Source: Bryobacterales bacterium (GTDB taxonomy: Bacteria > Acidobacteriota > Terriglobia > Bryobacterales > Bryobacteraceae). From it: a DNA stretch of 64,000 nucleotides. The notes beneath the pieces are model-generated. The model was given only the letters and a program-made list of their open reading frames with translations. It was not told the origin of the DNA and ran no database searches. The number at the start of each line of letters is the position of its first letter. Position 1 is the first letter of the stretch. Position numbers and translations under genes: made by a program. Of the stretch, positions 1-64,000 are shown in pieces. The DNA is taken from the NCBI GenBank assembly GCA_025463005.1, contig JAOAPR010000155.1, positions 1 to 64,000 on the forward strand. The letters are read 5' to 3'.

Positions 1-135
1 TTCGTGCCGCTCGATGACCAGAAATTTCAGGCCGTTAGCGAGCGTGAATTCGGTGACTTTCTTTTCGAATTCCTGGAGGCTCTGGGCGGCCAGGAGGCCG
101 GGAAGCATGGCGAAGAGGAGGAGACGGAACCGCAT
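1..135 (-). CDS. M16-family zinc protease, N-terminus only (runs off the window start)
   Basis: Reverse strand from 135 reads MRFRLLLFAMLPGLLAAQSLQEFEKKVTEFTLANGLKFLVIERHE: signal peptide followed by the FTLxNGLKxxVxERHE start typical of M16 peptidases. Open at the window edge, so absent from the ORF track. Confidence 0.7.
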   Translation of the reverse strand, partial: MRFRLLLFAMLPGLLAAQSLQEFEKKVTEFTLANGLKFLVIERHE

Positions 136-190
136 GTATTCAGGGTATCAAGCCCGTCAGGGTTCTCTTCGATTTATTGCCGGATTCGAT

Positions 191-298
191 TTAGGGCTTT
201 GCCAAGCGGATGATGTGCTCCCAATAGTTGCGTCGCCAGATTGCTTTCCCGAGCCGTTTGGTTACCGCGACCTTGAAGGCGCCGATCACAACCGAGAT
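191..298 (-). pseudogene. Remnant of REP-associated Y1 transposase (RAYT)
   Basis: Reverse strand reads ISVVIGAFKVAVTKRLGKAIWRRNYWEHIIRLAKP*, matching the RAYT C-terminal block (FKSAVTRRI...VWQRNYYEHIIR). No upstream catalytic part is present. Confidence 0.6.
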
Positions 299-318
299 GG
301 GTCGGGCATGCCCGACCC
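299..318 (-). repeat. REP-like palindrome with GTAG head
   Basis: Perfect 20-bp palindrome GGGTCGGGCATGCCCGACCC; on the minus strand it is directly preceded by GTAG. Abuts the frr stop codon. Confidence 0.65.
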
Positions 319-927
319 CTACCGCAATTCCAGGATTTCCTTCTCTTTGGCCTTCGACGCCAGGTCCACCTTGCCGATGTAGCCGTCGGTCATCTTCTGG
401 ATATCTTCCAACGCCCGGCGTTCTTCGTCCTCACTGATGGCTTTGTCCTTGAGCAGCTTCTTCAACTGCTCGTTGGCGTCGCGGCGGACGTTGCGCAGCG
501 CTACTCGATGCTCCTCGGCCACGTGATGCAGGCGCTTGACGATTTCCTTGCGCCGTTCCTCGGTGAGCGGAGGAATCGGAACGCGGATCATCTTCCCGTC
601 GTTAGCCGGATTCAAGCCCAGGTCGGATACCCTGATGGCCTTCTCGATGGCGCCGATCTGCGACACATCCCACGGCGTGATAGTGATCAGCGTGGGCTCG
701 GGCACGTGCAGGTTGGCAACCTGGTTTATCGGTGTCGGCGAGCCGTAGTAGTCCACTCGAATGTTGTCGAATACGCTGACAGAGGCGCGCCCTGTCCGGA
801 TGCTCGCAATGGTATGCTGCATATCGCCGATGGATTTGTCCATGCGCGTCTTGGCGCTGTTCTCTACATCCTTGACGCTCTTGAAATTTTGAGCCGCAGC
901 AGCGGCGGCAGGTTGTTCTGGCTTCAT
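319..927 (-). CDS. frr: Ribosome recycling factor
   Basis: [45 protein letters not shown]...; downstream of pyrH with ATGA overlap. Confidence 0.97.
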
Positions 928-1637
928 AGTGAGTGAATTAAGGTGCCGACGGGCTCGCCCATCGCCATACGCATTATATTGCCCCGGACGTTCAAATTGA
1001 AAACCGCAATCGGCATATGATTATCGCGGCACATGGCCACGGCCGAAGCGTCCATCACGCGCAGGTTGCGCGACAGCACGTCGGAATAGCCGATTTCTGA
1101 AAAACGTACGGCATCCGTGTGTTTTAAGGGGTCTTTGTCGTAGACCCCGTCCACGCGGGTGGCTTTAGCCACGATCTCGGCATGGATTTCCAAGCCGCGA
1201 AGGGTGGCGGCCGTATCGGTCGAAAAGTAGGGATTAGAGGTGCCTGCGGCAAAGATCACCAGCCGGCCCTTTTCGAGATGCCGGATAGCCCGCCGGCGAA
1301 TATGCGGCTCAGCTACCGCGCGCATCTCGATGGCGGTCATCACGCGCGTCGGAGCGCCGGCTTTCTCCAGGGCGTCCTGCAGCGCCAGGGCGTTAATCAC
1401 CGTCGCGAGCATCCCCATGTGATCGGCGGTCACGCGCTCCATATTCTGGGCCGCCGCCGCCACACCGCGAAAGAAGTTTCCACCGCCCACCACCAGCCCG
1501 ATCTGAACGCCGGCCTGCGCAACCTCCGCGACCTCGGTGGCGAGGGCTTTCACGCGTTCGGGGTCGATACCAAAGGAGCCGTCCCCGGCCAGGACCTCAC
1601 CGCTGATCTTCAGAAGGATGCGACGGTACTTGGGCAC
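924..1637 (-). CDS. pyrH: UMP kinase
   Basis: [36 protein letters not shown]...[10 protein letters not shown]; tsf-pyrH-frr context. Confidence 0.97.
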
Positions 1638-1655
1638 CTTGGGCCTTGAAAGGGC

Positions 1656-2285
1656 TTATTCGGCCGCGGCTTCGGATTGGTCGGCACCGGCGGCATCGCC
1701 TACCTTGAACCGCACGAAGCGCGACACGGAAATATTCTCGCCGAGCTTGGCGATCTTCGATTTGATCAGATCGGCGACGGAGGTAGTGTTTTCCTTGATG
1801 AAGGGCTGCTCGTACAGGCACACCTCTTCGTAGAACTTATTCATCCGGCCCTCGACGATCTTGTCGACCATCTTCTCGGGCTTGCCTTCGCCGAGCGCGC
1901 GGGCGCGATGAATGTCCTTCTCTTTGTCGAGCGCCGTCTGGGTGACGTCCTCTTTGCGAATAAACTGCGGATCGGCAGCGGCCACCTGCATGGCCAGATC
2001 GTGGACCAGCTCCTGAAAATCCTCGGTGCGCGCGACGAAATCCGACTCGCAGTTGACCTCGATCAGCACTCCCAACTGCGATCCAGGATGAATGTAGCTC
2101 GAGATCACGCCCTGCTTGGTGGAACGCGCGGATTTCTTGGCCGCGGAAGCAATCCCCTTCTTCCGCAGCACTACCTCGGCTTCGCCCAAGTCGCCCTTGG
2201 TGTCCGTCAAAGCAGCCTTACACTCCATCATTCCAGCCCCGGTTCGATCGCGGAGCTGTTTCACCAACTGTGCACTGATCTCCAT
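1656..2285 (-). CDS. tsf: Elongation factor Ts
   Basis: MEISAQLVKQLRDRTGAGMMECKAALTDTKGDLGEAEVVLRKKG. Confidence 0.97.
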   Translation of the reverse strand: MEISAQLVKQLRDRTGAGMMECKAALTDTKGDLGEAEVVLRKKGIASAAKKSARSTKQGVISSYIHPGSQLGVLIEVNCESDFVARTEDFQELVHDLAMQVAAADPQFIRKEDVTQTALDKEKDIHRARALGEGKPEKMVDKIVEGRMNKFYEEVCLYEQPFIKENTTSVADLIKSKIAKLGENISVSRFVRFKVGDAAGADQSEAAAE

Positions 2286-2304
2286 GGTTTCCTCTTATGA
2301 GATA

Positions 2305-2328
2305 GGGCGAGGCATGCCTCGCCCCTAC
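2305..2328 (-). repeat. REP-like palindrome with GTAG head (copy 2)
   Basis: GGGCGAGGCATGCCTCGCCC (2305-2324, perfect) followed by CTAC; minus strand reads GTAG-GGGCGAGGCATGCCTCGCCC. Confidence 0.65.
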
Positions 2329-2335
2329 ATTGATC

Positions 2336-2357
2336 GTAGCCGTCGGGCAGGCCCGAC
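2336..2357 (+). repeat. REP-like palindrome with GTAG head (copy 3, opposite orientation)
   Basis: GTAGCC followed by GTCGGGC-AG-GCCCGAC (7-bp perfect stem). Head-to-head with copy 2, forming a BIME-like pair. Confidence 0.55.
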
Positions 2358-2365
2358 CCTAACTG

Positions 2366-3268
2366 TTACTGCTTTCCGCTCGACGCTTCGTCGGCGACGG
2401 CTTCCGATACCGGGCCCTTGCGCGGCAGCGAATTGGACGGCAGATCCTCATCCGGCATGCTCTCCGACATGAGCTGCTCGGAATATTTGGGATCGACGTA
2501 CTGCGAATACTCCGGCATTTCTTCGACCGGAGTTTCGTCTCCACCGCTCTCGACGATCTTCTCGGCGGCGAAATCCTGCTCGCTGGCAAGTTGCCGGCCT
2601 TCGACTACCGCGTCGGCGATCTTGTTTGTGAACAGCCGGATTGCGCGCAGAGCGTCGTCGTTGCCCGGGATGACGTAATCCACTTTGTCCGGATCGCAGT
2701 TGGTATCGACCACGGCCACCACCGGGATGCCCAGCTTGCGGGCTTCTTCCACCGCGATCGCCTCTTTGTTCGAGTCGATCACGAACAGCAGATCCGGCAG
2801 GCCATTCATGTCTTTGATGCCGGCCAGGTTCTGGTTCAGGTGCTTGCGCTCCCGCTCCAGCCGCACAATTTCCTTCTTGGCGCGGCCGCCCCAATCCCCT
2901 TCGGTGGCCATCGTATCCAGTTCCTTCAAGCGTTTGATGGATTTCTGGACGGTGGTCATGTTGGTCAGTAGTCCGCCCAGCCAGCGCTGGTTCACGTAAA
3001 ACTGGGAGCAACGAACAGCTTCTTCGGCTACGGCTTCCTGCGCTTGGCGCTTGGTGCCCACGAACAGAACGATCTTGCCTTGGGCCGCCATTTCGCCCAC
3101 GTACCGCATGGCGTCCTTGAACAGTTTCAGCGTTTTCTGCAGGTCAACGATGTAAATGCCATTGCGTTCGCCAAAGATGTATTCTTTCATCTTTGGATTC
3201 CAGCGCTTGGTCTGGTGCCCGAAATGAACGCCTGCTTCGAGCAATTCCTTCATGCTAATCGACGGCAA
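2366..3268 (-). CDS. rpsB: 30S ribosomal protein S2
   Basis: [46 protein letters not shown]. Confidence 0.97.
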
Positions 3269-3418
3269 AATTCCTCCTTCTGCCTATTCCTGGAACCCGG
3301 GTCACGGTCCAAAGCGGGATTTGCGGCCCGGGGCTGCTGAACTACGGCCGGCCGCGAATGAACGCGAATAAACGCAAACAGAAGTTGGCGTTCACTGGCG
3401 ATGATATTGCGGCAATTA

Positions 3419-3811
3419 CTAGCGTTTCGAGAACTGGAATCGCTTGCGGGCGCCTTTTTGCCCGTACTTCTTGCGCTCATGCTGGCGCGCATCGCGCGTG
3501 AGCATGCCCAGTTCTTTCAGTTTCCCACGCAGCTCCGAGTTGAACTCGATCAGTGCGCGTGCGATTCCCAGCTTGGCGGCTCCGGCTTGCCCGGAAGGAC
3601 CGCCGCCAGCGGTGGTAATCAAAATATCGAATTTATCAGCCGTTTCGGTGGCCAGCAGAGGTTGGCGCACGATCGCGCGCGACGCCTCGCTCGGGAAATA
3701 GTGCTCGAATGCACGGCTGTTGACCGTAATCTCGCCCTTCCCAGCCCGCAAAAAGACCCTGGCGACCGCTCTCTTGCGGCGGCCGGTACCGAGATGTTGT
3801 ACAAATGCCAA
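3419..3811 (-). CDS. rpsI: 30S ribosomal protein S9
   Basis: [14 protein letters not shown]...ends [24 protein letters not shown]. Confidence 0.97.
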
Positions 3812-3826
3812 TTTCGTCAGATCTCC

Positions 3827-4255
3827 TTACGATGCCAGCTGGACCGGCTTTTGCGCCTGGTGCGGATGCTTCGGCCCGGCGTACACCTGCAGCTTGCGAT
3901 ACATTTGCTTCCCCAACTTGCTCTTGGGGAGCATGCCCTGCACCGCTTCTTCGACCATGCGCGCCGGACGCGTCTGGCGCACCGTGCGTGCTTGCGTTTC
4001 CGTGAGGCCGCCCGGATATCCCGAATGGCGGCGATAAAGCTTTTGTTCTTCTTTGTTTCCAGTGAGCCGGACCTTGGCGGCGTTCACCACGATCACGTGG
4101 TCGCCCGTATCCAGGAACGGCGTGTAAGTGGGCTTATGTTTTCCCATGAGGATCCGGGCAGCCTTACTGGCGATCCGGCCCAGCACCGCGTCTTCGGCAT
4201 CGATCAAGTGCCATTGGCGCTCGATGCCTTCGAGCGATGGAATTGCGGTTTTCAT
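3827..4255 (-). CDS. rplM: 50S ribosomal protein L13
   Basis: RQWHLIDAEDAVLGRIASKAARILMGKHKPTYTPFLDTGDHVIVVNA. Confidence 0.97.
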   Translation of the reverse strand: MKTAIPSLEGIERQWHLIDAEDAVLGRIASKAARILMGKHKPTYTPFLDTGDHVIVVNAAKVRLTGNKEEQKLYRRHSGYPGGLTETQARTVRQTRPARMVEEAVQGMLPKSKLGKQMYRKLQVYAGPKHPHQAQKPVQLAS

Positions 4256-4331
4256 GAAGACAGACCTTCTCCTGCGAGTTCTAGAACCTTATTGAGCTTA
4301 GCGAAATCCGGCGGGGCGTGTCAACGAGGGG

Positions 4332-4337
4332 TATAAT
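4332..4337 (+). promoter_or_regulatory. Candidate -10 box (TATAAT) 7 nt upstream of ATG, leaderless arrangement
   Basis: TATAATcctgatcATG; no Shine-Dalgarno can fit. Confidence 0.5.
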
Positions 4338-4344
4338 CCTGATC

Positions 4345-5037
4345 ATGCAGCTGAAGTTACGGGTCCTCGCCGGGCTATTACTATTATGGCAGGCCAGCGC
4401 ATTCCAGGCCCCGGGCACGCATCCGGTCTCCGGGCGCAAAATCGCGGGGGTCATGGGAATGAACGGTGCCGACTGGCTGGTTCGCACTGAGCGCGAAGCT
4501 GAGGAACAGCCCGAAAAGGCCCTGGACGCCCTGAACCTGAAGCCCGGGATGGTCGTCGCTGACATCGGCGCGGGCGTCGGCTACATGAGTCTGCGCATGG
4601 CCCGGCGGGTGGGTCCGTCGGGCAAGGTGTACGCCAACGATCTGCAACCGGAAATGCTGGATCGGCTCAGGCAAAACGCCGCCAAAGCCGGTATCGGCAA
4701 CGTGGTGACCGTTTTGGGCGATGTCGCCGATCCCAAGCTGCCCGCGAACACGATGGACCTGGTGCTTCTGGTCGACGTGTATCACGAATTCTCGCAGCCC
4801 CAGCAGATGCTGCGGAAGATCCGCGAAACGCTCAAACCCGACGGACGATTGGTGCTTCTGGAATATCGTGCTGAGGATCCGAACGTCCCGATCATCGCCG
4901 AGCACAAGATGACGGTCGGGCAGGTCAAGACGGAGCTCGAAGCGGAAGGGTTTGTGCTGCAGCCGGTGATCGAGACGCTGCCGCGGCAGCATATTTTGAT
5001 CCTGATGAAGGCAGTCGCTAAGGCGGCCGCGCGCTAA
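4345..5037 (+). CDS. Class I SAM-dependent methyltransferase with N-terminal signal sequence
   Basis: MQLKLRVLAGLLLLWQASAFQAPGT..., then ALNLKPGMVVADIGAGVGYMSLRMARRVGPSGKVYANDLQPEML (SAM motif I). Confidence 0.85.
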   Translation: MQLKLRVLAGLLLLWQASAFQAPGTHPVSGRKIAGVMGMNGADWLVRTEREAEEQPEKALDALNLKPGMVVADIGAGVGYMSLRMARRVGPSGKVYANDLQPEMLDRLRQNAAKAGIGNVVTVLGDVADPKLPANTMDLVLLVDVYHEFSQPQQMLRKIRETLKPDGRLVLLEYRAEDPNVPIIAEHKMTVGQVKTELEAEGFVLQPVIETLPRQHILILMKAVAKAAAR

Positions 5038-5045
5038 TTCGTGGC

Positions 5046-5091
5046 GCACGCACTCTGCGTGCCGTGTCGAGACTCTTCTCGACACTTTCTT
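5046..5091 (+). terminator. Two tandem hairpins, second followed by TTTCTT
   Basis: GCACGCA-CTC-TGCGTGC (5046-5062) and GTGTCGAGA-CTCT-TCTCGACAC (5064-5085) with TTTCTT downstream of the methyltransferase gene. Confidence 0.55.
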
Positions 5092-5137
5092 AACACCCGT
5101 ATCCACCAAATCCGCCGAAGGGTAATATTTCGTAGGT

Positions 5138-5344
5138 TTACTTCAGCCGCTTCTCAGCCTCGATCACCAATTCATGCAGCCCGCCGCCCCCTTTGGCGAC
5201 GTATTCATGAAGCTGTTGCTTCATCCGCCGCTCCCAGAAGCTCTTGAGGTGATTCGTCACGTTGGCGACAGCTTCCTCATGTGGGTAAGCGGCGAAATTC
5301 AGGGCGATCTGGTTCGCCATGTGAACCATGTTGTGCGGATCCAT
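5138..5344 (-). CDS. fdsD: Formate dehydrogenase delta subunit
   Basis: MVHMANQIALNFAAYPHEEAVANVTNHLKSFWERRMKQQLHEYVAKGGGGLHELV; follows the FDH alpha gene. Confidence 0.85.
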   Translation of the reverse strand: MDPHNMVHMANQIALNFAAYPHEEAVANVTNHLKSFWERRMKQQLHEYVAKGGGGLHELVIEAEKRLK

Positions 5345-5361
5345 TTTTCTTCAGCTACCGC

Positions 5362-8190
5362 TTATTTGGCGATCTGGGTCGTGATGCGCCGGGTCTCGTG
5401 GTAGTGCTCCTGCCACGCCGACATCTTCTTGGCGAGCGCCACCTGGACCGCCGTCACTTTGTACTCGGGACAGCCGGTGGCCCAGTCGGCGAACTCCGTC
5501 GTCACGACGTTGGCGCCTGTGAACATGTGGTGGAACGTCGTGTACACCACGCCCGGCTGCATGCGTTCGGAAATGCGCGCCTTGAGCGTCGTATCGCCGG
5601 CGCGGCTGGTCAGTGATACCAGGTCGCCTTCGTTGATGCCGCGATTCTCGGCATCCAGCGGATGAATTTCAAGGATGTCTTCCGGATGCCAGACGTTATT
5701 CTCGGTCCGCGCGGTTTGCGCACCCACGTTGTACTGCGTCAGGATGCGGCCCGTGGTTAGGATCAGCGGGAAACGGCCCGTGGTGCGCTCGTCAGTAGGC
5801 ACGAATTCGGTGATGATGAACTTACCCTTGCCCCGCACAAACCCGCCGATGTGCATCACCGGCGTACCTTCGGGAGCCTTCTCATTGCAGGGCCATTGAA
5901 TGCTGCCCAGCTCATCGATCTTTTCGTAAGTCACGCCCGAGAAGGTCGGCGTCAGGCGCGCGATCTCGGCCATGATCTCGGACGGATGGTTGTAGTGCAT
6001 CGGGTAACCCATCGCGTTCGAAAGCGCCTGGGTGACCTCCCAGTCGCCCAGGCCCGCCATCGGGGCAACCGCCTTGCGCACGCGGCTGATGCGGCGCTCA
6101 GCGTTGGTGAACGTTCCGTCTTTTTCAAGGAAGGACGCGCCAGGGAAGAAGACGTGCGCGTACATCGCCGTCTCATTCAGGAACAAGTCCTGGACCACTA
6201 CGCACTCGATCGCAGAGAGGCCGGCCGTGATGTGCTGTGTATTCGGATCGGACTGAGCGATATCTTCGCCCTGGATATAGAGGCCTTTGAAAGTGCCTTC
6301 CATGGCGGCGTCAATCATGTTGTTGATGCGCAGACCGGGCTCGGACTGCAACGACACTCCCCACGCGCTTTCAAACAGGTGACGCGTGGAATCGTCGGAT
6401 ACGTGGCGGTAACCGGAATACTCGTGCGGGAACGAACCCATGTCGCACGACCCCTGCACATTGTTCTGGCCGCGCAGCGGATTCACGCCCACGCCCACCT
6501 TCCCGATGTTGCCGGTGGCCATGGCGAGATTTGCCATGCCCATGACCATGGTCGAGCCCTGGCTGTGTTCCGTGACACCAAGGCCGTAGTAGATGGCGCC
6601 ATTTCCGCCGGTTGCGTACAGTCGCGCCGCGCCGCGGACGTCGGCCGCCGGAACGCCCGTGAAGGCCTCCGTCGCTTCGGGTGAGTTGCGTTCTTCGGCC
6701 ACGAACTTGCGCCACAGTTCGAAGGCGGGTAGATCGCAGCGCTCGTGGATGTATTCCTCGGCCAGCAAACCTTCCGTTACGATGACATGCGCCAAGGCGT
6801 TGATCATGGCCACGTTGGTGCCGGGCTTAAGCGGCAGGTGGTATTCGGCCTGAACGTGCGGCGACTTCACCAGGTCAATCCTGCGCGGGTCCAAGATGAT
6901 TAACCGCGCGCCTTCGCGCAGGCGGCGCTTCATCTGCGAAGCGAACACCGGGTGTGCATCGGTGGGATTGGCGCCGATGATCATGATCACGTCGGCATGC
7001 TCCACCGAATCGAAATCCTGGGTTCCGGCGGAGGTGCCAAAGGTGGTTTTGAGGCCGTAGCCGGTGGGCGAATGGCACACCCGCGCGCAGGTGTCGGTGT
7101 TGTTGTTGCCGAACGCCGCGCGTACCAGCTTCTGCATCACATACGTTTCTTCGTTGGTGCACCGCGAAGAGGTAATGCCGCCGATCGAATCGCGGCCGTA
7201 CTTAGCCTGGATGCGCTTAAACTCGCTGGCGGTGTGATTGATAGCTTCTTCCCAGGTGACTTCCCGCCACGGATCGGTGATCTTGGCGCGGACCATCGGT
7301 TTGAGAATCCGGTCCTTGTGCGTAGCGTAGCCCCAGGAGAAGCGGCCTTTCACGCAGGAGTGGCCGTGATTCGCCTTGCCGTCCTTGTGCGGGACCATGC
7401 GCACCACTTCGCTGCCCTGCATTTCTGCCTTGAACGAGCAGCCCACGCCGCAATAAGCGCAGGTGGTGATGACGGTGTGCTCACCCTGCCCTTTCGCCAG
7501 AACACTTTTCTCAATGAGCGTGGCCGTAGGACACGCCTGCACACATGCCCCGCAGGACACGCATTCCGATTCCAGGAAGGGTTTGCCGCCGGCCGATACT
7601 GTGGATGCGAATCCCCGGCCGTCGATAGTCAGCGCGAAGGTGCCTTGCACTTCCTCGCAGGCGCGGACGCAGCGCGAGCACAGAATGCACTTGGCCGGCT
7701 CGAAGCTGAAATACGGGTTCGAATTGTCCTTGACGTTTTCTTTGAAATGATTCGCGCCGTCGTAACCGTAGCGGACTTCGCGCAGGCCGACCACGCCGGC
7801 CATATCCTGAAGCTCGCAGTTTCCGTTCGCTCCGCAGGTGAGGCAATCCAGCGGATGATCGGAAATGTACAGCTCCATCATTCCGCGGCGAAGCTTGGAA
7901 AGCTTGGAGGAAGAGGTTCGCACCTTCATGCCGGGTTCGGCAGGCAGGGTGCAAGAAGCAGGCGTGCCGCGACGGCCTTCGATCTCGACCAGGCATAAAC
8001 GACAGGACCCGAACGCTTCGACGCTATCGGTGGCACACAGCTTGGGAACCTGGACACCCGCGACTACCGCGGCCCGCATCACAGACGTGCCGGCGGGAAC
8101 AGTGACCGGCTTGCCGTCGATTTCGAGCGTTACTAGAGTCTCGGCGACTCGCGAGGGAGTCCCGTAATCGGTTTCGTGTATTAGCGCCAT
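5362..8190 (-). CDS. fdsA: NAD-dependent formate dehydrogenase alpha subunit (Mo/W-bis-PGD, Cys form)
   Basis: N-terminal 2Fe-2S/NuoG-like region, CILCSRCVRACEEVQGTFAL, ECVSCGACVQACPTATL, CAYCGVGCSF, and DTCARVCHSPTGYGL (Cys at the Mo-ligand site). Confidence 0.93.
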   Translation of the reverse strand: MALIHETDYGTPSRVAETLVTLEIDGKPVTVPAGTSVMRAAVVAGVQVPKLCATDSVEAFGSCRLCLVEIEGRRGTPASCTLPAEPGMKVRTSSSKLSKLRRGMMELYISDHPLDCLTCGANGNCELQDMAGVVGLREVRYGYDGANHFKENVKDNSNPYFSFEPAKCILCSRCVRACEEVQGTFALTIDGRGFASTVSAGGKPFLESECVSCGACVQACPTATLIEKSVLAKGQGEHTVITTCAYCGVGCSFKAEMQGSEVVRMVPHKDGKANHGHSCVKGRFSWGYATHKDRILKPMVRAKITDPWREVTWEEAINHTASEFKRIQAKYGRDSIGGITSSRCTNEETYVMQKLVRAAFGNNNTDTCARVCHSPTGYGLKTTFGTSAGTQDFDSVEHADVIMIIGANPTDAHPVFASQMKRRLREGARLIILDPRRIDLVKSPHVQAEYHLPLKPGTNVAMINALAHVIVTEGLLAEEYIHERCDLPAFELWRKFVAEERNSPEATEAFTGVPAADVRGAARLYATGGNGAIYYGLGVTEHSQGSTMVMGMANLAMATGNIGKVGVGVNPLRGQNNVQGSCDMGSFPHEYSGYRHVSDDSTRHLFESAWGVSLQSEPGLRINNMIDAAMEGTFKGLYIQGEDIAQSDPNTQHITAGLSAIECVVVQDLFLNETAMYAHVFFPGASFLEKDGTFTNAERRISRVRKAVAPMAGLGDWEVTQALSNAMGYPMHYNHPSEIMAEIARLTPTFSGVTYEKIDELGSIQWPCNEKAPEGTPVMHIGGFVRGKGKFIITEFVPTDERTTGRFPLILTTGRILTQYNVGAQTARTENNVWHPEDILEIHPLDAENRGINEGDLVSLTSRAGDTTLKARISERMQPGVVYTTFHHMFTGANVVTTEFADWATGCPEYKVTAVQVALAKKMSAWQEHYHETRRITTQIAK

Positions 8191-9770
8191 GATGAACTCT
8201 CCTGGCCTTTCGGGGCCATTTGTGCCGGCGGCGGAGGAACCGCTGGTTTATCGAAATCCTCCGGGAAATGCTGGACCGCGCTCAAAACCGGGTAGGGCGT
8301 CAGCCCTCCCAGCGCGCACAGCGATCCGTCCAGCATCAATTCACAAAGGTCGTCCAGGACTTCCAGATTCTTCATGCGGTCCTGGTTGGCGATGATCCGG
8401 TCAATCACTTCCACACCGCGCGTCGAGCCGATGCGGCAGGGCGTGCACTTGCCGCAGCTCTCGATGGCGCAAAATTCCATGGCGAAGCGGGCTTGCCGCG
8501 CCAGGTCGACCGTGTCGTCGAACACCACGATGCCGCCGTGGCCCACCAACCCCTTTTTCGCAGCGAACGCTTCGTAATCGAGCGGCGTGTCGAGCAGGGA
8601 CTCTGGGAAGTACGCGCCCAGCGGACCACCTACCTGCACAGCTCGGAACGAACGACCGGAGTGGGTACCTCCGCCGAAATCATAGATCGCTTCGCGCAGC
8701 GTAATCCCGAATGCTTTTTCCACCAGGCCGCCGTACTTGATGTTGCCCGCGAGCTGAATAGTCAGGGTGCCGCGCGATCTGCCCATGCCGAAATCTTTGT
8801 AGAAGTCGGCGCCCTTGTCGAGAATGATGGGGACGGTGGCCAGCGAGATGACGTTGTTTACCACTGTCGGCTTGCCGAACAGGCCCTCGATCGCCGGCAG
8901 AGGCGGCTTGGGCCGAATCTGGCCGCGCTTGCCTTCCAGGCTTTCGAGCAGGGAAGTTTCCTCGCCGCATATATAAGCGCCCGCGCCCAGGCGAACATCC
9001 AGATCGAAGTGCTTTCCACTACCTGCCACGTCTGCGCCCAAGTAACCCTTTTCGTAGGCGATGGCGATGGCTCGTTTCAGCGTCTTGAACGCGTGTGGAT
9101 ATTCCGAGCGGAGATAGATGTAGCCGCTGGTTGCGCCCACCGCGAATCCGGCGATGGTCATGCCCTCGATGAGGACGAACGGATCGCCTTCCATGATCAT
9201 GCGGTCGGCGTAGGTGCCGCTGTCGCCCTCGTCCGCGTTGCAAACGATATATTTCTGATCGGCAGCAGCGTGGAGCACCGTTTTCCACTTGATACCAGTC
9301 GGGAAACCAGCGCCGCCCCGACCGCGCAGCCCGGATTGCGTGACTTCCTCGACCAGGGCCTCAGGCGTCATCGTGAGGGCGCGCTGCAGGCCCTTGTAAC
9401 CGTCGCGGCTGACGTAATCGGAGAGCGAAAGCGGATCGACGATTCCGCAACGGGCGAAGGTCAACCGCTCCTGCTTTTTGAGGTAGGGAATCTCTTCCGT
9501 GGGTCCCAGGCACAGTGTATGCGCTTTGCCTTCCAGGAAACCGGCATCGAACAACCCTTGGACTGATTCTGCGGTGACTGGACCATAGGCGACACGGCCC
9601 TTCGCGGTTTCCACTTCCACCAGGGGCTCCAGCCAGAACATGCCGCGCGAGCCGTTGCGGACGACGGTAACATCCAGGCGGCGGGCCGCGACCTGTTCGG
9701 AGATCGCGCGGGCCACGGCGTCCGCGCCTACCGAGAGAGCCGCCATGTCACAAGGGACAAATACCTTCAC
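8181..9770 (-). CDS. fdsB: Formate dehydrogenase beta subunit (NuoF-like)
   Basis: SGLRGRGGAGFPTGIKWK..NADEGDSGTYADRMIMEGDPF, GAGAYICGEETSLLESLEGKRGQIRPKPP, ESCGKCTPCRIGSTRG. Confidence 0.93.
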   Translation of the reverse strand: MKVFVPCDMAALSVGADAVARAISEQVAARRLDVTVVRNGSRGMFWLEPLVEVETAKGRVAYGPVTAESVQGLFDAGFLEGKAHTLCLGPTEEIPYLKKQERLTFARCGIVDPLSLSDYVSRDGYKGLQRALTMTPEALVEEVTQSGLRGRGGAGFPTGIKWKTVLHAAADQKYIVCNADEGDSGTYADRMIMEGDPFVLIEGMTIAGFAVGATSGYIYLRSEYPHAFKTLKRAIAIAYEKGYLGADVAGSGKHFDLDVRLGAGAYICGEETSLLESLEGKRGQIRPKPPLPAIEGLFGKPTVVNNVISLATVPIILDKGADFYKDFGMGRSRGTLTIQLAGNIKYGGLVEKAFGITLREAIYDFGGGTHSGRSFRAVQVGGPLGAYFPESLLDTPLDYEAFAAKKGLVGHGGIVVFDDTVDLARQARFAMEFCAIESCGKCTPCRIGSTRGVEVIDRIIANQDRMKNLEVLDDLCELMLDGSLCALGGLTPYPVLSAVQHFPEDFDKPAVPPPPAQMAPKGQESSSWR

Positions 9771-10237
9771 GCGCGCCTCCGAACGTCGTCAATGAGAAAG
9801 TCGGCCACTTGCGCCGATACCCGGCCATACGGTTTGCCGTCGAGCAGCACCGCGGGGGAAAGTGCGCAATTTCCGAGGCAATAGACCGCATCCAGAGTGA
9901 AGCTGCCGTCTGCCGTAGTTTCGCCCAGTTTGGCTCCCAAGCGCTTCTCGACATGCTCAATCACCCGATCGCAACCCATGGATTGGCAGGATTCCGCCCG
10001 GCACATCTTGAGGATGTGGCGACCAGGGAGCTCATGACGGAAATCGTGGTAAAAACTGATGACGCCATGCACCTCGGCCTTGGAAATATTGAGCGCCTCG
10101 GCGATCAAAGGGACGGCGGTCTGGTCGACATAACCGAATTCGTCTTGAAGGGCGTGCAGGATCGGCAAAAGAGCGCCCGGAAGTTGCTGTAACTCTTGGA
10201 TGAGAGACGAAGCTCGATCAGTATCCCAGGGTTGCAT
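9767..10237 (-). CDS. fdsG: Formate dehydrogenase gamma subunit (NuoE-like)
   Basis: LLPILHALQDEFGYVDQTAVPLIAEALNISKAEVHGVISFYHDF...CRAESCQSMGC...CLGNCALSPAV. Confidence 0.92.
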   Translation of the reverse strand: MQPWDTDRASSLIQELQQLPGALLPILHALQDEFGYVDQTAVPLIAEALNISKAEVHGVISFYHDFRHELPGRHILKMCRAESCQSMGCDRVIEHVEKRLGAKLGETTADGSFTLDAVYCLGNCALSPAVLLDGKPYGRVSAQVADFLIDDVRRRA

Positions 10238-10322
10238 AGCTGGCCATTGTCCATTGTAGCTCTTACGGAGCTATTCGGCGAAGTTGCCCGGTTTTGCAAC
10301 GTGTTGGGAATCGATGCGGCCG

Positions 10323-11318
10323 CTAATGTTGCAGTGCGGGCAGCAGCCGGAGGGCGTTATCGCGCTCGATCGCACGGAGGTCTTTCGCGGGGAAGCGCTG
10401 TGCGGTGAGGCCGTCCATCACTTCCGCCGCGGTGCGGAAAGGATAATCGGTGCCGAGCAGAATCTGCGAGGGTGGCGCGACTTTCAGCAAGGCGGCCAGA
10501 GCCGGCGCACTGTTGGCCTGGGCCGTGTCGTAGTAGAACTTCTTCAGCTCATACATCAGGCCTTTTGGCAGGACCTGCTCTTTCCCCTTCATGGTCGCCT
10601 CCTGATACACGAAGCGGCTCAGCAGGAAGGGCGTAGTCCCGCCGCCGTGGGATAGGATCCAGCGAATGTCCGGATAGCGCGCGGCGGTGCCGCTGAACAG
10701 CAGGCTGGCGGCGGTGCGGGTAGTGTCGGTGGCCCACTCGATCATTACAGCCGGGACTTCGTTGCGAAGATTTCCACAGCAGGCCGCCGTGGTCGGATGC
10801 GTGTAAATTACCGCTTTGCGCCGGTTCAGCTCGGTCCAGACGGGCGCGAATGCCGCGTCACCCAGCCACTTATCGCCGTAGCTGGTAAGCAGGCCGATGC
10901 CATCGGCTTTGAGCGTGTCGAGCGCGTACCCGATTTCACGCAGGCTGCCGTCGATATCCGGCAGAGGCAGTGCGGCAAACAGGCCGAACCGGCCGGGATG
11001 ATCCTTGGCAGCCATCGCTCCGTAATCATTGACGATCCGCGAGAGGCGACGGGCCTGATCGACATCGCCGAACCAAACGCCCGGCGAGCTCAGCGACAGG
11101 ACCGCTGTGGCGATTCCGCCTTTGTCCATTTCTTCGATCGACTGCGCAGGAGACCAGGCGGGTTGAGCCGCCGCTTGATTGCCAATCGCCGTGCGGTAGG
11201 CTGGCGGGAAGAGATGATGATGGACGTCGATACGATGGGGCGCCTGCGCGGCCTTTAGGGTCCCGCCCGCGAGCGCTGCCATCCCGGTTAGAAACTCGCG
11301 CCGACGTAGGGGCAACAT
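10323..11318 (-). CDS. TAT-exported amidohydrolase (amidohydrolase_2 / ACMSD-like)
   Basis: RRREFLTGMAALAGG TAT motif; HRIDVHHHLFPPAYR; C-terminal ILLGTDYPFRTAAE. Confidence 0.85.
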   Translation of the reverse strand: MLPLRRREFLTGMAALAGGTLKAAQAPHRIDVHHHLFPPAYRTAIGNQAAAQPAWSPAQSIEEMDKGGIATAVLSLSSPGVWFGDVDQARRLSRIVNDYGAMAAKDHPGRFGLFAALPLPDIDGSLREIGYALDTLKADGIGLLTSYGDKWLGDAAFAPVWTELNRRKAVIYTHPTTAACCGNLRNEVPAVMIEWATDTTRTAASLLFSGTAARYPDIRWILSHGGGTTPFLLSRFVYQEATMKGKEQVLPKGLMYELKKFYYDTAQANSAPALAALLKVAPPSQILLGTDYPFRTAAEVMDGLTAQRFPAKDLRAIERDNALRLLPALQH

Positions 11319-11331
11319 GGCTCCAATGATT

Positions 11332-11745
11332 CTACACCGGTATTTCGACGATTTCGTTAGGAATATTGAAATCGCTATAACGGACCCAGGTAGGCCGCAC
11401 CCGGAAATGGGTAATTCCCGGCCACGCCAGCCGTTCGCGGCCGTCGGGATAAGCTGCGAAATAGGTTTCGAGAATACGGTCGAGGTCGGCGCCGATGGGC
11501 TCGTCGGCGATTCCTTCCAGTTGCACGGTTATTTCCTGGTCCCACCCGATGACGAACGCAATCCTGGGATTGGCGCGGAGGTTGCGGCATTTACGGGTGG
11601 TGTCGACGGTGTCGAAGAGGATTTCCAATTCAGGCGTGACCGCAATGCCGACTACGGCGGCCTGCGGATCGCCGGAGGGAGAAACAGTCGACTCCACTCC
11701 CAGGCGGTGTTTTTGCAGAAACAGCAACAGATCAGCCCGGTTCAT
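11332..11745 (-). CDS. Pyridoxamine 5'-phosphate oxidase-like FMN-binding protein
   Basis: MNRADLLLFLQKHRLGVESTVSPSGDPQAAVVGIAVTPELEILFDTVDTTRKCRNLRANPRIAFVIGW. Start trimmed to 11745; TATACT-N7-ATG upstream. Confidence 0.75.
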   Translation of the reverse strand: MNRADLLLFLQKHRLGVESTVSPSGDPQAAVVGIAVTPELEILFDTVDTTRKCRNLRANPRIAFVIGWDQEITVQLEGIADEPIGADLDRILETYFAAYPDGRERLAWPGITHFRVRPTWVRYSDFNIPNEIVEIPV

Positions 11746-11789
11746 GATCACGAGTATATCCGCGACAATTGACAGGAGGAGAAACACAC

Positions 11790-12215
11790 ATGAAGCGAAC
11801 CGCACAGGCAAAATGGCAGGGCGATCTAAAGACCGGGACAGGCGCCATCTCGACGGCGAGTGGCACCTTGTCGAATACGCCTTATTCGTTCCACAGCCGC
11901 TTCGAGCAGGGGAAGGGAACCAATCCGGAAGAATTGCTGGCGGCGGCGCACGCGGGCTGCTTCACCATGGCTCTCTCGAATCAGCTCGCGCAGGCGGGGC
12001 TGAAGGCGGACAGCCTCGAGACGACTTGCACGATCAGTTTGGAACAGAAGGACGGCGGGTTCGCCATTACGGAAAGTCATCTGGAGCTGAAGGCGAAAGT
12101 GCCCGGCGCCAGCAAAGAGGCGTTTGACAAGGCGACGCAGGCAGCCAAGAGCGGTTGTCCGGTCTCCAAGCTGTATAACACGAACATCACGCTGGACGCG
12201 AAGCTGGAAAGTTAG
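11790..12215 (+). CDS. OsmC family peroxiredoxin
   Basis: [63 protein letters not shown]...[12 protein letters not shown] gacaggaggag upstream. Confidence 0.93.
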
Positions 12216-12242
12216 GGGAACGCGGTCTCACGAAAGGTTTCC

Positions 12243-12290
12243 AAAAAAAAGCGCCGGGAGAGGTTTCCCTCCCCCGGCGCGTGTATTTTT
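12243..12290. terminator. Bidirectional intrinsic terminator
   Basis: A8 - GCGCCGGGAGAGGTTTCCCTCCCCCGGCGC (12251-12280) - GTGTATTTTT, between convergent osmC-like and fdhA genes. Confidence 0.9.
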
Positions 12291-12303
12291 GTTACTGACT
12301 GGT

Positions 12304-13518
12304 TTAGGCCTTGACCGACTTGTGCGGGTCGATGACGAACTTCTTGGCCGCGCCCTTGTCGAAATCCTTGTAGCCCTGCGGCGCGTCGTCCAGCGAAATG
12401 ATGGTGGCGTTGACTGCCTTGGCAGGATGCACCTTGTCGTGCAGAATCGCCATCATCAGTTGCCGGTTGTAGCGCAGCACCGGACACTGGCCGGTGTGGA
12501 AGGAACAGGACTTCGCCCATCCCAAGCCGATGCGGATCGACAGCGCGCCGATCTTGGCGTTCTCATCGATACCACCCGGATCACCAGTTACGTACAGGCC
12601 GGGGATACCGATCGAACCGCCCGCGCGGACCAATTCCTGGAGGGAATTCAGCACCGTGGCCGGACGTTCTACGCCGGCATCCTTGCCCTGCCCATGCGCT
12701 TCGAAGCCGACGCAATCCACCGCGCAATCGACCAACGGCTCGCCGAGGATCTGCTCGATCTGCTGGGCCAGCGACGCGTCTTTACGCAGATCGATGACTT
12801 CGCAGCCGAAACTCTTGGCCTGTGCCAAACGCTCCGGAATCATGTCGCCGACGATGACCACGGCTGCTCCCAGCAACTGGGCTCCCGCTGCCGCAGCCAG
12901 ACCTACCGGACCGGCTCCCGCGATATAAACCGTGGTGCCAGGTCCAACTCCGGCTTGAATGCAGCCGTGATACCCGGTCGGGAAGATGTCGGACAGAAGC
13001 GTGAGGTCCTTGATCTTCGCCATGGCCTTCTCTTTGTTGGGGAACTTGATCAGGTTGAAATCGGCGTAAGGAACCAGTACATATTCTGCCTGGCCGCCGA
13101 CCCATCCGCCCATGTCCACGTATCCGTAGGCCGCGCCCGGACGAGCCGGATTCACGGTCAGGCAGATGCCGGTCTTGCCTTCGCGGCAATTGCGGCAACG
13201 CCCGCAGGCGATGTTGAACGGAACGGTAACCAGGTCGCCGACGTTCAGCATTTCCACGTCGCTGCCCTTTTCGATGATTTCACCCGTGATTTCGTGGCCC
13301 AGGATCAGGCCCTGAGGGGCGGTGGTGCGGCCGCGGACCATGTGCTGATCCGATCCGCAAATGTTGGTGGTCACAACTTTCAGAATCACGCCGTGAGGAG
13401 CGTCTTTCCCGCCGAACGGGTCCGTCTCGCTCTTAGGCATTTTCAGCTTCGGGAAGGGGATAGATTGAACCTGCACCTCTCCCGGCTTGATATAAGCTAC
13501 TCCACGATTCGTTGCCAT
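12304..13518 (-). CDS. fdhA: Zn-dependent formaldehyde/aldehyde dehydrogenase, glutathione-independent type
   Basis: MATNRGVAYIKPGEVQVQSIPFPKL...TTNICGSDQHMVRGRTTAPQGLILGHEITGEI...CGRCRNCREGKTGIC...VDMGGWVGGQAEYVLVPYADFNLIKFP. Confidence 0.88.
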   Translation of the reverse strand: MATNRGVAYIKPGEVQVQSIPFPKLKMPKSETDPFGGKDAPHGVILKVVTTNICGSDQHMVRGRTTAPQGLILGHEITGEIIEKGSDVEMLNVGDLVTVPFNIACGRCRNCREGKTGICLTVNPARPGAAYGYVDMGGWVGGQAEYVLVPYADFNLIKFPNKEKAMAKIKDLTLLSDIFPTGYHGCIQAGVGPGTTVYIAGAGPVGLAAAAGAQLLGAAVVIVGDMIPERLAQAKSFGCEVIDLRKDASLAQQIEQILGEPLVDCAVDCVGFEAHGQGKDAGVERPATVLNSLQELVRAGGSIGIPGLYVTGDPGGIDENAKIGALSIRIGLGWAKSCSFHTGQCPVLRYNRQLMMAILHDKVHPAKAVNATIISLDDAPQGYKDFDKGAAKKFVIDPHKSVKA

Positions 13519-13789
13519 ACTTCCTCTCTCCTTTTACCTTTCTTTAACACTCCGCGCACCAAAGTGCGCTCTTAAAACTCTGTGGCGCAGGCTTGCTTCT
13601 CCGCTGTTGCGGTCATTCCACGCGCGCACGCCAAATCGCTGTGAATCATCATTCTGCGTATTTGTTTCAGGCGCACCCGCGGATCGCGAACTTCATCTGG
13701 ACACGTTTCCTGCGTTGTGCGCTCAAGAATTATACCCCAAGTTCCAGAACCGCAGAAGCAGTGTTGAGACGTGATGGCGAGAGGTCGCG

Positions 13790-14506
13790 TTACAAATGAG
13801 CGATGCGGATAAATAAGCCGGCCAGCGCGCCGCCGATCAAGCCGCCGAGCACCGGCACGGTCAGACCGTAACCGAAATCCGAGCCGCCTTTCCCGGGAAT
13901 TGGGAGAATCGCGTGCGCGATGCGCGGACCCAGATCGCGAGCCGGATTGATGGCGAATCCGGTGGTGCCTCCCAAGCCGGAGCCGATTCCCCACACGGTC
14001 GCGCCCACCAGGAAGGGCACCAATCCGGGCGCCGGAGACGTTTTGACGATCGAGGCGATGATCAGCACCAGCAGAAAGGTGCCGATCACTTCGCTAATCA
14101 GGTTGGCCCCGGTATTCCGAATGGCAGGACCGGTGGAAAAACAGGCCAGCTTCGAACCAGGGTCGGGCGTTTCCTTCCAATGCGGCATGAAGTGGATCCA
14201 TACCAGCACCGCCCCCACGAAGCCGCCCAGCACCTGGGCGATCAGGTAAGGCACGAACTTGCTGAAGTCGCCGGAAGAGATGGCGAATGCGAGCGTCACC
14301 GCCGGATTGATGTGGGCATCGCCGCTGCCACAGGCGATTGCGGTAAAGACTCCGGCCACCACTCCCAGACCGAAGCCGAAAACGATGGTCAGCCAACCCG
14401 CGGCGGATCCCAGCGTCTTCTTCAAAACCACATTCGCGACAACACCATTGCCCAACAACACGAGAACCAGGGTTCCCATGAATTCGCCGAACAGTCGTGA
14501 GTCCAT
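13790..14506 (-). CDS. MIP family channel (aquaglyceroporin)
   Basis: Two NPA motifs: AHINPAVTLAF and FAINPARDLGPR; multiple hydrophobic helices. Confidence 0.93.
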   Translation of the reverse strand: MDSRLFGEFMGTLVLVLLGNGVVANVVLKKTLGSAAGWLTIVFGFGLGVVAGVFTAIACGSGDAHINPAVTLAFAISSGDFSKFVPYLIAQVLGGFVGAVLVWIHFMPHWKETPDPGSKLACFSTGPAIRNTGANLISEVIGTFLLVLIIASIVKTSPAPGLVPFLVGATVWGIGSGLGGTTGFAINPARDLGPRIAHAILPIPGKGGSDFGYGLTVPVLGGLIGGALAGLFIRIAHL

Positions 14507-14578
14507 GCAGCTCCTTTGGCAGCCTGAGTGGTACGTTCTGTTTCTATTCGGAGGCGGATGGATGCTCGCCTCCTTGGA

Positions 14579-15844
14579 TTACGCGAGCTTGCGCAGTTTC
14601 GTAACGCGGCCGATTTCGACCCACTCCACCACGAAGATGTTGCCGGCGTGGTCGAAAATTGCTCCGTGCGGATTGACAAATTGGCCGGGAACGAACTTAC
14701 TTCGGTCGTCCGTGGTCCGGGGAGGATTACCCTGCAGGCCTTCGCCGAGATGGGCAACGATCTTATTGTCTTTATCCAGGAGGCTGACACGCGCAGCCAG
14801 GTCGGGCACCACAATCATGCCCTTATGCTCATGGAAATGACAGGGTTGAAGAGTGCCGGCGACCACGTCTATCGGCTTGTCATCGAGCGTATAGCGCACG
14901 ATGCGCTGGTTTCCGCGATCGGCAACCAGCAACACCGGCTTGGAGGCGTCGCGCAGGTCGATCATGTTTCCGTGCGGATTGTTCATCGACTCGATGGGCA
15001 CGTTCCTGGGGACACCGGCCTGACCCGGAGTTCGAACGGGAGCGGCGCCACCGCCTCTCGCGCCACCACCGCCTTTGGCTTGATCTGGAGCCGGACCCTT
15101 GGCTTGATCGCCGCCGGGACCGCCTGGACCTTTGCCCTGTCCGCCGCCCCTGGTACCCCCTCCACCTGCTCCTGCCGGCGGCTGCCCCGCGGGCGGACCA
15201 CCGAAGGTGCTGACCAGCTTGGGATACGAATTTCCCTTCTGGCTGTAGTGGAACATGTAGTACGATCCGTAGCCGTCACCGACCCAGAAATCACCGCTGG
15301 GCGCAATCGCGATATTGGTGGGTCGATAGTTGAGGCCCGCCGCGCCGCCGGGACCGGTGGAACCGGGTCCCTTCTGATAGACGGGGGAATCCTGCGGATA
15401 GCCCAGGGTCCAGACTTCCTCGCCCTTGAGCGTGCGCTTGGTGATGATCCCGTGCTTCTCGTCGCAGAAGTACAGATACTCATCGCGACCCTCTTTGCTG
15501 AGGTGCATGCCGTGCGCGCCGCCGCGGAACATGGGACCGAAGGACCGGACAAACTTGCCCTTGTCGTCGAAGACCACGACAGCGTCGCCGCTGGGGCTGT
15601 CCTTGTACACCGTGTGATGGATATAGATGTGGCCCTGCGAATCCTCGCACACGCTGTGGGTGTTGCCGTACTTGATGTTCGCGGGCAACTGGCCCCAATC
15701 GTGGATGCACTCGTACTTGTGGTCGCCCTCGCCCAGGACCGGGTTCTTGGTTTCGGACTTGTCAGCGGATTTCAGAATGTAAGGCGCCGCTACTGCCGCT
15801 CCAGCGGCGATAAAGCCACGTCGAGTCATGTCGTCCATATGCAA
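14579..15844 (-). CDS. TAT-exported NHL/6-bladed beta-propeller protein with Gly/Pro-rich insert
   Basis: MTRRGFIAAGAAVAAPY; HSVCEDSQGHIYIHHTV; internal GGGGTRGGGQGKGPGGPGGDQAKGPAPDQAKGGGGARGGG. Confidence 0.75.
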   Translation of the reverse strand: MHMDDMTRRGFIAAGAAVAAPYILKSADKSETKNPVLGEGDHKYECIHDWGQLPANIKYGNTHSVCEDSQGHIYIHHTVYKDSPSGDAVVVFDDKGKFVRSFGPMFRGGAHGMHLSKEGRDEYLYFCDEKHGIITKRTLKGEEVWTLGYPQDSPVYQKGPGSTGPGGAAGLNYRPTNIAIAPSGDFWVGDGYGSYYMFHYSQKGNSYPKLVSTFGGPPAGQPPAGAGGGGTRGGGQGKGPGGPGGDQAKGPAPDQAKGGGGARGGGAAPVRTPGQAGVPRNVPIESMNNPHGNMIDLRDASKPVLLVADRGNQRIVRYTLDDKPIDVVAGTLQPCHFHEHKGMIVVPDLAARVSLLDKDNKIVAHLGEGLQGNPPRTTDDRSKFVPGQFVNPHGAIFDHAGNIFVVEWVEIGRVTKLRKLA

Positions 15845-15886
15845 ACTCCTTTCGGTCTCAGGCCATTATACGACTAGGCCGGCAAT

Positions 15887-16696
15887 TCACGGCTGTACGG
15901 CCGGGAGCATCTTTTCATTACCGGTCATCAGGCACTTGGGATGGCCGAATCCGCCCGCGCTCTGGCCATTCGTGCCGATGTCGAACACGATGTTATCGGG
16001 CCGCTGATTATCGCCGGAAACCCCGCCCACTCCCGCCAGGTGATCCAGACCCAGGCCCTTGCGCAGCCGCCAGGCGATGAAGTGATCGGCGCAGGAAGTA
16101 TCGCCGCTGACGCCAATTCCACCGACCATCTTCTTGCCGGTCGTGAAAAGCGCCAGGCCGCCGCCGAATACATTGACGCCCCCGATTTTGCTTCCCTTCA
16201 TCGGATCGGCGGGCGTGCCGTAGGCGCTGGACGGGACTTTGTAGCCGACGTCTTCATTCACTGGATTGCTGAATTGTAGTCCGTAAAGGCTGCCGCCGGG
16301 CTGAACGGCGGAGTATAAGTTGGCCGTGGAGAGCGACAGGCCGTTGGCTTGTCCGGAACCGTCGCTGTTCGATCCGGAGTCGAGACCGAACGCGTTCGCG
16401 GTATTCGCTTTCTGGGCGGAGATCACGCGGCTGCCGGGCCATTGCGCGAAACGATCCTTGCCGGAGAAGGCCACGGCGCAGACCACACCGTCGCGGTCCA
16501 CGATGGTGGCCCACATGTGGTTGTTCAATCCGCTGGTTTCGTCCTTGGTGGCCTGAATCAGCGCGGCCTTCAGTTTGGCGTGATCCGGCAAAGTGGCGCA
16601 AGTCTGCGCGTTGGCTGCTCCGGCGGTACAGGTCCAGGCCACGACAAAAGCGGCGAGACCCCTTAACAAATCCCTGAACAAATTTCTCTGCAACAT
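15887..16696 (-). CDS. Secreted heme-binding protein, GlcG/HbpS-like
   Basis: Signal peptide; WATIVDRDGVVCAVAFSGKDRFAQWPGSRVISAQKANTANAF; GGLALFTTGKKMVGGIGVSGDTSCADH. Confidence 0.75.
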   Translation of the reverse strand: MLQRNLFRDLLRGLAAFVVAWTCTAGAANAQTCATLPDHAKLKAALIQATKDETSGLNNHMWATIVDRDGVVCAVAFSGKDRFAQWPGSRVISAQKANTANAFGLDSGSNSDGSGQANGLSLSTANLYSAVQPGGSLYGLQFSNPVNEDVGYKVPSSAYGTPADPMKGSKIGGVNVFGGGLALFTTGKKMVGGIGVSGDTSCADHFIAWRLRKGLGLDHLAGVGGVSGDNQRPDNIVFDIGTNGQSAGGFGHPKCLMTGNEKMLPAVQP

Positions 16697-16802
16697 GTCG
16701 TCTCCTTAAGGTCGTGCCTGAACGGGCGCGGTAGAGTGCGGCCGTGCGGCCTGAAGGGGATTATACAACGGTTCAGGCCCGGTTTTTCAAGAGAATGCGG
16801 GC

Positions 16803-16842
16803 AAAAAAAGAAGGGGTTGATGGCCTCTCAGCCGTCAACCCC
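16803..16842 (-). terminator. Intrinsic terminator of the cytochrome gene
   Basis: Minus strand: GGGGTTGA...TCAACCCC stem (16813-16842) followed by CTTCTTTTTTT. Confidence 0.8.
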
Positions 16843-16864
16843 CGGTTTATTCACACGAAATTAT

Positions 16865-18073
16865 TTATGGTTTTGCAAACTTGGCGGGGTCGATAGCGAC
16901 GTTTGTCTTCACGTCGCTCAACTGAAAGGCATCCTTCCCATCCAGCCACGAGAACGTGTACTTGAACGGGAACTTGATGCCGCCCACGTCGCGATAGTCC
17001 GAGTAGTCAGTCTGGGTCGGAACGCGTCCGACGGGCGATGTGCTGTAACGTACCATCCGCACCAGCAAGCCCGAATCCTTATCGAAGTAGAACGTCGCCA
17101 TAAAGCCCCTGGGACCAGTTCCCTGGACAACTTGAACGTCCTTATCGCCGACGCTATCGGGCGAGCCTACGCGCCAATTGTTCAGAATTGTCTTGATCTG
17201 CCCTGGGAAGGACAGCATCGCATCCAGCCGGGCTCCATCGAGTTCACTACCCGTGAGCTCGTACTGTCCCAACAGGCTGCGCGGCGACTTTATCCAACCA
17301 ACTTTGCCGTCGAAGGCCCTGGTGCTGTCTCCCCGTTCCGGGTGATCTTTAAACTGGATCTGCGTGGTGCGTTGATTCGGAGCTTTCGCATAAATCGTGA
17401 ATGAGCCGCCGCCGCCCAATCCTTCGTATCCGACGCTGCTTCCCGTGGCGATAAAGCTAGTGAGGCCAGCCAGCCGCTGAGCGCCGCCGACTGCCGTGAT
17501 GTATTTGTCAAGAATCTGTGTGGCGGAGGGAACTCCCTGAGCGGGCGCGACGAAGTCATCCTTCTCTTCGTTGGGAGTGCCGTACAGAGTATCCAAACCG
17601 ATGGTGGTGGAGGGCCTCAGGCGGCCATGGTGGCAAGTGAAGCACGTCACCGATTGCGCGCCGGAGAAGTTGGTGCGGTTAATGACCGCCACCATTTCTA
17701 CCATCTTTCGCGCGGTCTTTTTTCTCGGAGTGTCGAATATCCAATCCACCTTGTCGGATCCGGCGCCAGGATGGCAATCCGCGCAATCCAAGCCCAGGTC
17801 GGCTGAAATGACCCCCATGGCTCCTAGAAAATCGTCGACGGTGAGCCCCTTGAGCGTGCTGGTGTTGACGTTCTTGAACACCTCGCCCGCCGACTGCCCG
17901 GGCGCCGCTGCGACCGTCTGGGTGTTTGCCGGGGCGGCTTTCGCCGGTGCCGGAGCCGCTTTTGTTTGTCCGGCTTTGTCCTGTGCCGCGGCTGGGCCAG
18001 CCAACTTAACCGCGCACAGCCAGATTACTGCCATTCCTGCGACCGCGAGGGTCACTCTCGACCAAAGCTTCAT
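16865..18073 (-). CDS. Multiheme c-type cytochrome, photosynthetic reaction-centre cytochrome subunit-like
   Basis: Signal peptide; two CxxCH motifs (CADCHPG, CFTCHHG); VFKNVNTSTLKGLTVDDFLGAMGVISADLGLDCADCH; C-terminal outer-membrane lipoprotein-like segment. Confidence 0.75.
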   Translation of the reverse strand: MKLWSRVTLAVAGMAVIWLCAVKLAGPAAAQDKAGQTKAAPAPAKAAPANTQTVAAAPGQSAGEVFKNVNTSTLKGLTVDDFLGAMGVISADLGLDCADCHPGAGSDKVDWIFDTPRKKTARKMVEMVAVINRTNFSGAQSVTCFTCHHGRLRPSTTIGLDTLYGTPNEEKDDFVAPAQGVPSATQILDKYITAVGGAQRLAGLTSFIATGSSVGYEGLGGGGSFTIYAKAPNQRTTQIQFKDHPERGDSTRAFDGKVGWIKSPRSLLGQYELTGSELDGARLDAMLSFPGQIKTILNNWRVGSPDSVGDKDVQVVQGTGPRGFMATFYFDKDSGLLVRMVRYSTSPVGRVPTQTDYSDYRDVGGIKFPFKYTFSWLDGKDAFQLSDVKTNVAIDPAKFAKP

Positions 18074-18142
18074 GTTTTATCCCTCCCTAGGAGCGTGTGT
18101 CTGATTCAGCCCGCACCAAAGCAATCGGACGAATCGCACGCA

Positions 18143-18176
18143 GGATGGGCGTGTGCTTGGCTGCTGTCGCCCATCC
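18143..18176 (-). terminator. Hairpin downstream of DUF6152 gene
   Basis: GGATGGGCG (18143-18151) / CGCCCATCC (18168-18176), 9-bp perfect stem; weak T tract. Confidence 0.4.
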
Positions 18177-18207
18177 CGCTGAGGTGGTGTGAGGTTCCTG
18201 CTTACTT

Positions 18208-18639
18208 CTACTGCTTGTTCTTGCCTTCCGTCTCCGAGGAGCCGGCGAAAACCTGGCGGCCGTCAGCCAGCTTTACCGTCCGAGCGTTGGCCAGTTTGGA
18301 GCCGTCTTTTGCCAGTGATCCGGTAATGGTGACGGTGTCGCCCTGCTTCAGGGAATTACGCGTCCAACCCTGGCGCATGAGGCCGTTGGGGCTCCCGAGT
18401 TCGAGTTCCCAGTTGTTCATTTCGCCCTTTTCGTCTTTTACGTCGATATAAAAGCGGGCGTGGGGATTCATCCATTCGACCTTGGTAACTGTACCGGTAA
18501 GCGTCACCGGCTTGGCCGAATCGTACTCGGCGGCAAACGAGTGGTGCGCCAACATAGGCACAGTGCACAAGAGCAGTCCCAATCCCGCGACGATAACAGC
18601 AAGTAATTTAGCCTTCATTGGCAAACGACCTCCATCCAC
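18208..18639 (-). CDS. DUF6152 family secreted protein (copy A)
   Basis: MKAKLLAVIVAGLGLLLCTVPMLAHHSFAAEYDSAKPVTLTGTVTKVEWMNPHARFYIDV. Confidence 0.8.
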   Translation of the reverse strand: MDGGRLPMKAKLLAVIVAGLGLLLCTVPMLAHHSFAAEYDSAKPVTLTGTVTKVEWMNPHARFYIDVKDEKGEMNNWELELGSPNGLMRQGWTRNSLKQGDTVTITGSLAKDGSKLANARTVKLADGRQVFAGSSETEGKNKQ

Positions 18640-18709
18640 TTGAGTATATGAGTAGGCACGAGCCCGCCCAACATGCTAGCATACACGCGGCCGATTTATA
18701 GGTCAAGGG

Positions 18710-20026
18710 TTAACGCGTTGGCCGGCTGCCCGGCTCCAGGGGGGTCGCAGAATCCAGGAAAATCCAGCACGGAATCGCCGCGGCGTAAAGGATGGCCGAA
18801 ATGTAGAAGGCGATGTTCCAGTTGTTGTTGGTCCAGGCGAGCACATAACCGATCACCGCGGGTGCGACAGCGCCACCCAGGTTGCCCCAACTGTTCATCG
18901 CGCCGGCCAGGGTCCCGGCAAATCGGCCGCCCATGTCCATAGAGGCTGCCCAGGATGGCGGCATAGCCAGATCGTTGAAAAAGCTAGCCAGCGAGATTGA
19001 AATGACCGCGGCGCGGGCGTCCTGCATATAGGTGGTTATGATCAGGAAGGTGCAGGCACCTATATATCCCAAACTGGCGACAATACGCCGGGTGCGAGCG
19101 ACACTCCTGGTCCTGCGCAGCAGCCGCTCGCCCAGGAACACGCTGGCAGGATTCCCCAATCCACCCATGAACAGAGGAAGCACGCCGAACATCGCCGCCT
19201 GCGCTACGTCCATGCCGCGGGCGTCGCGCAGATACGTCGGCAGCCACGTAATGTTGAAGTACCATCCGTAGTTCAAGAAGAAATACTGCCAGCACAGCAG
19301 CCATACGCGGCGCGATCTGACCAACTCTCCCCACGGCGCAGCGGAATCACCGAAGGCTTTATCAGAGCCACGCAGCAGCTCGCGCTCGGCTTCGTTCAGC
19401 TTCGGATGATCCAACGGGTTGTCGCGATACCAGAGAAAGAATGCGATCGCCCAGATCACCCCCAGCACTCCGAACAGTTCGAACGCATGCCGCCATCCGA
19501 CCCACGTGATTACCGCGGCCGCCAAAGGCGGCGTAAAAGCCCCGCCCCAGCGCGCGCTCAGCCACATCAATCCCTGGGCGCGTACGCGTTCGCGGCCGGG
19601 CAGCCAGATGGTGAACATCTTGGTGAGATTCGGGAAACAGCCCGCCTCGCCGGCTCCGAACAGGAATCGCGCTGTGACTAAGGATGCGAAGTTCCACGCC
19701 CATCCGGTGGCCGCGGTAAAAAACGACCACCACAGAACGATGCGGAGGATCACCCGGCGGGGTCCCATCCAATCGCCCAGAAATCCGCCGGGAATTTCGA
19801 ACAGCGAATAGGCCAGCGCGAACGCCGTCAGCACCCAGCCCTTGTGCACGGAGTCGAGGCCGAGGTCCTTGCCGATGTAGGGCAGGGCAAACGAAATCGC
19901 CACGCGGTCGATATAGGTGATCACCGCCAGGGTAACTGTGAACACCAACACCCAATAGCGGACGCGCGTAGGGCGCTGGTGTTGGGGGGCAGAGCCGATG
20001 AATGGGTCGACGGCGGGGTCAGCCAC
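18710..20026 (-). CDS. MFS transporter (anion:cation symporter / ACS type)
   Basis: VFTVTLAVITYIDRVAISFALPYIGKDLGLDSVHKGWVLTAFALAYSLFEIPGGFLGDWMGPR. ORF opens at 20134; GTG at 20026 with an AAAGG RBS removes the overlap with the divergent gene. Confidence 0.9.
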   Translation of the reverse strand: MADPAVDPFIGSAPQHQRPTRVRYWVLVFTVTLAVITYIDRVAISFALPYIGKDLGLDSVHKGWVLTAFALAYSLFEIPGGFLGDWMGPRRVILRIVLWWSFFTAATGWAWNFASLVTARFLFGAGEAGCFPNLTKMFTIWLPGRERVRAQGLMWLSARWGGAFTPPLAAAVITWVGWRHAFELFGVLGVIWAIAFFLWYRDNPLDHPKLNEAERELLRGSDKAFGDSAAPWGELVRSRRVWLLCWQYFFLNYGWYFNITWLPTYLRDARGMDVAQAAMFGVLPLFMGGLGNPASVFLGERLLRRTRSVARTRRIVASLGYIGACTFLIITTYMQDARAAVISISLASFFNDLAMPPSWAASMDMGGRFAGTLAGAMNSWGNLGGAVAPAVIGYVLAWTNNNWNIAFYISAILYAAAIPCWIFLDSATPLEPGSRPTR

Positions 20027-20066
20027 GGCCTTTAGATCTTCGCACGTGTGATAGCATTTTGGCGAA

Positions 20067-21089
20067 ATGCGCACATTGAAAATCGTTTCTCTCATGGCGG
20101 GTGCGGCGATCTTGCTTACGGCGCAATCCCGCACACTCGATATCTATTGGATCGACGTGGAGGGCGGCGCAGCCACGCTGATTGTCGCGCCCTCGGGCGA
20201 ATCGCTGCTGGTCGATACGGGGTTCCCTGGGAACGATGATCGCGATGCGAAGCGAATCGCCGCGACTGCGGTAGCCGCCGGACTGACCAGGATCGACAAT
20301 CTGGTGATCACTCATTTCCATGGCGACCATGTGGGCGGCCTGGCAGCGCTCTCAAAGATGATCCCGATCCGCAAAATCTACGATCACGGCGAATCGATCG
20401 AGAAGTCGCAAGAGAAAGGCGCGACGCTGTGGCAAGATTACCTCGCGGCGGCGGGAAACCGGCGCACCGTGGTGAAGCCCGGCAATAAGATTCCGCTTGC
20501 GGGCGTGGATATTACTGTTGTCAGCGCTAATGGCGAGGTCATTTCACAGCCGATCAATCACGGATTCGTAAACAAGCTCTGTGATGGCGCGGAGCGCAAG
20601 CCCACGGACAATACCGAGAACTCGCGCAGCACGGGCTTCCTGCTGACCTATGGAAAGTTCACGTTCCTCGACGTGGGCGATCTCACCTGGGACCGGGAAT
20701 TGATGCTCGGCTGTCCGGTGAACAAGGTCGGCGAGGTCACGCTGCTGCAAGCGACGCATCATGGTTTTTCGAACGGTCAATCCGGCGCACCGGCACTGAT
20801 CTGGTCGCTCAAGCCGCAGGTGGTCGTGGTGAACAACGGCGCGCGCAAGGGTTTCAGCAACGGAGGATACGAAACGCTGGCCAAGATCCCGGGGGTGGAA
20901 GGAATCTGGCAGGGCCACAAGGGCGCCATGAATGACGCCGATCACAATACGTCCGAAGATATGATCGCCAACCTGGAAGAGGGCGCAGCGGACAAGGGCA
21001 ACACGATCAAGGCGTCGGTCTCGAGCGACGGCAAGTTCATGGTCACTAACAATCGGAACAAGTTCAGCAAGACGTATACTGCGCGCTAG
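20067..21089 (+). CDS. Secreted metallo-beta-lactamase-fold hydrolase (ComEC C-terminal-like)
   Basis: TLDIYWIDVEGGAATLIVAPSGESLLVDTGFPGND...VITHFHGDHVGGLAAL. Confidence 0.88.
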   Translation: MRTLKIVSLMAGAAILLTAQSRTLDIYWIDVEGGAATLIVAPSGESLLVDTGFPGNDDRDAKRIAATAVAAGLTRIDNLVITHFHGDHVGGLAALSKMIPIRKIYDHGESIEKSQEKGATLWQDYLAAAGNRRTVVKPGNKIPLAGVDITVVSANGEVISQPINHGFVNKLCDGAERKPTDNTENSRSTGFLLTYGKFTFLDVGDLTWDRELMLGCPVNKVGEVTLLQATHHGFSNGQSGAPALIWSLKPQVVVVNNGARKGFSNGGYETLAKIPGVEGIWQGHKGAMNDADHNTSEDMIANLEEGAADKGNTIKASVSSDGKFMVTNNRNKFSKTYTAR

Positions 21090-21095
21090 GAACGT

Positions 21096-21184
21096 GAATT
21101 CGGGGACAGCCAGCCGATTTCGGCGAGCTTTTACGGACGGCCGGCGGGCTCAGCCCTTCGAAATCGGAGGCAGTCCCCGAATTC
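21096..21184. repeat. Inverted-repeat element, copy A
   Basis: GAATTCGGGGACAGCCAGCCGATTTCGG ... CGAAATCGGAGGCAGTCCCCGAATTC, about 25-bp imperfect terminal inverted repeats, 89 bp in total. Confidence 0.75.
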
Positions 21185-21229
21185 TCCGAAAGCCATTAGG
21201 GTCTGATAGCATTTACGACGAGAGATAGA

Positions 21230-22237
21230 ATGCGATCCAAAATTGTGGTTTTCGCCGTAACGAGCGCGCTGCTGGCAGTCAACGCCGCGGGCCAAGGCAA
21301 GGCGACATCCGTTCGCTGCGATCGCGCGTGTCTGGACGCTTATGTCGACAAATATCTCGACGCTATGATCGCCCACGATCCGTCCAAGGCCCCGTTCGCG
21401 CGCGGCGTCAAGTTCACCGAGAACGGCCAGCGCCTGGAGCCTGGCGACGGCCTTTGGAACACCATGACCGGCAAGGGGACGTTCCGTCTTTTCGTCACCG
21501 ACGTCGAGGCGCAGCAGGTCGCGTTTCTGGGAAGCATCACCGAAGCCGGGACCGGCGCCGTGATTGGACTCCGTCTGCGGATCCGCAACAACCAGATCAC
21601 CGAAGCCGAGCACTTTATCCAGCGCAGTCCAAACTCGGCCGCGGGTTTCGAGCGGATTGGCTACAAGTGGACCGAGGCCGTCCCGCCCGCCGAGCGCATG
21701 TCGCGCGAGGAGCTTGTGAAAACCGCCAACATGTATTTTTCCGGCATGCAGAAGAACGACGGCAAGGGCGACTATCCGTTCGCCGACGACTGCAACCGGA
21801 TCGAAAACGGCACGCTGACCACCAACCAGCCGACGCCTCAGGGCAAGCAGAGACCTGATCCGAAAACTGCCACCGGCTATTCAGGCCAGTGGAGCTGCAT
21901 GGAGCAGTTCAAGAGCGGACTGCTGCACTTCGTCACGCGCATTCGCGATCGGCGTTATGTTGCCGTAGATCCTGAGCGCGGCCTGGTATTCAGCCTGATC
22001 TTTTTCGATCATTCCGCCGGAGACACGCGAAACTTCGAAACACCCGACGGCCGCAAGGTGAGCGCCGGCCCGCAGCAGCCCTGGACCTGGCAACTGGTGG
22101 AGCTTTTCGAGATCCGGCAAGGCAAGCTGCATCAGATTCAGGCCATCATGGAGCGCTCTCCTTACGGGATGAACTCCGGCTGGAGCTCCTGGGAAGACGG
22201 GATGAGCGACCGTGGCCGCGATGTCGCCAAACAATAA
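21230..22237 (+). CDS. Secreted four-Cys tandem NTF2/SnoaL-like protein, paralog 1
   Basis: Signal peptide; CDRACLDAYVDKYLDAMIAHDPSKAPF; second half ELVKTANMYFSGMQKNDGKGDYPFADDCNRIENG...CMEQFKSG...IRDRRYVAVDPERGLVFS. Confidence 0.75.
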   Translation: MRSKIVVFAVTSALLAVNAAGQGKATSVRCDRACLDAYVDKYLDAMIAHDPSKAPFARGVKFTENGQRLEPGDGLWNTMTGKGTFRLFVTDVEAQQVAFLGSITEAGTGAVIGLRLRIRNNQITEAEHFIQRSPNSAAGFERIGYKWTEAVPPAERMSREELVKTANMYFSGMQKNDGKGDYPFADDCNRIENGTLTTNQPTPQGKQRPDPKTATGYSGQWSCMEQFKSGLLHFVTRIRDRRYVAVDPERGLVFSLIFFDHSAGDTRNFETPDGRKVSAGPQQPWTWQLVELFEIRQGKLHQIQAIMERSPYGMNSGWSSWEDGMSDRGRDVAKQ

Positions 22238-22246
22238 ACAATAAAT

Positions 22247-22783
22247 ATGACGTTCGTGATTTTTGTTTTAACGCTGCTTAGTTTCCAGGCTCCGCTCGCT
22301 ATCGACAACCCACGAGTGCAAGTTCGGGAACTGGAAGGCGCTGTGGATTCGATCCCCTACGATTCGGTGTGGGTTTCCCGTACGGGGCGCGCAGTTTTCT
22401 TGAAGAATGGTAGTAAGCACGAGGCGGACGGCAAAGGTATTCTGATCGGTCTCAGGGACCTCAGGGTGCCGCCGCTTCCCAACACGTCGGGTTATCCGCT
22501 GGCGATGCCTCGGCCGGGAAGCAAGAAGTTACTCGAAAACGACCGCGTCATTGTTTGGGATTACGCTTGGACTCCCGACGTCCCAACTCCGATGCACTTC
22601 CACGACAAGGATGTGGTGGTGTTTTATCTCGAAGACGGCGCACTCCAATCCACCACGCCCAGTGGTGAGAAGACCGTGAACGAATACAAGCCTGGCATGA
22701 TCCGATTTAACCTGCGCGACCGGACGCACACGGAAACGCTGATCCGCGGCAAGCAACACGCCATCATTACAGAGCTGAAATAG
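22247..22783 (+). CDS. Secreted cupin-like protein
   Basis: Signal peptide; VIVWDYAWTPDVPTPMHFHDKDVVVFYLEDGALQST...GMIRFNLRDRTHTETLIRGKQHAIITELK. Confidence 0.6.
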   Translation: MTFVIFVLTLLSFQAPLAIDNPRVQVRELEGAVDSIPYDSVWVSRTGRAVFLKNGSKHEADGKGILIGLRDLRVPPLPNTSGYPLAMPRPGSKKLLENDRVIVWDYAWTPDVPTPMHFHDKDVVVFYLEDGALQSTTPSGEKTVNEYKPGMIRFNLRDRTHTETLIRGKQHAIITELK

Positions 22784-22784
22784 C

Positions 22785-23825
22785 ATGAGGAAATTCGCAG
22801 CGGCTCTCGCATTCTCTCTTCAGGTAGCTGGCTGGGGACAGAGTGCCTGCGATCGCGCGTGCCTTGAAAATTTCGTCGATCAATATATGGATGCGCTGAT
22901 CGCTCACGATCCCAAGAAACTGCCGATGACCGCGCGCGTGAAAAATACCGAAGATGCCGTGCGTCTGGAGCCCGGCGATGGGTTTTGGCGAACCGCAAAC
23001 GCGAAGGGTTCCTACCGGCTGTTTGTGACCGACACCGAAACCGGGCAGGTAGCTTTCATGGGAACTATGCGCGAAGATCCCAGCAACGCGGTAATCGTGG
23101 CCATTCGCCTGAAAGTCGAAAACCGCCAGGTTTCCGAGATCGAGAACCTGGTGGTGCGGAACGCACAGGCCGCCGCGAATCTGGAAAAGTTGGGCGCTCC
23201 CAATCCCGTGTTTCTGGAAGCGCTTCCGGTAGCGCAGAGGGCGTCGCGCGCGGAACTGATCCGGGTCGCCGACATGTATTTCTCCGGGCTGGAGAAAAAC
23301 GACGGCAAAGGAGAGTATCCGTTCGCGGACGGCTGCGAGCGCATTCAAAACGGCGTTCAGACTACGAACAATCCGAACGCAGCGACGCAGTCTTCGCCAC
23401 CGCCTGGGCGCGGCGGGCGCGGTGGAGATGGCAAACAACCCGCGGCTCCGCCCAAACCGCAGGGTCTGCAAATCAACATCGTCGCCATGGGTTGCATGGA
23501 GCAGTTCAAATCCGGCTATTTCCGCTTTGTGAACCGAATTCGCGATCGCCGTTTTGTGGTTGTCGACCGGGAGCGCGGGTTGGCACTCGCCATCACTGCT
23601 TTCGATCAGCCCGCCGGCAAATACGCCACGTTCAAGCTGGCAGATGGGCGCGAGATCACGGCGGGTCCGGAACGCCCGACTACGCTCGAAATAGCGGAGC
23701 TGTTTAAAATCGAAAACGATAAGATCCGGCGCGTGGAGGCCGTGCAGATGCAGATCCCGTACGGCATGCTTTCAGGCTGGAGTAGTTATGAGGACGGTAT
23801 GTCCAATCGAGCGAGGACACAGTAA
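22785..23825 (+). CDS. Secreted four-Cys tandem NTF2/SnoaL-like protein, paralog 2
   Basis: CDRACLENFVDQYMDALIAHDPKKLPM; ADMYFSGLEKNDGKGEYPFADGCERIQNG; GCMEQFKSGYFRFVNRIRDRRFVVVDRERG. Confidence 0.75.
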   Translation: MRKFAAALAFSLQVAGWGQSACDRACLENFVDQYMDALIAHDPKKLPMTARVKNTEDAVRLEPGDGFWRTANAKGSYRLFVTDTETGQVAFMGTMREDPSNAVIVAIRLKVENRQVSEIENLVVRNAQAAANLEKLGAPNPVFLEALPVAQRASRAELIRVADMYFSGLEKNDGKGEYPFADGCERIQNGVQTTNNPNAATQSSPPPGRGGRGGDGKQPAAPPKPQGLQINIVAMGCMEQFKSGYFRFVNRIRDRRFVVVDRERGLALAITAFDQPAGKYATFKLADGREITAGPERPTTLEIAELFKIENDKIRRVEAVQMQIPYGMLSGWSSYEDGMSNRARTQ

Positions 23826-23827
23826 TC

Positions 23828-24784
23828 ATGGCTTTGCATCCGCAGTGTAAGGCGTTTCTCGATATGCTCGCCGCGGCGGGCGGGAAACCGATCGAACAGC
23901 TCCCGGTGACGGAAGCCCGGATGGTCGCCCCGGCGCTGATCGACTTGAGCGGACCCGAAGAACCGGTCGCTGAGGTCGAGAATCGCACTATTCCCGGTCC
24001 AGCCGGACCGATCGCCGTCCGTGTGTACCGACCCGTGCAGGAGGAAACGGTCCCGGCGCTGGTATTCTTCCATGGCGGCGGCTTCGTGATCTGTAATCTC
24101 GATACGCACGATCGGCCATGCCGCAGTCTCGCCAATGCATCGGGCTGTACAGTTATCGCAGTGGATTATCGGCTCGCGCCCGAACACAAATATCCTGCCG
24201 CGGTCGAGGATGCGTATGCGGCCACCCAGTATATTTCCGAGCACGCCGCGGAATTCGGCATCGATCCGAACCGGATTGCGGTTGGCGGGGACAGCGCGGG
24301 CGGGAATCTGGCCACCGTTGTGTCCTTCTTATCGCGGGATCGGGGCGGACCGCAATTGAAGTTTCAGCTCCTGATTTATCCTGTTGTAGACTTCGCTGAC
24401 AACAGCCCGTCCATGCAGCAATATTCGAAGGATCACTTCCTGACACGCGAAAGCATGGATTGGTTCACGGAAAGCTACCTGCCCAGCCGCGAGGCGGGAC
24501 TCGAGCCGTCGGCGTCCCCGCTGAACGCAACAGATTTCCGGGGTCTTCCACCGGCCATGATCATCACCGCAGAATGCGATCCGCTCCGCGACCTGGGAGA
24601 GGCCTACGCGCGTAAGTTGCAGAGCGCCGATGTTCCAGTCGAGCTGAAGCGGTACGAAGGCATGATCCACCCGTTCTTGCAGTTTGGCGGGATCATCGAT
24701 ACGGCCAAGGTCGCGATGGCAGACGCCGCGTCTGCTCTGCGTCGCGCGCTAAAAGCTGGTGCTTTCGCCGGCGCTTCCCTGTGA
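23828..24784 (+). CDS. Alpha/beta hydrolase, HSL-type esterase/lipase
   Basis: PALVFFHGGGFVICNLDTHDRPCRSLANASGC...NRIAVGGDSAGGNLATVV (HGGG and GDSAGG). Confidence 0.93.
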   Translation: MALHPQCKAFLDMLAAAGGKPIEQLPVTEARMVAPALIDLSGPEEPVAEVENRTIPGPAGPIAVRVYRPVQEETVPALVFFHGGGFVICNLDTHDRPCRSLANASGCTVIAVDYRLAPEHKYPAAVEDAYAATQYISEHAAEFGIDPNRIAVGGDSAGGNLATVVSFLSRDRGGPQLKFQLLIYPVVDFADNSPSMQQYSKDHFLTRESMDWFTESYLPSREAGLEPSASPLNATDFRGLPPAMIITAECDPLRDLGEAYARKLQSADVPVELKRYEGMIHPFLQFGGIIDTAKVAMADAASALRRALKAGAFAGASL

Positions 24785-24815
24785 TAGACTCCCGACCAGG
24801 AAAGGGGATCTACCT

Positions 24816-25241
24816 ATGAAATATTGGCTGACGATCACAATTTTGTCGGCTGCGGCGATCCTGATGGGAGCCGACGCCGCCACCTTTGTAGGGCACGACA
24901 AGGTCGCCGACGCGCTGGCCAAGGGAGGGTCGCTGGCCGCGACCAAGGAGTATACGGTTTCGGGTGCCCACCGCAGCGGACCGGGCCAGGTGGAAGTACA
25001 CGACAAAGAGACCGACATTCTCTACGTGACCGACGGCGAAGCCACCTTCATCACCGGCGGTACCATGGTCGGCGGAAAGTCGAGCAAGGCTGGTCAATGG
25101 CTGGGCACCGACATCACCGGTGGACAAACTCACCATCTGGTCAAAGGCGATGTCGTGATGATCCCGGCCGGAATGCCACACTGGTTCAAGGAAGTTCCCA
25201 AGTCGGTTAGCTATTTCGTAGTGAAAGTGCTGAAGGAGTAA
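24816..25241 (+). CDS. Secreted cupin-domain protein
   Basis: MKYWLTITILSAAAILMGADAATFVGHDKV; KETDILYVTDGEATFITGG; LVKGDVVMIPAGMPHWFKEVPKSVSYFVVKV. Confidence 0.8.
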   Translation: MKYWLTITILSAAAILMGADAATFVGHDKVADALAKGGSLAATKEYTVSGAHRSGPGQVEVHDKETDILYVTDGEATFITGGTMVGGKSSKAGQWLGTDITGGQTHHLVKGDVVMIPAGMPHWFKEVPKSVSYFVVKVLKE

Positions 25242-25244
25242 GTC

Positions 25245-26267
25245 ATGTCCCGAAAGATTTCCGTACTGATTCTCGCGCTAGCCTTGGTGGCCGCTCTGGC
25301 GCCCGCCGCCAACCTGGATTTTAATAATCCTACGGGCACGCAGGGCCTGATCATGATCGACAAACTGGGCGGCTTCGTGCGGTTCTTCGATCCGGTGAGC
25401 TTCAAAGAGCTGTCGAACTTCACGATCCCAGCCGGGCCGCCGCACGAGCTTGCTATCTCTCCGGACCACAAGACCGCCTACATCCCGATATACGGCGACG
25501 GCGTGTACGGCCGCAATCCGAATCCAGGCCACGTCATCGTGGTGGTCGATCTGGCGTCCAAGAAGATGACGGCGACTATCGACGTTTCGCCCTACCAGGC
25601 TCCGCATGGACTACAGGTCGACGCCAATGGCACGTTGTACGCCACCTGCGATCTGAGTCGCAAGTTCCTGGTGATCGATCCTAAATCCCGCACTATCACC
25701 GCCGCAATCGATACCGAGGGAACCGGCCACTGGATCGCCGTGCTGCCGGATGGCAGCAAAGCGTACGTCGCCAACAAGAATGACCGCCCGTTTGTAAGCG
25801 TGATCGACATCAAGGCTCGCAAGATGACCGGCAAGGTCTCCATGCCGAACGGCACACAAGGAATCACCATCTCGCCTGACGGAAAGCGTGTGCTGGCGGT
25901 GGATTACAAGGACCCGAAGTTCGCCATAATCGACACCGCCACCGACAAAGTGGTGGATACCGTCGCGGTGGAGAAGAACGCGCGCGGTCCCTTTCGCATA
26001 AAGTATTCTCCGGATGGGAAGACGCTGGTTACCTGCGACGATCAGGAGGGATTGGCGAATACCATGAGCACCTCGGATCTTCACGGCAAGCAGCAGGTGC
26101 TGACCGTCGGAAAGACGCCATTTGGGATCGCCTTCAGCGCCGATTCGAAGACAGCCCTCGTTTCGAATCACGGCGACGGGACAATTTCCGTGATCGACCT
26201 GCCGAGCGGCAAGGTAACGAATACCTTCAAGGCCGGGACGGGAATCGAGACGCTGTCTTATTACTAG
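25245..26267 (+). CDS. YncE-like / cytochrome-D1-like beta-propeller protein, secreted
   Basis: Repeats such as HELAISPDHKTAYIPIYGDGVYG, GITISPDGKRVLAVDYKDPKFAIIDTATDKVVDTV, TALVSNHGDGTISVIDLPSGKVTNTF. Confidence 0.8.
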   Translation: MSRKISVLILALALVAALAPAANLDFNNPTGTQGLIMIDKLGGFVRFFDPVSFKELSNFTIPAGPPHELAISPDHKTAYIPIYGDGVYGRNPNPGHVIVVVDLASKKMTATIDVSPYQAPHGLQVDANGTLYATCDLSRKFLVIDPKSRTITAAIDTEGTGHWIAVLPDGSKAYVANKNDRPFVSVIDIKARKMTGKVSMPNGTQGITISPDGKRVLAVDYKDPKFAIIDTATDKVVDTVAVEKNARGPFRIKYSPDGKTLVTCDDQEGLANTMSTSDLHGKQQVLTVGKTPFGIAFSADSKTALVSNHGDGTISVIDLPSGKVTNTFKAGTGIETLSYY

Positions 26268-26270
26268 AGG

Positions 26271-27566
26271 TCAGCCGGCGCGAGCACGCCGCCGGAACCT
26301 GCTATGTTCCGGGGCGGCAGGCCGTCGCGGTATCTCTTGCACACTCACTCCGGGGGAATTGGCATGGACCACCACCAAGCCTGAGTCAGTCACTGTGTGA
26401 CCTTCGCGGCGGTTGGTCTCCGGATCGAGTCCGATGACCGCGTATTCCGGAATTCTCACGTTGTGATCGACAATGGCATTCCGGATCCGGCTATACGCGC
26501 CCACTTGCACGCCGGAAAACAAAAGGCTGTTCTCGACGGAAGCGTGACAGTCGACGCGGACGCCCGGCGAGAGAACGCTTCGCATCACACGTCCCCCGGA
26601 GATGATGCAGCCATGCGACACGATGGAATCGAGCGCCAATCCCACGCACTGGCCCTCCTGAGCGAAAACAAATTTGGCAGGAGGCAACGGCGGCATGGAG
26701 GTCCGAAGCGGCCATTCCTGGTCGTACAGATTGAACACCGGAGTCACCGCGACCAGATCCAGATTGGCTTCGAAGTAAGCCTCCAGCGTGCCCACGTCAC
26801 GCCAGTAGATCATGTCCTTCTTGTTCTCATCCACGAAGTCGTAGGCGACAACGTTACGGCTCCCGATCAGCTTGGGTAGCACGTCACTTCCGAAATCGTG
26901 AGAGGAGCTTTCGTCTTCGGCATCTTCCATGAGCGCATCCAGCAGCACGGGAGTGGAAAACAGATACACGCCCATGGAAGCGCTGCAGACGCCGTCATTG
27001 AAGCGCGAACGGACCGCCCGCTCCTGCGGAGGCTTCTCAGCGAAGTCTTGAATCGAGTAATCAGCATCCATGCTCACGATTCCGAATCTGCTGGAGTCGG
27101 ACGGGCTGATTTGGGTGGTGGCGACAGTGACGTCCGCGCCGCGTTCCACATGCCAGTTGAGCATGTGGGCGTAATTCATCTTGTAAACGTGGTCCGCAGA
27201 AAGAATGAGGACGTAAGGAACACGTTCGTCCACAATGCTCTGCATATTCTGGTAGCACGCGTCGGCGGTACCCAGATACCAGGTGTTACGAAGGCGCTGT
27301 GTCGGCGGGACGGCTTCAATGAACTGTCCGAGCTCGGGGGAAAGAATATTCCAAACGTGCCGGATATGGCGGTTCAGGCTTAACGCTTTGTACTGCGTCA
27401 AGACGTAGATCTTGCTGAGTCCGGAGTTCAGGCAATTGGAAAGCGTCAGGTCAATCAGGCGGTAGATGCCGCCGAACGGCATCATCGGCTTGGGTTGGTC
27501 GCGCGTGAGGGGAGCTAATCGCTCGCCGGCACCTCCGGCTAACAGAATTGTGAGGATGCCTTGCAC
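26271..27566 (-). CDS. glgC: Glucose-1-phosphate adenylyltransferase
   Basis: (GTG)QGILTILLAGGAGERLAPLTRDQPKPMMPFGGIYRLIDLTLSNCLNSGLSKIYVLTQYK. ORF opens at 27695; GTG at 27566 has an AGAGAAGG RBS. Confidence 0.93.
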   Translation of the reverse strand: MQGILTILLAGGAGERLAPLTRDQPKPMMPFGGIYRLIDLTLSNCLNSGLSKIYVLTQYKALSLNRHIRHVWNILSPELGQFIEAVPPTQRLRNTWYLGTADACYQNMQSIVDERVPYVLILSADHVYKMNYAHMLNWHVERGADVTVATTQISPSDSSRFGIVSMDADYSIQDFAEKPPQERAVRSRFNDGVCSASMGVYLFSTPVLLDALMEDAEDESSSHDFGSDVLPKLIGSRNVVAYDFVDENKKDMIYWRDVGTLEAYFEANLDLVAVTPVFNLYDQEWPLRTSMPPLPPAKFVFAQEGQCVGLALDSIVSHGCIISGGRVMRSVLSPGVRVDCHASVENSLLFSGVQVGAYSRIRNAIVDHNVRIPEYAVIGLDPETNRREGHTVTDSGLVVVHANSPGVSVQEIPRRPAAPEHSRFRRRARAG

Positions 27567-27595
27567 GGGACCTTCTCTCTGAAGTTTAGGACTGG

Positions 27596-27862
27596 TTAGC
27601 TGTGGCCTGCGGCGACAGAGCGCGCCCGGATTTCCTGTTCGGCACGATACCAGTCGTCTTCTGCCGATCCACCGCTTCCGCCTCGAGCTTCCCAATATAA
27701 ATAGGCGAGCTTGGCGATCTCATCCTGGACCGGGATGCTCGATTTAGAAACCGCTACAGATGCGACAGATTCTTCGCTTTTGGATCGAGCGGTTCCCCGA
27801 CGAGATACCCGAGGTAAAATACTTCCACTCTGTGGACTTGCGTTTTTTGGATTTGTCCTCAC
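27596..27862 (-). CDS. DUF2934 domain protein
   Basis: DEIAKLAYLYWEARGGSGGSAEDDWYRAEQEIRAR. Confidence 0.8.
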   Translation of the reverse strand: MRTNPKNASPQSGSILPRVSRRGTARSKSEESVASVAVSKSSIPVQDEIAKLAYLYWEARGGSGGSAEDDWYRAEQEIRARSVAAGHS

Positions 27863-28002
27863 GCGCCGTTTCCCTCCCTGAACCTACGCGGGTTGGTTTG
27901 AGCGCCCTTCTCTCGCAGAGGGCAAAATGTCGAGTGGCGAATTGCTACTCTACGGCAATTGTGACGCTATTAGGGGGCGGTGTCAAGAAGTAAGATCGCG
28001 TC

Positions 28003-29049
28003 TTAAGAAACGCCTTGGTCACTCTGCGATCGAAACAAAATGCCTTCTTCGCGAAACCGCCGATAAATCCGCTTGCGAAGCTCATCCTGCACCAGGAACT
28101 GATCGGCAAACTCTGCCACATGGCAGGCCAACGTAAAGTCCATGGAAGTATCGCCGAAACCGGGGATGAGTCTCGCCGATGGCGCAGGCTCCTTCAAGAG
28201 ACCCGGAACTTGTCCGACCGCAGCGGAAGCAACTTCGGAAAGGGCTCGTTCCACCTGGCTTGGGTCGGAGTTGTAATTCACCGGAACCACAATGGCGATT
28301 CCCATCTTCTTCTCCGGCAGATGGTAGTTAGTAACAATGCTCTGCGAAAGCTTGTTATTAGGGATGAGCACCAGATTCCCTGATGCTTCCTTTAGCATGG
28401 TGCTGCGCCAGCCAATATCCTGGACGTAGCCGCTTTGCCCGGCGTCGATCTTGATGAAATCGCCGATTCGGATTTGACCCGCCAGGCTGACATAAAATCC
28501 GGCGAAGAGATTGGACAGCGTATCCTGAAGAGCCAGCGCCACCGCGAGACCACCTACGCCTAAGGCGGCCAGGATGGCTCTGATGTCCACTTCGAAGACC
28601 TGCTGCAGCAATGTCAGGAAGCCAAGTATCCAGATCGTGACACTGGCCAACACTTCGGTGAGCGTGCCAACCGGCAGAGCTCCTTCGAGTCGTGCCGAAT
28701 AGACCCGCACCAGGCGCCCGCTCACCCGGGCTAAGGCCAGCGTCAGCGAAATAATCCAGAGCGCGAGCAGCAGTTTTCCCGACCAGCGCGTGACGCTACG
28801 CGGCAGATCTGAATATTCCGTGGCAAGATTAATTGCCAGGATCAGGACCCACAGCAGAAAGGGTCCGTGCAGCGACTCGATAAGAATGTCGTCTAGCTGT
28901 GTGCGGGTGGATGCCGCCCAGCGCCTCAGGCGGGCGAATAGGACGCGCCGGAACAGCCAACCCAGCGCAAGAACGGCGACAAAGAGAACTAAGGGCCATA
29001 CCAACTGCTTCCAGTTCTCAATTAGGTATTTCGCGATGTTCTGGATCAT
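28003..29049 (-). CDS. MscS-family mechanosensitive channel
   Basis: ILAALGVGGLAVALALQDTLSNLFAGFYVSLAGQIRIGDFIKIDAGQSGYVQDIGWRSTMLKEASGNLVLIPNNKLSQSIVTNY. Confidence 0.93.
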   Translation of the reverse strand: MIQNIAKYLIENWKQLVWPLVLFVAVLALGWLFRRVLFARLRRWAASTRTQLDDILIESLHGPFLLWVLILAINLATEYSDLPRSVTRWSGKLLLALWIISLTLALARVSGRLVRVYSARLEGALPVGTLTEVLASVTIWILGFLTLLQQVFEVDIRAILAALGVGGLAVALALQDTLSNLFAGFYVSLAGQIRIGDFIKIDAGQSGYVQDIGWRSTMLKEASGNLVLIPNNKLSQSIVTNYHLPEKKMGIAIVVPVNYNSDPSQVERALSEVASAAVGQVPGLLKEPAPSARLIPGFGDTSMDFTLACHVAEFADQFLVQDELRKRIYRRFREEGILFRSQSDQGVS

Positions 29050-29112
29050 TCCTCGCGCGAAGCGCCGTGGCGCATGTCCCCAGGTTACGATGAAAACGGA
29101 GGTAGACAGGAG

Positions 29113-29481
29113 ATGCTACGAACCATATTGAATTCAGTTCTGTGCGGATTTCTGGCTGCGATCCTGGCCGGATCGGCTTTGGCGCATCATGGATGGACGG
29201 GCTATGACGAACAGAAAACTCTCACCTTGACCGGCGTCATTCGCGAATCGTCCTGGGAAAACCCGCATGGCCTTATCCGGCTGCAAGGAGATGAGGGGAA
29301 GGGCAAGACGTGGCTGGTGTACCTGGCGCCCCCTTCGCGCATGGAATCGCGTGGCTTGCCGAAGGACGCGATCAAGGTCGGCGCTACCGTGACGGTGGTG
29401 GGCTATCCGAACAAAACCAATCCGGATGAGATGCGAGCTGAGCGCATCACTGTCGGCGGGAAGACTACCGAGCTTCGCTGA
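29113..29481 (+). CDS. DUF6152 family secreted protein (copy B)
   Basis: MLRTILNSVLCGFLAAILAGSALAHHGWTGYDEQKTLTLTGVIRESSWENPHGLIRL. Confidence 0.75.
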   Translation: MLRTILNSVLCGFLAAILAGSALAHHGWTGYDEQKTLTLTGVIRESSWENPHGLIRLQGDEGKGKTWLVYLAPPSRMESRGLPKDAIKVGATVTVVGYPNKTNPDEMRAERITVGGKTTELR

Positions 29482-31053
29482 CTACAACTCGCCTTTGCGC
29501 ATCTGCTCGGCCATATATTCGGAGGCGCGCATCGAGAGCGACAGGATCGTCATAGTGGGATTCTGGCTTCCGCCAGTGACAAAGCTGCTGCCATCCACCA
29601 CGAACAGACTCTTGATATCCCAGCTCTGGTTCCACTTATTCAGCACGCTGGTCTTGGGATTATCGCCCATCCGGCACGTGCCCAGTTCATGAATGCTATA
29701 GCCGGGCGGAAATGGCTGATCGTGCCGGGCCAGAACTTCCCATCCGCAGGCGCGGCACAGCTCGGACATGGTGTTGATGGCGTCCTTAGCCATGTTGAAC
29801 TCGTTGCTTGTGTAGCGCGTCTGGATATGCAGCACCGGAATGCCCCAGGCATCGGTCACATCCTTATTAATACGAACGTGATTCTCGAACCGAGGCAGAA
29901 CCTCGCCCATGCAGGTGCCTGAAAATCCGGTTCCGCGATGCGTCTCGAGCGCGTCATCGAGCGCCTTTCCGTACAGCGGGAAAAACTTCGCGTCGGGTGT
30001 GCCGCCCGCGGTGAAATCGAACGCGTAGCCGCGCAGGAAATCTTTTTCCTTGGTCTGCAGATTGCGAAAACGGGGAATATAACCGCCGCCCGACGCGTAG
30101 TTCGCCGGAGCCGTCTTGTTACGAACCTCCGGCATCACGGCCTGGACGCTCTGGGTAATGTAGAACTGGTCGTGCAGGTAGTGGCCTAGCGCCCCACTCG
30201 AATTGGCGATTCCCGAATTCAGCAGGATGCGGGTGCTCTCCAGACACGATGCTCCTACAATCACAACTTTGGCCTTGGCGTGCATCTCGCGACGGGAATG
30301 GCGATCCAGAAAATTCGCGCCGTTTACCCGGCCCGTATTCTTGTCCACAGTGATGTCGCGAACCACGGCGTTCGGAACGATGGTCAGGTTCCCCGTGGCG
30401 AGCGCGTCCGGCAACAGGAGATTGAGCGAACTGGCCAGTTGTCCGCGACCCAGCGAGCTGCGCATCTTCGTGACGGTTATGCTGCGCTTGTTCGCTTCGC
30501 CGATGAACTTCTGAACCGCCGGACTCCACGGAGTGTTGTCATCGATGAAGTTGCCGTCGGGAAGCTGCTTCAGACCTTCCTTGCGGCCACGCACCCGGAA
30601 AATCGGCTCGACCTGGTCATAATAGGGAGCCAGATCCGCCAAACTGATGGGCCAGTTGTCGCCGAAACCGTCGTGATCCTTGGCCTTGAACTCGTAATCG
30701 CTAAGGCGGAACGACATGCGCGACCAGAACAGCGACTTTCCGCCCACGAAGCGCACGCGGACCCAGTTGTAGGGTTCGCTGGGATCGTGAGTATAAGGAA
30801 CCTGTTTTTCGTCGACCCACTGGTTGGCATTGTATTCGTTGGCCTGAAATACGTGCGCCAGGTGGCCGGGTTTTCCCAAGCCGCGGTAAGGCAACTCCCA
30901 GGCAGGCTTGGAAACGCGATTGTTTTGAAAATCGATCGGCGGGCCCGCATCGAGCATCAGGCACTTAATGCCCTTCTTGGTCAGCGTGTACGCAGCCATC
31001 CCTCCAGAGGCGCCGGACCCGATGATGAGAACGTCGTAGTTGGGGGCGGCCAT
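29482..31053 (-). CDS. GMC-family FAD oxidoreductase
   Basis: [33 protein letters not shown]-terminal [59 protein letters not shown]. Confidence 0.93.
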
Positions 31054-31067
31054 AGTTCTCCTGTGCG

Positions 31068-31673
31068 TTACTCTATCGGGAGCCAGTACAGCCCGCCGCC
31101 ACTCCGTCGGCGCGTACCCCCGGAGGCCGCGAGATTGCGCTCGAACGAGTTGAAGGTCGCGGTGCGGACATCCTGCTTGGCCGCGACCAGCAGGCGCGCG
31201 ATCGGATCGGCGGGCGGCTCAAAGGTCCATGGCTGGTGCAGCGGAGCGAAGAGAGTATCGGCCTGCGCGGCATCGGTATCCGCGAACGCCTTCCGGAAGC
31301 GGGTTTGCGACTGGTATTCGAGCGCGTCCAGCCCGCTTAGCCAAAGCTGCTGGCGGTCGACAGGAGAATCGCCGATCAGAAAATCCATGAACTCGGGCAC
31401 GCGGGCCTCAAGAGCGCCGGGAGAGCCCTGGCCGGACGGCATCAACATCTCACACAACCTGCGAAGCGTCGCAAACTGCCGGGCGCTAAAGAATCCGAGA
31501 ACCGGATCGGCCCCCTCTTCGGGGGTCGATAAGTCCAGCGGCGCCGGTTCCGCAGTAGCTCCATCCTGTGCCGCTGGGGCAGGCTGTTGAGCAGCTTGAG
31601 GCGCCTGCTGAGCAAGTAACGCGGGCGCGGCCGGAGCGGCGGCCAGAGCTTGGATGAAGCGTCGGCGTTTCAT
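31068..31673 (-). CDS. Gluconate 2-dehydrogenase subunit 3 family protein (TAT)
   Basis: [60 protein letters not shown]; directly upstream of GMC gene. Confidence 0.85.
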
Positions 31674-31688
31674 ACGAAACGGATCATA

Positions 31689-32744
31689 TCATTGTTTGCC
31701 GGACTCGATGACTTTTGCGGACTGAACAGCTTCCATAACCTGCGGGTCTTGCACGCGAGCGGTGAACCAATGCGGATAGAGCGGCGCCGGCGCCGTCAGC
31801 TCATCGAGCTGTGACATTTGCTCGGCGGTAAGCTGAATGTTGACTGCGCCGAGGTTATCCTCCAACTGCGCAATTTTGTTCGCACCGATCAAAATCGACG
31901 TCACGCCGCGCTTGCGCAGCAGCCAGGCCAAAGCGATCTGCGCGGGCGAAGCGTTGTGCGCTTTGGCGATCTCGCGCAGTTTGTCGACCACCGCATACGC
32001 CTTCTCGCGGTCATACGGCAGGAAGTCGACGCCGGTGAGCCTTCCGCCGTCGCCCTGGGGATTCTCGCGCGTGTATTTGCCGCTGAGGAGTCCTCCTGCG
32101 AGCGGGCTCCAAACCATCATCCCGATACCGGCATCTTCCAGGAACGGAACGATGTCATATTCCACATCGCGGCCCACCAGCGAATAGTACACTTCGGCCG
32201 CACGGAATCGCGCATAATCGTGCTGCTTCTGGAGTCCCACGGCCTTGGCTGCCATCCACGCGGGCCAATTTGAAAAGCCGACATAGCGGACTTTGCCTTG
32301 CCGGACAAGATCGTCCAGCGCGCCGACGGTTTCTTCCACCGGGGTGTTCACGTCGACGCGGTGGACCAGGTAAACGTCGATGTAATCCGTGCCCAGCCGC
32401 TTAAGACTCCCTTCCGCCGATGCAAGAATGTGCTGGCGGGAGAGTCCCTGATGAATCAGCGCCTCACCTGTTCGAAAGCCGACTTTGGTGGAGACCACCA
32501 CGTCTTTGCGATGAGCGCCGAGAGCCTTTCCGAGCATCTCCTCCGACTGGCCGCCGGTGTAGCCATCGGCTGTGTTGAAAAAATTAATGCCTGCATCGAG
32601 TGTCTTCCCAATGAGCTGATCTGCCAGCTCCGGACCAACCTTGGACACGGCGGCAAATATTCCTTTGCCCGTGCCAAAGGTCATGGCGCCGAAAGCGAGT
32701 CGGGAAACGATTAATCCGGTATCACCCAAGCGTGAATATTGCAT
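31689..32744 (-). CDS. Aldo/keto reductase
   Basis: MQYSRLGDTGLIVSRLAFGAMTFG...NFFNTADGYTGGQSEEMLGKALGAHRKDVVVSTKVG. Confidence 0.93.
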   Translation of the reverse strand: MQYSRLGDTGLIVSRLAFGAMTFGTGKGIFAAVSKVGPELADQLIGKTLDAGINFFNTADGYTGGQSEEMLGKALGAHRKDVVVSTKVGFRTGEALIHQGLSRQHILASAEGSLKRLGTDYIDVYLVHRVDVNTPVEETVGALDDLVRQGKVRYVGFSNWPAWMAAKAVGLQKQHDYARFRAAEVYYSLVGRDVEYDIVPFLEDAGIGMMVWSPLAGGLLSGKYTRENPQGDGGRLTGVDFLPYDREKAYAVVDKLREIAKAHNASPAQIALAWLLRKRGVTSILIGANKIAQLEDNLGAVNIQLTAEQMSQLDELTAPAPLYPHWFTARVQDPQVMEAVQSAKVIESGKQ

Positions 32745-32781
32745 GGTCCTAGTTTCCCAAACCATGTGTTATCGTTTTGGC

Positions 32782-33627
32782 ATGAATTCGCTTTCGATGT
32801 CACGCCGCACGTTTGTTGCGATGTCGGGACTGGGTCCTCTGGCATTCGCCGCGGGAAAGAATATTCCAGTTGGATTGGAGCTCTTTTCCGTCCGTGACGA
32901 GCTGATGAAAGACTTGCCAGGCACCGTCCGCGCGGTCGCGAAGATGGGATACCCGGTAGTGGAGTTCTACGCGCCATATTTCAGTTGGACGCCGGCATAC
33001 GCCAAGGATGTGCGAAAACTTCTGGACGATCTCGGGATTCGCTGCAACTCGACCCACAACAACCCTGCTTCATTCACCGCCGAAGGACTGCCCAAGGCAA
33101 TTGAACTGAACCAGATCATCGGAAGCAAGAACATCATTATGGCGAGCGCAGGCCGCGTCGAGGGGATCGCAGGCTGGAAAACGCTCGGCGAGCAGATGAC
33201 CAAGGTGAGCGAAACGCTGAAGCCGCTTGGAATGGGTACCGGCTTCCACAATCACCAGACCGAATGGGCGCCGGTCGAAGGGAAGCGCCCCATGGATGTG
33301 CTGGCCGCGAACACACCCAAGGAATTCACGCTCCAGCTCGACGTCGGCACAGTGATGGAGGCCGGCGCCGATCCTGTTGCCTGGATAACCGCAAATCCCG
33401 GGCGCATCCGCAGCATCCACTGCAAGGACTGGGCGGCAGGGCAGGGACAGGATCGCGGCTATCGCGTCCTGTTCGGCGAAGGCGATTCGCCCTGGGCCAA
33501 AATCTTCGAGGCTGCCGAGAGTGTCGGCGGTGTCGAATACTACCTGATCGAGCAGGAAGGCAGCCGGTTCCCGGCACTCGAGACTGCCGAGCGTTGCCTG
33601 GCGACCTGGAAGAAAATGCGGGCGTAA
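32782..33627 (+). CDS. TAT-exported sugar phosphate isomerase/epimerase-like TIM barrel
   Basis: MNSLSMSRRTFVAMSGLGPLAFAAGKNIPVGLELFSVRDELMKDLPGTVRAVAKMGYPVVEF; RIRSIHCKDWAAGQG. Alternative ATG at 32764. Confidence 0.85.
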   Translation: MNSLSMSRRTFVAMSGLGPLAFAAGKNIPVGLELFSVRDELMKDLPGTVRAVAKMGYPVVEFYAPYFSWTPAYAKDVRKLLDDLGIRCNSTHNNPASFTAEGLPKAIELNQIIGSKNIIMASAGRVEGIAGWKTLGEQMTKVSETLKPLGMGTGFHNHQTEWAPVEGKRPMDVLAANTPKEFTLQLDVGTVMEAGADPVAWITANPGRIRSIHCKDWAAGQGQDRGYRVLFGEGDSPWAKIFEAAESVGGVEYYLIEQEGSRFPALETAERCLATWKKMRA

Positions 33628-35196
33628 TTAGCGCGGCAGAGTGAACGTGTACAGCGTATCGCCCGCACCGACCACCAGATACTGGCGGCCATCCATTTCA
33701 AACGTAATCGGCGCGTTGCTCACGGCGGTGTGCAATCCGGCATGCCACAGGATCTTGCCATTGGCCGGATCCCAAGCGATCAAGTTGCCCGTGGGATCGC
33801 CGCCGAAGAGTAGTCCGCCTGCGGTGCTCAGCAGACCGGAGCGGCTTCCGCCCTGGTTGGGGTAGCGGTGGCTCCACACGATCTTGCCGGTCTTGTAGTC
33901 GATCGCCTGCAGCAGGTTCTGCGACCATACACTCTGATCGCGACCCCCATAGCCCTCCGGCGTTTCCTCTGTATCAGTGAGCCAGTACACCGCATACGAT
34001 TCGGTTGCGTGCGTATAGAACAAACCGGTATCGGGATTAAATGTCGGCGCGAACCAGTTCGCGACGCCGCTCGAATTCGGGGAGACCAGCACACCGTCGG
34101 TCTTGGGATCTTTGGCCGGATCAGGCACCGGCCGGCCTTTAGCATCGATACCCTTCGCCCAATTCAGCGTTTCGACAAACGGCGCCGTCAGGAGATTCTG
34201 CCCGCTGGTCCGGTCGAGCAGGACGAAGTACCCGTTGCGCGCGGCCTGCGCCAGCATTTTGCGAGGCTGCCCCTTGAATTGACCGTCGATGAGAATGGGC
34301 GTTTCGACGTTGTCCCAATCGTGCGTGTCATGCGGGGAAACCTGGTAATACCAGACGATTTTGCCCGTGTCCGGATTCAGCGCCACAATCGAGCAGGTAT
34401 ACAGGTTGTCGCCCTTGCGGCTCTGCGCGGCGTGCACAGGATTCGGATTGCCGGTGCCCAGGTAGTAGAGATTCAGCGCGGGATCATACGTGCCGGAGAG
34501 CCACGTCATACCGCCGCCGTGCTCCATCGACAGCTTCGACGGCCATGTCTCGGAGCCGGGTTCGCCGGGCCGCGGCGTTGAGTTCCAGCGCCACTGCACC
34601 TCGCCGGTTTCCGGATCGCGCGATTCCAGGTACCCCGGCAGATCCAGCGAATCGCCGCCCACCCCGATGATGATGTGATTCTTAATGACCAGCGGCGCGG
34701 ATGTGCAGAAATACTCCTGCTTCACATTGGCGATCTGATGATTCCATCGCAGCTTCCCGGTCTTGGCGTCTAGCGAAATGAGGTAACAGTCGGGTGTTTC
34801 GAAATACAGCCAGTCGCCGTACATGCCGAAGCCGCGATTGCCGATATGAATCCCTCCTTTGGATTCCCATGTGTAGTGCCACAGCTCGCGTCCGCTCCGT
34901 GCGTCCACGGCCCAGGCGTTATCCGGCACCGCGAAGTACAGAATGCCATTGACCGCGAGCGGCGTAGCCTTAATCTGGACCGCTGCACCTGCCGTGAACC
35001 GGCGTGTCCACGCGAGATTCAGCGTGTTCACGTTCGACCGATTGATCTGCGTGAGCGGGCTGTAGCGGCGCCCGGTGTAGTCGCCGTTGTAGGTCGGCCA
35101 AGCGTCGGTGGGAGGCTGAAGGAGCTTGGCGGGATCGAGCGGTTGCGCGGCCAATGCCGCCGCCACAACAAACGAGGCGAGAAATATTCGTTTCAT
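33628..35196 (-). CDS. PQQ-dependent alcohol dehydrogenase, methanol/ethanol type
   Basis: Signal peptide; DAWPTYNGDYTGRRYSPLTQINRSNVNTLNLAWTRRF; VSPHDTHDWDNVETPILIDG; W-motif propeller repeats. Confidence 0.88.
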   Translation of the reverse strand: MKRIFLASFVVAAALAAQPLDPAKLLQPPTDAWPTYNGDYTGRRYSPLTQINRSNVNTLNLAWTRRFTAGAAVQIKATPLAVNGILYFAVPDNAWAVDARSGRELWHYTWESKGGIHIGNRGFGMYGDWLYFETPDCYLISLDAKTGKLRWNHQIANVKQEYFCTSAPLVIKNHIIIGVGGDSLDLPGYLESRDPETGEVQWRWNSTPRPGEPGSETWPSKLSMEHGGGMTWLSGTYDPALNLYYLGTGNPNPVHAAQSRKGDNLYTCSIVALNPDTGKIVWYYQVSPHDTHDWDNVETPILIDGQFKGQPRKMLAQAARNGYFVLLDRTSGQNLLTAPFVETLNWAKGIDAKGRPVPDPAKDPKTDGVLVSPNSSGVANWFAPTFNPDTGLFYTHATESYAVYWLTDTEETPEGYGGRDQSVWSQNLLQAIDYKTGKIVWSHRYPNQGGSRSGLLSTAGGLLFGGDPTGNLIAWDPANGKILWHAGLHTAVSNAPITFEMDGRQYLVVGAGDTLYTFTLPR

Positions 35197-35960
35197 TTGA
35201 GCGTCGCCAGGTAAGCCAGAACATCGTGCATGTTCTTGTCGGTGTATTGCCGGAGCAGCTGGGCGTGCGCCGCGAGCGGATCCTTTATATCGACTTTTAC
35301 CGAATCGCGCGGGAACGAACGATAGTAACCTTCCGCGTCGCGCAGCCCAAGTGTAAAGTCATCGATGAATTCGAGCGTGCCGGAAACAGCGCGTCCTGTG
35401 ACCGGCTTCACCGTCACGATTGTCGGCCTCGCGGGCGCGCCGCCGCGTCCACCGCGCGGATAAAGAAACCGCGTCTGCAATTGCACCGGCTGAAATCGGC
35501 TTGCGATCCCGGCCAGATCGCCCGCAGCGGAATGGCACGTGTTACAGCGTCCCGCGCCGTTGAAATATGCCTCGCCCGCCTTCCTATCCCCCGTGAGCAC
35601 GTCCTGAATTGCATAAGCATTGCGATTGATCGCCGCCTGCGTGCGCTCGCGCAGGAACGCAGCCAGATCCTGGATCTGCGGATCGGGTAGATCGAACGCC
35701 GGCATACCTTCGTTCGGACGTCCCTTGCGGATTACTGGCCCGATCAGGCTGCCCTGCTCGTCATCGAGCACAATTTCCGACCGCACCAGATCCGGCCCGC
35801 TCTCGCCGCCGCGGGCCAATGGCCCATGGCAGAATCCGCACTGCGCGACAAACTGCTTCTGGCCGCGTTCGACAGCATCGGGCGGAGGAACCGGTCGGCT
35901 GATCAGCTGCGCATCCAGGGGTAGGCCCGCGGCAAATAGCCAAAGGGCTCGGAGAATCAT
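35193..35960 (-). CDS. Secreted c-type cytochrome, possibly diheme
   Basis: MILRALWLFAAGLPLDAQLISRP; CGFCHGPLARGGESGPDL and CNTCHSAAGDL. ORF start trimmed from 36107; stop overlaps PQQ gene start. Confidence 0.85.
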   Translation of the reverse strand: MILRALWLFAAGLPLDAQLISRPVPPPDAVERGQKQFVAQCGFCHGPLARGGESGPDLVRSEIVLDDEQGSLIGPVIRKGRPNEGMPAFDLPDPQIQDLAAFLRERTQAAINRNAYAIQDVLTGDRKAGEAYFNGAGRCNTCHSAAGDLAGIASRFQPVQLQTRFLYPRGGRGGAPARPTIVTVKPVTGRAVSGTLEFIDDFTLGLRDAEGYYRSFPRDSVKVDIKDPLAAHAQLLRQYTDKNMHDVLAYLATLK

Positions 35961-36021
35961 ATCAGGCAAATTGTACACCCGCGAACGATATAATGTTTTC
36001 GCGGTATTCAGAGGAAAAAAG

Positions 36022-37320
36022 ATGCTTCGTATTTCGGTTCTCGGCATTTTGACTGGAGTTGCCGCCATGGCGGCTTCGGCGACCTTTAACAAGGATGTGC
36101 TCCCCATTCTGCAGAAGAACTGTCAGGTTTGCCATAGGCCGGGCGAAGTGGCGCCCATGTCTTTCTTGACCTACGAAGACGCGCGGCCGTGGGCCAAGGC
36201 CATGAAGAACGCGGTGCTCACCAAGAAGATGCCGCCCTGGTTCGCCGATAACCGCTACGGACATTTCGCCAACGATCGAAAGCTCAGCGAGACAGACGTC
36301 AAGGCGCTGTCTGACTGGGCCGATAACGGCGCTCCCGAGGGCGACGTTAAGGATCGTCCCAAACCGCTGGCGTTCCGCGAAGGCTGGAACATCACGCCGG
36401 ACATCGTGGTCGAGATGCCCAACGAAGTTCACCTGCCCGCCACGGGCGCGGTCGATTACCAGTACATTCTGGTGAAAACCAATTTCAAGGAAGACCTGTG
36501 GGCCTCCGCAGCCGAACTGCGTCCGGGAAATCGCCAGGTGGTGCATCACATGCGCGCATACGTGCTGCCCGCGGGATCGCACTACGTCGATGGGGCCGTG
36601 CCGGGCGTTCCCTTCATCATGAAGGACCTTGCTGCGCGAGCTGTGGTGACTGGCGATTCGCTCGACATGTCACGCGAGATCCTCACCAAGTGGAATCCGG
36701 GTTTGAACGAGCAGACCTTCGAATCCTACAGCGCGGCGAAGTTTATTCCCAAGGATTCCGATATCGTTTTCGAAATTCACTACACCCCCAACGGCAAACC
36801 AGCTACGGACAAATCGAAAGTCGGGATCCAGCTCTCGAAAGCGCCGCCTAAACTGCGCTACTTTACTTCGGATTCCCTCATCAACATGGGATTCGTGATC
36901 AAGCCGGGCGACGATAACTCCGAAGTGCGCCAGGAAGTGATCGTGCAGGACAACGTGCAACTGGTCTGGATGCAGCCGCACATGCATATGCGCGGGAAGG
37001 ATATGGAGATCCGCGCCTATTATCCTTCAGGCGAATCGGAAACCTTGCTGAAGGCCAAGTTCGATTTCAACTGGCAGCTCGGCTATGAGATGGCCAAACC
37101 GCTCACGCTGCCCAAAGGCACGCACCTGTTCGCGATCGCGCACTTCGACAACTCGGCGAACAACAAATTCAATCCCGATCCCAAGGCGGAAGTACGCTTT
37201 GGATTCCAGAGCTGGGAAGAAATGAGCGTAGGCTTCTTCTCGGTAATCGCCGATGCGAAGCTCGATCCGAAGAAGCTGTTTATTACGGTGCCCGAAGCGC
37301 AGGTGCGGGCAGCCAACTAA
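36022..37320 (+). CDS. Secreted cytochrome c fused to copper type II (PHM-like) monooxygenase fold
   Basis: MLRISVLGILTGVAAMAASATFNKDVLPILQKNCQVCHRPGEVAP; CuA-like VVHHMRAYV; CuB-like MQPHMHMRGKDMEIRAYYPSGESETLL. Confidence 0.75.
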   Translation: MLRISVLGILTGVAAMAASATFNKDVLPILQKNCQVCHRPGEVAPMSFLTYEDARPWAKAMKNAVLTKKMPPWFADNRYGHFANDRKLSETDVKALSDWADNGAPEGDVKDRPKPLAFREGWNITPDIVVEMPNEVHLPATGAVDYQYILVKTNFKEDLWASAAELRPGNRQVVHHMRAYVLPAGSHYVDGAVPGVPFIMKDLAARAVVTGDSLDMSREILTKWNPGLNEQTFESYSAAKFIPKDSDIVFEIHYTPNGKPATDKSKVGIQLSKAPPKLRYFTSDSLINMGFVIKPGDDNSEVRQEVIVQDNVQLVWMQPHMHMRGKDMEIRAYYPSGESETLLKAKFDFNWQLGYEMAKPLTLPKGTHLFAIAHFDNSANNKFNPDPKAEVRFGFQSWEEMSVGFFSVIADAKLDPKKLFITVPEAQVRAAN

Positions 37321-39140
37321 TCGGTTCCGAACGCGAGCAGCACATTCCCCGGCATTCCGTTCTGGCGCGAGTAGCCGGAGTTGACGTAGACCATTCCGTC
37401 CACCACCACCGCACCAGGTCCGTCGATCGAGCCCCCGTGTCCCTTCACGCCGTTAACCGTGGAATATTCGCGGGCTGTGTCGAAATCCCAAAGGATCCTT
37501 CCGTCTTCCGAAGAATACGCGCGCATGTGCCCGTCCACGGAGCCGGAAAACACAATGCCGGGCGTCACCGTCACCGCCGCGGGCTGCGCCGGGCTGCAGC
37601 CAGCCCTGTTCTCAGGACAAGTGTGCTGCGGCTCGGCGGACCAGATCTTCGCGCCGTCAACGATCCGAATCGCGTGCAGACCACCGCCGACATTAGGATC
37701 GAGGTTCGAGGTGCGCAAATCCGCGGGGTCGCTGCTTCGGACCGCCGCCCGCGCCAGATCGGACACCGCTGCGTAGACATTTTGGCCGTCCGCAGCCATG
37801 CCCCATTGCACTCCCCCGTTCGTGCTTCCCTTGCCGACGCGGATCTGCCACACGATTTCCCCTTTGCGCGCGGGATCCAGCGCGTAGACTACGCCCGATT
37901 TCTGTCCGGCGAGCAGCAAGTCGCGGTTTCCGGAACGAACATTTCCCGTGTTCACAAGAATCGCCGAGGAACCAAAGTCGAAATCCGGCCCGCATGCGAT
38001 ACCTTGACGCGAGCAGCCGCCGCTGAAAATATCGCCCGCGCTGAGCTGGCGCGACCAGACGATTTTTCCAAACTTCAAATCCAGGGCCAGGACGGCGTCG
38101 CTCGTAGCGGTCGCCGGCGGGGAATAATTGTCTCCCGTGGTGACGTATAGCAGCCCGCGTGCGATATCGAGGGTGGGTGCCGACCACACGGGTGCGCCGG
38201 AAGGTCCCCATAGCTTGCCGATCTGCTTGGGAACATCCACCGTATACGTGTGCCACACCGGCGCGCCGTCGCGAGCGCGTAGCGCGGCGACGCTGCCGCG
38301 AAATGTGCAGCAAGCATAATCGGCACTGATGGCGCGATTTTCCTCCCACGACGCAACCGGCACGAACACCGTCCCGTTGTACTCGACTGGCGAGCCGGTC
38401 AGCCGCGCAGCATCATGCTCTTCGATCTTTTTCTTCCACAGTTCGCGTCCAGTCGCGGCGTCCAGCGAATAAAACCATCCGAGCTGATCGCCGAACAGTA
38501 GCGAGTAGCCCTTGCCGGTATTAACAGCCAGGATCGACGAGCGCACCGGACCGCGCGCATCATAGGTCCAGCGGATACAGCCGGTCTTTGCGTCCAGCGC
38601 GTGGATCACACCGCCCGCGCTGCCGGTGAACAGGTTTCCGTCGATGATGGTCGGCTGCGCGAACGCAGTGGTGTCGCCGTCATAGGCGAAAGCCCATTTC
38701 AGCTTCAGCCGTTGCACGCCGTCCAAAGTAAGGCCGGCAGCTTGAATGCTCTGGTAGCGGGAGTTGTTGATGCCGGGACTCCAGCCATTCCACTGCGGCT
38801 GCGGTGTTTTGCCCTTAGCGTCCGACGTGAAGCGTACGGCGCGATCGGCGCAGAAAGCCGCCGGCGCCACCGTCACAGAAGGCGCGGCTGTTCCCAGGTA
38901 AGATGCCACTGCTTCCCGTTCGGCAATGCTCATCGTGTATGCCACGTTCCCCATCACGCCCCAGTTGAGTGTGCGGAGGATACGCGCAGCGGGCAGTTTG
39001 CGCAATGTGTCGACTTGCGGAATTCGGGGATTGTTCTGCTCGTGGCAACCGGCGCAGCGCTGTTTGAACACTTCTTCGCCGGACACCGCCGCGAACATAG
39101 TGGTTCCAAGAGCCGCAGCCAGGAAATATACTCGGATCAT
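37317..39140 (-). CDS. Cytochrome c / PQQ-propeller quinohemoprotein, polyvinyl-alcohol-dehydrogenase-like
   Basis: MIRVYFLAAALGTTMFAAVSGEEVFKQRCAGCHEQN; WNGWSPGINNSRYQSIQAAGLTLDGVQRLKLKWAFAYDGDTTAFAQPTIIDGNLFTGSAGGVIHALDAKTGCIRWTYDA. ORF start trimmed from 39392. Confidence 0.8.
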   Translation of the reverse strand: MIRVYFLAAALGTTMFAAVSGEEVFKQRCAGCHEQNNPRIPQVDTLRKLPAARILRTLNWGVMGNVAYTMSIAEREAVASYLGTAAPSVTVAPAAFCADRAVRFTSDAKGKTPQPQWNGWSPGINNSRYQSIQAAGLTLDGVQRLKLKWAFAYDGDTTAFAQPTIIDGNLFTGSAGGVIHALDAKTGCIRWTYDARGPVRSSILAVNTGKGYSLLFGDQLGWFYSLDAATGRELWKKKIEEHDAARLTGSPVEYNGTVFVPVASWEENRAISADYACCTFRGSVAALRARDGAPVWHTYTVDVPKQIGKLWGPSGAPVWSAPTLDIARGLLYVTTGDNYSPPATATSDAVLALDLKFGKIVWSRQLSAGDIFSGGCSRQGIACGPDFDFGSSAILVNTGNVRSGNRDLLLAGQKSGVVYALDPARKGEIVWQIRVGKGSTNGGVQWGMAADGQNVYAAVSDLARAAVRSSDPADLRTSNLDPNVGGGLHAIRIVDGAKIWSAEPQHTCPENRAGCSPAQPAAVTVTPGIVFSGSVDGHMRAYSSEDGRILWDFDTAREYSTVNGVKGHGGSIDGPGAVVVDGMVYVNSGYSRQNGMPGNVLLAFGTD

Positions 39141-40794
39141 GTGTCGATTCCTATTAATCCTAGCAGCCGGGGTCGGACTTCTTAACGCACAAGTGCAGGC
39201 AACACAGCAAGACGCCCGCTGCGCCGGTTCGCGTGATCTCCGCCTCACCAACGGCAAGATCATGACCATGGACCGGCAGAACACCCTCGTATCCGAGGTC
39301 ATCATCCAGAACGGGCGATTCACCGCGGTCGGCCGCACTGGCGATGCACGCGTCGGCCCGTGCACTCGGACGATCAACCTGCGCGGTCGCACCGTAACGC
39401 CAGGGCTGATCGATAATCACAACCACATTGTGCTGCTGGGCATTCGTCCGGGCTATGACACGCGCCTGGAAACGGCTGCGTCCATTAAAGATGTCCAGGC
39501 GTCGATCGCGGCACGAGCCAAGTCGGTACCTGCCGGAAAGTTCATCACCGCGATGGGCGGATGGAATCAGGTTCAGTTCGCGGAAAAACGCCTGCCCACG
39601 TCGGCGGAGCTCGATGCCGCCGCGCCAAATCATCCCGTGATCGTCTATCAGGCGTTCACCGGACCGGCGGCCGTCAACACGCGCGGGAAAGCCTTTTTCA
39701 CCAGTAAGGGAGTAGCGGTGAGCGATACCGGCAGCATCGCCGCGAATGCGCCTTCCGTCGCCGCGTTGAATGCGTTGCGCGCCTTGCAGACTTTCGAAGA
39801 TCAGAAGCGGGGAACCGCGGACGCCATGGCGTATGCGGCCAGCGTCGGGTTGACCACCAACGTGGATATGGGGGCTTTCCTTCCTCCTGGCTTGGCGGAT
39901 ATTCAGGACTCGTTCACCTTCGACGGTCTCGCGACCGCGGATCCGTTCCGCATGTACGACGCTTTTCAAGCGCTGCATCGTGAAAACAAGATGACCACGC
40001 GCTTGCGCATCTTTTTTCTCAGCATGGATACGCGGCCGGACGTGCCCATGCTGAAGCAGCGCATGTCTAACATGTTCCCCGGCCTTGGCGACGACATGCT
40101 GAAGATTTCCGGAATCGGCGAGTTCGCATCGCAGTGGCCGTTGTTCGGGACCGTCACGGCCCCGGCCAACTACGAAACCGCGCTCCAGTTGATCGCCAAG
40201 GAAGGTTGGGCGTTTCAGCAGCATAGCTTGTCACCCGCAGAGGATCAATTGACTGCGGCGACGTTTGAAAAGGTGAACGCAGTCACACCTATCAAAGATC
40301 TGCGGTGGTCTATCGCCCATGCGCCCCGCATCGATCAGGCGACGCTGAACCGGTTCAAGGCTCTGGGCGCCGCGATAGCGGTCCATCCGTTCGGGTATCT
40401 TGCAGGCACCCCGGGAGCCGGGCCGCCGCTGCGCATGATTCTTGATAGCGGCATTCACGCCGGCGCGGGTTCGGACTCCGCCCAGATCTCGACGCTCAAT
40501 CCGTGGCTCATCATTTACTACATGGTCACCGGCAAGAACTCCTCCGGCGCGCTGATCAATGATAAGCAGCAGATTACGCGCGCGGAAGCGCTGCGGTTGT
40601 ACACTGCTGAGAACGGCTGGTTCCTGCGCGAGGAGAATCAGCTCGGCTCGATCGAAGTCGGCAAGCTAGGCGACCTGATCGCGCTAAGTGACGACTACTT
40701 CGATCCCGCGAAGGTTCCGGATGAAGCGATTAAGAAGCTGAAGTCAGTGCTTACGGTAGTGGACGGCAAGGTCGTCTATGACGACCTGCGTTAG
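39139..40794 (+). CDS. Secreted amidohydrolase family protein (YtcJ-like)
   Basis: MCRFLLILAAGVGLLNAQ; DLRLTNGKIMTMDRQNTLVSEVIIQNGRFTAVG..RTVTPGLIDNHNHIVLLG. Confidence 0.88.
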   Translation: MCRFLLILAAGVGLLNAQVQATQQDARCAGSRDLRLTNGKIMTMDRQNTLVSEVIIQNGRFTAVGRTGDARVGPCTRTINLRGRTVTPGLIDNHNHIVLLGIRPGYDTRLETAASIKDVQASIAARAKSVPAGKFITAMGGWNQVQFAEKRLPTSAELDAAAPNHPVIVYQAFTGPAAVNTRGKAFFTSKGVAVSDTGSIAANAPSVAALNALRALQTFEDQKRGTADAMAYAASVGLTTNVDMGAFLPPGLADIQDSFTFDGLATADPFRMYDAFQALHRENKMTTRLRIFFLSMDTRPDVPMLKQRMSNMFPGLGDDMLKISGIGEFASQWPLFGTVTAPANYETALQLIAKEGWAFQQHSLSPAEDQLTAATFEKVNAVTPIKDLRWSIAHAPRIDQATLNRFKALGAAIAVHPFGYLAGTPGAGPPLRMILDSGIHAGAGSDSAQISTLNPWLIIYYMVTGKNSSGALINDKQQITRAEALRLYTAENGWFLREENQLGSIEVGKLGDLIALSDDYFDPAKVPDEAIKKLKSVLTVVDGKVVYDDLR

Positions 40795-42098
40795 GAGAAC
40801 GTGATTACCGCGCCGAGTACCGTGCGATCCGCGACGTCCTGCACCGCTTCCCGCGTCCGTTCCAGGGGATACGTTTTCGTGATCATCGACTTCGTATCAA
40901 TCACGCCCTTTTCGATCAGCCGCACGTAGCGCGGGATGTCGCGCAGCATGTTCAGCCCACCTTGCTGGCCGGAGTGGAAGGTTCGGCCACGGTTCGCGAA
41001 CTGCACGGCCGAGAATGTGACGTTTCCGCGCTGACCGAACCCGAGCGTCACGATGTGCCCGCCCGCGCGCGTGAAGTCGAACGCCTGTTGCAAGGGCAGA
41101 ACGCCAGTCGGATCCGGCCCCACTTCAGTCTTGGGCGCGAAGGTATCGCCGCCCACCGCTTCGATGGTGAAATCGGGACCATTAGGCACCGCCAGGAACT
41201 GGTCCGCCCAGGCGCGCCCGCCCGCGAACCGGCGATCCGTCGGACCTTTGCAAAGATCACGAATCTTGGCGACCAGGCCGTTACCTTCCGCGTTGGGATC
41301 GAGCGTCATGGTAGCCCCCACCTTCATGGCGATCTCGCGGCGGTACTTGATCGGCTCGACGACGATAACCTGTCCAGCGCTCTGGATCCGCGCGGATTGA
41401 ATCGCGCCCATGCCCACCGGACCCGCGCCCAGAACCACGACGTCGGCGCCAGGCTCGATCTGCGCCAGGTTGTGGCCGGCCGCCAGACCAGTGCCCACAG
41501 TGTCGCCCAGCAGGGTGAGCTCGGCCGAAGGGACGTCCGTGAACACCGGACAGCAATACTCTTCCGGCACCACCATGATCTCGCTCAAGCCGCCCAGCGA
41601 GCCGCCCTCGAACACCTGCGTGCCGTCCGCCATCTCCGCGATCGGATGAGCCGGCGCAGTGGAAAGAAACTGGCACCAGTCGGAGCGGCCTTGCAGGCAC
41701 TGGTAGCACTGCCCGCATTGGGGTGTGCCGGGAATCACCACGCGGTCGCCGATCTGGACCCGCTTCACCAGCGGCCCGATCGCTTCCACTACGCCCATTC
41801 CGGAATGATTCGGGATCGATGCCTGGCGGGCAGCCGTGGTCCCCAGAGCCTGCCCGACGATGGTGTAGCAGACGGCCGACGCCTGCGTGCGGATGACGAC
41901 TTCGCGCGGCTGGATCGCAAGCAGCCTGAGTTCTTCGACCGACGCGCCTGTTCCGTGCCGGACAAAAGCCTTGAACCTGCGACCTGTATTGGTGCCGGTG
42001 AGCTGTGCGGGAGCTTGTCCCGGTACGACTTGCGGGACCAATGCAACACTCCCTGCAGCCGCAGCGTTCTTGAGCATTTTCCGACGCGAGAGTGCCAT
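40791..42098 (-). CDS. TAT-exported zinc-dependent alcohol dehydrogenase (MDR)
   Basis: MALSRRKMLKNAAAAGSVALVP; structural zinc lobe CGQCYQCLQGRSDWC; VVVLGAGPVGMGAIQSARI; AGGAG RBS upstream. Confidence 0.85.
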   Translation of the reverse strand: MALSRRKMLKNAAAAGSVALVPQVVPGQAPAQLTGTNTGRRFKAFVRHGTGASVEELRLLAIQPREVVIRTQASAVCYTIVGQALGTTAARQASIPNHSGMGVVEAIGPLVKRVQIGDRVVIPGTPQCGQCYQCLQGRSDWCQFLSTAPAHPIAEMADGTQVFEGGSLGGLSEIMVVPEEYCCPVFTDVPSAELTLLGDTVGTGLAAGHNLAQIEPGADVVVLGAGPVGMGAIQSARIQSAGQVIVVEPIKYRREIAMKVGATMTLDPNAEGNGLVAKIRDLCKGPTDRRFAGGRAWADQFLAVPNGPDFTIEAVGGDTFAPKTEVGPDPTGVLPLQQAFDFTRAGGHIVTLGFGQRGNVTFSAVQFANRGRTFHSGQQGGLNMLRDIPRYVRLIEKGVIDTKSMITKTYPLERTREAVQDVADRTVLGAVITFS

Positions 42099-42142
42099 GG
42101 AAGTTGCCTCCTGGCGCAGGATATCACCTATCGGTCAACATA

Positions 42143-42221
42143 GGGACTGCCTACGAATTTCCGCGACCGCAGGACACGAAAATCACGACTCAACTTAGCG
42201 CGGAAATTTGCTGGCTGTCCC
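42143..42221. repeat. Inverted-repeat element, copy B (reverse orientation to copy A)
   Basis: GGGACTGCCTACGAATTTCCGCG ... CGCGGAAATTTGCTGGCTGTCCC, 79 bp; both termini match the element at 21096-21184. Confidence 0.7.
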
Positions 42222-42232
42222 ATTCTGACAAG

Positions 42233-42907
42233 CTACGAAGTGGTGATCTTCTCGGTAAACTCGCTCGCGGGAATCGTCCACCCAAAGTAGGATTCCACGT
42301 TAAACAGAGTCGCCTCCTGCATCGCGGGCGGACCCGCCGGCATCACGGCGTCCGAGATCAGGATCGGCCAATAGTCCAAAACGAAGGCGTGCCGCAGCGT
42401 GGTTTCGACGCACACATTCGTCGCGATCCCGGTGAAGAATAGATACCGGATGCCCCGCGCCTTCAGCTCGGCATCGAGTGGCGTGTTTGCGAAGCCGCTG
42501 TACCGGCTCTTCACGATCACCAGATCGCCTGCCTGCGGCTTCAACTCATCGACGATCGCGAAGTCCCAGGTTCCTTCTATAAGGAGCGTGCCTTTCAGCT
42601 CCGGTCTGCAAGCCATCAGGCGAAGCGCCAGCTCCTTGTGCCAATTCGGCGCGGAGGGACCACCGCTGTTGCTCAGATCCGGCTTGAATCCCATTTGCAA
42701 GTAAACGACGGGAACGCCCGCCCGCCGGGTGGCTTCCAACACGCCGGAAATACTTCGAATGACAGCCCGCGCGCCGGAGATATCCACCCCCGCGATGTCC
42801 AGCATCCCGTTCTTGCTGGCGAAAGCGTTTTGCATATCCACCACCACAACCGCCGACTTGGCAAGGTCGATTTCCACGGGCTCCGGCTTCGCATTCAGCT
42901 TCAACAT
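42233..42907 (-). CDS. Isochorismatase-family cysteine hydrolase
   Basis: EIDLAKSAVVVVDMQNAFASKNGML...KSRYSGFANTPLDAELKARGIRYLFFTGIATNVCVETTLRHAF. Confidence 0.92.
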   Translation of the reverse strand: MLKLNAKPEPVEIDLAKSAVVVVDMQNAFASKNGMLDIAGVDISGARAVIRSISGVLEATRRAGVPVVYLQMGFKPDLSNSGGPSAPNWHKELALRLMACRPELKGTLLIEGTWDFAIVDELKPQAGDLVIVKSRYSGFANTPLDAELKARGIRYLFFTGIATNVCVETTLRHAFVLDYWPILISDAVMPAGPPAMQEATLFNVESYFGWTIPASEFTEKITTS

Positions 42908-42947
42908 TCAGGTTGGTCCTCAGCTTTACGATGATATAACGCGAGCC

Positions 42948-43225
42948 GTGAAAACGACCCCGTTCGCCGCTCTAGCACTCGCCTCGGCCGTCCTCGCGCA
43001 GGTTCAGAACTACAAGCCGGTCACCCAGGAAATGCTGCTGAACCCCAGCCCGAATGACTGGCTGATGTACAGCCGCACTTACGACGCGCCCCGCGGGAGA
43101 TCTGATTTTCCACCGAGATATCAATCGCTGCTTTCGGGATAATCTCGCGGTTGCGGGGCGCGCGAGAAGCCTCGCTAAATCCGCCTAAGGGCGGTAACGC
43201 CATCTACGTTTTCGCACTGCCGTAA
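42948..43225 (+). pseudogene. PQQ-dependent dehydrogenase remnant with internal deletion
   Basis: 5' part (GTG)KTTPFAALALASAVLAQVQNYKPVTQEMLLNPSPNDWLMYSRTYDA nearly matches the N-terminus of the 45154-46890 gene; 43187-43225 reads KGGNAIYVFALP*, the usual C-terminus, in another frame. Confidence 0.75.
43086..43161. repeat. Imperfect inverted repeat inside the PQQ-dehydrogenase remnant
   Basis: GCGCCCCGCGGGAGAT (43086-43101) vs ATCTCGCGGTTGCGGGGCGC (43142-43161). Confidence 0.45.
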
Positions 43226-43336
43226 GGCCGCTAGTACTTATTTTTCGGGGAACTACCTAATTGTCCACGAGTACGCGCTCACGTATTCTGTGGCAGGGCC
43301 GATATTACTAATAATCGACCGCCGAAGGAGTTACCA

Positions 43337-44569
43337 TTGCGTTGCCTTTATTACCTGGCCGGAATTCCGATCTTATTGGGGCTTTCTAGCGTCGTCAGCG
43401 CCCAGGCTCCCTCTCTGGGAAGTTGCCCGGTTCTGCCAGCAGACAACATTTGGAACACTCCCATTGACCAGCTGCCGGTATCACCAAATTCCTCCACCTA
43501 CGTCAACACCATCGGCCCAGGCGTCGGAGTTCATCCGGACTTTGGCTCGGGTTCGTGGGCCGGAGAGGACATCGGAATGCCGTATGTCACGGTGCCCGCC
43601 ACGCAGATCAAATATCCGGTAAGTTTCTTCTATCCCACTGAGAGCGATCCCGGGCCGTACGCGGTGCCCCTGAATGCTCCTATTCAAGGTGGAAGTGCGA
43701 GCACCGGTGACCGGCACGTGATTTCCATAGACGTCGATCACTGCATCCTTTACGAGATGTATGCGGCCTACCCGCAAGCGGCGAGTTGGCAGGCGGTCTC
43801 GGGAGCTATTTATAACCTCCTGTCGAACAATCTGCGAGTGGCCAGCTGGACTTCGGCGACCGCGGCTGGCCTGCCGATGTTTCCAGGCCTGGTCCGCTAT
43901 GACGAAATTCTTGCGGGCGAGATCCGGCATGCTCTTGAGTTCACCGTCCCGCAAACCCAACAAGCTTACGTCTGGCCTGCGCGGCACTTCGCGTCTCCCC
44001 TCACCGGGGCGCAATATCCACCGATGGGCGTCCGCTTTCGCCTCCGCGCGAATTTCGATATCTCCGGCTTTTCGCCTACCAACCAGATCATCCTGCGCGC
44101 ACTGAAGAAGTACGGGATGATGATCATCGATAACGGCGCGCAATGGTTCATCTCCGGCACGCACGATGCGCGGTGGGATAACGCGGACCTGCACAATCTG
44201 GGAGCCGTGCATGGATCGGATTTTGAAGTCGTGGACGTCTCCGGGCTCATGATTGCGCCCGATTCCGGCCAGGCACGGCAATCCACAACGGTTAACGTCA
44301 CTGTGACCGTCACGCCCGCCAGCGCGTTGGTCCGCATCAACAGAACCAGGGCCTTCACCGCGACGGTTCAGAATACATCCAACACAGCCGTAACGTGGAA
44401 GGTCAACGGCATTACGGGCGGGAACTCCACGGTCGGTTTTATCAGCAGCCTGGGGACCTATAAGGCTCCGTCCGCGGTGCCGCCGGGAGCGGTCGTAACA
44501 GTCAGTGCGGTGAGTGTTTCCGATCCAACCAAATCCGCCGACGCGCTAGTTACGGTGGTCCGGAGATAA
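43337..44569 (+). CDS. Secreted protein of unknown function with C-terminal Ig-like domain
   Basis: TTG start behind GAAGGAG; signal peptide ...SVVSAQ; unfamiliar 280-aa core; Ig-like tail FTATVQNTSNTAVTWKVNGITGGNSTVGFISSLGTYKAPSAVPPGAVVTVSAVSVSDPTKSADALVTV. Confidence 0.7.
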   Translation: MRCLYYLAGIPILLGLSSVVSAQAPSLGSCPVLPADNIWNTPIDQLPVSPNSSTYVNTIGPGVGVHPDFGSGSWAGEDIGMPYVTVPATQIKYPVSFFYPTESDPGPYAVPLNAPIQGGSASTGDRHVISIDVDHCILYEMYAAYPQAASWQAVSGAIYNLLSNNLRVASWTSATAAGLPMFPGLVRYDEILAGEIRHALEFTVPQTQQAYVWPARHFASPLTGAQYPPMGVRFRLRANFDISGFSPTNQIILRALKKYGMMIIDNGAQWFISGTHDARWDNADLHNLGAVHGSDFEVVDVSGLMIAPDSGQARQSTTVNVTVTVTPASALVRINRTRAFTATVQNTSNTAVTWKVNGITGGNSTVGFISSLGTYKAPSAVPPGAVVTVSAVSVSDPTKSADALVTVVRR

Positions 44570-44990
44570 AGCTCCTGCCGCGAACTTCCTGAGGCTCCCC
44601 GAATAGCAGTCGACGGCTGATCCGTTCTCGGATCTGCTCCTGATTCTCGGCAGCGCGCCGCCTCCTGCTGGCGCACTGGAATACTACAGCGCTCATCAGG
44701 TCGCTAAAGAGTTTGGCCAGATCGCGCTCGTGCTCTTTTGAGAACTTCTTGCCAAGCCAGCCTCGGTGCGCAGGTTCACAAATACTGAATTCTTCTCCAT
44801 CGTTGCGGAATCGCAAGATCAGGCGCGAACCGGCCCGTGAGTACACCGGTTCCAGGATCACGTCCACCTGGTCGAGCGTCGCCACGTACCCGATCTGATC
44901 CGCATCCTTCTCGCGCCAATGGATCTCCGCCGGAACTTCTGAGGTTCCGTCCAAAAGATACTGAACGATATAGGCGTCCGAGATCGGCAC
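44550..44990 (-). CDS. Hypothetical protein
   Basis: 146-aa ORF, plausible composition (YIVQYLLDGTSEVPAEIHWREKDADQIGYVATLDQVDVILEPVY); tail overlaps convergent gene by 20 bp. Confidence 0.5.
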   Translation of the reverse strand: MPISDAYIVQYLLDGTSEVPAEIHWREKDADQIGYVATLDQVDVILEPVYSRAGSRLILRFRNDGEEFSICEPAHRGWLGKKFSKEHERDLAKLFSDLMSAVVFQCASRRRRAAENQEQIRERISRRLLFGEPQEVRGRSFISGPP

Positions 44991-45153
44991 GACAACGCTC
45001 CAGCGTGTTCAGATCTGCGGGGATGAAGGAGAGCAGCGGACGGGGGAACTCTGCCACCCCATGCTAATGGCGGGCGTGCGATCCGTCAAATAAAAAGAAT
45101 CGATCCGACGGACTCAAGTTATTGATTTGATGAAAACTCCTCAATCCGGAGGG

Positions 45154-46890
45154 TTAGCGCTTATCCGCCAGTGCGAACACGTAGATCGAGTTGTACCCTT
45201 TGATGGTCTTGAGGTCCGGAGTCATGGCCGTGAGGGTTCCGGTCAGCGCGCCGTCTCCGGTCATCACCGCGACGTACTGCTTGCCGTTCACCGCGTACGT
45301 GATCGTGCTCACCGAAATCGACCCGCCCAGGATCGTATCCCACAGAACCTTCCCGGTTTCCGAATCGAGCGCCATGAACCGCCGATTTAAGTCGCCCCAG
45401 AACACCAGGTCACCCGCGGTCGCCACTACCGATCCGTTGGTCAGCGAGTGGCCTAAGTAAAATGGCTGGATCTCGCCCGTCGACATGTTGATTTTCGCCA
45501 CGCCGGCCATCTTGTTCGGCTCAGATTTCGGACCGGAAACTGGTGTCCGGCCCCGGCTCACGCCCATGTCAAGGCAGTTGTCGTTATAGGGCACGTACAG
45601 CGAGTTGGTCTTCGGACTGTACGCAGTGGGCCAGTAGCTTCTGGTGTTGTAGAAGCAGATGGTGTGGTTCTTTTCGCCTTTGTCCTTGAACACCAGGTCC
45701 CAGTTGATTTCCGTTTTCCCGGTTTTCCCATCGATATTTTTGATCAGGAAGTTGGGGGTGTCATAGGGAAACGGACTCGCCCATAAAAACTGTCCGTTAT
45801 TGCGGTCCATCGCGAACACGCCGCCGCCTTCACCGACCATCACGGCGATATCGTGCTGCTGGCCTTTCGGGATATCCGGATTCATCCACTTCACGAATTT
45901 TGGATCGGGACTCACGGCCGTTCTCAGCAGCGTCCGTTCGTGGGTGTAGTCTTCGTCCCAGTCGTCGCCAGGCAGATGCTGGTAATACCATTTGAGCTTT
46001 CCGGTCTCCGGATCCAATGCGACCGTAGAATTGCTATAGAGATCCGAGGGCGAAACGCGCGGGATCGCATCGATGTTACCGGCGTGCCGGTCGAGGCGCG
46101 TGTTCGGCGTGGGATTCGCGATGCCCCAGTAAATCACCTTGCGCACCGGATCGTAGGTGCCCGGCAACCCCCAGGTCGACGTGGTTCGCTTTTCCTCCGG
46201 CGCGCCGCCCCAGCTGTCGGGATTCACATCGTTCGGTCCTTGGGCGGTGAAAAACTTCCAAAGCTCGGCGCCGGTCGCCGCATCGTGAGCCGCGATGTAG
46301 CAATTGGCCCGCAATCCGCCGGTGCACGTGCCGCCCGAAATAAACTTGCCGTCCATGGCGATGGAACCCGACGAGTGTCCGCGCGCGTCCGCTACTTTCC
46401 AGCGCGCCGCGCCCGTGCGAGCGTCAATCCCGACGATAAAGTTGTCCGGCGCCATATAGAGGATCACGTCCTGGTAGATGGAGATGGCCTTCGATCGGCC
46501 CGATGGTCCCTGGACGTTGTCCGCGCGGTGCTTGTACTCCCAGATGAGATCGCCATTGGTGGCATCCAGCGCGAGAACCGACGCCGGGGGAGCGATGACG
46601 TACATGATTCCGTCATGCACCAGCGGGATGCTCTCCATAGTGCCGTTGGAGAGGCCGCGGGTCCACGACAGCCCGAGCTGGCCCACGTTCTGCTTGTTGA
46701 TCTGATTGAGCGGGCTGTAGCGCTGCGCGTCGTAGGTGCGGCTGAACATCAGCCAGTCATTCGGACTGGGATTAGTCAGCATCTCCTGCGTGACGGGCTT
46801 GTAATTCTGGACTTGCGCCCGCGCGGGAGTCATGAGTCCCGCCTCTATAAGTGCGATAACGAATGCGATCGAGAGTAGCGTCCTGGTCAT
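45154..46890 (-). CDS. PQQ-dependent alcohol dehydrogenase, methanol/ethanol type
   Basis: MTRTLLSIAFVIALIEAGLMTPARAQVQNYKPVTQEMLTNPSPNDWLMFSRTYDAQRYSPLNQINKQNVGQLGLSWTRGL; HLPGDDWDEDYTHERTLL. Confidence 0.9.
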   Translation of the reverse strand: MTRTLLSIAFVIALIEAGLMTPARAQVQNYKPVTQEMLTNPSPNDWLMFSRTYDAQRYSPLNQINKQNVGQLGLSWTRGLSNGTMESIPLVHDGIMYVIAPPASVLALDATNGDLIWEYKHRADNVQGPSGRSKAISIYQDVILYMAPDNFIVGIDARTGAARWKVADARGHSSGSIAMDGKFISGGTCTGGLRANCYIAAHDAATGAELWKFFTAQGPNDVNPDSWGGAPEEKRTTSTWGLPGTYDPVRKVIYWGIANPTPNTRLDRHAGNIDAIPRVSPSDLYSNSTVALDPETGKLKWYYQHLPGDDWDEDYTHERTLLRTAVSPDPKFVKWMNPDIPKGQQHDIAVMVGEGGGVFAMDRNNGQFLWASPFPYDTPNFLIKNIDGKTGKTEINWDLVFKDKGEKNHTICFYNTRSYWPTAYSPKTNSLYVPYNDNCLDMGVSRGRTPVSGPKSEPNKMAGVAKINMSTGEIQPFYLGHSLTNGSVVATAGDLVFWGDLNRRFMALDSETGKVLWDTILGGSISVSTITYAVNGKQYVAVMTGDGALTGTLTAMTPDLKTIKGYNSIYVFALADKR

Positions 46891-47042
46891 GTCGCCCTCC
46901 TTCAAGGTCTACCGACAGCGTAGTTTACCGCACTCTAAGGTCACGGCGCGGGAGTGGATTGCTTAGGCCGGATCGGGTGAACTGCTAATAGACAGTGTCC
47001 GGGAAGCCCTGTATTCTGAGGCTGCCTGTCCTCCAGGCAACT

Positions 47043-47315
47043 ATGCAACGTTGCAAACAGTGTGAAACCCCCATCGCCAAGAGCGACACGGCCTGCGTTA
47101 ATTGTGGAGAATCGGTAGCGCCGGTAAAAAAGAAGACTGACTTCCGCAAGAAATTCGGCAAGCTGGTCACGGTGATGTTTATACTCTCCGCAGTGCTGAC
47201 TGTGGTGGCGCTGTTTACCAGCTATGTGGGGTCGTTTATAATTTGCCTGAGTGCGACGATTGTGCTTCTGATGGTCAAGAAGTCAGCCGACGAGATGTCT
47301 TCGTCGCAACAATAA
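47043..47315 (+). CDS. Small zinc-ribbon membrane protein
   Basis: MQRCKQCETPIAKSDTACVNCGESVAP (CxxC...CxxC) followed by two hydrophobic helices. Confidence 0.7.
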   Translation: MQRCKQCETPIAKSDTACVNCGESVAPVKKKTDFRKKFGKLVTVMFILSAVLTVVALFTSYVGSFIICLSATIVLLMVKKSADEMSSSQQ

Positions 47316-47354
47316 ACCCCGCCTACCGAACCGCGACAGCCATGGAGCGCTGTC

Positions 47355-49850
47355 TTAAGAAGCGCTTTGCTCCACTACCGGCTCCCCTCGATTAGACGAC
47401 GCCATCGCCAGCGAGCTGGTCTGCTGTTTTACCGTGTACATTCTCCGGTCGGCCTCGGCCAGGAGGACTTCGGCGTCGGCTCCGTCGAAGGGATAAATCG
47501 CAGTGCCCACGCTCATGGAAATACATTGCTCGCTGCACACATTCCAACCAGCCACGTGTGCCACGTTCTGCAGCCGCTCCACGTAGGACCAGCGTAGTTC
47601 CTCGCGCAAGCCCGGCACCACGATCACGAACTCGTCTCCACCCATTCTGGCCACGTAGTCGGATTTCCGGCAGACCTCCTGCAATCCTCTGGCAACCGCC
47701 TGCAGCACTTCGTTGCCCTTCAGGTGGCCGAACCGGTCGTTGACCTGCTTAAATCCGTTCAGGTCGCATACCAGCACTCCCACTGAGGTGTTATCCCTCT
47801 GGGCGCGAGAAAGCTCACGATGAAGATGCAGTTCCAGCGAGCGGGCGTTGGGCACGCCCGTGAGGTGATCGGTGACCGCCAATTTTTCCGTGTCGTGGTA
47901 GCGAAGCGCGCTTTCGACGGCCGGGGCGACCTGCTGGCTGACCGCCTCCAGAAGCCGCAGGTGGTCGCGGTTAAACGCGTGGCGATCCGTATGATAGAGC
48001 GTAAGAACTCCCGCCATACCCTTGGGTCCTATCAGCGGGACAGCCAGCGCCGACTGCAGCTTATAAACCACCACCGAATCGTTCTTGTAACCGAATTCCA
48101 TGCAGGGGTCGCCGTTCATGATCGAAGTGCCATGTTGGATCACCCGGCCCGACAGTCCTTTTTCAATCGGGAATGCATCACGGCCGAACAGGTGGCTATT
48201 CTCACCAACAATCTCGATCGGCTCCAGCTCATCTCCGCGGCTCACGTAAATCGCTAGCGTATCGTGCGCGATCATCTGCTTCACGCGCTCATGGATCGCC
48301 GAGGTGACTTCACTGCCCCCTAAAGAGTGCGTCAGGGCGTTGGCCAGCGTTTGCAATAGCTGTGTCTCCTGCCGCGCGGATACAATCGGGTCCAGAATCG
48401 AATTCGCGCCGGTCCTGGACTCGGCATTCAGAGTCGTGGACAGCTTTCCAAGATCCTTGCTCTGCGCGTCAGCTCCGTCAGCCTTGCCGCGATTCATCAC
48501 CTCGCCCCAGGCCGTTCGCTCGAGTTCGACATAGCGCCGTTGCAGCACGGAAACCACCAGCGGATCGAAGCTTCTTCCTTCTTCTTTAGAGACTCTAGCC
48601 ATCGCCATATCGATGGGCAGGGCGCCGCGATACGGGCGGTCTGAGGCCAGCGCATCCAGACAATCAACGGCTGAGAGAATTCGCGCGCCGATTGGAATCT
48701 GTTCCGCTTTGAGGCCCCGCGGATAACCCGTCCCGTCCCACTTTTCATGATGCGTGGCGACGATTTGCAGCACCGGATCGGGAAAGTTCATGCGTGAGAG
48801 CATCTCCGCGCCGCTCAAAGGGTGCGTTTTCATCTTTTCCCACTCTTCCGGCGATAACGGCCCAGGCTTGAGGAGGATGTGGTCGGGAATCCCCAGTTTG
48901 CCGATGTCGTGCAGCAAGGCGGCGACATTCAGGTGCTCCAGTTGTTCCTCGCTGAGTTTTAGTTCTTCCCCCACGGCCCGGACATAGAATTGAACCCGGC
49001 GCAGATGCATGTGGGTGGTGTGGTCGCGCCCGTCGATCGCAACTGCCAGGGTTTCCAGGGTTCGCTGGTGCAGCGCCGCCAGTTTTTCTAAGCCTCGCTT
49101 CTGCAAGGCAGCCAGCTCTTCGCGATGCTTCGCCTTTGAATTGAACCAGGCGCGAAACGCGGCATCCAAAGCAAACAGCATGGGCAGCGTTACCAGACCC
49201 GCATTCAGCCCGTTGAGAATGGCGGCGCTTCGGATCAGATATGCAAGGTACGCTACTCCCACAAACCAGGGCAACAAGGGCCGGCACTCCTTGCGCAGCA
49301 CATCGGAAAGCGAAACAGCGCTGTCTTTACTCAGCGTCCGTCCCAGACCCCAATTCAGCAGCAGCACCAGCGAGCTGGCGATGACAGGCGCCGGGAACAG
49401 AGCGTTGTACTTGAGCACTGAGAAGGCTTGGTGGACCGTCTGGGCCGCGGCGATGCCGATGGTTCCGCTGGCAAGCGAAAAGACCAAAGTGGTGGGGCGC
49501 GGCAAAGTATTTCCGGCTTCCTGAAGTTGGCCCAGCAGCGAAACCACGCTGGCGATGAACAGCAGTTCCGGAAGGCTCAGATCTTGGATGGCCAGCAACA
49601 TCACCAGGAAACCGGCGGGAATCGCGTTGCGATGCGTAGTGAGTTTCAGCCCCAGGGCAGCAATAATGGCGCAGAGCAGGTAATAGAGAAAATCGCTTAG
49701 ATGGCGCGCATCCGCCTGAGCAAGGTTGATCAGGCCGACGGCGGTCCCTGCGCAGATATAGACCGCCATCAACGCCTGTCGGTGGTTGGGAGGAGTTTTC
49801 ACTGGTGATCCACTAAATGCACGTCGCACGCCATCACGCAGCGTGCTCAT
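47355..49850 (-). CDS. Membrane-anchored HD-GYP - GAF - GGDEF protein
   Basis: HDIGKLGIPDHILLKPGPLS, HHEKWDGTGYPRGL (HD-GYP); central GAF-like region; RKSDYVARMGGDEFVIVVPG (RxxD I-site + GGDEF). ORF opens at 50000; MSTLRDGVRRAF at 49850 is the likelier start. Confidence 0.9.
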   Translation of the reverse strand: MSTLRDGVRRAFSGSPVKTPPNHRQALMAVYICAGTAVGLINLAQADARHLSDFLYYLLCAIIAALGLKLTTHRNAIPAGFLVMLLAIQDLSLPELLFIASVVSLLGQLQEAGNTLPRPTTLVFSLASGTIGIAAAQTVHQAFSVLKYNALFPAPVIASSLVLLLNWGLGRTLSKDSAVSLSDVLRKECRPLLPWFVGVAYLAYLIRSAAILNGLNAGLVTLPMLFALDAAFRAWFNSKAKHREELAALQKRGLEKLAALHQRTLETLAVAIDGRDHTTHMHLRRVQFYVRAVGEELKLSEEQLEHLNVAALLHDIGKLGIPDHILLKPGPLSPEEWEKMKTHPLSGAEMLSRMNFPDPVLQIVATHHEKWDGTGYPRGLKAEQIPIGARILSAVDCLDALASDRPYRGALPIDMAMARVSKEEGRSFDPLVVSVLQRRYVELERTAWGEVMNRGKADGADAQSKDLGKLSTTLNAESRTGANSILDPIVSARQETQLLQTLANALTHSLGGSEVTSAIHERVKQMIAHDTLAIYVSRGDELEPIEIVGENSHLFGRDAFPIEKGLSGRVIQHGTSIMNGDPCMEFGYKNDSVVVYKLQSALAVPLIGPKGMAGVLTLYHTDRHAFNRDHLRLLEAVSQQVAPAVESALRYHDTEKLAVTDHLTGVPNARSLELHLHRELSRAQRDNTSVGVLVCDLNGFKQVNDRFGHLKGNEVLQAVARGLQEVCRKSDYVARMGGDEFVIVVPGLREELRWSYVERLQNVAHVAGWNVCSEQCISMSVGTAIYPFDGADAEVLLAEADRRMYTVKQQTSSLAMASSNRGEPVVEQSAS

Positions 49851-50130
49851 AAACCGGTTAAGCTCATTTCGAAGTAAGCGGATAGCGCCCCTTGGATCTT
49901 TCGCAATTGAAGCCGGAATATGGAGTGCGACAGTTCGTCGCGCCGCGCTCGGCCAGAATGTCTCAATCGGCCGCTGGCGCGAGATCGAATGAAGGTGCAA
50001 TACATTGGTCGAGAACAGATCGACATGGCGGTTGCCAAACTTCAGGTACTAAGCAGGATCACGGAGTGCGGCCTAATGGTAATCGCGCCAGACCTCGCAC
50101 AGGCCGAAACCCTGCGCTGCACGCTTAACA

Positions 50131-50136
50131 TACAAT
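50131..50136 (+). promoter_or_regulatory. Candidate -10 (TACAAT) 6 nt upstream of ATG, leaderless arrangement
   Basis: TACAATgggcgcATG at the start of the PD40 gene. Confidence 0.4.
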
Positions 50137-50142
50137 GGGCGC

Positions 50143-51636
50143 ATGAAACCCTCAGGATGCGTCGCAACTTTCGCGATCCTGGGAATCAGCGCGCTCGGTC
50201 AGACTCCCCCGGCGGCATTCGGGTTGTTCGAATCGCACGGCGATGTCGGCGCGGTGCTGCACGAAGGCTCGGCTGTCCACGATGCGGCAAAGAGCATCTA
50301 CACGCTCACCGGCAGCGGCGAAAACATGTGGTCCACCGCGGATGAATTTCAGTTCGTCTGGAAGAAGGTCTCGGGCGACGTTTCGCTGGCGGCGGATATT
50401 TCATTTCCCGACAGCGGCGGCGATCCGCACAAAAAGGCGGTCCTGATCATTCGCCAGAGCCTGGACCCGGATTCCGCCTACGCCGATGTGGCGCTGCACG
50501 GCAACGGACTCACCTCGTTACAGGCGCGCGACGAGAAAGGTGCGGCTACCCACGAAATCCAGTCCAATACTTCTGGACCCAAACGCATCCGTCTACAGAA
50601 AATCGGCCAGTATTTCTACATGTCCGTGTCCGGAGCGGGCGACGATCTCCGTTTCGCCGGCGGATCCATGCGCGTGAAGCTGGAAGAGCCGTTCTTCGTC
50701 GGAATAGGTATGTGCGCCCACAATAAGGATGTCGTCGAGACGGCTGTGTTCTCGAAAGTCGAGCTGGTGACTGGCGCGCAGCCAGGGCCGGTCCGTCAGC
50801 CGGCGTTCTACAGCACGCTCGAAACGATTACCGTGGCCTCGACCGATCGCCGCGTGGTCCGTGTTTTTCCGGGGCGGATCGAAGCGCCCAACTGGACCCC
50901 GGACGGCGCCTCACTCCTGTTTAATGGCAACGGCCGGCTGCAGAAGATCGCCGTGGGGGGCGGCGACGTGCAACTGATCGACACGGATTTCGCCACTCGC
51001 CTGACCAACGACCACGGCATTTCCCCCGATGGAACGCTGCTCGCCATCAGCGATCAGTCGCAGGAGCAGCGGCGCTCGCTGATCTACACTGTCCCGATCG
51101 AGGGCGGCCCGCCCACACGCATCACCAAGGAATCGCCCTCGTACTGGCACGGCTGGTCGCCGGACGGCAAGACGCTGGTGTTCGTCGGCGACCGCAACGG
51201 GAACGTCGATATCTACACGATCCCGGTGGACGGCGGCGACGAAACTCGCCTGACCACGGCAGAGGGGATCGACGACGGACCGGAATTCTCGCCCGACGGC
51301 GCCTACGTCTACTTCAATTCCGACCGTACCGGCACGATGCAAATCTGGCGCATGCGGCCGGACGGATCCAGGCAGGAACAGGTCACCTCGGACGAGTACA
51401 ACAATTGGTTCCCGCACATTTCCCCGGACGGCCGGCGCATGGCGTTTCTCACTTATGGGAAAGATGTTATCGGGCACCCGGAAAACAAGGACGTCATGTT
51501 ACGGATCATGACCTTAAATGATCTACGCGTCACCGTGCTGGCGAACGTTTTCGGCGGGCAGGGGACCATCACTGTGTCCTCATGGTCTCCCGACAGCAAG
51601 CGGCTCGCGTTCGTGAGCTACCAGTTCATCCCTTAG
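50143..51636 (+). CDS. Secreted TolB/PD40 beta-propeller protein
   Basis: [81 protein letters not shown]. Confidence 0.88.
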
Positions 51637-52667
51637 GTGATATGGGCGCCGGTGGTGCCCACGTAGACCGTGAACAACGACTGGCTGGCGGTCATGAACA
51701 ACCGATTCCGCTTGGTGCCTCCGAAACACACGTTCGCGCAGTTCTCCGGCAGGCGGATCATGCCGATGGGTTCCCCGCTGGGGGCGACGATCTGAACGCC
51801 CGGAGGCGCTCCTGCCCACAGGTTTCCGTCTACATCGCAACGCATGCCGTCGGCCGCTCCGTTTGAAAACTGCACGAACCGTTTTCCGTTGCGCAGCTTG
51901 TTGCCCTCCATATCCCACACTTTGATCTCACGGCCGGATCCGGTATCGGCCACGTACAGTTTCTTATAGTCGGGCGAAAAGCAGATGCCGTTTGGCTGGT
52001 CTAGCTCGTCCGTGATTTTCTCTATTTGCGCGGACTTGGGATCCACCCGATAGACCGCTTGCTTGATCTCCGGTGTCGCACGGAAACCTTCGTAGTCTCC
52101 GTTGATGCCGTAAGTAGGATCGGTGAACCAGATGCCTCCATCCGGATGAACTACGATGTCATTCGGCGAGTTGAGCCGCTTTCCTCCGAATTTATCGGCG
52201 ATCACGGTGACGGTTCCGTTGTATTCGTAGCGCGCTACCCGACGGTTGCCGTGCTCGCAGGCAAGCTGCCGCCCCTCGAAGTCGAACGTGTTGCCGTTGC
52301 TGTAACCAGAAGGATTGCGGAACACCGTGACCCGTCCGTCTTCCTCTGTCCACCGCATCTGGACATTGTTGGGGATGTCGCTCCACAGGAGGTAACGGCC
52401 GACACCGTTCCAAGCCGGACCCTCCGCCCAGAGCGTGCCAAAGTAAATCCTCTTTATGGTGGTGTTGCCGATCATGTACCGGCGAAAGCGATTATCCACA
52501 GCAACGATATCGGGGTCGGGATAGCGCACCGGCGTCTGTCCGGACCAGTCGCGCGGCGCGGGGGTTCCAGCCGCGGGTTGCTGAGCAACTTGTTGGGCGT
52601 GTCCCGAAAGTGCCGCGGTGGCGCCCACTGCGGCGGTGAGAAAGGTCCGGCGGTCACATGTCGTCAT
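51633..52667 (-). CDS. TAT-exported SMP-30/gluconolactonase-like protein
   Basis: [71 protein letters not shown]. Confidence 0.92.
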
Positions 52668-52764
52668 AGTTTCAAGGATTATATATCAACCGGCACAGCG
52701 CGGAACCACTAGCGAGTGATCCGCATGTAACCCGTTTGTTATCTGCGGTCACTGACTCAACTGG

Positions 52765-52781
52765 GGCAGTCAGTGACTGCC
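52765..52781. promoter_or_regulatory. Operator-like palindrome upstream of TonB-receptor gene
   Basis: GGCAGTCA-G-TGACTGCC, 8-bp perfect arms. Confidence 0.35.
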
Positions 52782-52889
52782 ACTTGACCTTCCTCTATGT
52801 CGGATTCGCCCCCTCACGTGTTAGGGTGGGGCTCGACTCTCAGCGTCCTCCCCATGTTCATCACCCCGTCGTTTGTCCAAGGCTCAGGA

Positions 52890-55800
52890 ATGATTCGCTG
52901 GCTCTTCGCCGTTGCGCTTACTTGCGTTCCCCTCGCTCAAGGCGCCGTAACGGGACGAATCACAGGCTCCGTAAAGGACGTCAGTGGTGGAGCGATCCCC
53001 GGGGCCGTGCTGACCGCCACGAACACCGCTCAGAACGTCCAAATCAAGACCACCACGGATGCCAAGGGGGACTATGCGTTCCCCAGCCTCCCGGTAGGAA
53101 ACTATGAGGTCCAATGTGCGTCCCGCGGTTTCCGCACCGAGAAGCGAATCGGCCTGGTGATTGACGCGAACGCTGCCGTCCAATTGGATCTAACCCTGGA
53201 GTTAGCCCAACACACAGACGAGATCACGGTTTCGGATACCACCGAACAGGTTCACGTGGAAACTGTGAGCACGCAATTGGGCGATGTCGTCACGGGCAAG
53301 CAGATGACCACGGTGGCCCTGAACGGCCGTAGTTTCACCGATCTGCTTGCGCTCCAGCCGGGTATCGTGCCCACGACCACTCAAGACCCCGAGTCGATCG
53401 TGATGGCAGGAGCCTCGGTGGCGATCCAGCCCTCGGGGACGCTCAATCCTGGCAACCAGTCCATTAGTGGCCAACGCGAGGACTCGAATGGGTTTCTAGT
53501 CAACGGGGGCGATGTCAAAGAACTAATGAACGGTGGAACTTCGGTAGTGCCGAATCTCGATTCCATCGCCGAATTCCGGATTCTAACGAACAACTTCGAC
53601 GCCGAGTATGGAAATTACGCGGGCGGAGTGGTCAACGTGATCACCAAATCCGGCTCCAATCAGCTTCATGGTAGCGGCTTTGAGTTCCTGCGCAATACCT
53701 CCCTGGATGCCCGCAACTTCTTTTCACCTGAGCGCAGCTTCTATCGCCAGAACCAGTTCGGTGGGACACTGGGAGGGCCCATAAAACAGAACAAACTGTT
53801 TTTCTTCGGCGACTATCAGGGCACCCGCCAGAGCCAGGGGCTCGATACCGGATTGATTGCCGTTCCCACCCTTGATGAGCGAAACGGAATCATCCCCGGC
53901 TTGACGGGCGAAGTGAGTGGCCCGTATCTCGCCGACCTCCTCACCCAAAAACTCGGATACACCGTCACAGCCAACGAGCCGTACTCCAGCGTTTTCCCGA
54001 ACGGCGTCATTCCGCAGCGCGTCTGGTCGGAACCCGCCAAGCACCTCCTGGCGTTTATCCCGAAGCCGAACATCGGAGATTCCAGTTTTGCCACCGGCGC
54101 GTTTGGAAAGATTCTGCACGATAACAAAGGCAGCGGCCGCGTGGATGGTAATAGTGACCGGTGGGGACAGCTGACAGCATATTACTACCTCGACAACTAT
54201 AACTTGGATAATCCTTATCCCACTGGTCAGGGCGGGGCGAATGTCCCCGGGTTTTCCGCATTGAACGCAGGACGCTCCCAGCTCATCAACCTGTCTCAGA
54301 CCAGAACCTTCGGGCCCACCGCCGTTAATGAAATCCGTCTGAGCTTTATGCGAAGCTTCAACAATGTCGGCAAGCCCGTCGGGGGAGTCGGTCCGAGCTT
54401 GGCCTCACAGGGTTTTGTTACGAGTTCAGGGACTCCAGGGATTGTTCCGCTCGCGCCCGACATCGAAGGCATCGAGAACGTCACTTTAAGTTCAGTGACC
54501 TTCGGAACGCCAACCACAAATTTGACACAGGCCAACAATACCTACGCGGCATCGGACAACTTTTCCAAGGTTCTCGGCGCCCATACCATGAAAACCGGTT
54601 TCCAGTTGAGCTATGAGCAGGTGAATGTCAATCCGAATCCGACCTTCAACGGCGCGTTCACTTTCTACGGATCAGAAACCGGTTCGGATATCGCCGACTT
54701 CCTGATCGGAGTTTCGACCAAATACAACCAAGCGGATTCGCAGACGTATTACGGGCGCCACAAGTACGCCTCAGCGTTTTACCAAGACAGTTGGCGGGCG
54801 ACCTCAAGTCTAACCCTGAATTTTGGGCTTCGATGGGATCTGATGCAGTACTGGTCAGAAAAGTACAACCAGATTCCGACCTTTAATCTGGGTCAGCAGT
54901 CGAAGGTCTTTCCTGACGCGCCTAGGGGCCTGGTTTATCCGACCGACGAGGGAGTTCCGAATACCTTGGTCCCGCAAGGAAACCGTTTCGCCCCGCGTTT
55001 CGGAATCGCCTACTCACCGTCCACATCAGGCGGACTCCTTGGCAAGATCATCGGGGGACCGGGCAAAACCAGTATTCGTGCAGGGTACGGAATGTTTTAC
55101 ACGGTGATTCAGGGCAACACGATTGCGATCGATGAACCGCAGCCGCCGTATGGTCTGAGTTACACGGGCAGCGGAACACTTTTCGCGACCCCCTTTATCG
55201 ATGCGGCGGATGGCAAAGTTCACACCCAGCCGTTTCCCTTGGTGTTCCCGCCGCTGAACACCACTGTTACGAATCCCACCAAGGGCATCGATTTTTCGCG
55301 CTTCCTTCCTCAGGCTGGAATGACCACCCCGTACCGCGGCAACACCTACCCCTATAACGAGAACTACTTCTTCGCGATCGAGCGTCAACTGGGGATGAAC
55401 ACCCTCGCAAGCGTCAGCTACGTCGGATCGCAGGCTCATCACCTGCTGCTGGTTTACTCGGCGAACCCCGGGAATCCGGCTCTTTGCGTGGCTCTGAGCA
55501 AGCCTAGCGCTGTTCTTCCCGGCACTCCGACATGTGGACTGGACGGCGAAGATACGACATATCACACCGTGGACGGTAGGACCATCCAGGGCACCCGCGG
55601 ACCATTCGGCCCCAATTTCAGCAATAACGATTTTCAAGGCAGCTTTGGAAACTCCAGCTACAATTCCTTGCAGGCGAGCATTCGTCACTCCGCCAACGGA
55701 CTCGATCTGATGCTGGCATACACCTACAGTAAATCGTTGGACCAGGCCTCGAGTATTTCTGACCCGGTTGATCCCTTCAACCACAAGCGGACACGCGCAC

Positions 55801-56369
55801 TTTCAGCATGGGATCTGACCGATAATCTGGTAGCAACATATTCCTATCAGTTTCCCTTTGATCGTTTCTCGAACCGGATGAAGCCTCTTACGCGTGGATG
55901 GCAAGTCTCTGGTATCACCCGGATCAGCTCGGGCTTCCCGGTTACAATATCCAGCGATCAGGACACTTCTCTGCAGGGAAGCTCGCCCAATGGCGTGAAT
56001 AACCACTTCATGGACTTGCCGGACTATACTCCGGGGAATCTCAATCTAAACGGCAATCCGCGGAACGGACTCCCGTATTTCAATACCGAGCTTTTCACCC
56101 GGGCGACTCTTGGCACTCCCGGATCGGCGTCGCGGCGGACGATTCATGGGCCCGGGATGCTGAACTTCGATATCTCCTTGATGAAATCGTTCAAGCTCAC
56201 CGAATCGAAAACGTTGCAATTCCGGTGGGAAACCTTCAACACGTTCAATCACGCACAGTTCTTTGGTCCCTCGGCGGTGAACGGGGACTTCGACAGCGGT
56301 CTTTTCGGACAGGTTGTCAAGGCCGCACCGCCACGACTGATGCAGCTCGCGCTGAAGTTTACGTTCTGA
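52890..56369 (+). CDS. Oar-like TonB-dependent receptor with carboxypeptidase regulatory-like domain
   Basis: MIRWLFAVALTCVPLAQGAVTGRITGSVKDVSGGAIPGAVLTATNTAQN...; NGRSFTDLLALQPGIV; NYAGGVVNVITKSGSNQLHGSGFEFLRNTSLDARNFF. Start trimmed from 52797. Confidence 0.92.
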   Translation: MIRWLFAVALTCVPLAQGAVTGRITGSVKDVSGGAIPGAVLTATNTAQNVQIKTTTDAKGDYAFPSLPVGNYEVQCASRGFRTEKRIGLVIDANAAVQLDLTLELAQHTDEITVSDTTEQVHVETVSTQLGDVVTGKQMTTVALNGRSFTDLLALQPGIVPTTTQDPESIVMAGASVAIQPSGTLNPGNQSISGQREDSNGFLVNGGDVKELMNGGTSVVPNLDSIAEFRILTNNFDAEYGNYAGGVVNVITKSGSNQLHGSGFEFLRNTSLDARNFFSPERSFYRQNQFGGTLGGPIKQNKLFFFGDYQGTRQSQGLDTGLIAVPTLDERNGIIPGLTGEVSGPYLADLLTQKLGYTVTANEPYSSVFPNGVIPQRVWSEPAKHLLAFIPKPNIGDSSFATGAFGKILHDNKGSGRVDGNSDRWGQLTAYYYLDNYNLDNPYPTGQGGANVPGFSALNAGRSQLINLSQTRTFGPTAVNEIRLSFMRSFNNVGKPVGGVGPSLASQGFVTSSGTPGIVPLAPDIEGIENVTLSSVTFGTPTTNLTQANNTYAASDNFSKVLGAHTMKTGFQLSYEQVNVNPNPTFNGAFTFYGSETGSDIADFLIGVSTKYNQADSQTYYGRHKYASAFYQDSWRATSSLTLNFGLRWDLMQYWSEKYNQIPTFNLGQQSKVFPDAPRGLVYPTDEGVPNTLVPQGNRFAPRFGIAYSPSTSGGLLGKIIGGPGKTSIRAGYGMFYTVIQGNTIAIDEPQPPYGLSYTGSGTLFATPFIDAADGKVHTQPFPLVFPPLNTTVTNPTKGIDFSRFLPQAGMTTPYRGNTYPYNENYFFAIERQLGMNTLASVSYVGSQAHHLLLVYSANPGNPALCVALSKPSAVLPGTPTCGLDGEDTTYHTVDGRTIQGTRGPFGPNFSNNDFQGSFGNSSYNSLQASIRHSANGLDLMLAYTYSKSLDQASSISDPVDPFNHKRTRALSAWDLTDNLVATYSYQFPFDRFSNRMKPLTRGWQVSGITRISSGFPVTISSDQDTSLQGSSPNGVNNHFMDLPDYTPGNLNLNGNPRNGLPYFNTELFTRATLGTPGSASRRTIHGPGMLNFDISLMKSFKLTESKTLQFRWETFNTFNHAQFFGPSAVNGDFDSGLFGQVVKAAPPRLMQLALKFTF

Positions 56370-56385
56370 GCGCCGCGCAAGGTAG

Positions 56386-56391
56386 TATAGT
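56386..56391 (+). promoter_or_regulatory. Candidate -10 (TATAGT) 6 nt upstream of GTG, leaderless arrangement
   Basis: TATAGTgaacccGTG. Confidence 0.4.
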
Positions 56392-56397
56392 GAACCC

Positions 56398-57015
56398 GTG
56401 AACCCTTTGCGCTGGTTCTTTCTCGGGGTTTTCTCCGTGGGTGCAGTAGCGATCCTTATCGGCCTGGTCTTGATTCGCCAAGGCGAAGGATTCAGCGCAC
56501 GCGAGCAACCCACGGCCATGGAACGCTGGATCGCCCGGCAAGCCCGAGCCTTGGCGATGCCTGCGGAGGCGAAATCCAGGATGAACCCCATTCCTAACAG
56601 CCCTGAAGCGCTCGAAGAGGCTCGCGCGCATTGGTGCGACCATTGTTTCTCCTGCCACGCCAATGACGGCAGCGGAGATACGGTGATGGGAAAGCATCTG
56701 TATCCGCCGGCTCCCGATATGCGTCTGCCCACGACCCAGCAACTCACCGATGGAGAGCTGTTCTACATCATTCAGAACGGGATTCGCCTCACGGGAATGC
56801 CGGCCTGGGGAAGCGGATCTGCACACGACGAAGAGGACTCCTGGAAGCTGGTACACTTCATCCGGCATCTTCCGCAGATTACGCTGGAAGAAAAGAAGGC
56901 CATGGAGAAAATGAATCCAAAGAGTCCGGATGACCTTCGGGAAGAACAGGAAGAAGAAAGGTTTCTAAGAGGAGAAGAAAGTCATGATTCAACGCCGGAA
57001 CATCATCATCACTAG
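56398..57015 (+). CDS. Membrane-anchored monoheme c-type cytochrome
   Basis: N-terminal helix; CDHCFSCHANDGSGDTVMGKHLYPPAPDMRLPTTQQLTDGELFYIIQNGIRLTGMPAWG. Confidence 0.9.
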   Translation: MNPLRWFFLGVFSVGAVAILIGLVLIRQGEGFSAREQPTAMERWIARQARALAMPAEAKSRMNPIPNSPEALEEARAHWCDHCFSCHANDGSGDTVMGKHLYPPAPDMRLPTTQQLTDGELFYIIQNGIRLTGMPAWGSGSAHDEEDSWKLVHFIRHLPQITLEEKKAMEKMNPKSPDDLREEQEEERFLRGEESHDSTPEHHHH

Positions 57016-57337
57016 TTTGCTGACCCTGCTGCTGGCCTGCGCGGCGCAGATTTTCGCGCACGGCGGCTTCGAACACGTCACCGGAACGGTCGTGAAGCTG
57101 GAGAACAGCGTGTTGACGGTCAAGACCGACAAGGGAGACGTCGCGGTTCGAGTGGACTTTAAAACCGAGATCACCCGGAACAACAAACCTGCTCAATCGT
57201 CAGATTTGAAGCCGGGCGTTCGCGTAATTGTCGACGTCCCGGAGGACAGCAAGACCAAAGTCGCGCATTCCATCAAGCTCGGAACGGCTACCAATCTGGG
57301 AACTGCGCCAGCCGCCGCGCACGACGGTCACAAATAA
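56984..57337 (+). CDS. Secreted DUF5666-like small beta protein
   Basis: MIQRRNIIITSLLTLLLACAAQIFAHGGFEHVTGTVVKLENSVLTVKTDKGDVAVRVDFKTEITRNNKPAQSSDLKPGVRVIVDVP; RBS agaggagaaagtc. Confidence 0.65.
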   Translation: MIQRRNIIITSLLTLLLACAAQIFAHGGFEHVTGTVVKLENSVLTVKTDKGDVAVRVDFKTEITRNNKPAQSSDLKPGVRVIVDVPEDSKTKVAHSIKLGTATNLGTAPAAAHDGHK

Positions 57338-57342
57338 TCGCG

Positions 57343-58089
57343 TCAGCCGGTGTGCGCCGTAACGGAGGCCGAGTTACGGTAGGCCATGAGCACCTCCGCT
57401 ACGCTGCCGATCTTCACCACTCGGCCGTGATCCAGCCAGAGGCCGCGGTCGCACAGGCGTTCCAGAGTGTCGAGAGCATGCGACACGCACAGGATGGACT
57501 TGCCCGCGTGCCGGAATTCCATAATCTTCTCCACGCATTTGCTGAAGAAATCCTGATCTCCGACCCCCAGGACCTCGTCGATGATCAACAGCTCCGGGTC
57601 CACATTGATCGCCACCGAGAAGGCCAGACGCATGACCATGCCGGAGGAGTAGGTTCGCAGCGGCTCGTCGATGAACCCGCCCAGTTCGGAGAATTCCACG
57701 ATCTGGTCGAATCGTTCCCTCACCTGGCGGCGGGTCAGCCCCAACAGGCTGGCTTTAATGCGAAGGTTCTCGGCTCCGGTCAGGTCGGGATGGAAGCCCG
57801 ATCCGAGCTCGAGCAAGGCCTCCACGCGCCCGCCGATGCTGACACGTCCATCGCTTGGATCGCACAGGCTGGTGGCAATGTTGAGCAGAGTACTCTTCCC
57901 CGCGCCGTTGGAGCCGACCACGGCCATGCTCTCACCGTGTTCGAGCGTGAACGACACATCGCGGAGCGCGTAAAAGCGCTCGCGCGACTCCGGGCGCAAC
58001 ACGTGCTTTAGCCGGTCGCGCAGAAGCATCCGGCCGCCGTGCCGATAGAAGTACTTGGATACGCCCTGGAACTCTAAAACAGCCGTCAT
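57343..58089 (-). CDS. ABC transporter ATPase, polysaccharide/polyol-phosphate export type (Wzt/TagH-like)
   Basis: YALRDVSFTLEHGESMAVVGSNGAGKSTLLNIATSLCDPSDGRVSIGGRVEALLELGSGFHPDLTGAENLRI...YSSGMVMRLAFSVAINVDPELLIIDEVLGVGD. Confidence 0.92.
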   Translation of the reverse strand: MTAVLEFQGVSKYFYRHGGRMLLRDRLKHVLRPESRERFYALRDVSFTLEHGESMAVVGSNGAGKSTLLNIATSLCDPSDGRVSIGGRVEALLELGSGFHPDLTGAENLRIKASLLGLTRRQVRERFDQIVEFSELGGFIDEPLRTYSSGMVMRLAFSVAINVDPELLIIDEVLGVGDQDFFSKCVEKIMEFRHAGKSILCVSHALDTLERLCDRGLWLDHGRVVKIGSVAEVLMAYRNSASVTAHTG

Positions 58090-58242
58090 GAAGCTGCAAA
58101 ATCCAAGCCTTCATTGTAAGCGATCCGCTCGAAATCGCCTGTATTGTTGATGGCCTTCTCCGGACTCTTTCAGTGTTTGACTTCGCTCCTTCAGCGCGGT
58201 ACGATACCGGCGATGCAACGCTTAAAGGCAGAAGTGTGTGCT

Positions 58243-58632
58243 ATGAGAAGAGGATATCTGGGGGCAGCATTGGCCTGCATCGGCGTGCTATTTGTCGCAA
58301 CGCCCACTTGGGCCCATCATTCATTCGCAGCCGAATACGATTCGAACCAGCTGATCACGCTCACCGGCAAAATCACCAAAGTGGAGTGGACTAACCCCCA
58401 CATCTACATCCATATCGATGTTCCGGAGGGCGGCAAAGTCATCACCTGGGCGCTCGAAGGCTATCCGCCAAACACGCTCAAACGGACCGGATTTCCGCGC
58501 GACGTGTTGAAGGAAGGCGACACCATCACGATCACGGCCTATAAATCTAAAGACGGTTCGAATACCGGCGCCGGGCGCGAAGTCACTTTCCCCGATGGCA
58601 GCAAGAAGTTCGCTGGGCCCGTCGGCCGCTAA
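58243..58632 (+). CDS. DUF6152 family secreted protein (copy C)
   Basis: MRRGYLGAALACIGVLFVATPTWAHHSFAAEYDSNQLITLTGKITKVEWTNPHIYIHIDV. Confidence 0.8.
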   Translation: MRRGYLGAALACIGVLFVATPTWAHHSFAAEYDSNQLITLTGKITKVEWTNPHIYIHIDVPEGGKVITWALEGYPPNTLKRTGFPRDVLKEGDTITITAYKSKDGSNTGAGREVTFPDGSKKFAGPVGR

Positions 58633-58656
58633 GCCCTGCTCCCATCTGAGGTTTCC

Positions 58657-59505
58657 ATGACAAAATTCGCTAGTTCTTTCATAGCGGTTGCGGCCGCCAG
58701 CCTGCTGATTTCGCTCCCGGGTTTCGGGCAAGGCCAGGGAAAGGGCAAAGGGAAGGGCGCAGCTCCCAAGGGACCGACTGCCGTGGTTCACAAACCCATT
58801 CCGCGCATGCCGGACGGCAAACCGGACCTGAGCGGCACATGGCAGGGCGGCGGCGTGAGCATCACCGGCGAAGACGGCGCTCCCCCGCTGAATCCGCTTC
58901 CTCCGATCGATAACCATCCGGTCAACCGCCAGCCTCTGACCTATAAGCCTGAGTTCGACGCGGTTCGCAACGCCAAGAATTACACCACGCTCGACGATCC
59001 CACGCTGTACTGTCTGCTGCCCGGTATCCCGCGCATCGTGGGCATGCCCATGCCGATGGAGTTCGTCCAGACTCCCAAGATGATCGCGATCCTGTATGAA
59101 TCCTTCCGCGCCTGGCGCCGCATCCCGATCGGCGACACCCTCAAGCATCCGGATGACATCACGCCCACCTGGATGGGCGACTCAGTTGGGAAATGGGAAG
59201 GCGACACGTTGGTGGTGGACACCATCGGCTTCAACGATAAAACTTGGATTGCCGGCACCGGCACCACCCACACCGAGCGAATGCACGTGGTGGAGCGCTA
59301 CACGTTAAACGACGACGGCAGCATGAGTTGGGAAGCCAAGGTGGACGATCCAGGTGCGCTGGCAGCGCCGTATGTCACGGGCGGCGTGTTGCGGGCGCCT
59401 ATCGGCGTGCGGGTCGAGGAGTACGAGTGCATCGAGAATAATCCCGATCCCAGCCATATGAAGAAGGCCGCAGAGCTCGAAACCAAGGGTAAGGGGAAAC
59501 AGTAA
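58657..59505 (+). CDS. Secreted hypothetical protein of an acidobacterial family
   Basis: Signal peptide; GQGQGKGKGKGAAPKGP; IPRMPDGKPDLSGTWQGGG; WMGDSVGKWEGDTLVVDTIGFNDKTWIAGTGTTHTERMHVVERYTLNDDGSMSWEAKVDDPGAL. Confidence 0.75.
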   Translation: MTKFASSFIAVAAASLLISLPGFGQGQGKGKGKGAAPKGPTAVVHKPIPRMPDGKPDLSGTWQGGGVSITGEDGAPPLNPLPPIDNHPVNRQPLTYKPEFDAVRNAKNYTTLDDPTLYCLLPGIPRIVGMPMPMEFVQTPKMIAILYESFRAWRRIPIGDTLKHPDDITPTWMGDSVGKWEGDTLVVDTIGFNDKTWIAGTGTTHTERMHVVERYTLNDDGSMSWEAKVDDPGALAAPYVTGGVLRAPIGVRVEEYECIENNPDPSHMKKAAELETKGKGKQ

Positions 59506-60524
59506 TGCGCGCCAGCGTTGGGCTGGCCGCTGTACTTGTTCTCGCGAGCAGCGTGGCCGGCCAAGGCCGGGGAGGCCGAGGCAACGCAGCACCCCCGGCC
59601 CCGGGCCCGTGCGATCGTCCCTGTCTCGAAGGGTTCGTCAACCAATATCTGGATTCTCTGGTGGCGCACAACGCGTTCGGGCTTCCGCTCGCTCAGAAGG
59701 TCAGGTTCAGCGAGAATGACCAGCTTCTCGATCTTGGCGACGGGCTGTGGAACGTCACCACCGATCTGGGTACCTACAAGCTGTATGTGAGCGATCCTCA
59801 GAGCGGCCAGGTTGGCTTTTTCGGAACGGTCCGGGAGAACGGCAGGCCGACGGCGCTTGCTGTGCGGCTGAAAGTGGACAACCGCAAGATCAGCGAGATC
59901 GAGACACTGGTGTATCGAGCGAGCGCCGGTCCCCCTCCGGGCGGCCGCGGAGGGCGTAGCGGCGATGCGAAGGCTCCGCCTCCTCCACCACCTCCGCCGA
60001 CAGGCGCCGCCGCGCTGGAGGAAATGAAGGTGGATCCGGTATTCCTCGAGATCGTGCCAGCCGATCAGCGCGTTTCGCGCGAGGAACTGGTAAAACGCGC
60101 TAACACCTATTTCGACGCGATCGAGCAGGGAAACGCTCCCGCGGCCGCTTTCGACCCGCAATGCAATCGTGTCGATAACGGAGTGAAAGTAGCGCCCAAC
60201 TGCGCTGAACAGATCAATTCCAAGGTACTGAGCTACATCCAAACGGTCTATCCGCGCCGTCCTGTCGTCGTGGACGAGGAACGGCAACTGGTCTTCGGAT
60301 TTTTCATGTTCCAGCAGCCGGGCGACCTGCTTTCCGTAGAATCGCCGGGACGCGGAAACTACAAATTCCCGGATTCCGCCACCCAGCCGGGGTTTACCGA
60401 GGTCGCACAATTGTTCAGGATCAAAGACGGCAAGATTCGCAAAATGGAAGCGCTGACATTAGCCGTGCCATACGGCACACCGAACCCATTCTTTAACGAC
60501 GATTGGCGCCGGCCAAAGAAATAG
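59505..60524 (+). CDS. Secreted four-Cys tandem NTF2/SnoaL-like protein, paralog 3
   Basis: CDRPCLEGFVNQYLDSLVAHNAFGLPL; ELVKRANTYFDAIEQGN...CNRVDNG...CAEQINSKVLSYIQTVYPRRPVVVDEERQLVFGFFMF; starts on the stop codon of the preceding gene. Confidence 0.75.
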   Translation: MRASVGLAAVLVLASSVAGQGRGGRGNAAPPAPGPCDRPCLEGFVNQYLDSLVAHNAFGLPLAQKVRFSENDQLLDLGDGLWNVTTDLGTYKLYVSDPQSGQVGFFGTVRENGRPTALAVRLKVDNRKISEIETLVYRASAGPPPGGRGGRSGDAKAPPPPPPPPTGAAALEEMKVDPVFLEIVPADQRVSREELVKRANTYFDAIEQGNAPAAAFDPQCNRVDNGVKVAPNCAEQINSKVLSYIQTVYPRRPVVVDEERQLVFGFFMFQQPGDLLSVESPGRGNYKFPDSATQPGFTEVAQLFRIKDGKIRKMEALTLAVPYGTPNPFFNDDWRRPKK

Positions 60525-60531
60525 GAATCAC

Positions 60532-61440
60532 ATGCTGCGAAAACTCTTTCTTACCGGTTTAGCTGCGGTCGCAGCATTCGCGCAGGGGCGCGCCGGTCCT
60601 CAGGGACCCTGCGATCGTGCGTGTCTGGAAGGATTCGTCAACCAGTATCTGGAAGCACTGGTGGCGCACGATCCCACGCGTCTGCAAATGACTCCCGATG
60701 TCCGTTTCAGCGAGAACGACGTGCCGTTGAAGCCGGGCGAAGCCCTGTGGAAAACCGCCAGCGGCCTGGGCACCTACAAGCTGTACTTCGCCGACACTCA
60801 AACCGGCCAAGTGGGATTTTTCGGGACTATTCGCGAAAATGGCCGACCGGCATCGCTCGTACTGAGGTTAAAGGTCGAGAACCGCCGCATCAGCGAGATC
60901 GAAACTCTGGTTCTGCGCGGTGCGGGCGCCGCAACAAACATGGAACGCGCCGGCACCCCCGATCCAGTCTTGACCGAGACCGTTCCGGTAGCGGAGCGCC
61001 TTCCACGGACCAAGCTGATAGCCACCACGAATCTGTATTTCGAAGCGATCGAGCAGGGTAACGGCGGAGTCGCTCCCTTTCACAAGGAATGCAACCGGTT
61101 CGAGAACGGGACCCTGACGTCGGGACCGCAAGGCTGCTCAGCACAGCTCGATACGCACATCTTCGACTACATCCAGAAGATCTACCCGCGGCGTTTCGTG
61201 GTGGTGGACGAAGAGCGGCAACTGGCATTCGGATTCTTCATGTTTAACCACCCCGGCGATATCACCTGGATCAAGAACGCCGACGGCACCCGGCGGGAAA
61301 TGGGCGCCGCTGCTACGCGGCCGTTTAGCGTCGACGTCGCCGAGCTGTTCCGCATCAAGGACGGCCAGATCCGCAAGGTCGAAGCGCTGATGGTCAGCCT
61401 GCCCTACGGGCAGAAGAGCCCCTACGTTCCCCAGCAGTAG
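60532..61440 (+). CDS. Secreted four-Cys tandem NTF2/SnoaL-like protein, paralog 4
   Basis: CDRACLEGFVNQYLEALVAHDPTRLQM; TNLYFEAIEQGNGGVAPFHKECNRFENG; YIQKIYPRRFVVVDEERQLAFGFFMF. Confidence 0.75.
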   Translation: MLRKLFLTGLAAVAAFAQGRAGPQGPCDRACLEGFVNQYLEALVAHDPTRLQMTPDVRFSENDVPLKPGEALWKTASGLGTYKLYFADTQTGQVGFFGTIRENGRPASLVLRLKVENRRISEIETLVLRGAGAATNMERAGTPDPVLTETVPVAERLPRTKLIATTNLYFEAIEQGNGGVAPFHKECNRFENGTLTSGPQGCSAQLDTHIFDYIQKIYPRRFVVVDEERQLAFGFFMFNHPGDITWIKNADGTRREMGAAATRPFSVDVAELFRIKDGQIRKVEALMVSLPYGQKSPYVPQQ

Positions 61441-61555
61441 ATTCTTTCAGCACAACGTTTTAGGCCAGGATGAGACTCGGGACGAGAACGGCAAAATCCG
61501 GGCCTTACCGCATGCGGTCAGGCTGGGAATAACCCCAGGGGGCCGGAAAGTACGA

Positions 61556-61561
61556 TAGAAT
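61556..61561 (+). promoter_or_regulatory. Candidate -10 (TAGAAT) 6 nt upstream of GTG, leaderless arrangement
   Basis: TAGAATagactcGTG. Confidence 0.4.
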
Positions 61562-61567
61562 AGACTC

Positions 61568-61822
61568 GTGGCTCGTGGTTGGGAAAGTAAGTCGGTGCAA
61601 GAGCAGATCGCAGCGGCTCAAGCCCGCCATGGCCAAAGCATAGCCCGCCTGACACCTGAACAGATGGAGGTCGCGCGCAAGTGCGATGCCCTGCTGCTCC
61701 ACCGGACTCGCGTACTGCACGATCTGGAAAACTGCACCGATGAGCGCTACCGCAAAACTCTCGCGGAGGGACTCGCATACCTGGAATCCGCGCTAACTGA
61801 CCTCGGCTGGACCGCTTCCTAG
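61568..61822 (+). CDS. Small hypothetical protein
   Basis: GTG start; 84 aa, largely helical: VARGWESKSVQEQIAAAQARHGQSIARLTPEQMEVARKCDALLLHRTRVLHDLENCTDERYRKTLAEGLAYLESALTDLGW. Confidence 0.6.
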   Translation: MARGWESKSVQEQIAAAQARHGQSIARLTPEQMEVARKCDALLLHRTRVLHDLENCTDERYRKTLAEGLAYLESALTDLGWTAS

Positions 61823-63093
61823 GGCTTTTTCGCCCTTACTCCAAACAACGAGAGATCGATCGATTCCGCCATAGCCTTGTAACCGGCATCGTTGGGATGC
61901 AGGTGGTCCCGAATGTTGAAGGATGGCAGGAGTTGTCCAGGATGGTCGGGATCCCGCGTCACCTTGTCGAAATCGACTATGCCATCAAGCATATTCGTGG
62001 TACGAATCCACTGATTTACGGCGCTGCGGATTCCTTCTCCGGTTTCGCTGTAGTAGCCCGCGCCCTCATACGGCGTTAAGGTGGCTCCGATCACTTTGAT
62101 CCCGCGCATGTGCGCCCGTTCGATCATCTGCTGGTAAATGGCGATGATTTCCTCGGTCGTGACAGGACTGGCGCCTGCGCGGGCCGCTCCTCCGATATCG
62201 TTGATGGCTTCCATGAAGACCAGGTACTTGATTCCCGGCTGAGTCAGGACGTCCCGCTCAAAGCGCGCCAGCACACTCACGCCTGCTCCGTCGGTCAGGA
62301 CGCGGTTGCCCGAAATGCCCTGGTTGACCACGGCCAGACTGGTCACTCCAGCGTCATGCAGCCGTTTGGCGAGCACGCTCGGCCATGCGGCATTAGCGTC
62401 GTTGGTAGAGGTCGCGCCGTCAGTGATGGAGTCTCCGAAAGCCACAATGAGTCCCGTATCCGCGGGCGCCTGCACCTGGACGCTGGAGAGGTAATACCAC
62501 GAGTTGGTGGTCCGCGCGGCTGTGAAATCGGGGCTGCCGGTGAAATCGCCGTCGGACGACACATAGGTCGTATGCAGTCCCGTGGCGTGCTGCGTGGGCG
62601 GACCGGAGTCGCCCGGAATGTAGATGCTGACCACCAGGTCGCCGATGGCGGGCACCGCGAGCTCTACTGGATCGCTGATCATGGAAGCTCCGACGGGAAT
62701 GGTCACCGACGACAGGCCGCTAAAAGTCAGCGGGCGATCCGAGGCGGGGACGATAGCGGAATCGTGATCCCTCAGGGCAATGTGGGCCGCGCCAACCTTC
62801 AGCCGATCCGCGCCGAAAGTATTGGCAAGCTCCACGCGTACGCTGCGCCCGCCGATGCTGGTGTTCACCACCATGCGGATGGTCTGGTTGTTGAAACTTC
62901 TGAGCGGGGCCGGTCCAGGTTTTGCGGGAGCCGCAGCGGGAGCGCCGGCGACGACGGGTTTAGCCGGAGCGGCAGGTATGTTCGTCGCGATGGGCGACGC
63001 CGCCCAGGTGGCCACCCAGTGCTCCTGACCGAACGCAAGGCTTGCCGATACGAGCAACGTAATGGCATAAATCCGCAGAAGGCGTGTGTTCAT
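61819..63093 (-). CDS. Secreted SGNH/GDSL hydrolase
   Basis: Signal peptide MNTRLLRIYAITLLVSASLAFGQEHWVATWAASP; LIVAFGDSITDGATSTNDANAAWP; VVNQGISGNRVL; RDHLHPNDAGYKAMAE. ORF start trimmed from 63177. Confidence 0.93.
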   Translation of the reverse strand: MNTRLLRIYAITLLVSASLAFGQEHWVATWAASPIATNIPAAPAKPVVAGAPAAAPAKPGPAPLRSFNNQTIRMVVNTSIGGRSVRVELANTFGADRLKVGAAHIALRDHDSAIVPASDRPLTFSGLSSVTIPVGASMISDPVELAVPAIGDLVVSIYIPGDSGPPTQHATGLHTTYVSSDGDFTGSPDFTAARTTNSWYYLSSVQVQAPADTGLIVAFGDSITDGATSTNDANAAWPSVLAKRLHDAGVTSLAVVNQGISGNRVLTDGAGVSVLARFERDVLTQPGIKYLVFMEAINDIGGAARAGASPVTTEEIIAIYQQMIERAHMRGIKVIGATLTPYEGAGYYSETGEGIRSAVNQWIRTTNMLDGIVDFDKVTRDPDHPGQLLPSFNIRDHLHPNDAGYKAMAESIDLSLFGVRAKKP

Positions 63094-63107
63094 GGTTCGC
63101 TCCCGTC

Positions 63108-64000
63108 CTAGCTTCGCAGTATATCTGAACTCCCTCTTTTGAGGGGCCACAGGGCTTCCACTTGTTCTCCGCGGCACGCGTAAATGGTGTCGTAGAGATT
63201 CGCCGTCGGGTCGCAGTGTGGAGGAATGAATTCGAGGCGGGCGCCTAGCTTCGGAAGACCCTCCGCGAGGTCCACGTAGCCGAATTCGTCGCCGCCCCAG
63301 CGGTATTTTGAGCCGGGTAGATCGACTGCTTCAGGTCCGTAGCCCCGATCGGTCGCGAATGCTTTGAAGCCTGCATCCACCGTGACGAATCCTGGATGAT
63401 TTGCGCTGACGACCGTTGCCAGCACGGTGAGAGCGTGCTCGAAATCGAGGCCCTCGCGCCGATAGGCCAGGTCCATGAACACGTAGGATCCGGCCTGCAG
63501 CTCAGTGAGGTCCGGAACAGTGGTGTCGATCTCCCACGTTCCTGTGCTGCCTCCGGTGACGATTTCGGTCGAAAGTCCGCGGCGCAGCATGATGCCTAGA
63601 GCGCGCGAAGCAATTTGGAAAGATTCCTTTGACACACGCTTGCGATCTTCCAGTCCGCCGGCGTGCGATCCGAGCACGGAATATGCCTGCAGTCCGCGCA
63701 GCTCCAAATTGGCGGCCTGATCCACGGCTTCTGCGATTTCTGCGGCGTCCTCAGGGGATCGGGCCCCGGTACGATGATCGCCAACATCAAGGTCCACCAG
63801 GACATCCAGTATTCGATTGGCGGTTTGAGCGGCTTGGTCGTACCAGGCCACCTGTTGCAGATGGTCGACCACCACCATCGCTCCCGTTTCAACTATGCGC
63901 GCCATCTTCAGCGGATCGGCCACCGGGGAAGTCAGCAGCAAGCCGGGAATTTCGCCGGCGGCCATCAGCTCGGCTTCAGCGACCGTGGCCACGCATACTC
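63108..64000 (-). CDS. D-threonine aldolase / alanine racemase N-terminal-type PLP enzyme, partial (runs off window end)
   Basis: Frame reads VCVATVAEAELMAAGEIPGLLLTSPV from the window edge; VDLDVGDHRTG; VTGGSTGTWEI; LEFIPPHCDPTANLYDTIYACRGEQVEALWPL. Confidence 0.85.
   Translation of the reverse strand, partial: VCVATVAEAELMAAGEIPGLLLTSPVADPLKMARIVETGAMVVVDHLQQVAWYDQAAQTANRILDVLVDLDVGDHRTGARSPEDAAEIAEAVDQAANLELRGLQAYSVLGSHAGGLEDRKRVSKESFQIASRALGIMLRRGLSTEIVTGGSTGTWEIDTTVPDLTELQAGSYVFMDLAYRREGLDFEHALTVLATVVSANHPGFVTVDAGFKAFATDRGYGPEAVDLPGSKYRWGGDEFGYVDLAEGLPKLGARLEFIPPHCDPTANLYDTIYACRGEQVEALWPLKRGSSDILRS

Follow-up and report, generated by a model that had tools for sequence, protein, structure and literature searches.

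The window, that is, the whole stretch of 64,000 nucleotides that was analysed, carries four genes of a family of tandem NTF2-like proteins that appear to be exported, P1 to P4 (Table 1). The genome holds eight such copies on four contigs, the other four lying outside the window. P1 and P2 were 47% identical over 338 alignment columns (E about 1e-115), and every motif that the initial annotation had quoted for them was present in the translated open reading frames and in the P1-P2 alignment; P3 and P4 are the two further paralogs of which it had spoken. Fungal 'DUF8021' proteins may carry a motif similar to CDRACL. The four open reading frames from P1 to the esterase gene run head to tail on the plus strand, 9, 1 and 2 bp apart, and the coordinates bear out the spacing of 9 and 1 bp given earlier for the gene between P1 and P2. 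P3 and P4 form the end of a conserved four-gene block (58150-61440), which begins with an exported 'HHSFAAEYDS' protein followed by the exported 'DGKPDLSGTW' protein. Elsewhere in the window, an exported protein (16865-18073) has a reaction-centre-cytochrome-like N-terminal part (CytoC_RC, E 4e-11), and a PQQ-family match lies at 34189-35100.

Table 1 Genes at and around the tandem NTF2-like pairs of the window
Feature	Coordinates	Strand	Remarks
P1, predicted exported tandem NTF2-like protein	21230..22237	+	335 aa; conserved residues of both halves all kept
Small exported protein with remote C-terminal cupin domain	22247..22783	+	178 aa; separates P1 and P2
P2, predicted exported tandem NTF2-like protein	22785..23825	+	346 aa; Q at the position equivalent to P1 E192
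LipP1-type esterase of the hormone-sensitive-lipase family	23828..24784	+	318 aa; NF058653, 412 bits, cut-off 350
Second small exported cupin	24816..25241	+	Cupin_2, E 1e-7
YncE-like beta-propeller protein	25245..26267	+	
Exported 'DGKPDLSGTW' protein, no Pfam family	58657..59505	+	in conserved block with P3-P4
P3, third paralog, partner of P4	59505..60524	+	
P4, fourth paralog	60532..61440	+	

Synteny comparisons showed that the P1-P2 core is kept and that P1 and P2 are adjacent in every locus of the genus examined. The gene between them, which had been called a cupin, is present in most relatives and missing in two genomes (G408 and G409); its remote similarity to cupins stood (PDB 3lag, E 0.0015; 2fqp, E 0.006), but no Pfam cupin model passed its cut-off, the best being Cupin_2 with E 0.17 in one homolog. 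The esterase does follow P2 directly in the window, as had been pointed out, but it lies outside the conserved core and only the closest relatives have it there. As functional partners, the esterase and an IlvD-type dehydratase (PRK06131) that precedes P1 in two relatives were both dismissed, since each is missing from most P1-P2 loci.

P1 matched no model in Pfam or NCBIfam, and P2 matched only nos_propeller, below the cut-off (E 0.18). A Pfam scan of 24 homologs brought no named family over its cut-off; weak matches to SnoaL_2 (PF12680) were seen in 4 of the 24 (best E 0.0039) and in neither P1 nor P2. Sequence and profile searches of the PDB with the P1/P2 family gave no convincing match, and no characterised family was found; the initial annotation had likewise been unable to attach a characterised function. 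Among plasmids, matches were found in Novosphingobium and Croceicoccus, none in a named family and the sole annotated one a 'hypothetical protein'. The family was present in 13 of 23 genomes in a survey of the genus, with up to about a dozen copies each, and in at least 14 of 396 genomes in a phylum sample in which five candidates per genome were scored. Within the taxonomic family around the Altererythrobacter genome G416, 26 of 151 genomes had it. Many copies were also found in gammaproteobacterial MAGs and in one further Acidobacteriota genome (G417). The search for taxonomic spread thus placed members in the Bryobacteraceae, other Acidobacteriota, Gammaproteobacteria and sphingomonads, in a distribution that is patchy yet heavily duplicated, and encountered no family of known role. 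In a quick LG+G4 tree with several long branches, P2 was the sister group to the P1 clade and was found only in Bryobacteraceae. The same tree mixes the taxonomic groups, with 33 label changes where the minimum would be 5, suggesting that transfer or loss occurred repeatedly. Soil acidobacteria and aromatic-degrading sphingomonads share a large, heavily duplicated and apparently exported family for which neither Pfam nor NCBIfam has a model.

AlphaFold models were obtained for P1 (23 homologs used; pLDDT 88, pTM 0.86) and for P2 (pLDDT 84, pTM 0.82). In the P1 model, a helix (32-47), a strand (56-64), a short helix (74-77) and four long strands are followed by a helix (159-175), a strand (184-192), a short helix (223-228) and four long strands; the P2 model repeats the same order of long helix, strand, short helix and four long strands twice over. 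When the halves were compared with each other by hhalign, they aligned with a probability of 94.8 (P 5e-8, 24% identity), and E64-N65-G66 was paired with E192-N193-G194. The two similar halves that had been read from each protein are thus recovered in both. In Foldseek searches of the PDB, the first match of P1 was the tandem enzyme Lsd19 (E 8e-7), followed by designed NTF2 folds, AclR, ChaU, NsrQ, ketosteroid isomerase (KSI) and limonene epoxide hydrolase; P2 matched designed NTF2 folds, limonene epoxide hydrolase, NsrQ and KSI-fold proteins, with E-values weaker than those of P1. Normalisation to the whole protein gave low TM-scores and normalisation to the single-domain targets gave about 0.45-0.7, as is to be expected of a two-domain protein. 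Both predicted models show twice over the helices on a curved mixed sheet that define the NTF2-like superfamily. The models, the Foldseek matches and the homologous halves together give good support to the tandem SnoaL/NTF2 fold of the initial annotation, with P1 and P2 each predicted to be a fusion of two homologous NTF2-like barrels. The fold is known and the family architecture is new.

Among known systems, the tandem NTF2 epoxide hydrolases-cyclases of the Lsd19/MonB type (PDB 4rzm, 3rga), which are enzymes of polyether biosynthesis, likewise have two barrels per chain. Lsd19 is the best full-length match of P1, but the two are only 7-8% identical, and the overall rmsd of about 16 A indicates that the barrels are placed differently in P1; a PDB profile search found no sequence likeness to Lsd19 or MonB at E 10. 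Limonene epoxide hydrolase, KSI, NsrQ and AclR each match one barrel, but they are single-domain proteins with no four-cysteine pattern and no detectable sequence similarity to P1 or P2.

The N-termini of family members, judged by reading them rather than by counting signal scores, look like Sec or lipoprotein signals, and the signal-less members, which are sphingomonad proteins, lack the N-terminal C30-C34 motif. This agrees with the secretion proposed earlier, and we infer that P1 and P2 are exported. All four cysteines are present in 100 of 123 distinct units, which are not phylogenetically independent. The C30-C34 couple is complete in 109 units, wholly absent from 10 and mixed in 4; C188 and C223 occur together in 105 units and are both absent from 5, with C188 alone in 13. 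No unit lacks both C30 and C188. As the cysteines of each couple are mostly kept or lost together, two disulfides, C30-C34 and C188-C223, are plausible. An arrangement as C30-C188 and C34-C223 is also possible: three members with a signal peptide retain only C30 and C188.

Members of the family were repeatedly found as unlike pairs. P3 and P4 are adjacent in four other loci (L114, L120, L122 and L128), where they stand behind the same two exported proteins in the same order as in the window. Placement in the tree showed that two separate neighbouring genes at one locus (L029) match the two units that are fused at another (L109). In such pairs, one partner retains the conserved residues, whereas its neighbour has an altered second half: at the position of E192, most P2 have Q and P3 has D, G or E, and the sphingomonad fusions have V there in their second unit, with W in place of R190. 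These observations suggest that the unlike partners act together, presumably by physical pairing.

Gene-context analysis, for which genes were called with a home-made gene caller, linked several relatives to oxidising enzymes. In a gammaproteobacterial MAG, a single frame of 1268 aa (L107:822-4628) joins two family copies, the second without part of its second half, to a PQQ dehydrogenase propeller and a cytochrome c. A PQQ gene lies within 2 kb of six loci in three genomes (G416, G420 and G421), against 0.7 expected (Poisson P 9e-5), counted from the PQQ matches listed, which leave out some weak ones. As an out-of-sample check, ten further sphingomonad loci were chosen only by an open frame of about 600 aa or more holding two copies. 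At nine of them a PQQ dehydrogenase gene lies on the same strand no more than about 120 bp away, and at the tenth one lies at 2.3 kb; the loci are orthologs, so that this is conserved synteny and not nine independent events. One of these dehydrogenases passed TIGR03075 (549 bits, cut-off 480). A second type of link was seen at three sphingomonad loci (L143, L146 and L147) with a common operon of a GlcD-like FAD oxidase, a signal-less tandem-NTF2 member, an MFS transporter and a gene of the RPE65 family. The L147 copy of this last gene passed the NOV2 lignostilbene dioxygenase model (876 bits, cut-off 650). RPE65 genes within 5 kb were counted at four loci against 0.96 expected (P 0.016), a modest signal; orthologous operons are not independent. 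At another locus (L144), a LigB-type ring-opening dioxygenase adjoins a family member, and TonB-dependent receptors lie near members in several loci.

Since relatives stand beside, and once are fused to, enzymes that oxidise alcohols or lignin-type aromatics, P1 and P2 probably serve outside the cytoplasm, as cofactor-free enzymes or enzyme-pseudoenzyme pairs for small oxidised molecules or as partners of other enzymes. The links to PQQ and lignostilbene-dioxygenase genes are not universal, because no RPE65 or lignostilbene-dioxygenase gene was found in the window's genome and neither RPE65 nor PQQ genes were found in G417. The PQQ link is confined to one subfamily of the tree, and among the matches listed no family copy in the window's genome adjoins a PQQ gene. 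Carrying a function over from the sphingomonads to P1 and P2 therefore means extrapolating across subfamilies.

NTF2 enzymes are often cofactor-free and work in a hydrophobic cone. KSI has an acidic general base after strand 1 and a Tyr/Asp oxyanion hole, and limonene epoxide hydrolase has an Asp-Arg-Asp triad with Tyr and Asn in the pocket. In the tandem NTF2-like family, E64, W76, D91, R115, E125, E127, Y169, C188, R190, R241 and D247 are conserved at 93-100% and E105 at 85%; E64 is near-invariant (81 of 85 units), and its position in the motif would put it at the place of the KSI general base. A precedent at the level of the NTF2 superfamily is given by LdpA and PcfL, sphingomonad gamma-formaldehyde lyases that free formaldehyde from lignin dimers and so supply stilbenes to lignostilbene dioxygenases, with 62 NTF2 homologs in one sphingomonad (PMC12997858, PMC11323797). 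Some members of the P1/P2 family share operons with such a dioxygenase. Unlike LdpA and PcfL, P1 and P2 are double-barrel proteins, appear to be exported and lie in a genome where no lignostilbene dioxygenase gene was found. When two single SnoaL proteins from neighbouring genes were searched against the PDB, none of the chains returned was identifiable by name as LdpA.

Taking together the cofactor-free character of many NTF2 enzymes, the LdpA/PcfL precedent and the position of E64, we propose, with a probability of roughly 45%, that P1 and P2 act outside the cytoplasm on small oxidised products of plants or lignin, by acid-base chemistry that needs no cofactor. The two exported proteins, each with two SnoaL/KSI-type barrels stabilised by cysteines, would act as an unlike pair in which P1 is intact in both halves and P2 has an altered second half. 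The pocket of the first barrel would host an isomerisation, dehydration, lyase or hydrolase reaction with E64 as the candidate base, and the substrate may be a small alcohol, aldehyde or phenolic from plants or lignin that neighbouring oxidases handle. A concrete first set of substrates is suggested by the fusion and by the operons with a lignostilbene dioxygenase. If the proteins are catalytic, NTF2 chemistry, which covers isomerases, cyclases and formaldehyde lyases, would extend to the periplasm and be tied to PQQ-dependent alcohol oxidation.

NTF2 folds also act as binders and scaffolds, and the main rival, to which we give a smaller though substantial chance, is that the members are non-catalytic periplasmic binders or chaperones whose double cones pass a hydrophobic small molecule to a PQQ dehydrogenase, an oxygenase or a TonB-dependent receptor. 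The close linkage to PQQ dehydrogenases and the fusion to one of them, the TonB receptors close by, the altered second half of one partner and the strong duplication per genome, as with binders of many ligands, all fit such a role. However, a polar set (E64, R115, E125, E127, R190 and R241) is kept across wide divergence, which exceeds what a hydrophobic binder needs, and signal-less members sit within catabolic operons among other enzymes. It is improbable that the family provides accessory subunits or modulators for quinoprotein dehydrogenases at large, in which case the Bryobacteraceae copies would act in trans on the many PQQ-type proteins of their genome. About 70 PQQ-family matches in the window's genome would suit this role, as would the direct fusion and the nine fused-copy loci beside a PQQ dehydrogenase, but G417, although rich in copies, lacks PQQ genes, none of the window-genome copies adjoins a PQQ gene among the matches listed, and the PQQ link belongs to a single subfamily. 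Immunity, effector or cell-surface interaction proteins with no tie to catabolism would also be exported, cysteine-containing, multi-copy and patchy with signs of horizontal transfer, yet this is very improbable, as the recurrent neighbours are metabolic with no toxin-system or phage gene among them, and phage records gave no match to the family.

Returning to the proposed acid-base chemistry, a broader form of it is doubtful but can be stated: the family may be a new extracytoplasmic, cofactor-free NTF2 class working as obligate unlike pairs (four barrels) with PQQ quinoproteins; together they would make up a periplasmic module for the catabolism of lignin or plant alcohols, spread horizontally across Acidobacteriota, Gammaproteobacteria and sphingomonads. 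A sugar-acid-like substrate for P1 and P2 is likewise possible, since in two relatives an arabinonate/dihydroxy-acid dehydratase gene lies directly before P1 (L018:2709-4418 and L019:2668-4386), and PRK06131 was over its cut-off in L019. The dehydratase is absent from the corresponding place in the window, where the enzymes nearest to P1 and P2 are the esterase and an MFS transporter of the galactonate type (18710-20134, below cut-off).

Follow-up and report, generated by a model that had tools for sequence, protein, structure and literature searches.

Positions 58243-61440 of a 64,000-nucleotide stretch of Bryobacterales DNA (GCA_025463005.1 JAOAPR010000155.1:1-64000, the whole of which is referred to here as the window) appear, as read from sequence, to be a small, operon-like cassette encoding four exported proteins: a DUF6152 protein, a PDLSGTW protein (PDL), and two paralogs, P3 and P4. 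DUF6152 and PDL are shown to form a massively expanded paired module, i.e., with about 40 occurrences in the genome, sometimes fused. P3 and P4 are accessory to that module, which also occurs without them. Structure prediction in turn shows members of the P3/P4 family to be modelled as two tandem NTF2-like domains, each a helix set against a curved antiparallel sheet. Tentatively, and with a confidence that falls somewhat short of even, we read the cassette as an extracytoplasmic module which would capture or transform aromatic or terpenoid-like molecules, an activity that we infer. The cassette is a candidate rather than a proven 'system'.

Layout of the cassette

The window's own assembly (G000) is from an acidobacterium (Acidobacteriota), with 6.36 Mb in 342 contigs. 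The cassette and its immediate surroundings are as follows:

58243-58632, plus strand: DUF6152 gene, matching Pfam PF19649 (E 6.8e-30; 103.5 bits against a cut-off of 27); predicted cleavage would give a mature N-terminus of HHSF
58315-58320: His-His codons of the DUF6152 gene, placed by alignment
58657-59505, plus strand: PDL (PDLSGTW/GTWQGGG exported protein), an open reading frame with a signal-like N-terminus and a 24-bp gap upstream
59505-60524, plus strand: P3, exported tandem NTF2-like protein, overlapping the PDL stop by 1 base (TAATG)
60532-61440, plus strand: P4, exported tandem NTF2-like protein (by AlphaFold and Foldseek), 7 bp after P3
60610-60918, plus strand: P4 N-domain, with CDRxC, Tyr39, Glu61 and Asp88 (precursor numbering)
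60991-61413, plus strand: P4 C-domain, with Tyr169, Glu191, Asp226 and Cys187/Cys202 (precursor numbering)
61568-61822, plus strand: small 84-aa open reading frame downstream of the cassette

An earlier, sequence-only reading had described these four reading frames, their strand, and their spacings of 24, -1 and 7 bp, all of which proved exact upon re-checking. So too did its CDRxCLE motif and two late cysteines (CNRxxNG, then PNC or QGC), with four cysteines kept in 90 of 101 family members. Each of the four proteins has, as judged from its sequence, a signal-peptide-like N-terminal stretch. A promoter and terminator scan was uninformative, as matches were no more numerous than in shuffled sequence; within the cassette that scan found no terminator-like sites on the plus strand. 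The 84-aa frame, which has no Pfam match, follows either the cassette or a DUF6152-PDL pair in G000 and in three relatives (G014, G019, G020), and a relative of it occupies the corresponding downstream position in a fourth (G015).

DUF6152 and PDL as a paired module

The genome carries 57 DUF6152 genes along with 145 PDL matches, some of them fragments (e.g., loci L149-L168). A PDL lies within 400 bp of 40 of those 57 DUF6152 genes, 38 of them on the same strand, as compared with about 3.5% expected by chance. Two DUF6152-PDL fusions occur as single reading frames in this genome (L152:5273-6424 and L153:6176-7345), and another is found in a gammaproteobacterium (L083:7784-8884), fusions which support a functional link between the two. 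Other genomes of the genus hold from 1 to 73 DUF6152 genes and from 3 to at least 61 PDL. Within the genus, genomes richer in DUF6152 genes also have more P3/P4-family paralogs (Spearman 0.85; Fisher p 6e-4, relatedness being ignored). DUF6152 is known as a family only, with no paper on it in the literature searched; here it is coupled or fused to PDL, in about 57 copies.

Of 51 distinct DUF6152 proteins, 49 have His-His immediately behind the predicted signal cleavage site, and an NPH motif is kept as well; the two exceptions to His-His are a fusion and a protein truncated by a contig end. Both features are kept by two further DUF6152 genes of the window, at 18208-18639 and 29074-29481. His-His plus NPH are reminiscent, at the sequence level, of a histidine-brace metal site. 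From this comes a more specific proposal, which we regard as a long shot: DUF6152 could be a copper- or other metal-binding redox protein, its site histidine-brace-like and built from the mature N-terminal His-His and the NPH histidine. It would then work with PDL as a ligand-binding barrel and, in this cassette, with tandem, ketosteroid isomerase (KSI)-like P3/P4 enzymes, in a modular extracytoplasmic system to oxidise or rearrange aromatic or terpenoid compounds, diversified about 50-fold per genome with one module per substrate.

The AlphaFold model of PDL is a beta-barrel of low confidence (pLDDT 71), with a weak likeness to fatty-acid- and retinol-binding barrels, i.e., FABP/lipocalin-type calycins (best Foldseek E 2.4e-3, TM about 0.5 by target). 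As a large set of exported orphan paralogs, possibly with one per substrate, DUF6152-PDL may be likened to the Bug/TctC periplasmic binders of Bordetella, of which B. pertussis has 76 (PMC11452294). Unlike Bug/TctC, however, its sequences are unrelated to theirs, and PDL is modelled as a beta-barrel rather than with a periplasmic-binding-protein fold. Elsewhere, a PDLSGTW protein at L144:4-771 carries a carboxypeptidase-regulatory-like domain at its N-terminus.

P3 and P4 as tandem NTF2-like proteins

The AlphaFold model of P4, built with 101 aligned family members, has a pLDDT of 96 and a pTM of 0.93. Its top Foldseek match in the PDB is Lsd19 (4rzm; E 1.5e-8), and below this rank numerous NTF2-like, SnoaL, KSI and isomerase structures; matches at E<=0.001 number 126, the best 50 of these 126 being mostly NTF2-like, and the CaMKII hub is included among the matches. 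The fold is thereby like that of the SnoaL/ketosteroid-isomerase-like NTF2 superfamily, and the predicted presence of two such domains in tandem is as seen in Lsd19 and the MonB-type polyether epoxide hydrolases. The N and C halves of P4 are recognizable as an internal repeat (hhalign probability 97.7, E 2e-12). Superimposed over its whole length, P4 departs from Lsd19 by an rmsd of 16 A, and therefore it is the single domains which match and not their mutual arrangement, i.e., domain placement differs between the two proteins.

Sequence comparison gave less. P3, P4 and PDL have no Pfam or NCBIfam family above cut-off. SnoaL_2 (PF12680) scores 18.2 bits against a P4-family sequence, under its gathering score of 27 (E 0.004), over the C-terminal strand pair, with 6 of 101 members matching (best E 0.0047), all short of the curated Pfam cut-off. 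P3 and P4 further differ from SnoaL_2 in being tandem, in being exported, and in having the CDRxC motif. A search of PDB sequences for a known family returned 3 marginal matches, 2 of which are designed NTF2-like proteins (E 0.14-0.86). Kinship of the paralog family to fungal DUF8021 was considered, a link for which the literature searched offered no supporting paper. Of the 'undescribed secreted system' in the sequence-only reading, the conserved exported cassette and the novelty of the protein family, without Pfam or NCBIfam model, are borne out, but the fold itself, as tandem NTF2-like, is not structurally mysterious.

Each half of P4 has a tyrosine and two acids. Among the 101 aligned members, the Tyr39 position is Tyr in 95 and Phe in 5, Glu61 is Glu in 100, and Asp88 is Asp in 98; in the C-domain, Tyr169 is kept in 101, Glu191 in 87, and Asp226 in 101. 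The N half has the spacing Tyr-22-Glu-27-Asp, and the catalytic acids of the Lsd19 N-domain, Asp38 and Glu65 (PMC4648038), are also 27 apart. The Lsd19 mechanism employs Asp as base and Tyr as acid (PMC8827043), and the Lsd19-related SalBIII has an active-site Tyr14. This likeness of trios is a resemblance by analogy, not proof, and the conserved trio can be structural rather than catalytic. P4 is unlike Lsd19 as well in having no detectable sequence similarity to it, in being exported, and in possessing cysteine pairs. A polyether polyketide cluster, as is associated with Lsd19 and MonB, is absent from the recurrent neighbours of the family. The cysteines would fit with an oxidising compartment, as four are kept in most members and, in the single clean case of loss, both those of CxxxC are gone together.

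From a different perspective, P3 and P4 might be non-catalytic, exported binding or scaffold proteins which merely share a transcript with DUF6152-PDL, making the cassette a binding module that catalyses no reaction. This is the main rival to our reading, and it is a substantial though doubtful one. NTF2-like folds often are binding or scaffold domains, the CaMKII hub match being an example, the PDL model has its weak likeness to lipid-binding barrels, and the large paralogy recalls the substrate-specific Bug binders. Strict retention of Tyr, Glu and Asp in both halves across several phyla nevertheless goes beyond what a pure binder would need, and homologs are placed among enzyme genes.

Recurrence and loss of the cassette

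The order DUF6152-PDL-P3-P4, in one orientation, is found in five genomes of the genus (G000, G014, G004, G007, G015). Among these the flanking contexts are of four kinds, with flanks common only to G000 and G014. Outside of the genus, another acidobacterium has DUF6152-PDL-paralog (L053), one gammaproteobacterium DUF6152-paralog (L063), and a second the above-noted DUF6152-PDL fusion, which overlaps the paralog that comes after it (L083). The sequence-only reading had allowed that the clustering might be accidental, as absence of a conserved neighbourhood in other Acidobacteriota would indicate; since the order recurs in other genomes, the neighbourhood is indeed a conserved one. Chance clustering due to a high density of PDL genes is ruled out by retention of that order in several contexts. 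Cassette orthologs have dN/dS of 0.07-0.37 (taken only where dS is unsaturated), and the cassette genes are under purifying selection.

The version found in G014 has three paralogs rather than two, the third being distantly related and directly following P4 (L047:9923-10891). Separately, P3 (59505-60524) and its positional counterpart in G014 (L047:7922-9004) differ with a dS of 1.73, versus 0.6-0.8 for neighbouring genes, which suggests that P3 was replaced or has recombined relative to that counterpart.

The accessory status of P3 and P4 follows from close relatives which keep DUF6152-PDL at the same locus without them. In G019 (PDL 89% identical) and G020 (79%), that is, DUF6152-PDL is followed directly by the 84-aa gene (L170:1-1400 and L169:4265-5925, corresponding to 58243-61822 of the window), and G008 likewise is without P3/P4. 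At the junction of such a locus are a few bases resembling the start of P3, remnants which are consistent with, though no proof of, P3/P4 deletion. As the PDL and P4 trees have the same topology, repeated loss would be the simpler reading.

Might P3 and P4 instead be hitch-hikers, their adjacency to DUF6152-PDL incidental and favoured by there being some 145 PDL genes per genome? We consider this unlikely. Elsewhere the family occurs mostly as lone genes unlinked to DUF6152 or PDL, the DUF6152-PDL module is directly upstream and on the same strand in just 8 of the 93 family runs having an upstream gene (the corresponding count for the downstream side being 0 of 95), and loss from the same locus in relatives also would be expected of hitch-hikers. 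Against this are the single order seen in five genomes and four contexts, the 1-base overlap or very short gaps, the agreement of the P4 and PDL trees, and the position of the module, which is always upstream and never downstream.

The paralog family and its history

The family has 8 copies in its own genome, not just the window's 4. It is carried by 16 of 101 genomes (this one plus 100 relatives), mainly of the same genus and with up to 12 copies, and by 12 of 297 genomes in a phylum sample, chiefly of one other genus (g104). In a search of contigs it turned up under the record titles Acidobacteria, Gamma-, Alpha- and Deltaproteobacteria, and it is present on five sphingomonad plasmids. A hydrophobic N-terminus precedes the first cysteine motif in 120 of 121 testable members. 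A viral origin was considered and set aside, there being no relative among the viral contigs searched.

The other two family members in the window, pair 1, lie 35.7 kb upstream of pair 2 (P3 and P4), in the following arrangement:

21230-22237, plus strand: P1, paralog family member
22247-22783, plus strand: exported protein, 'cupin-like' as read from sequence, between P1 and P2; no Pfam match
22785-23825, plus strand: P2, paralog family member

In relatives, pair 1 usually is paralog-cupin-like-paralog, that is, the cupin-like gene is kept. The picture of two differently arranged pairs about 36 kb apart, both within cassettes of exported proteins, was thus borne out, each arrangement recurring in relatives. 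A strong second-half divergence of pair 2 from pair 1, also claimed, is correct in direction but only moderate in degree (identity of 43-56% for the N-domain versus 34-43% for the C-domain).

As to whether the pairs arose via local or instead block duplication, a question likewise raised from sequence, an IQ-TREE phylogeny was combined with AU tests of alternative topologies. P1, P2, P3 and P4 each form one clade with genes at the matching position in relatives. The P3 and P4 clades are each other's sisters (support 98/97), by which the tree shows these two to derive from one local duplication. Pair 2 as a block copy of pair 1 is rejected (P1+P3, AU p 1.4e-56; P2+P4, AU p 2.3e-84), as is a simple local duplication giving rise to pair 1 (P1+P2 sisterhood, AU p 0.0009). 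The phylogeny shows the members of pair 1 to be two older lineages brought together, with P1 found near gammaproteobacterial sequences. Local duplication, in short, applies to pair 2 but not to pair 1, and block duplication to neither.

Gene neighbourhoods and possible function

In the cultured Novosphingobium capsulatum HAMBI_0103 a homolog (U0041_RS20855, WP_062786784.1), annotated as 'hypothetical protein', is located between a TonB-dependent receptor gene and TPP-enzyme/MFS genes, in a cluster which adjoins pcaF, a catechol-type dioxygenase gene and catC. A Croceicoccus cluster runs TonB receptor-carboxylesterase-homolog-RPE65-SnoaL_4, and around other copies are carboxylesterase, tannase, RPE65, metallo-beta-lactamase-fold and MFS genes. 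Neighbour enrichment is a weak clue to function, however, because a control set taken from distant positions has just as many SnoaL_4 and MFS (5 and 4 in each set).

A role as secreted interbacterial effectors, polymorphic-toxin-like, or as a defence cassette with immunity partners, would be highly improbable. Such effectors might be expected to be exported paralogs in tandem, diversified and with disulfide cysteines, and NTF2-like folds occur among the immunity proteins of known polymorphic toxin systems. Pfam and NCBIfam nevertheless find no toxin, secretion, delivery, immunity or defence domain in the cassette, selection is purifying rather than toward rapid diversification, and homologs occur in aromatic-catabolism clusters and in none of the viral contigs.

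With our preferred reading, that of an extracytoplasmic capture or transformation module, the cassette proteins would reside outside of the cytoplasm, i.e., in the periplasm or at the cell surface. They would act on small hydrophobic molecules, the likeliest targets being aromatic or terpenoid-type compounds from plants, or esters of these. Each half of P3 and P4 would supply an NTF2-like conical pocket, in which the Tyr/Glu/Asp trio may effect acid-base chemistry like that of ketosteroid isomerase or Lsd19 (isomerisation, hydration/dehydration or epoxide opening); if not catalytic, then these pockets would serve in ligand binding. DUF6152-PDL would serve as a stable core for capture or delivery that has diversified through massive paralogy, with P3/P4 a dispensable add-on to one such core.

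Biological meaning

About 200 genes per genome, in one soil acidobacterial genus, belong to the two linked exported families DUF6152 and PDL, both of uncharacterised function. To these the conserved cassette adds a further exported family, whose fold is enzyme-like. With the linkage named and homologs located in cultured Novosphingobium, much 'hypothetical' secretome can be put to the test, and this could show how these soil bacteria deal with plant-derived compounds.
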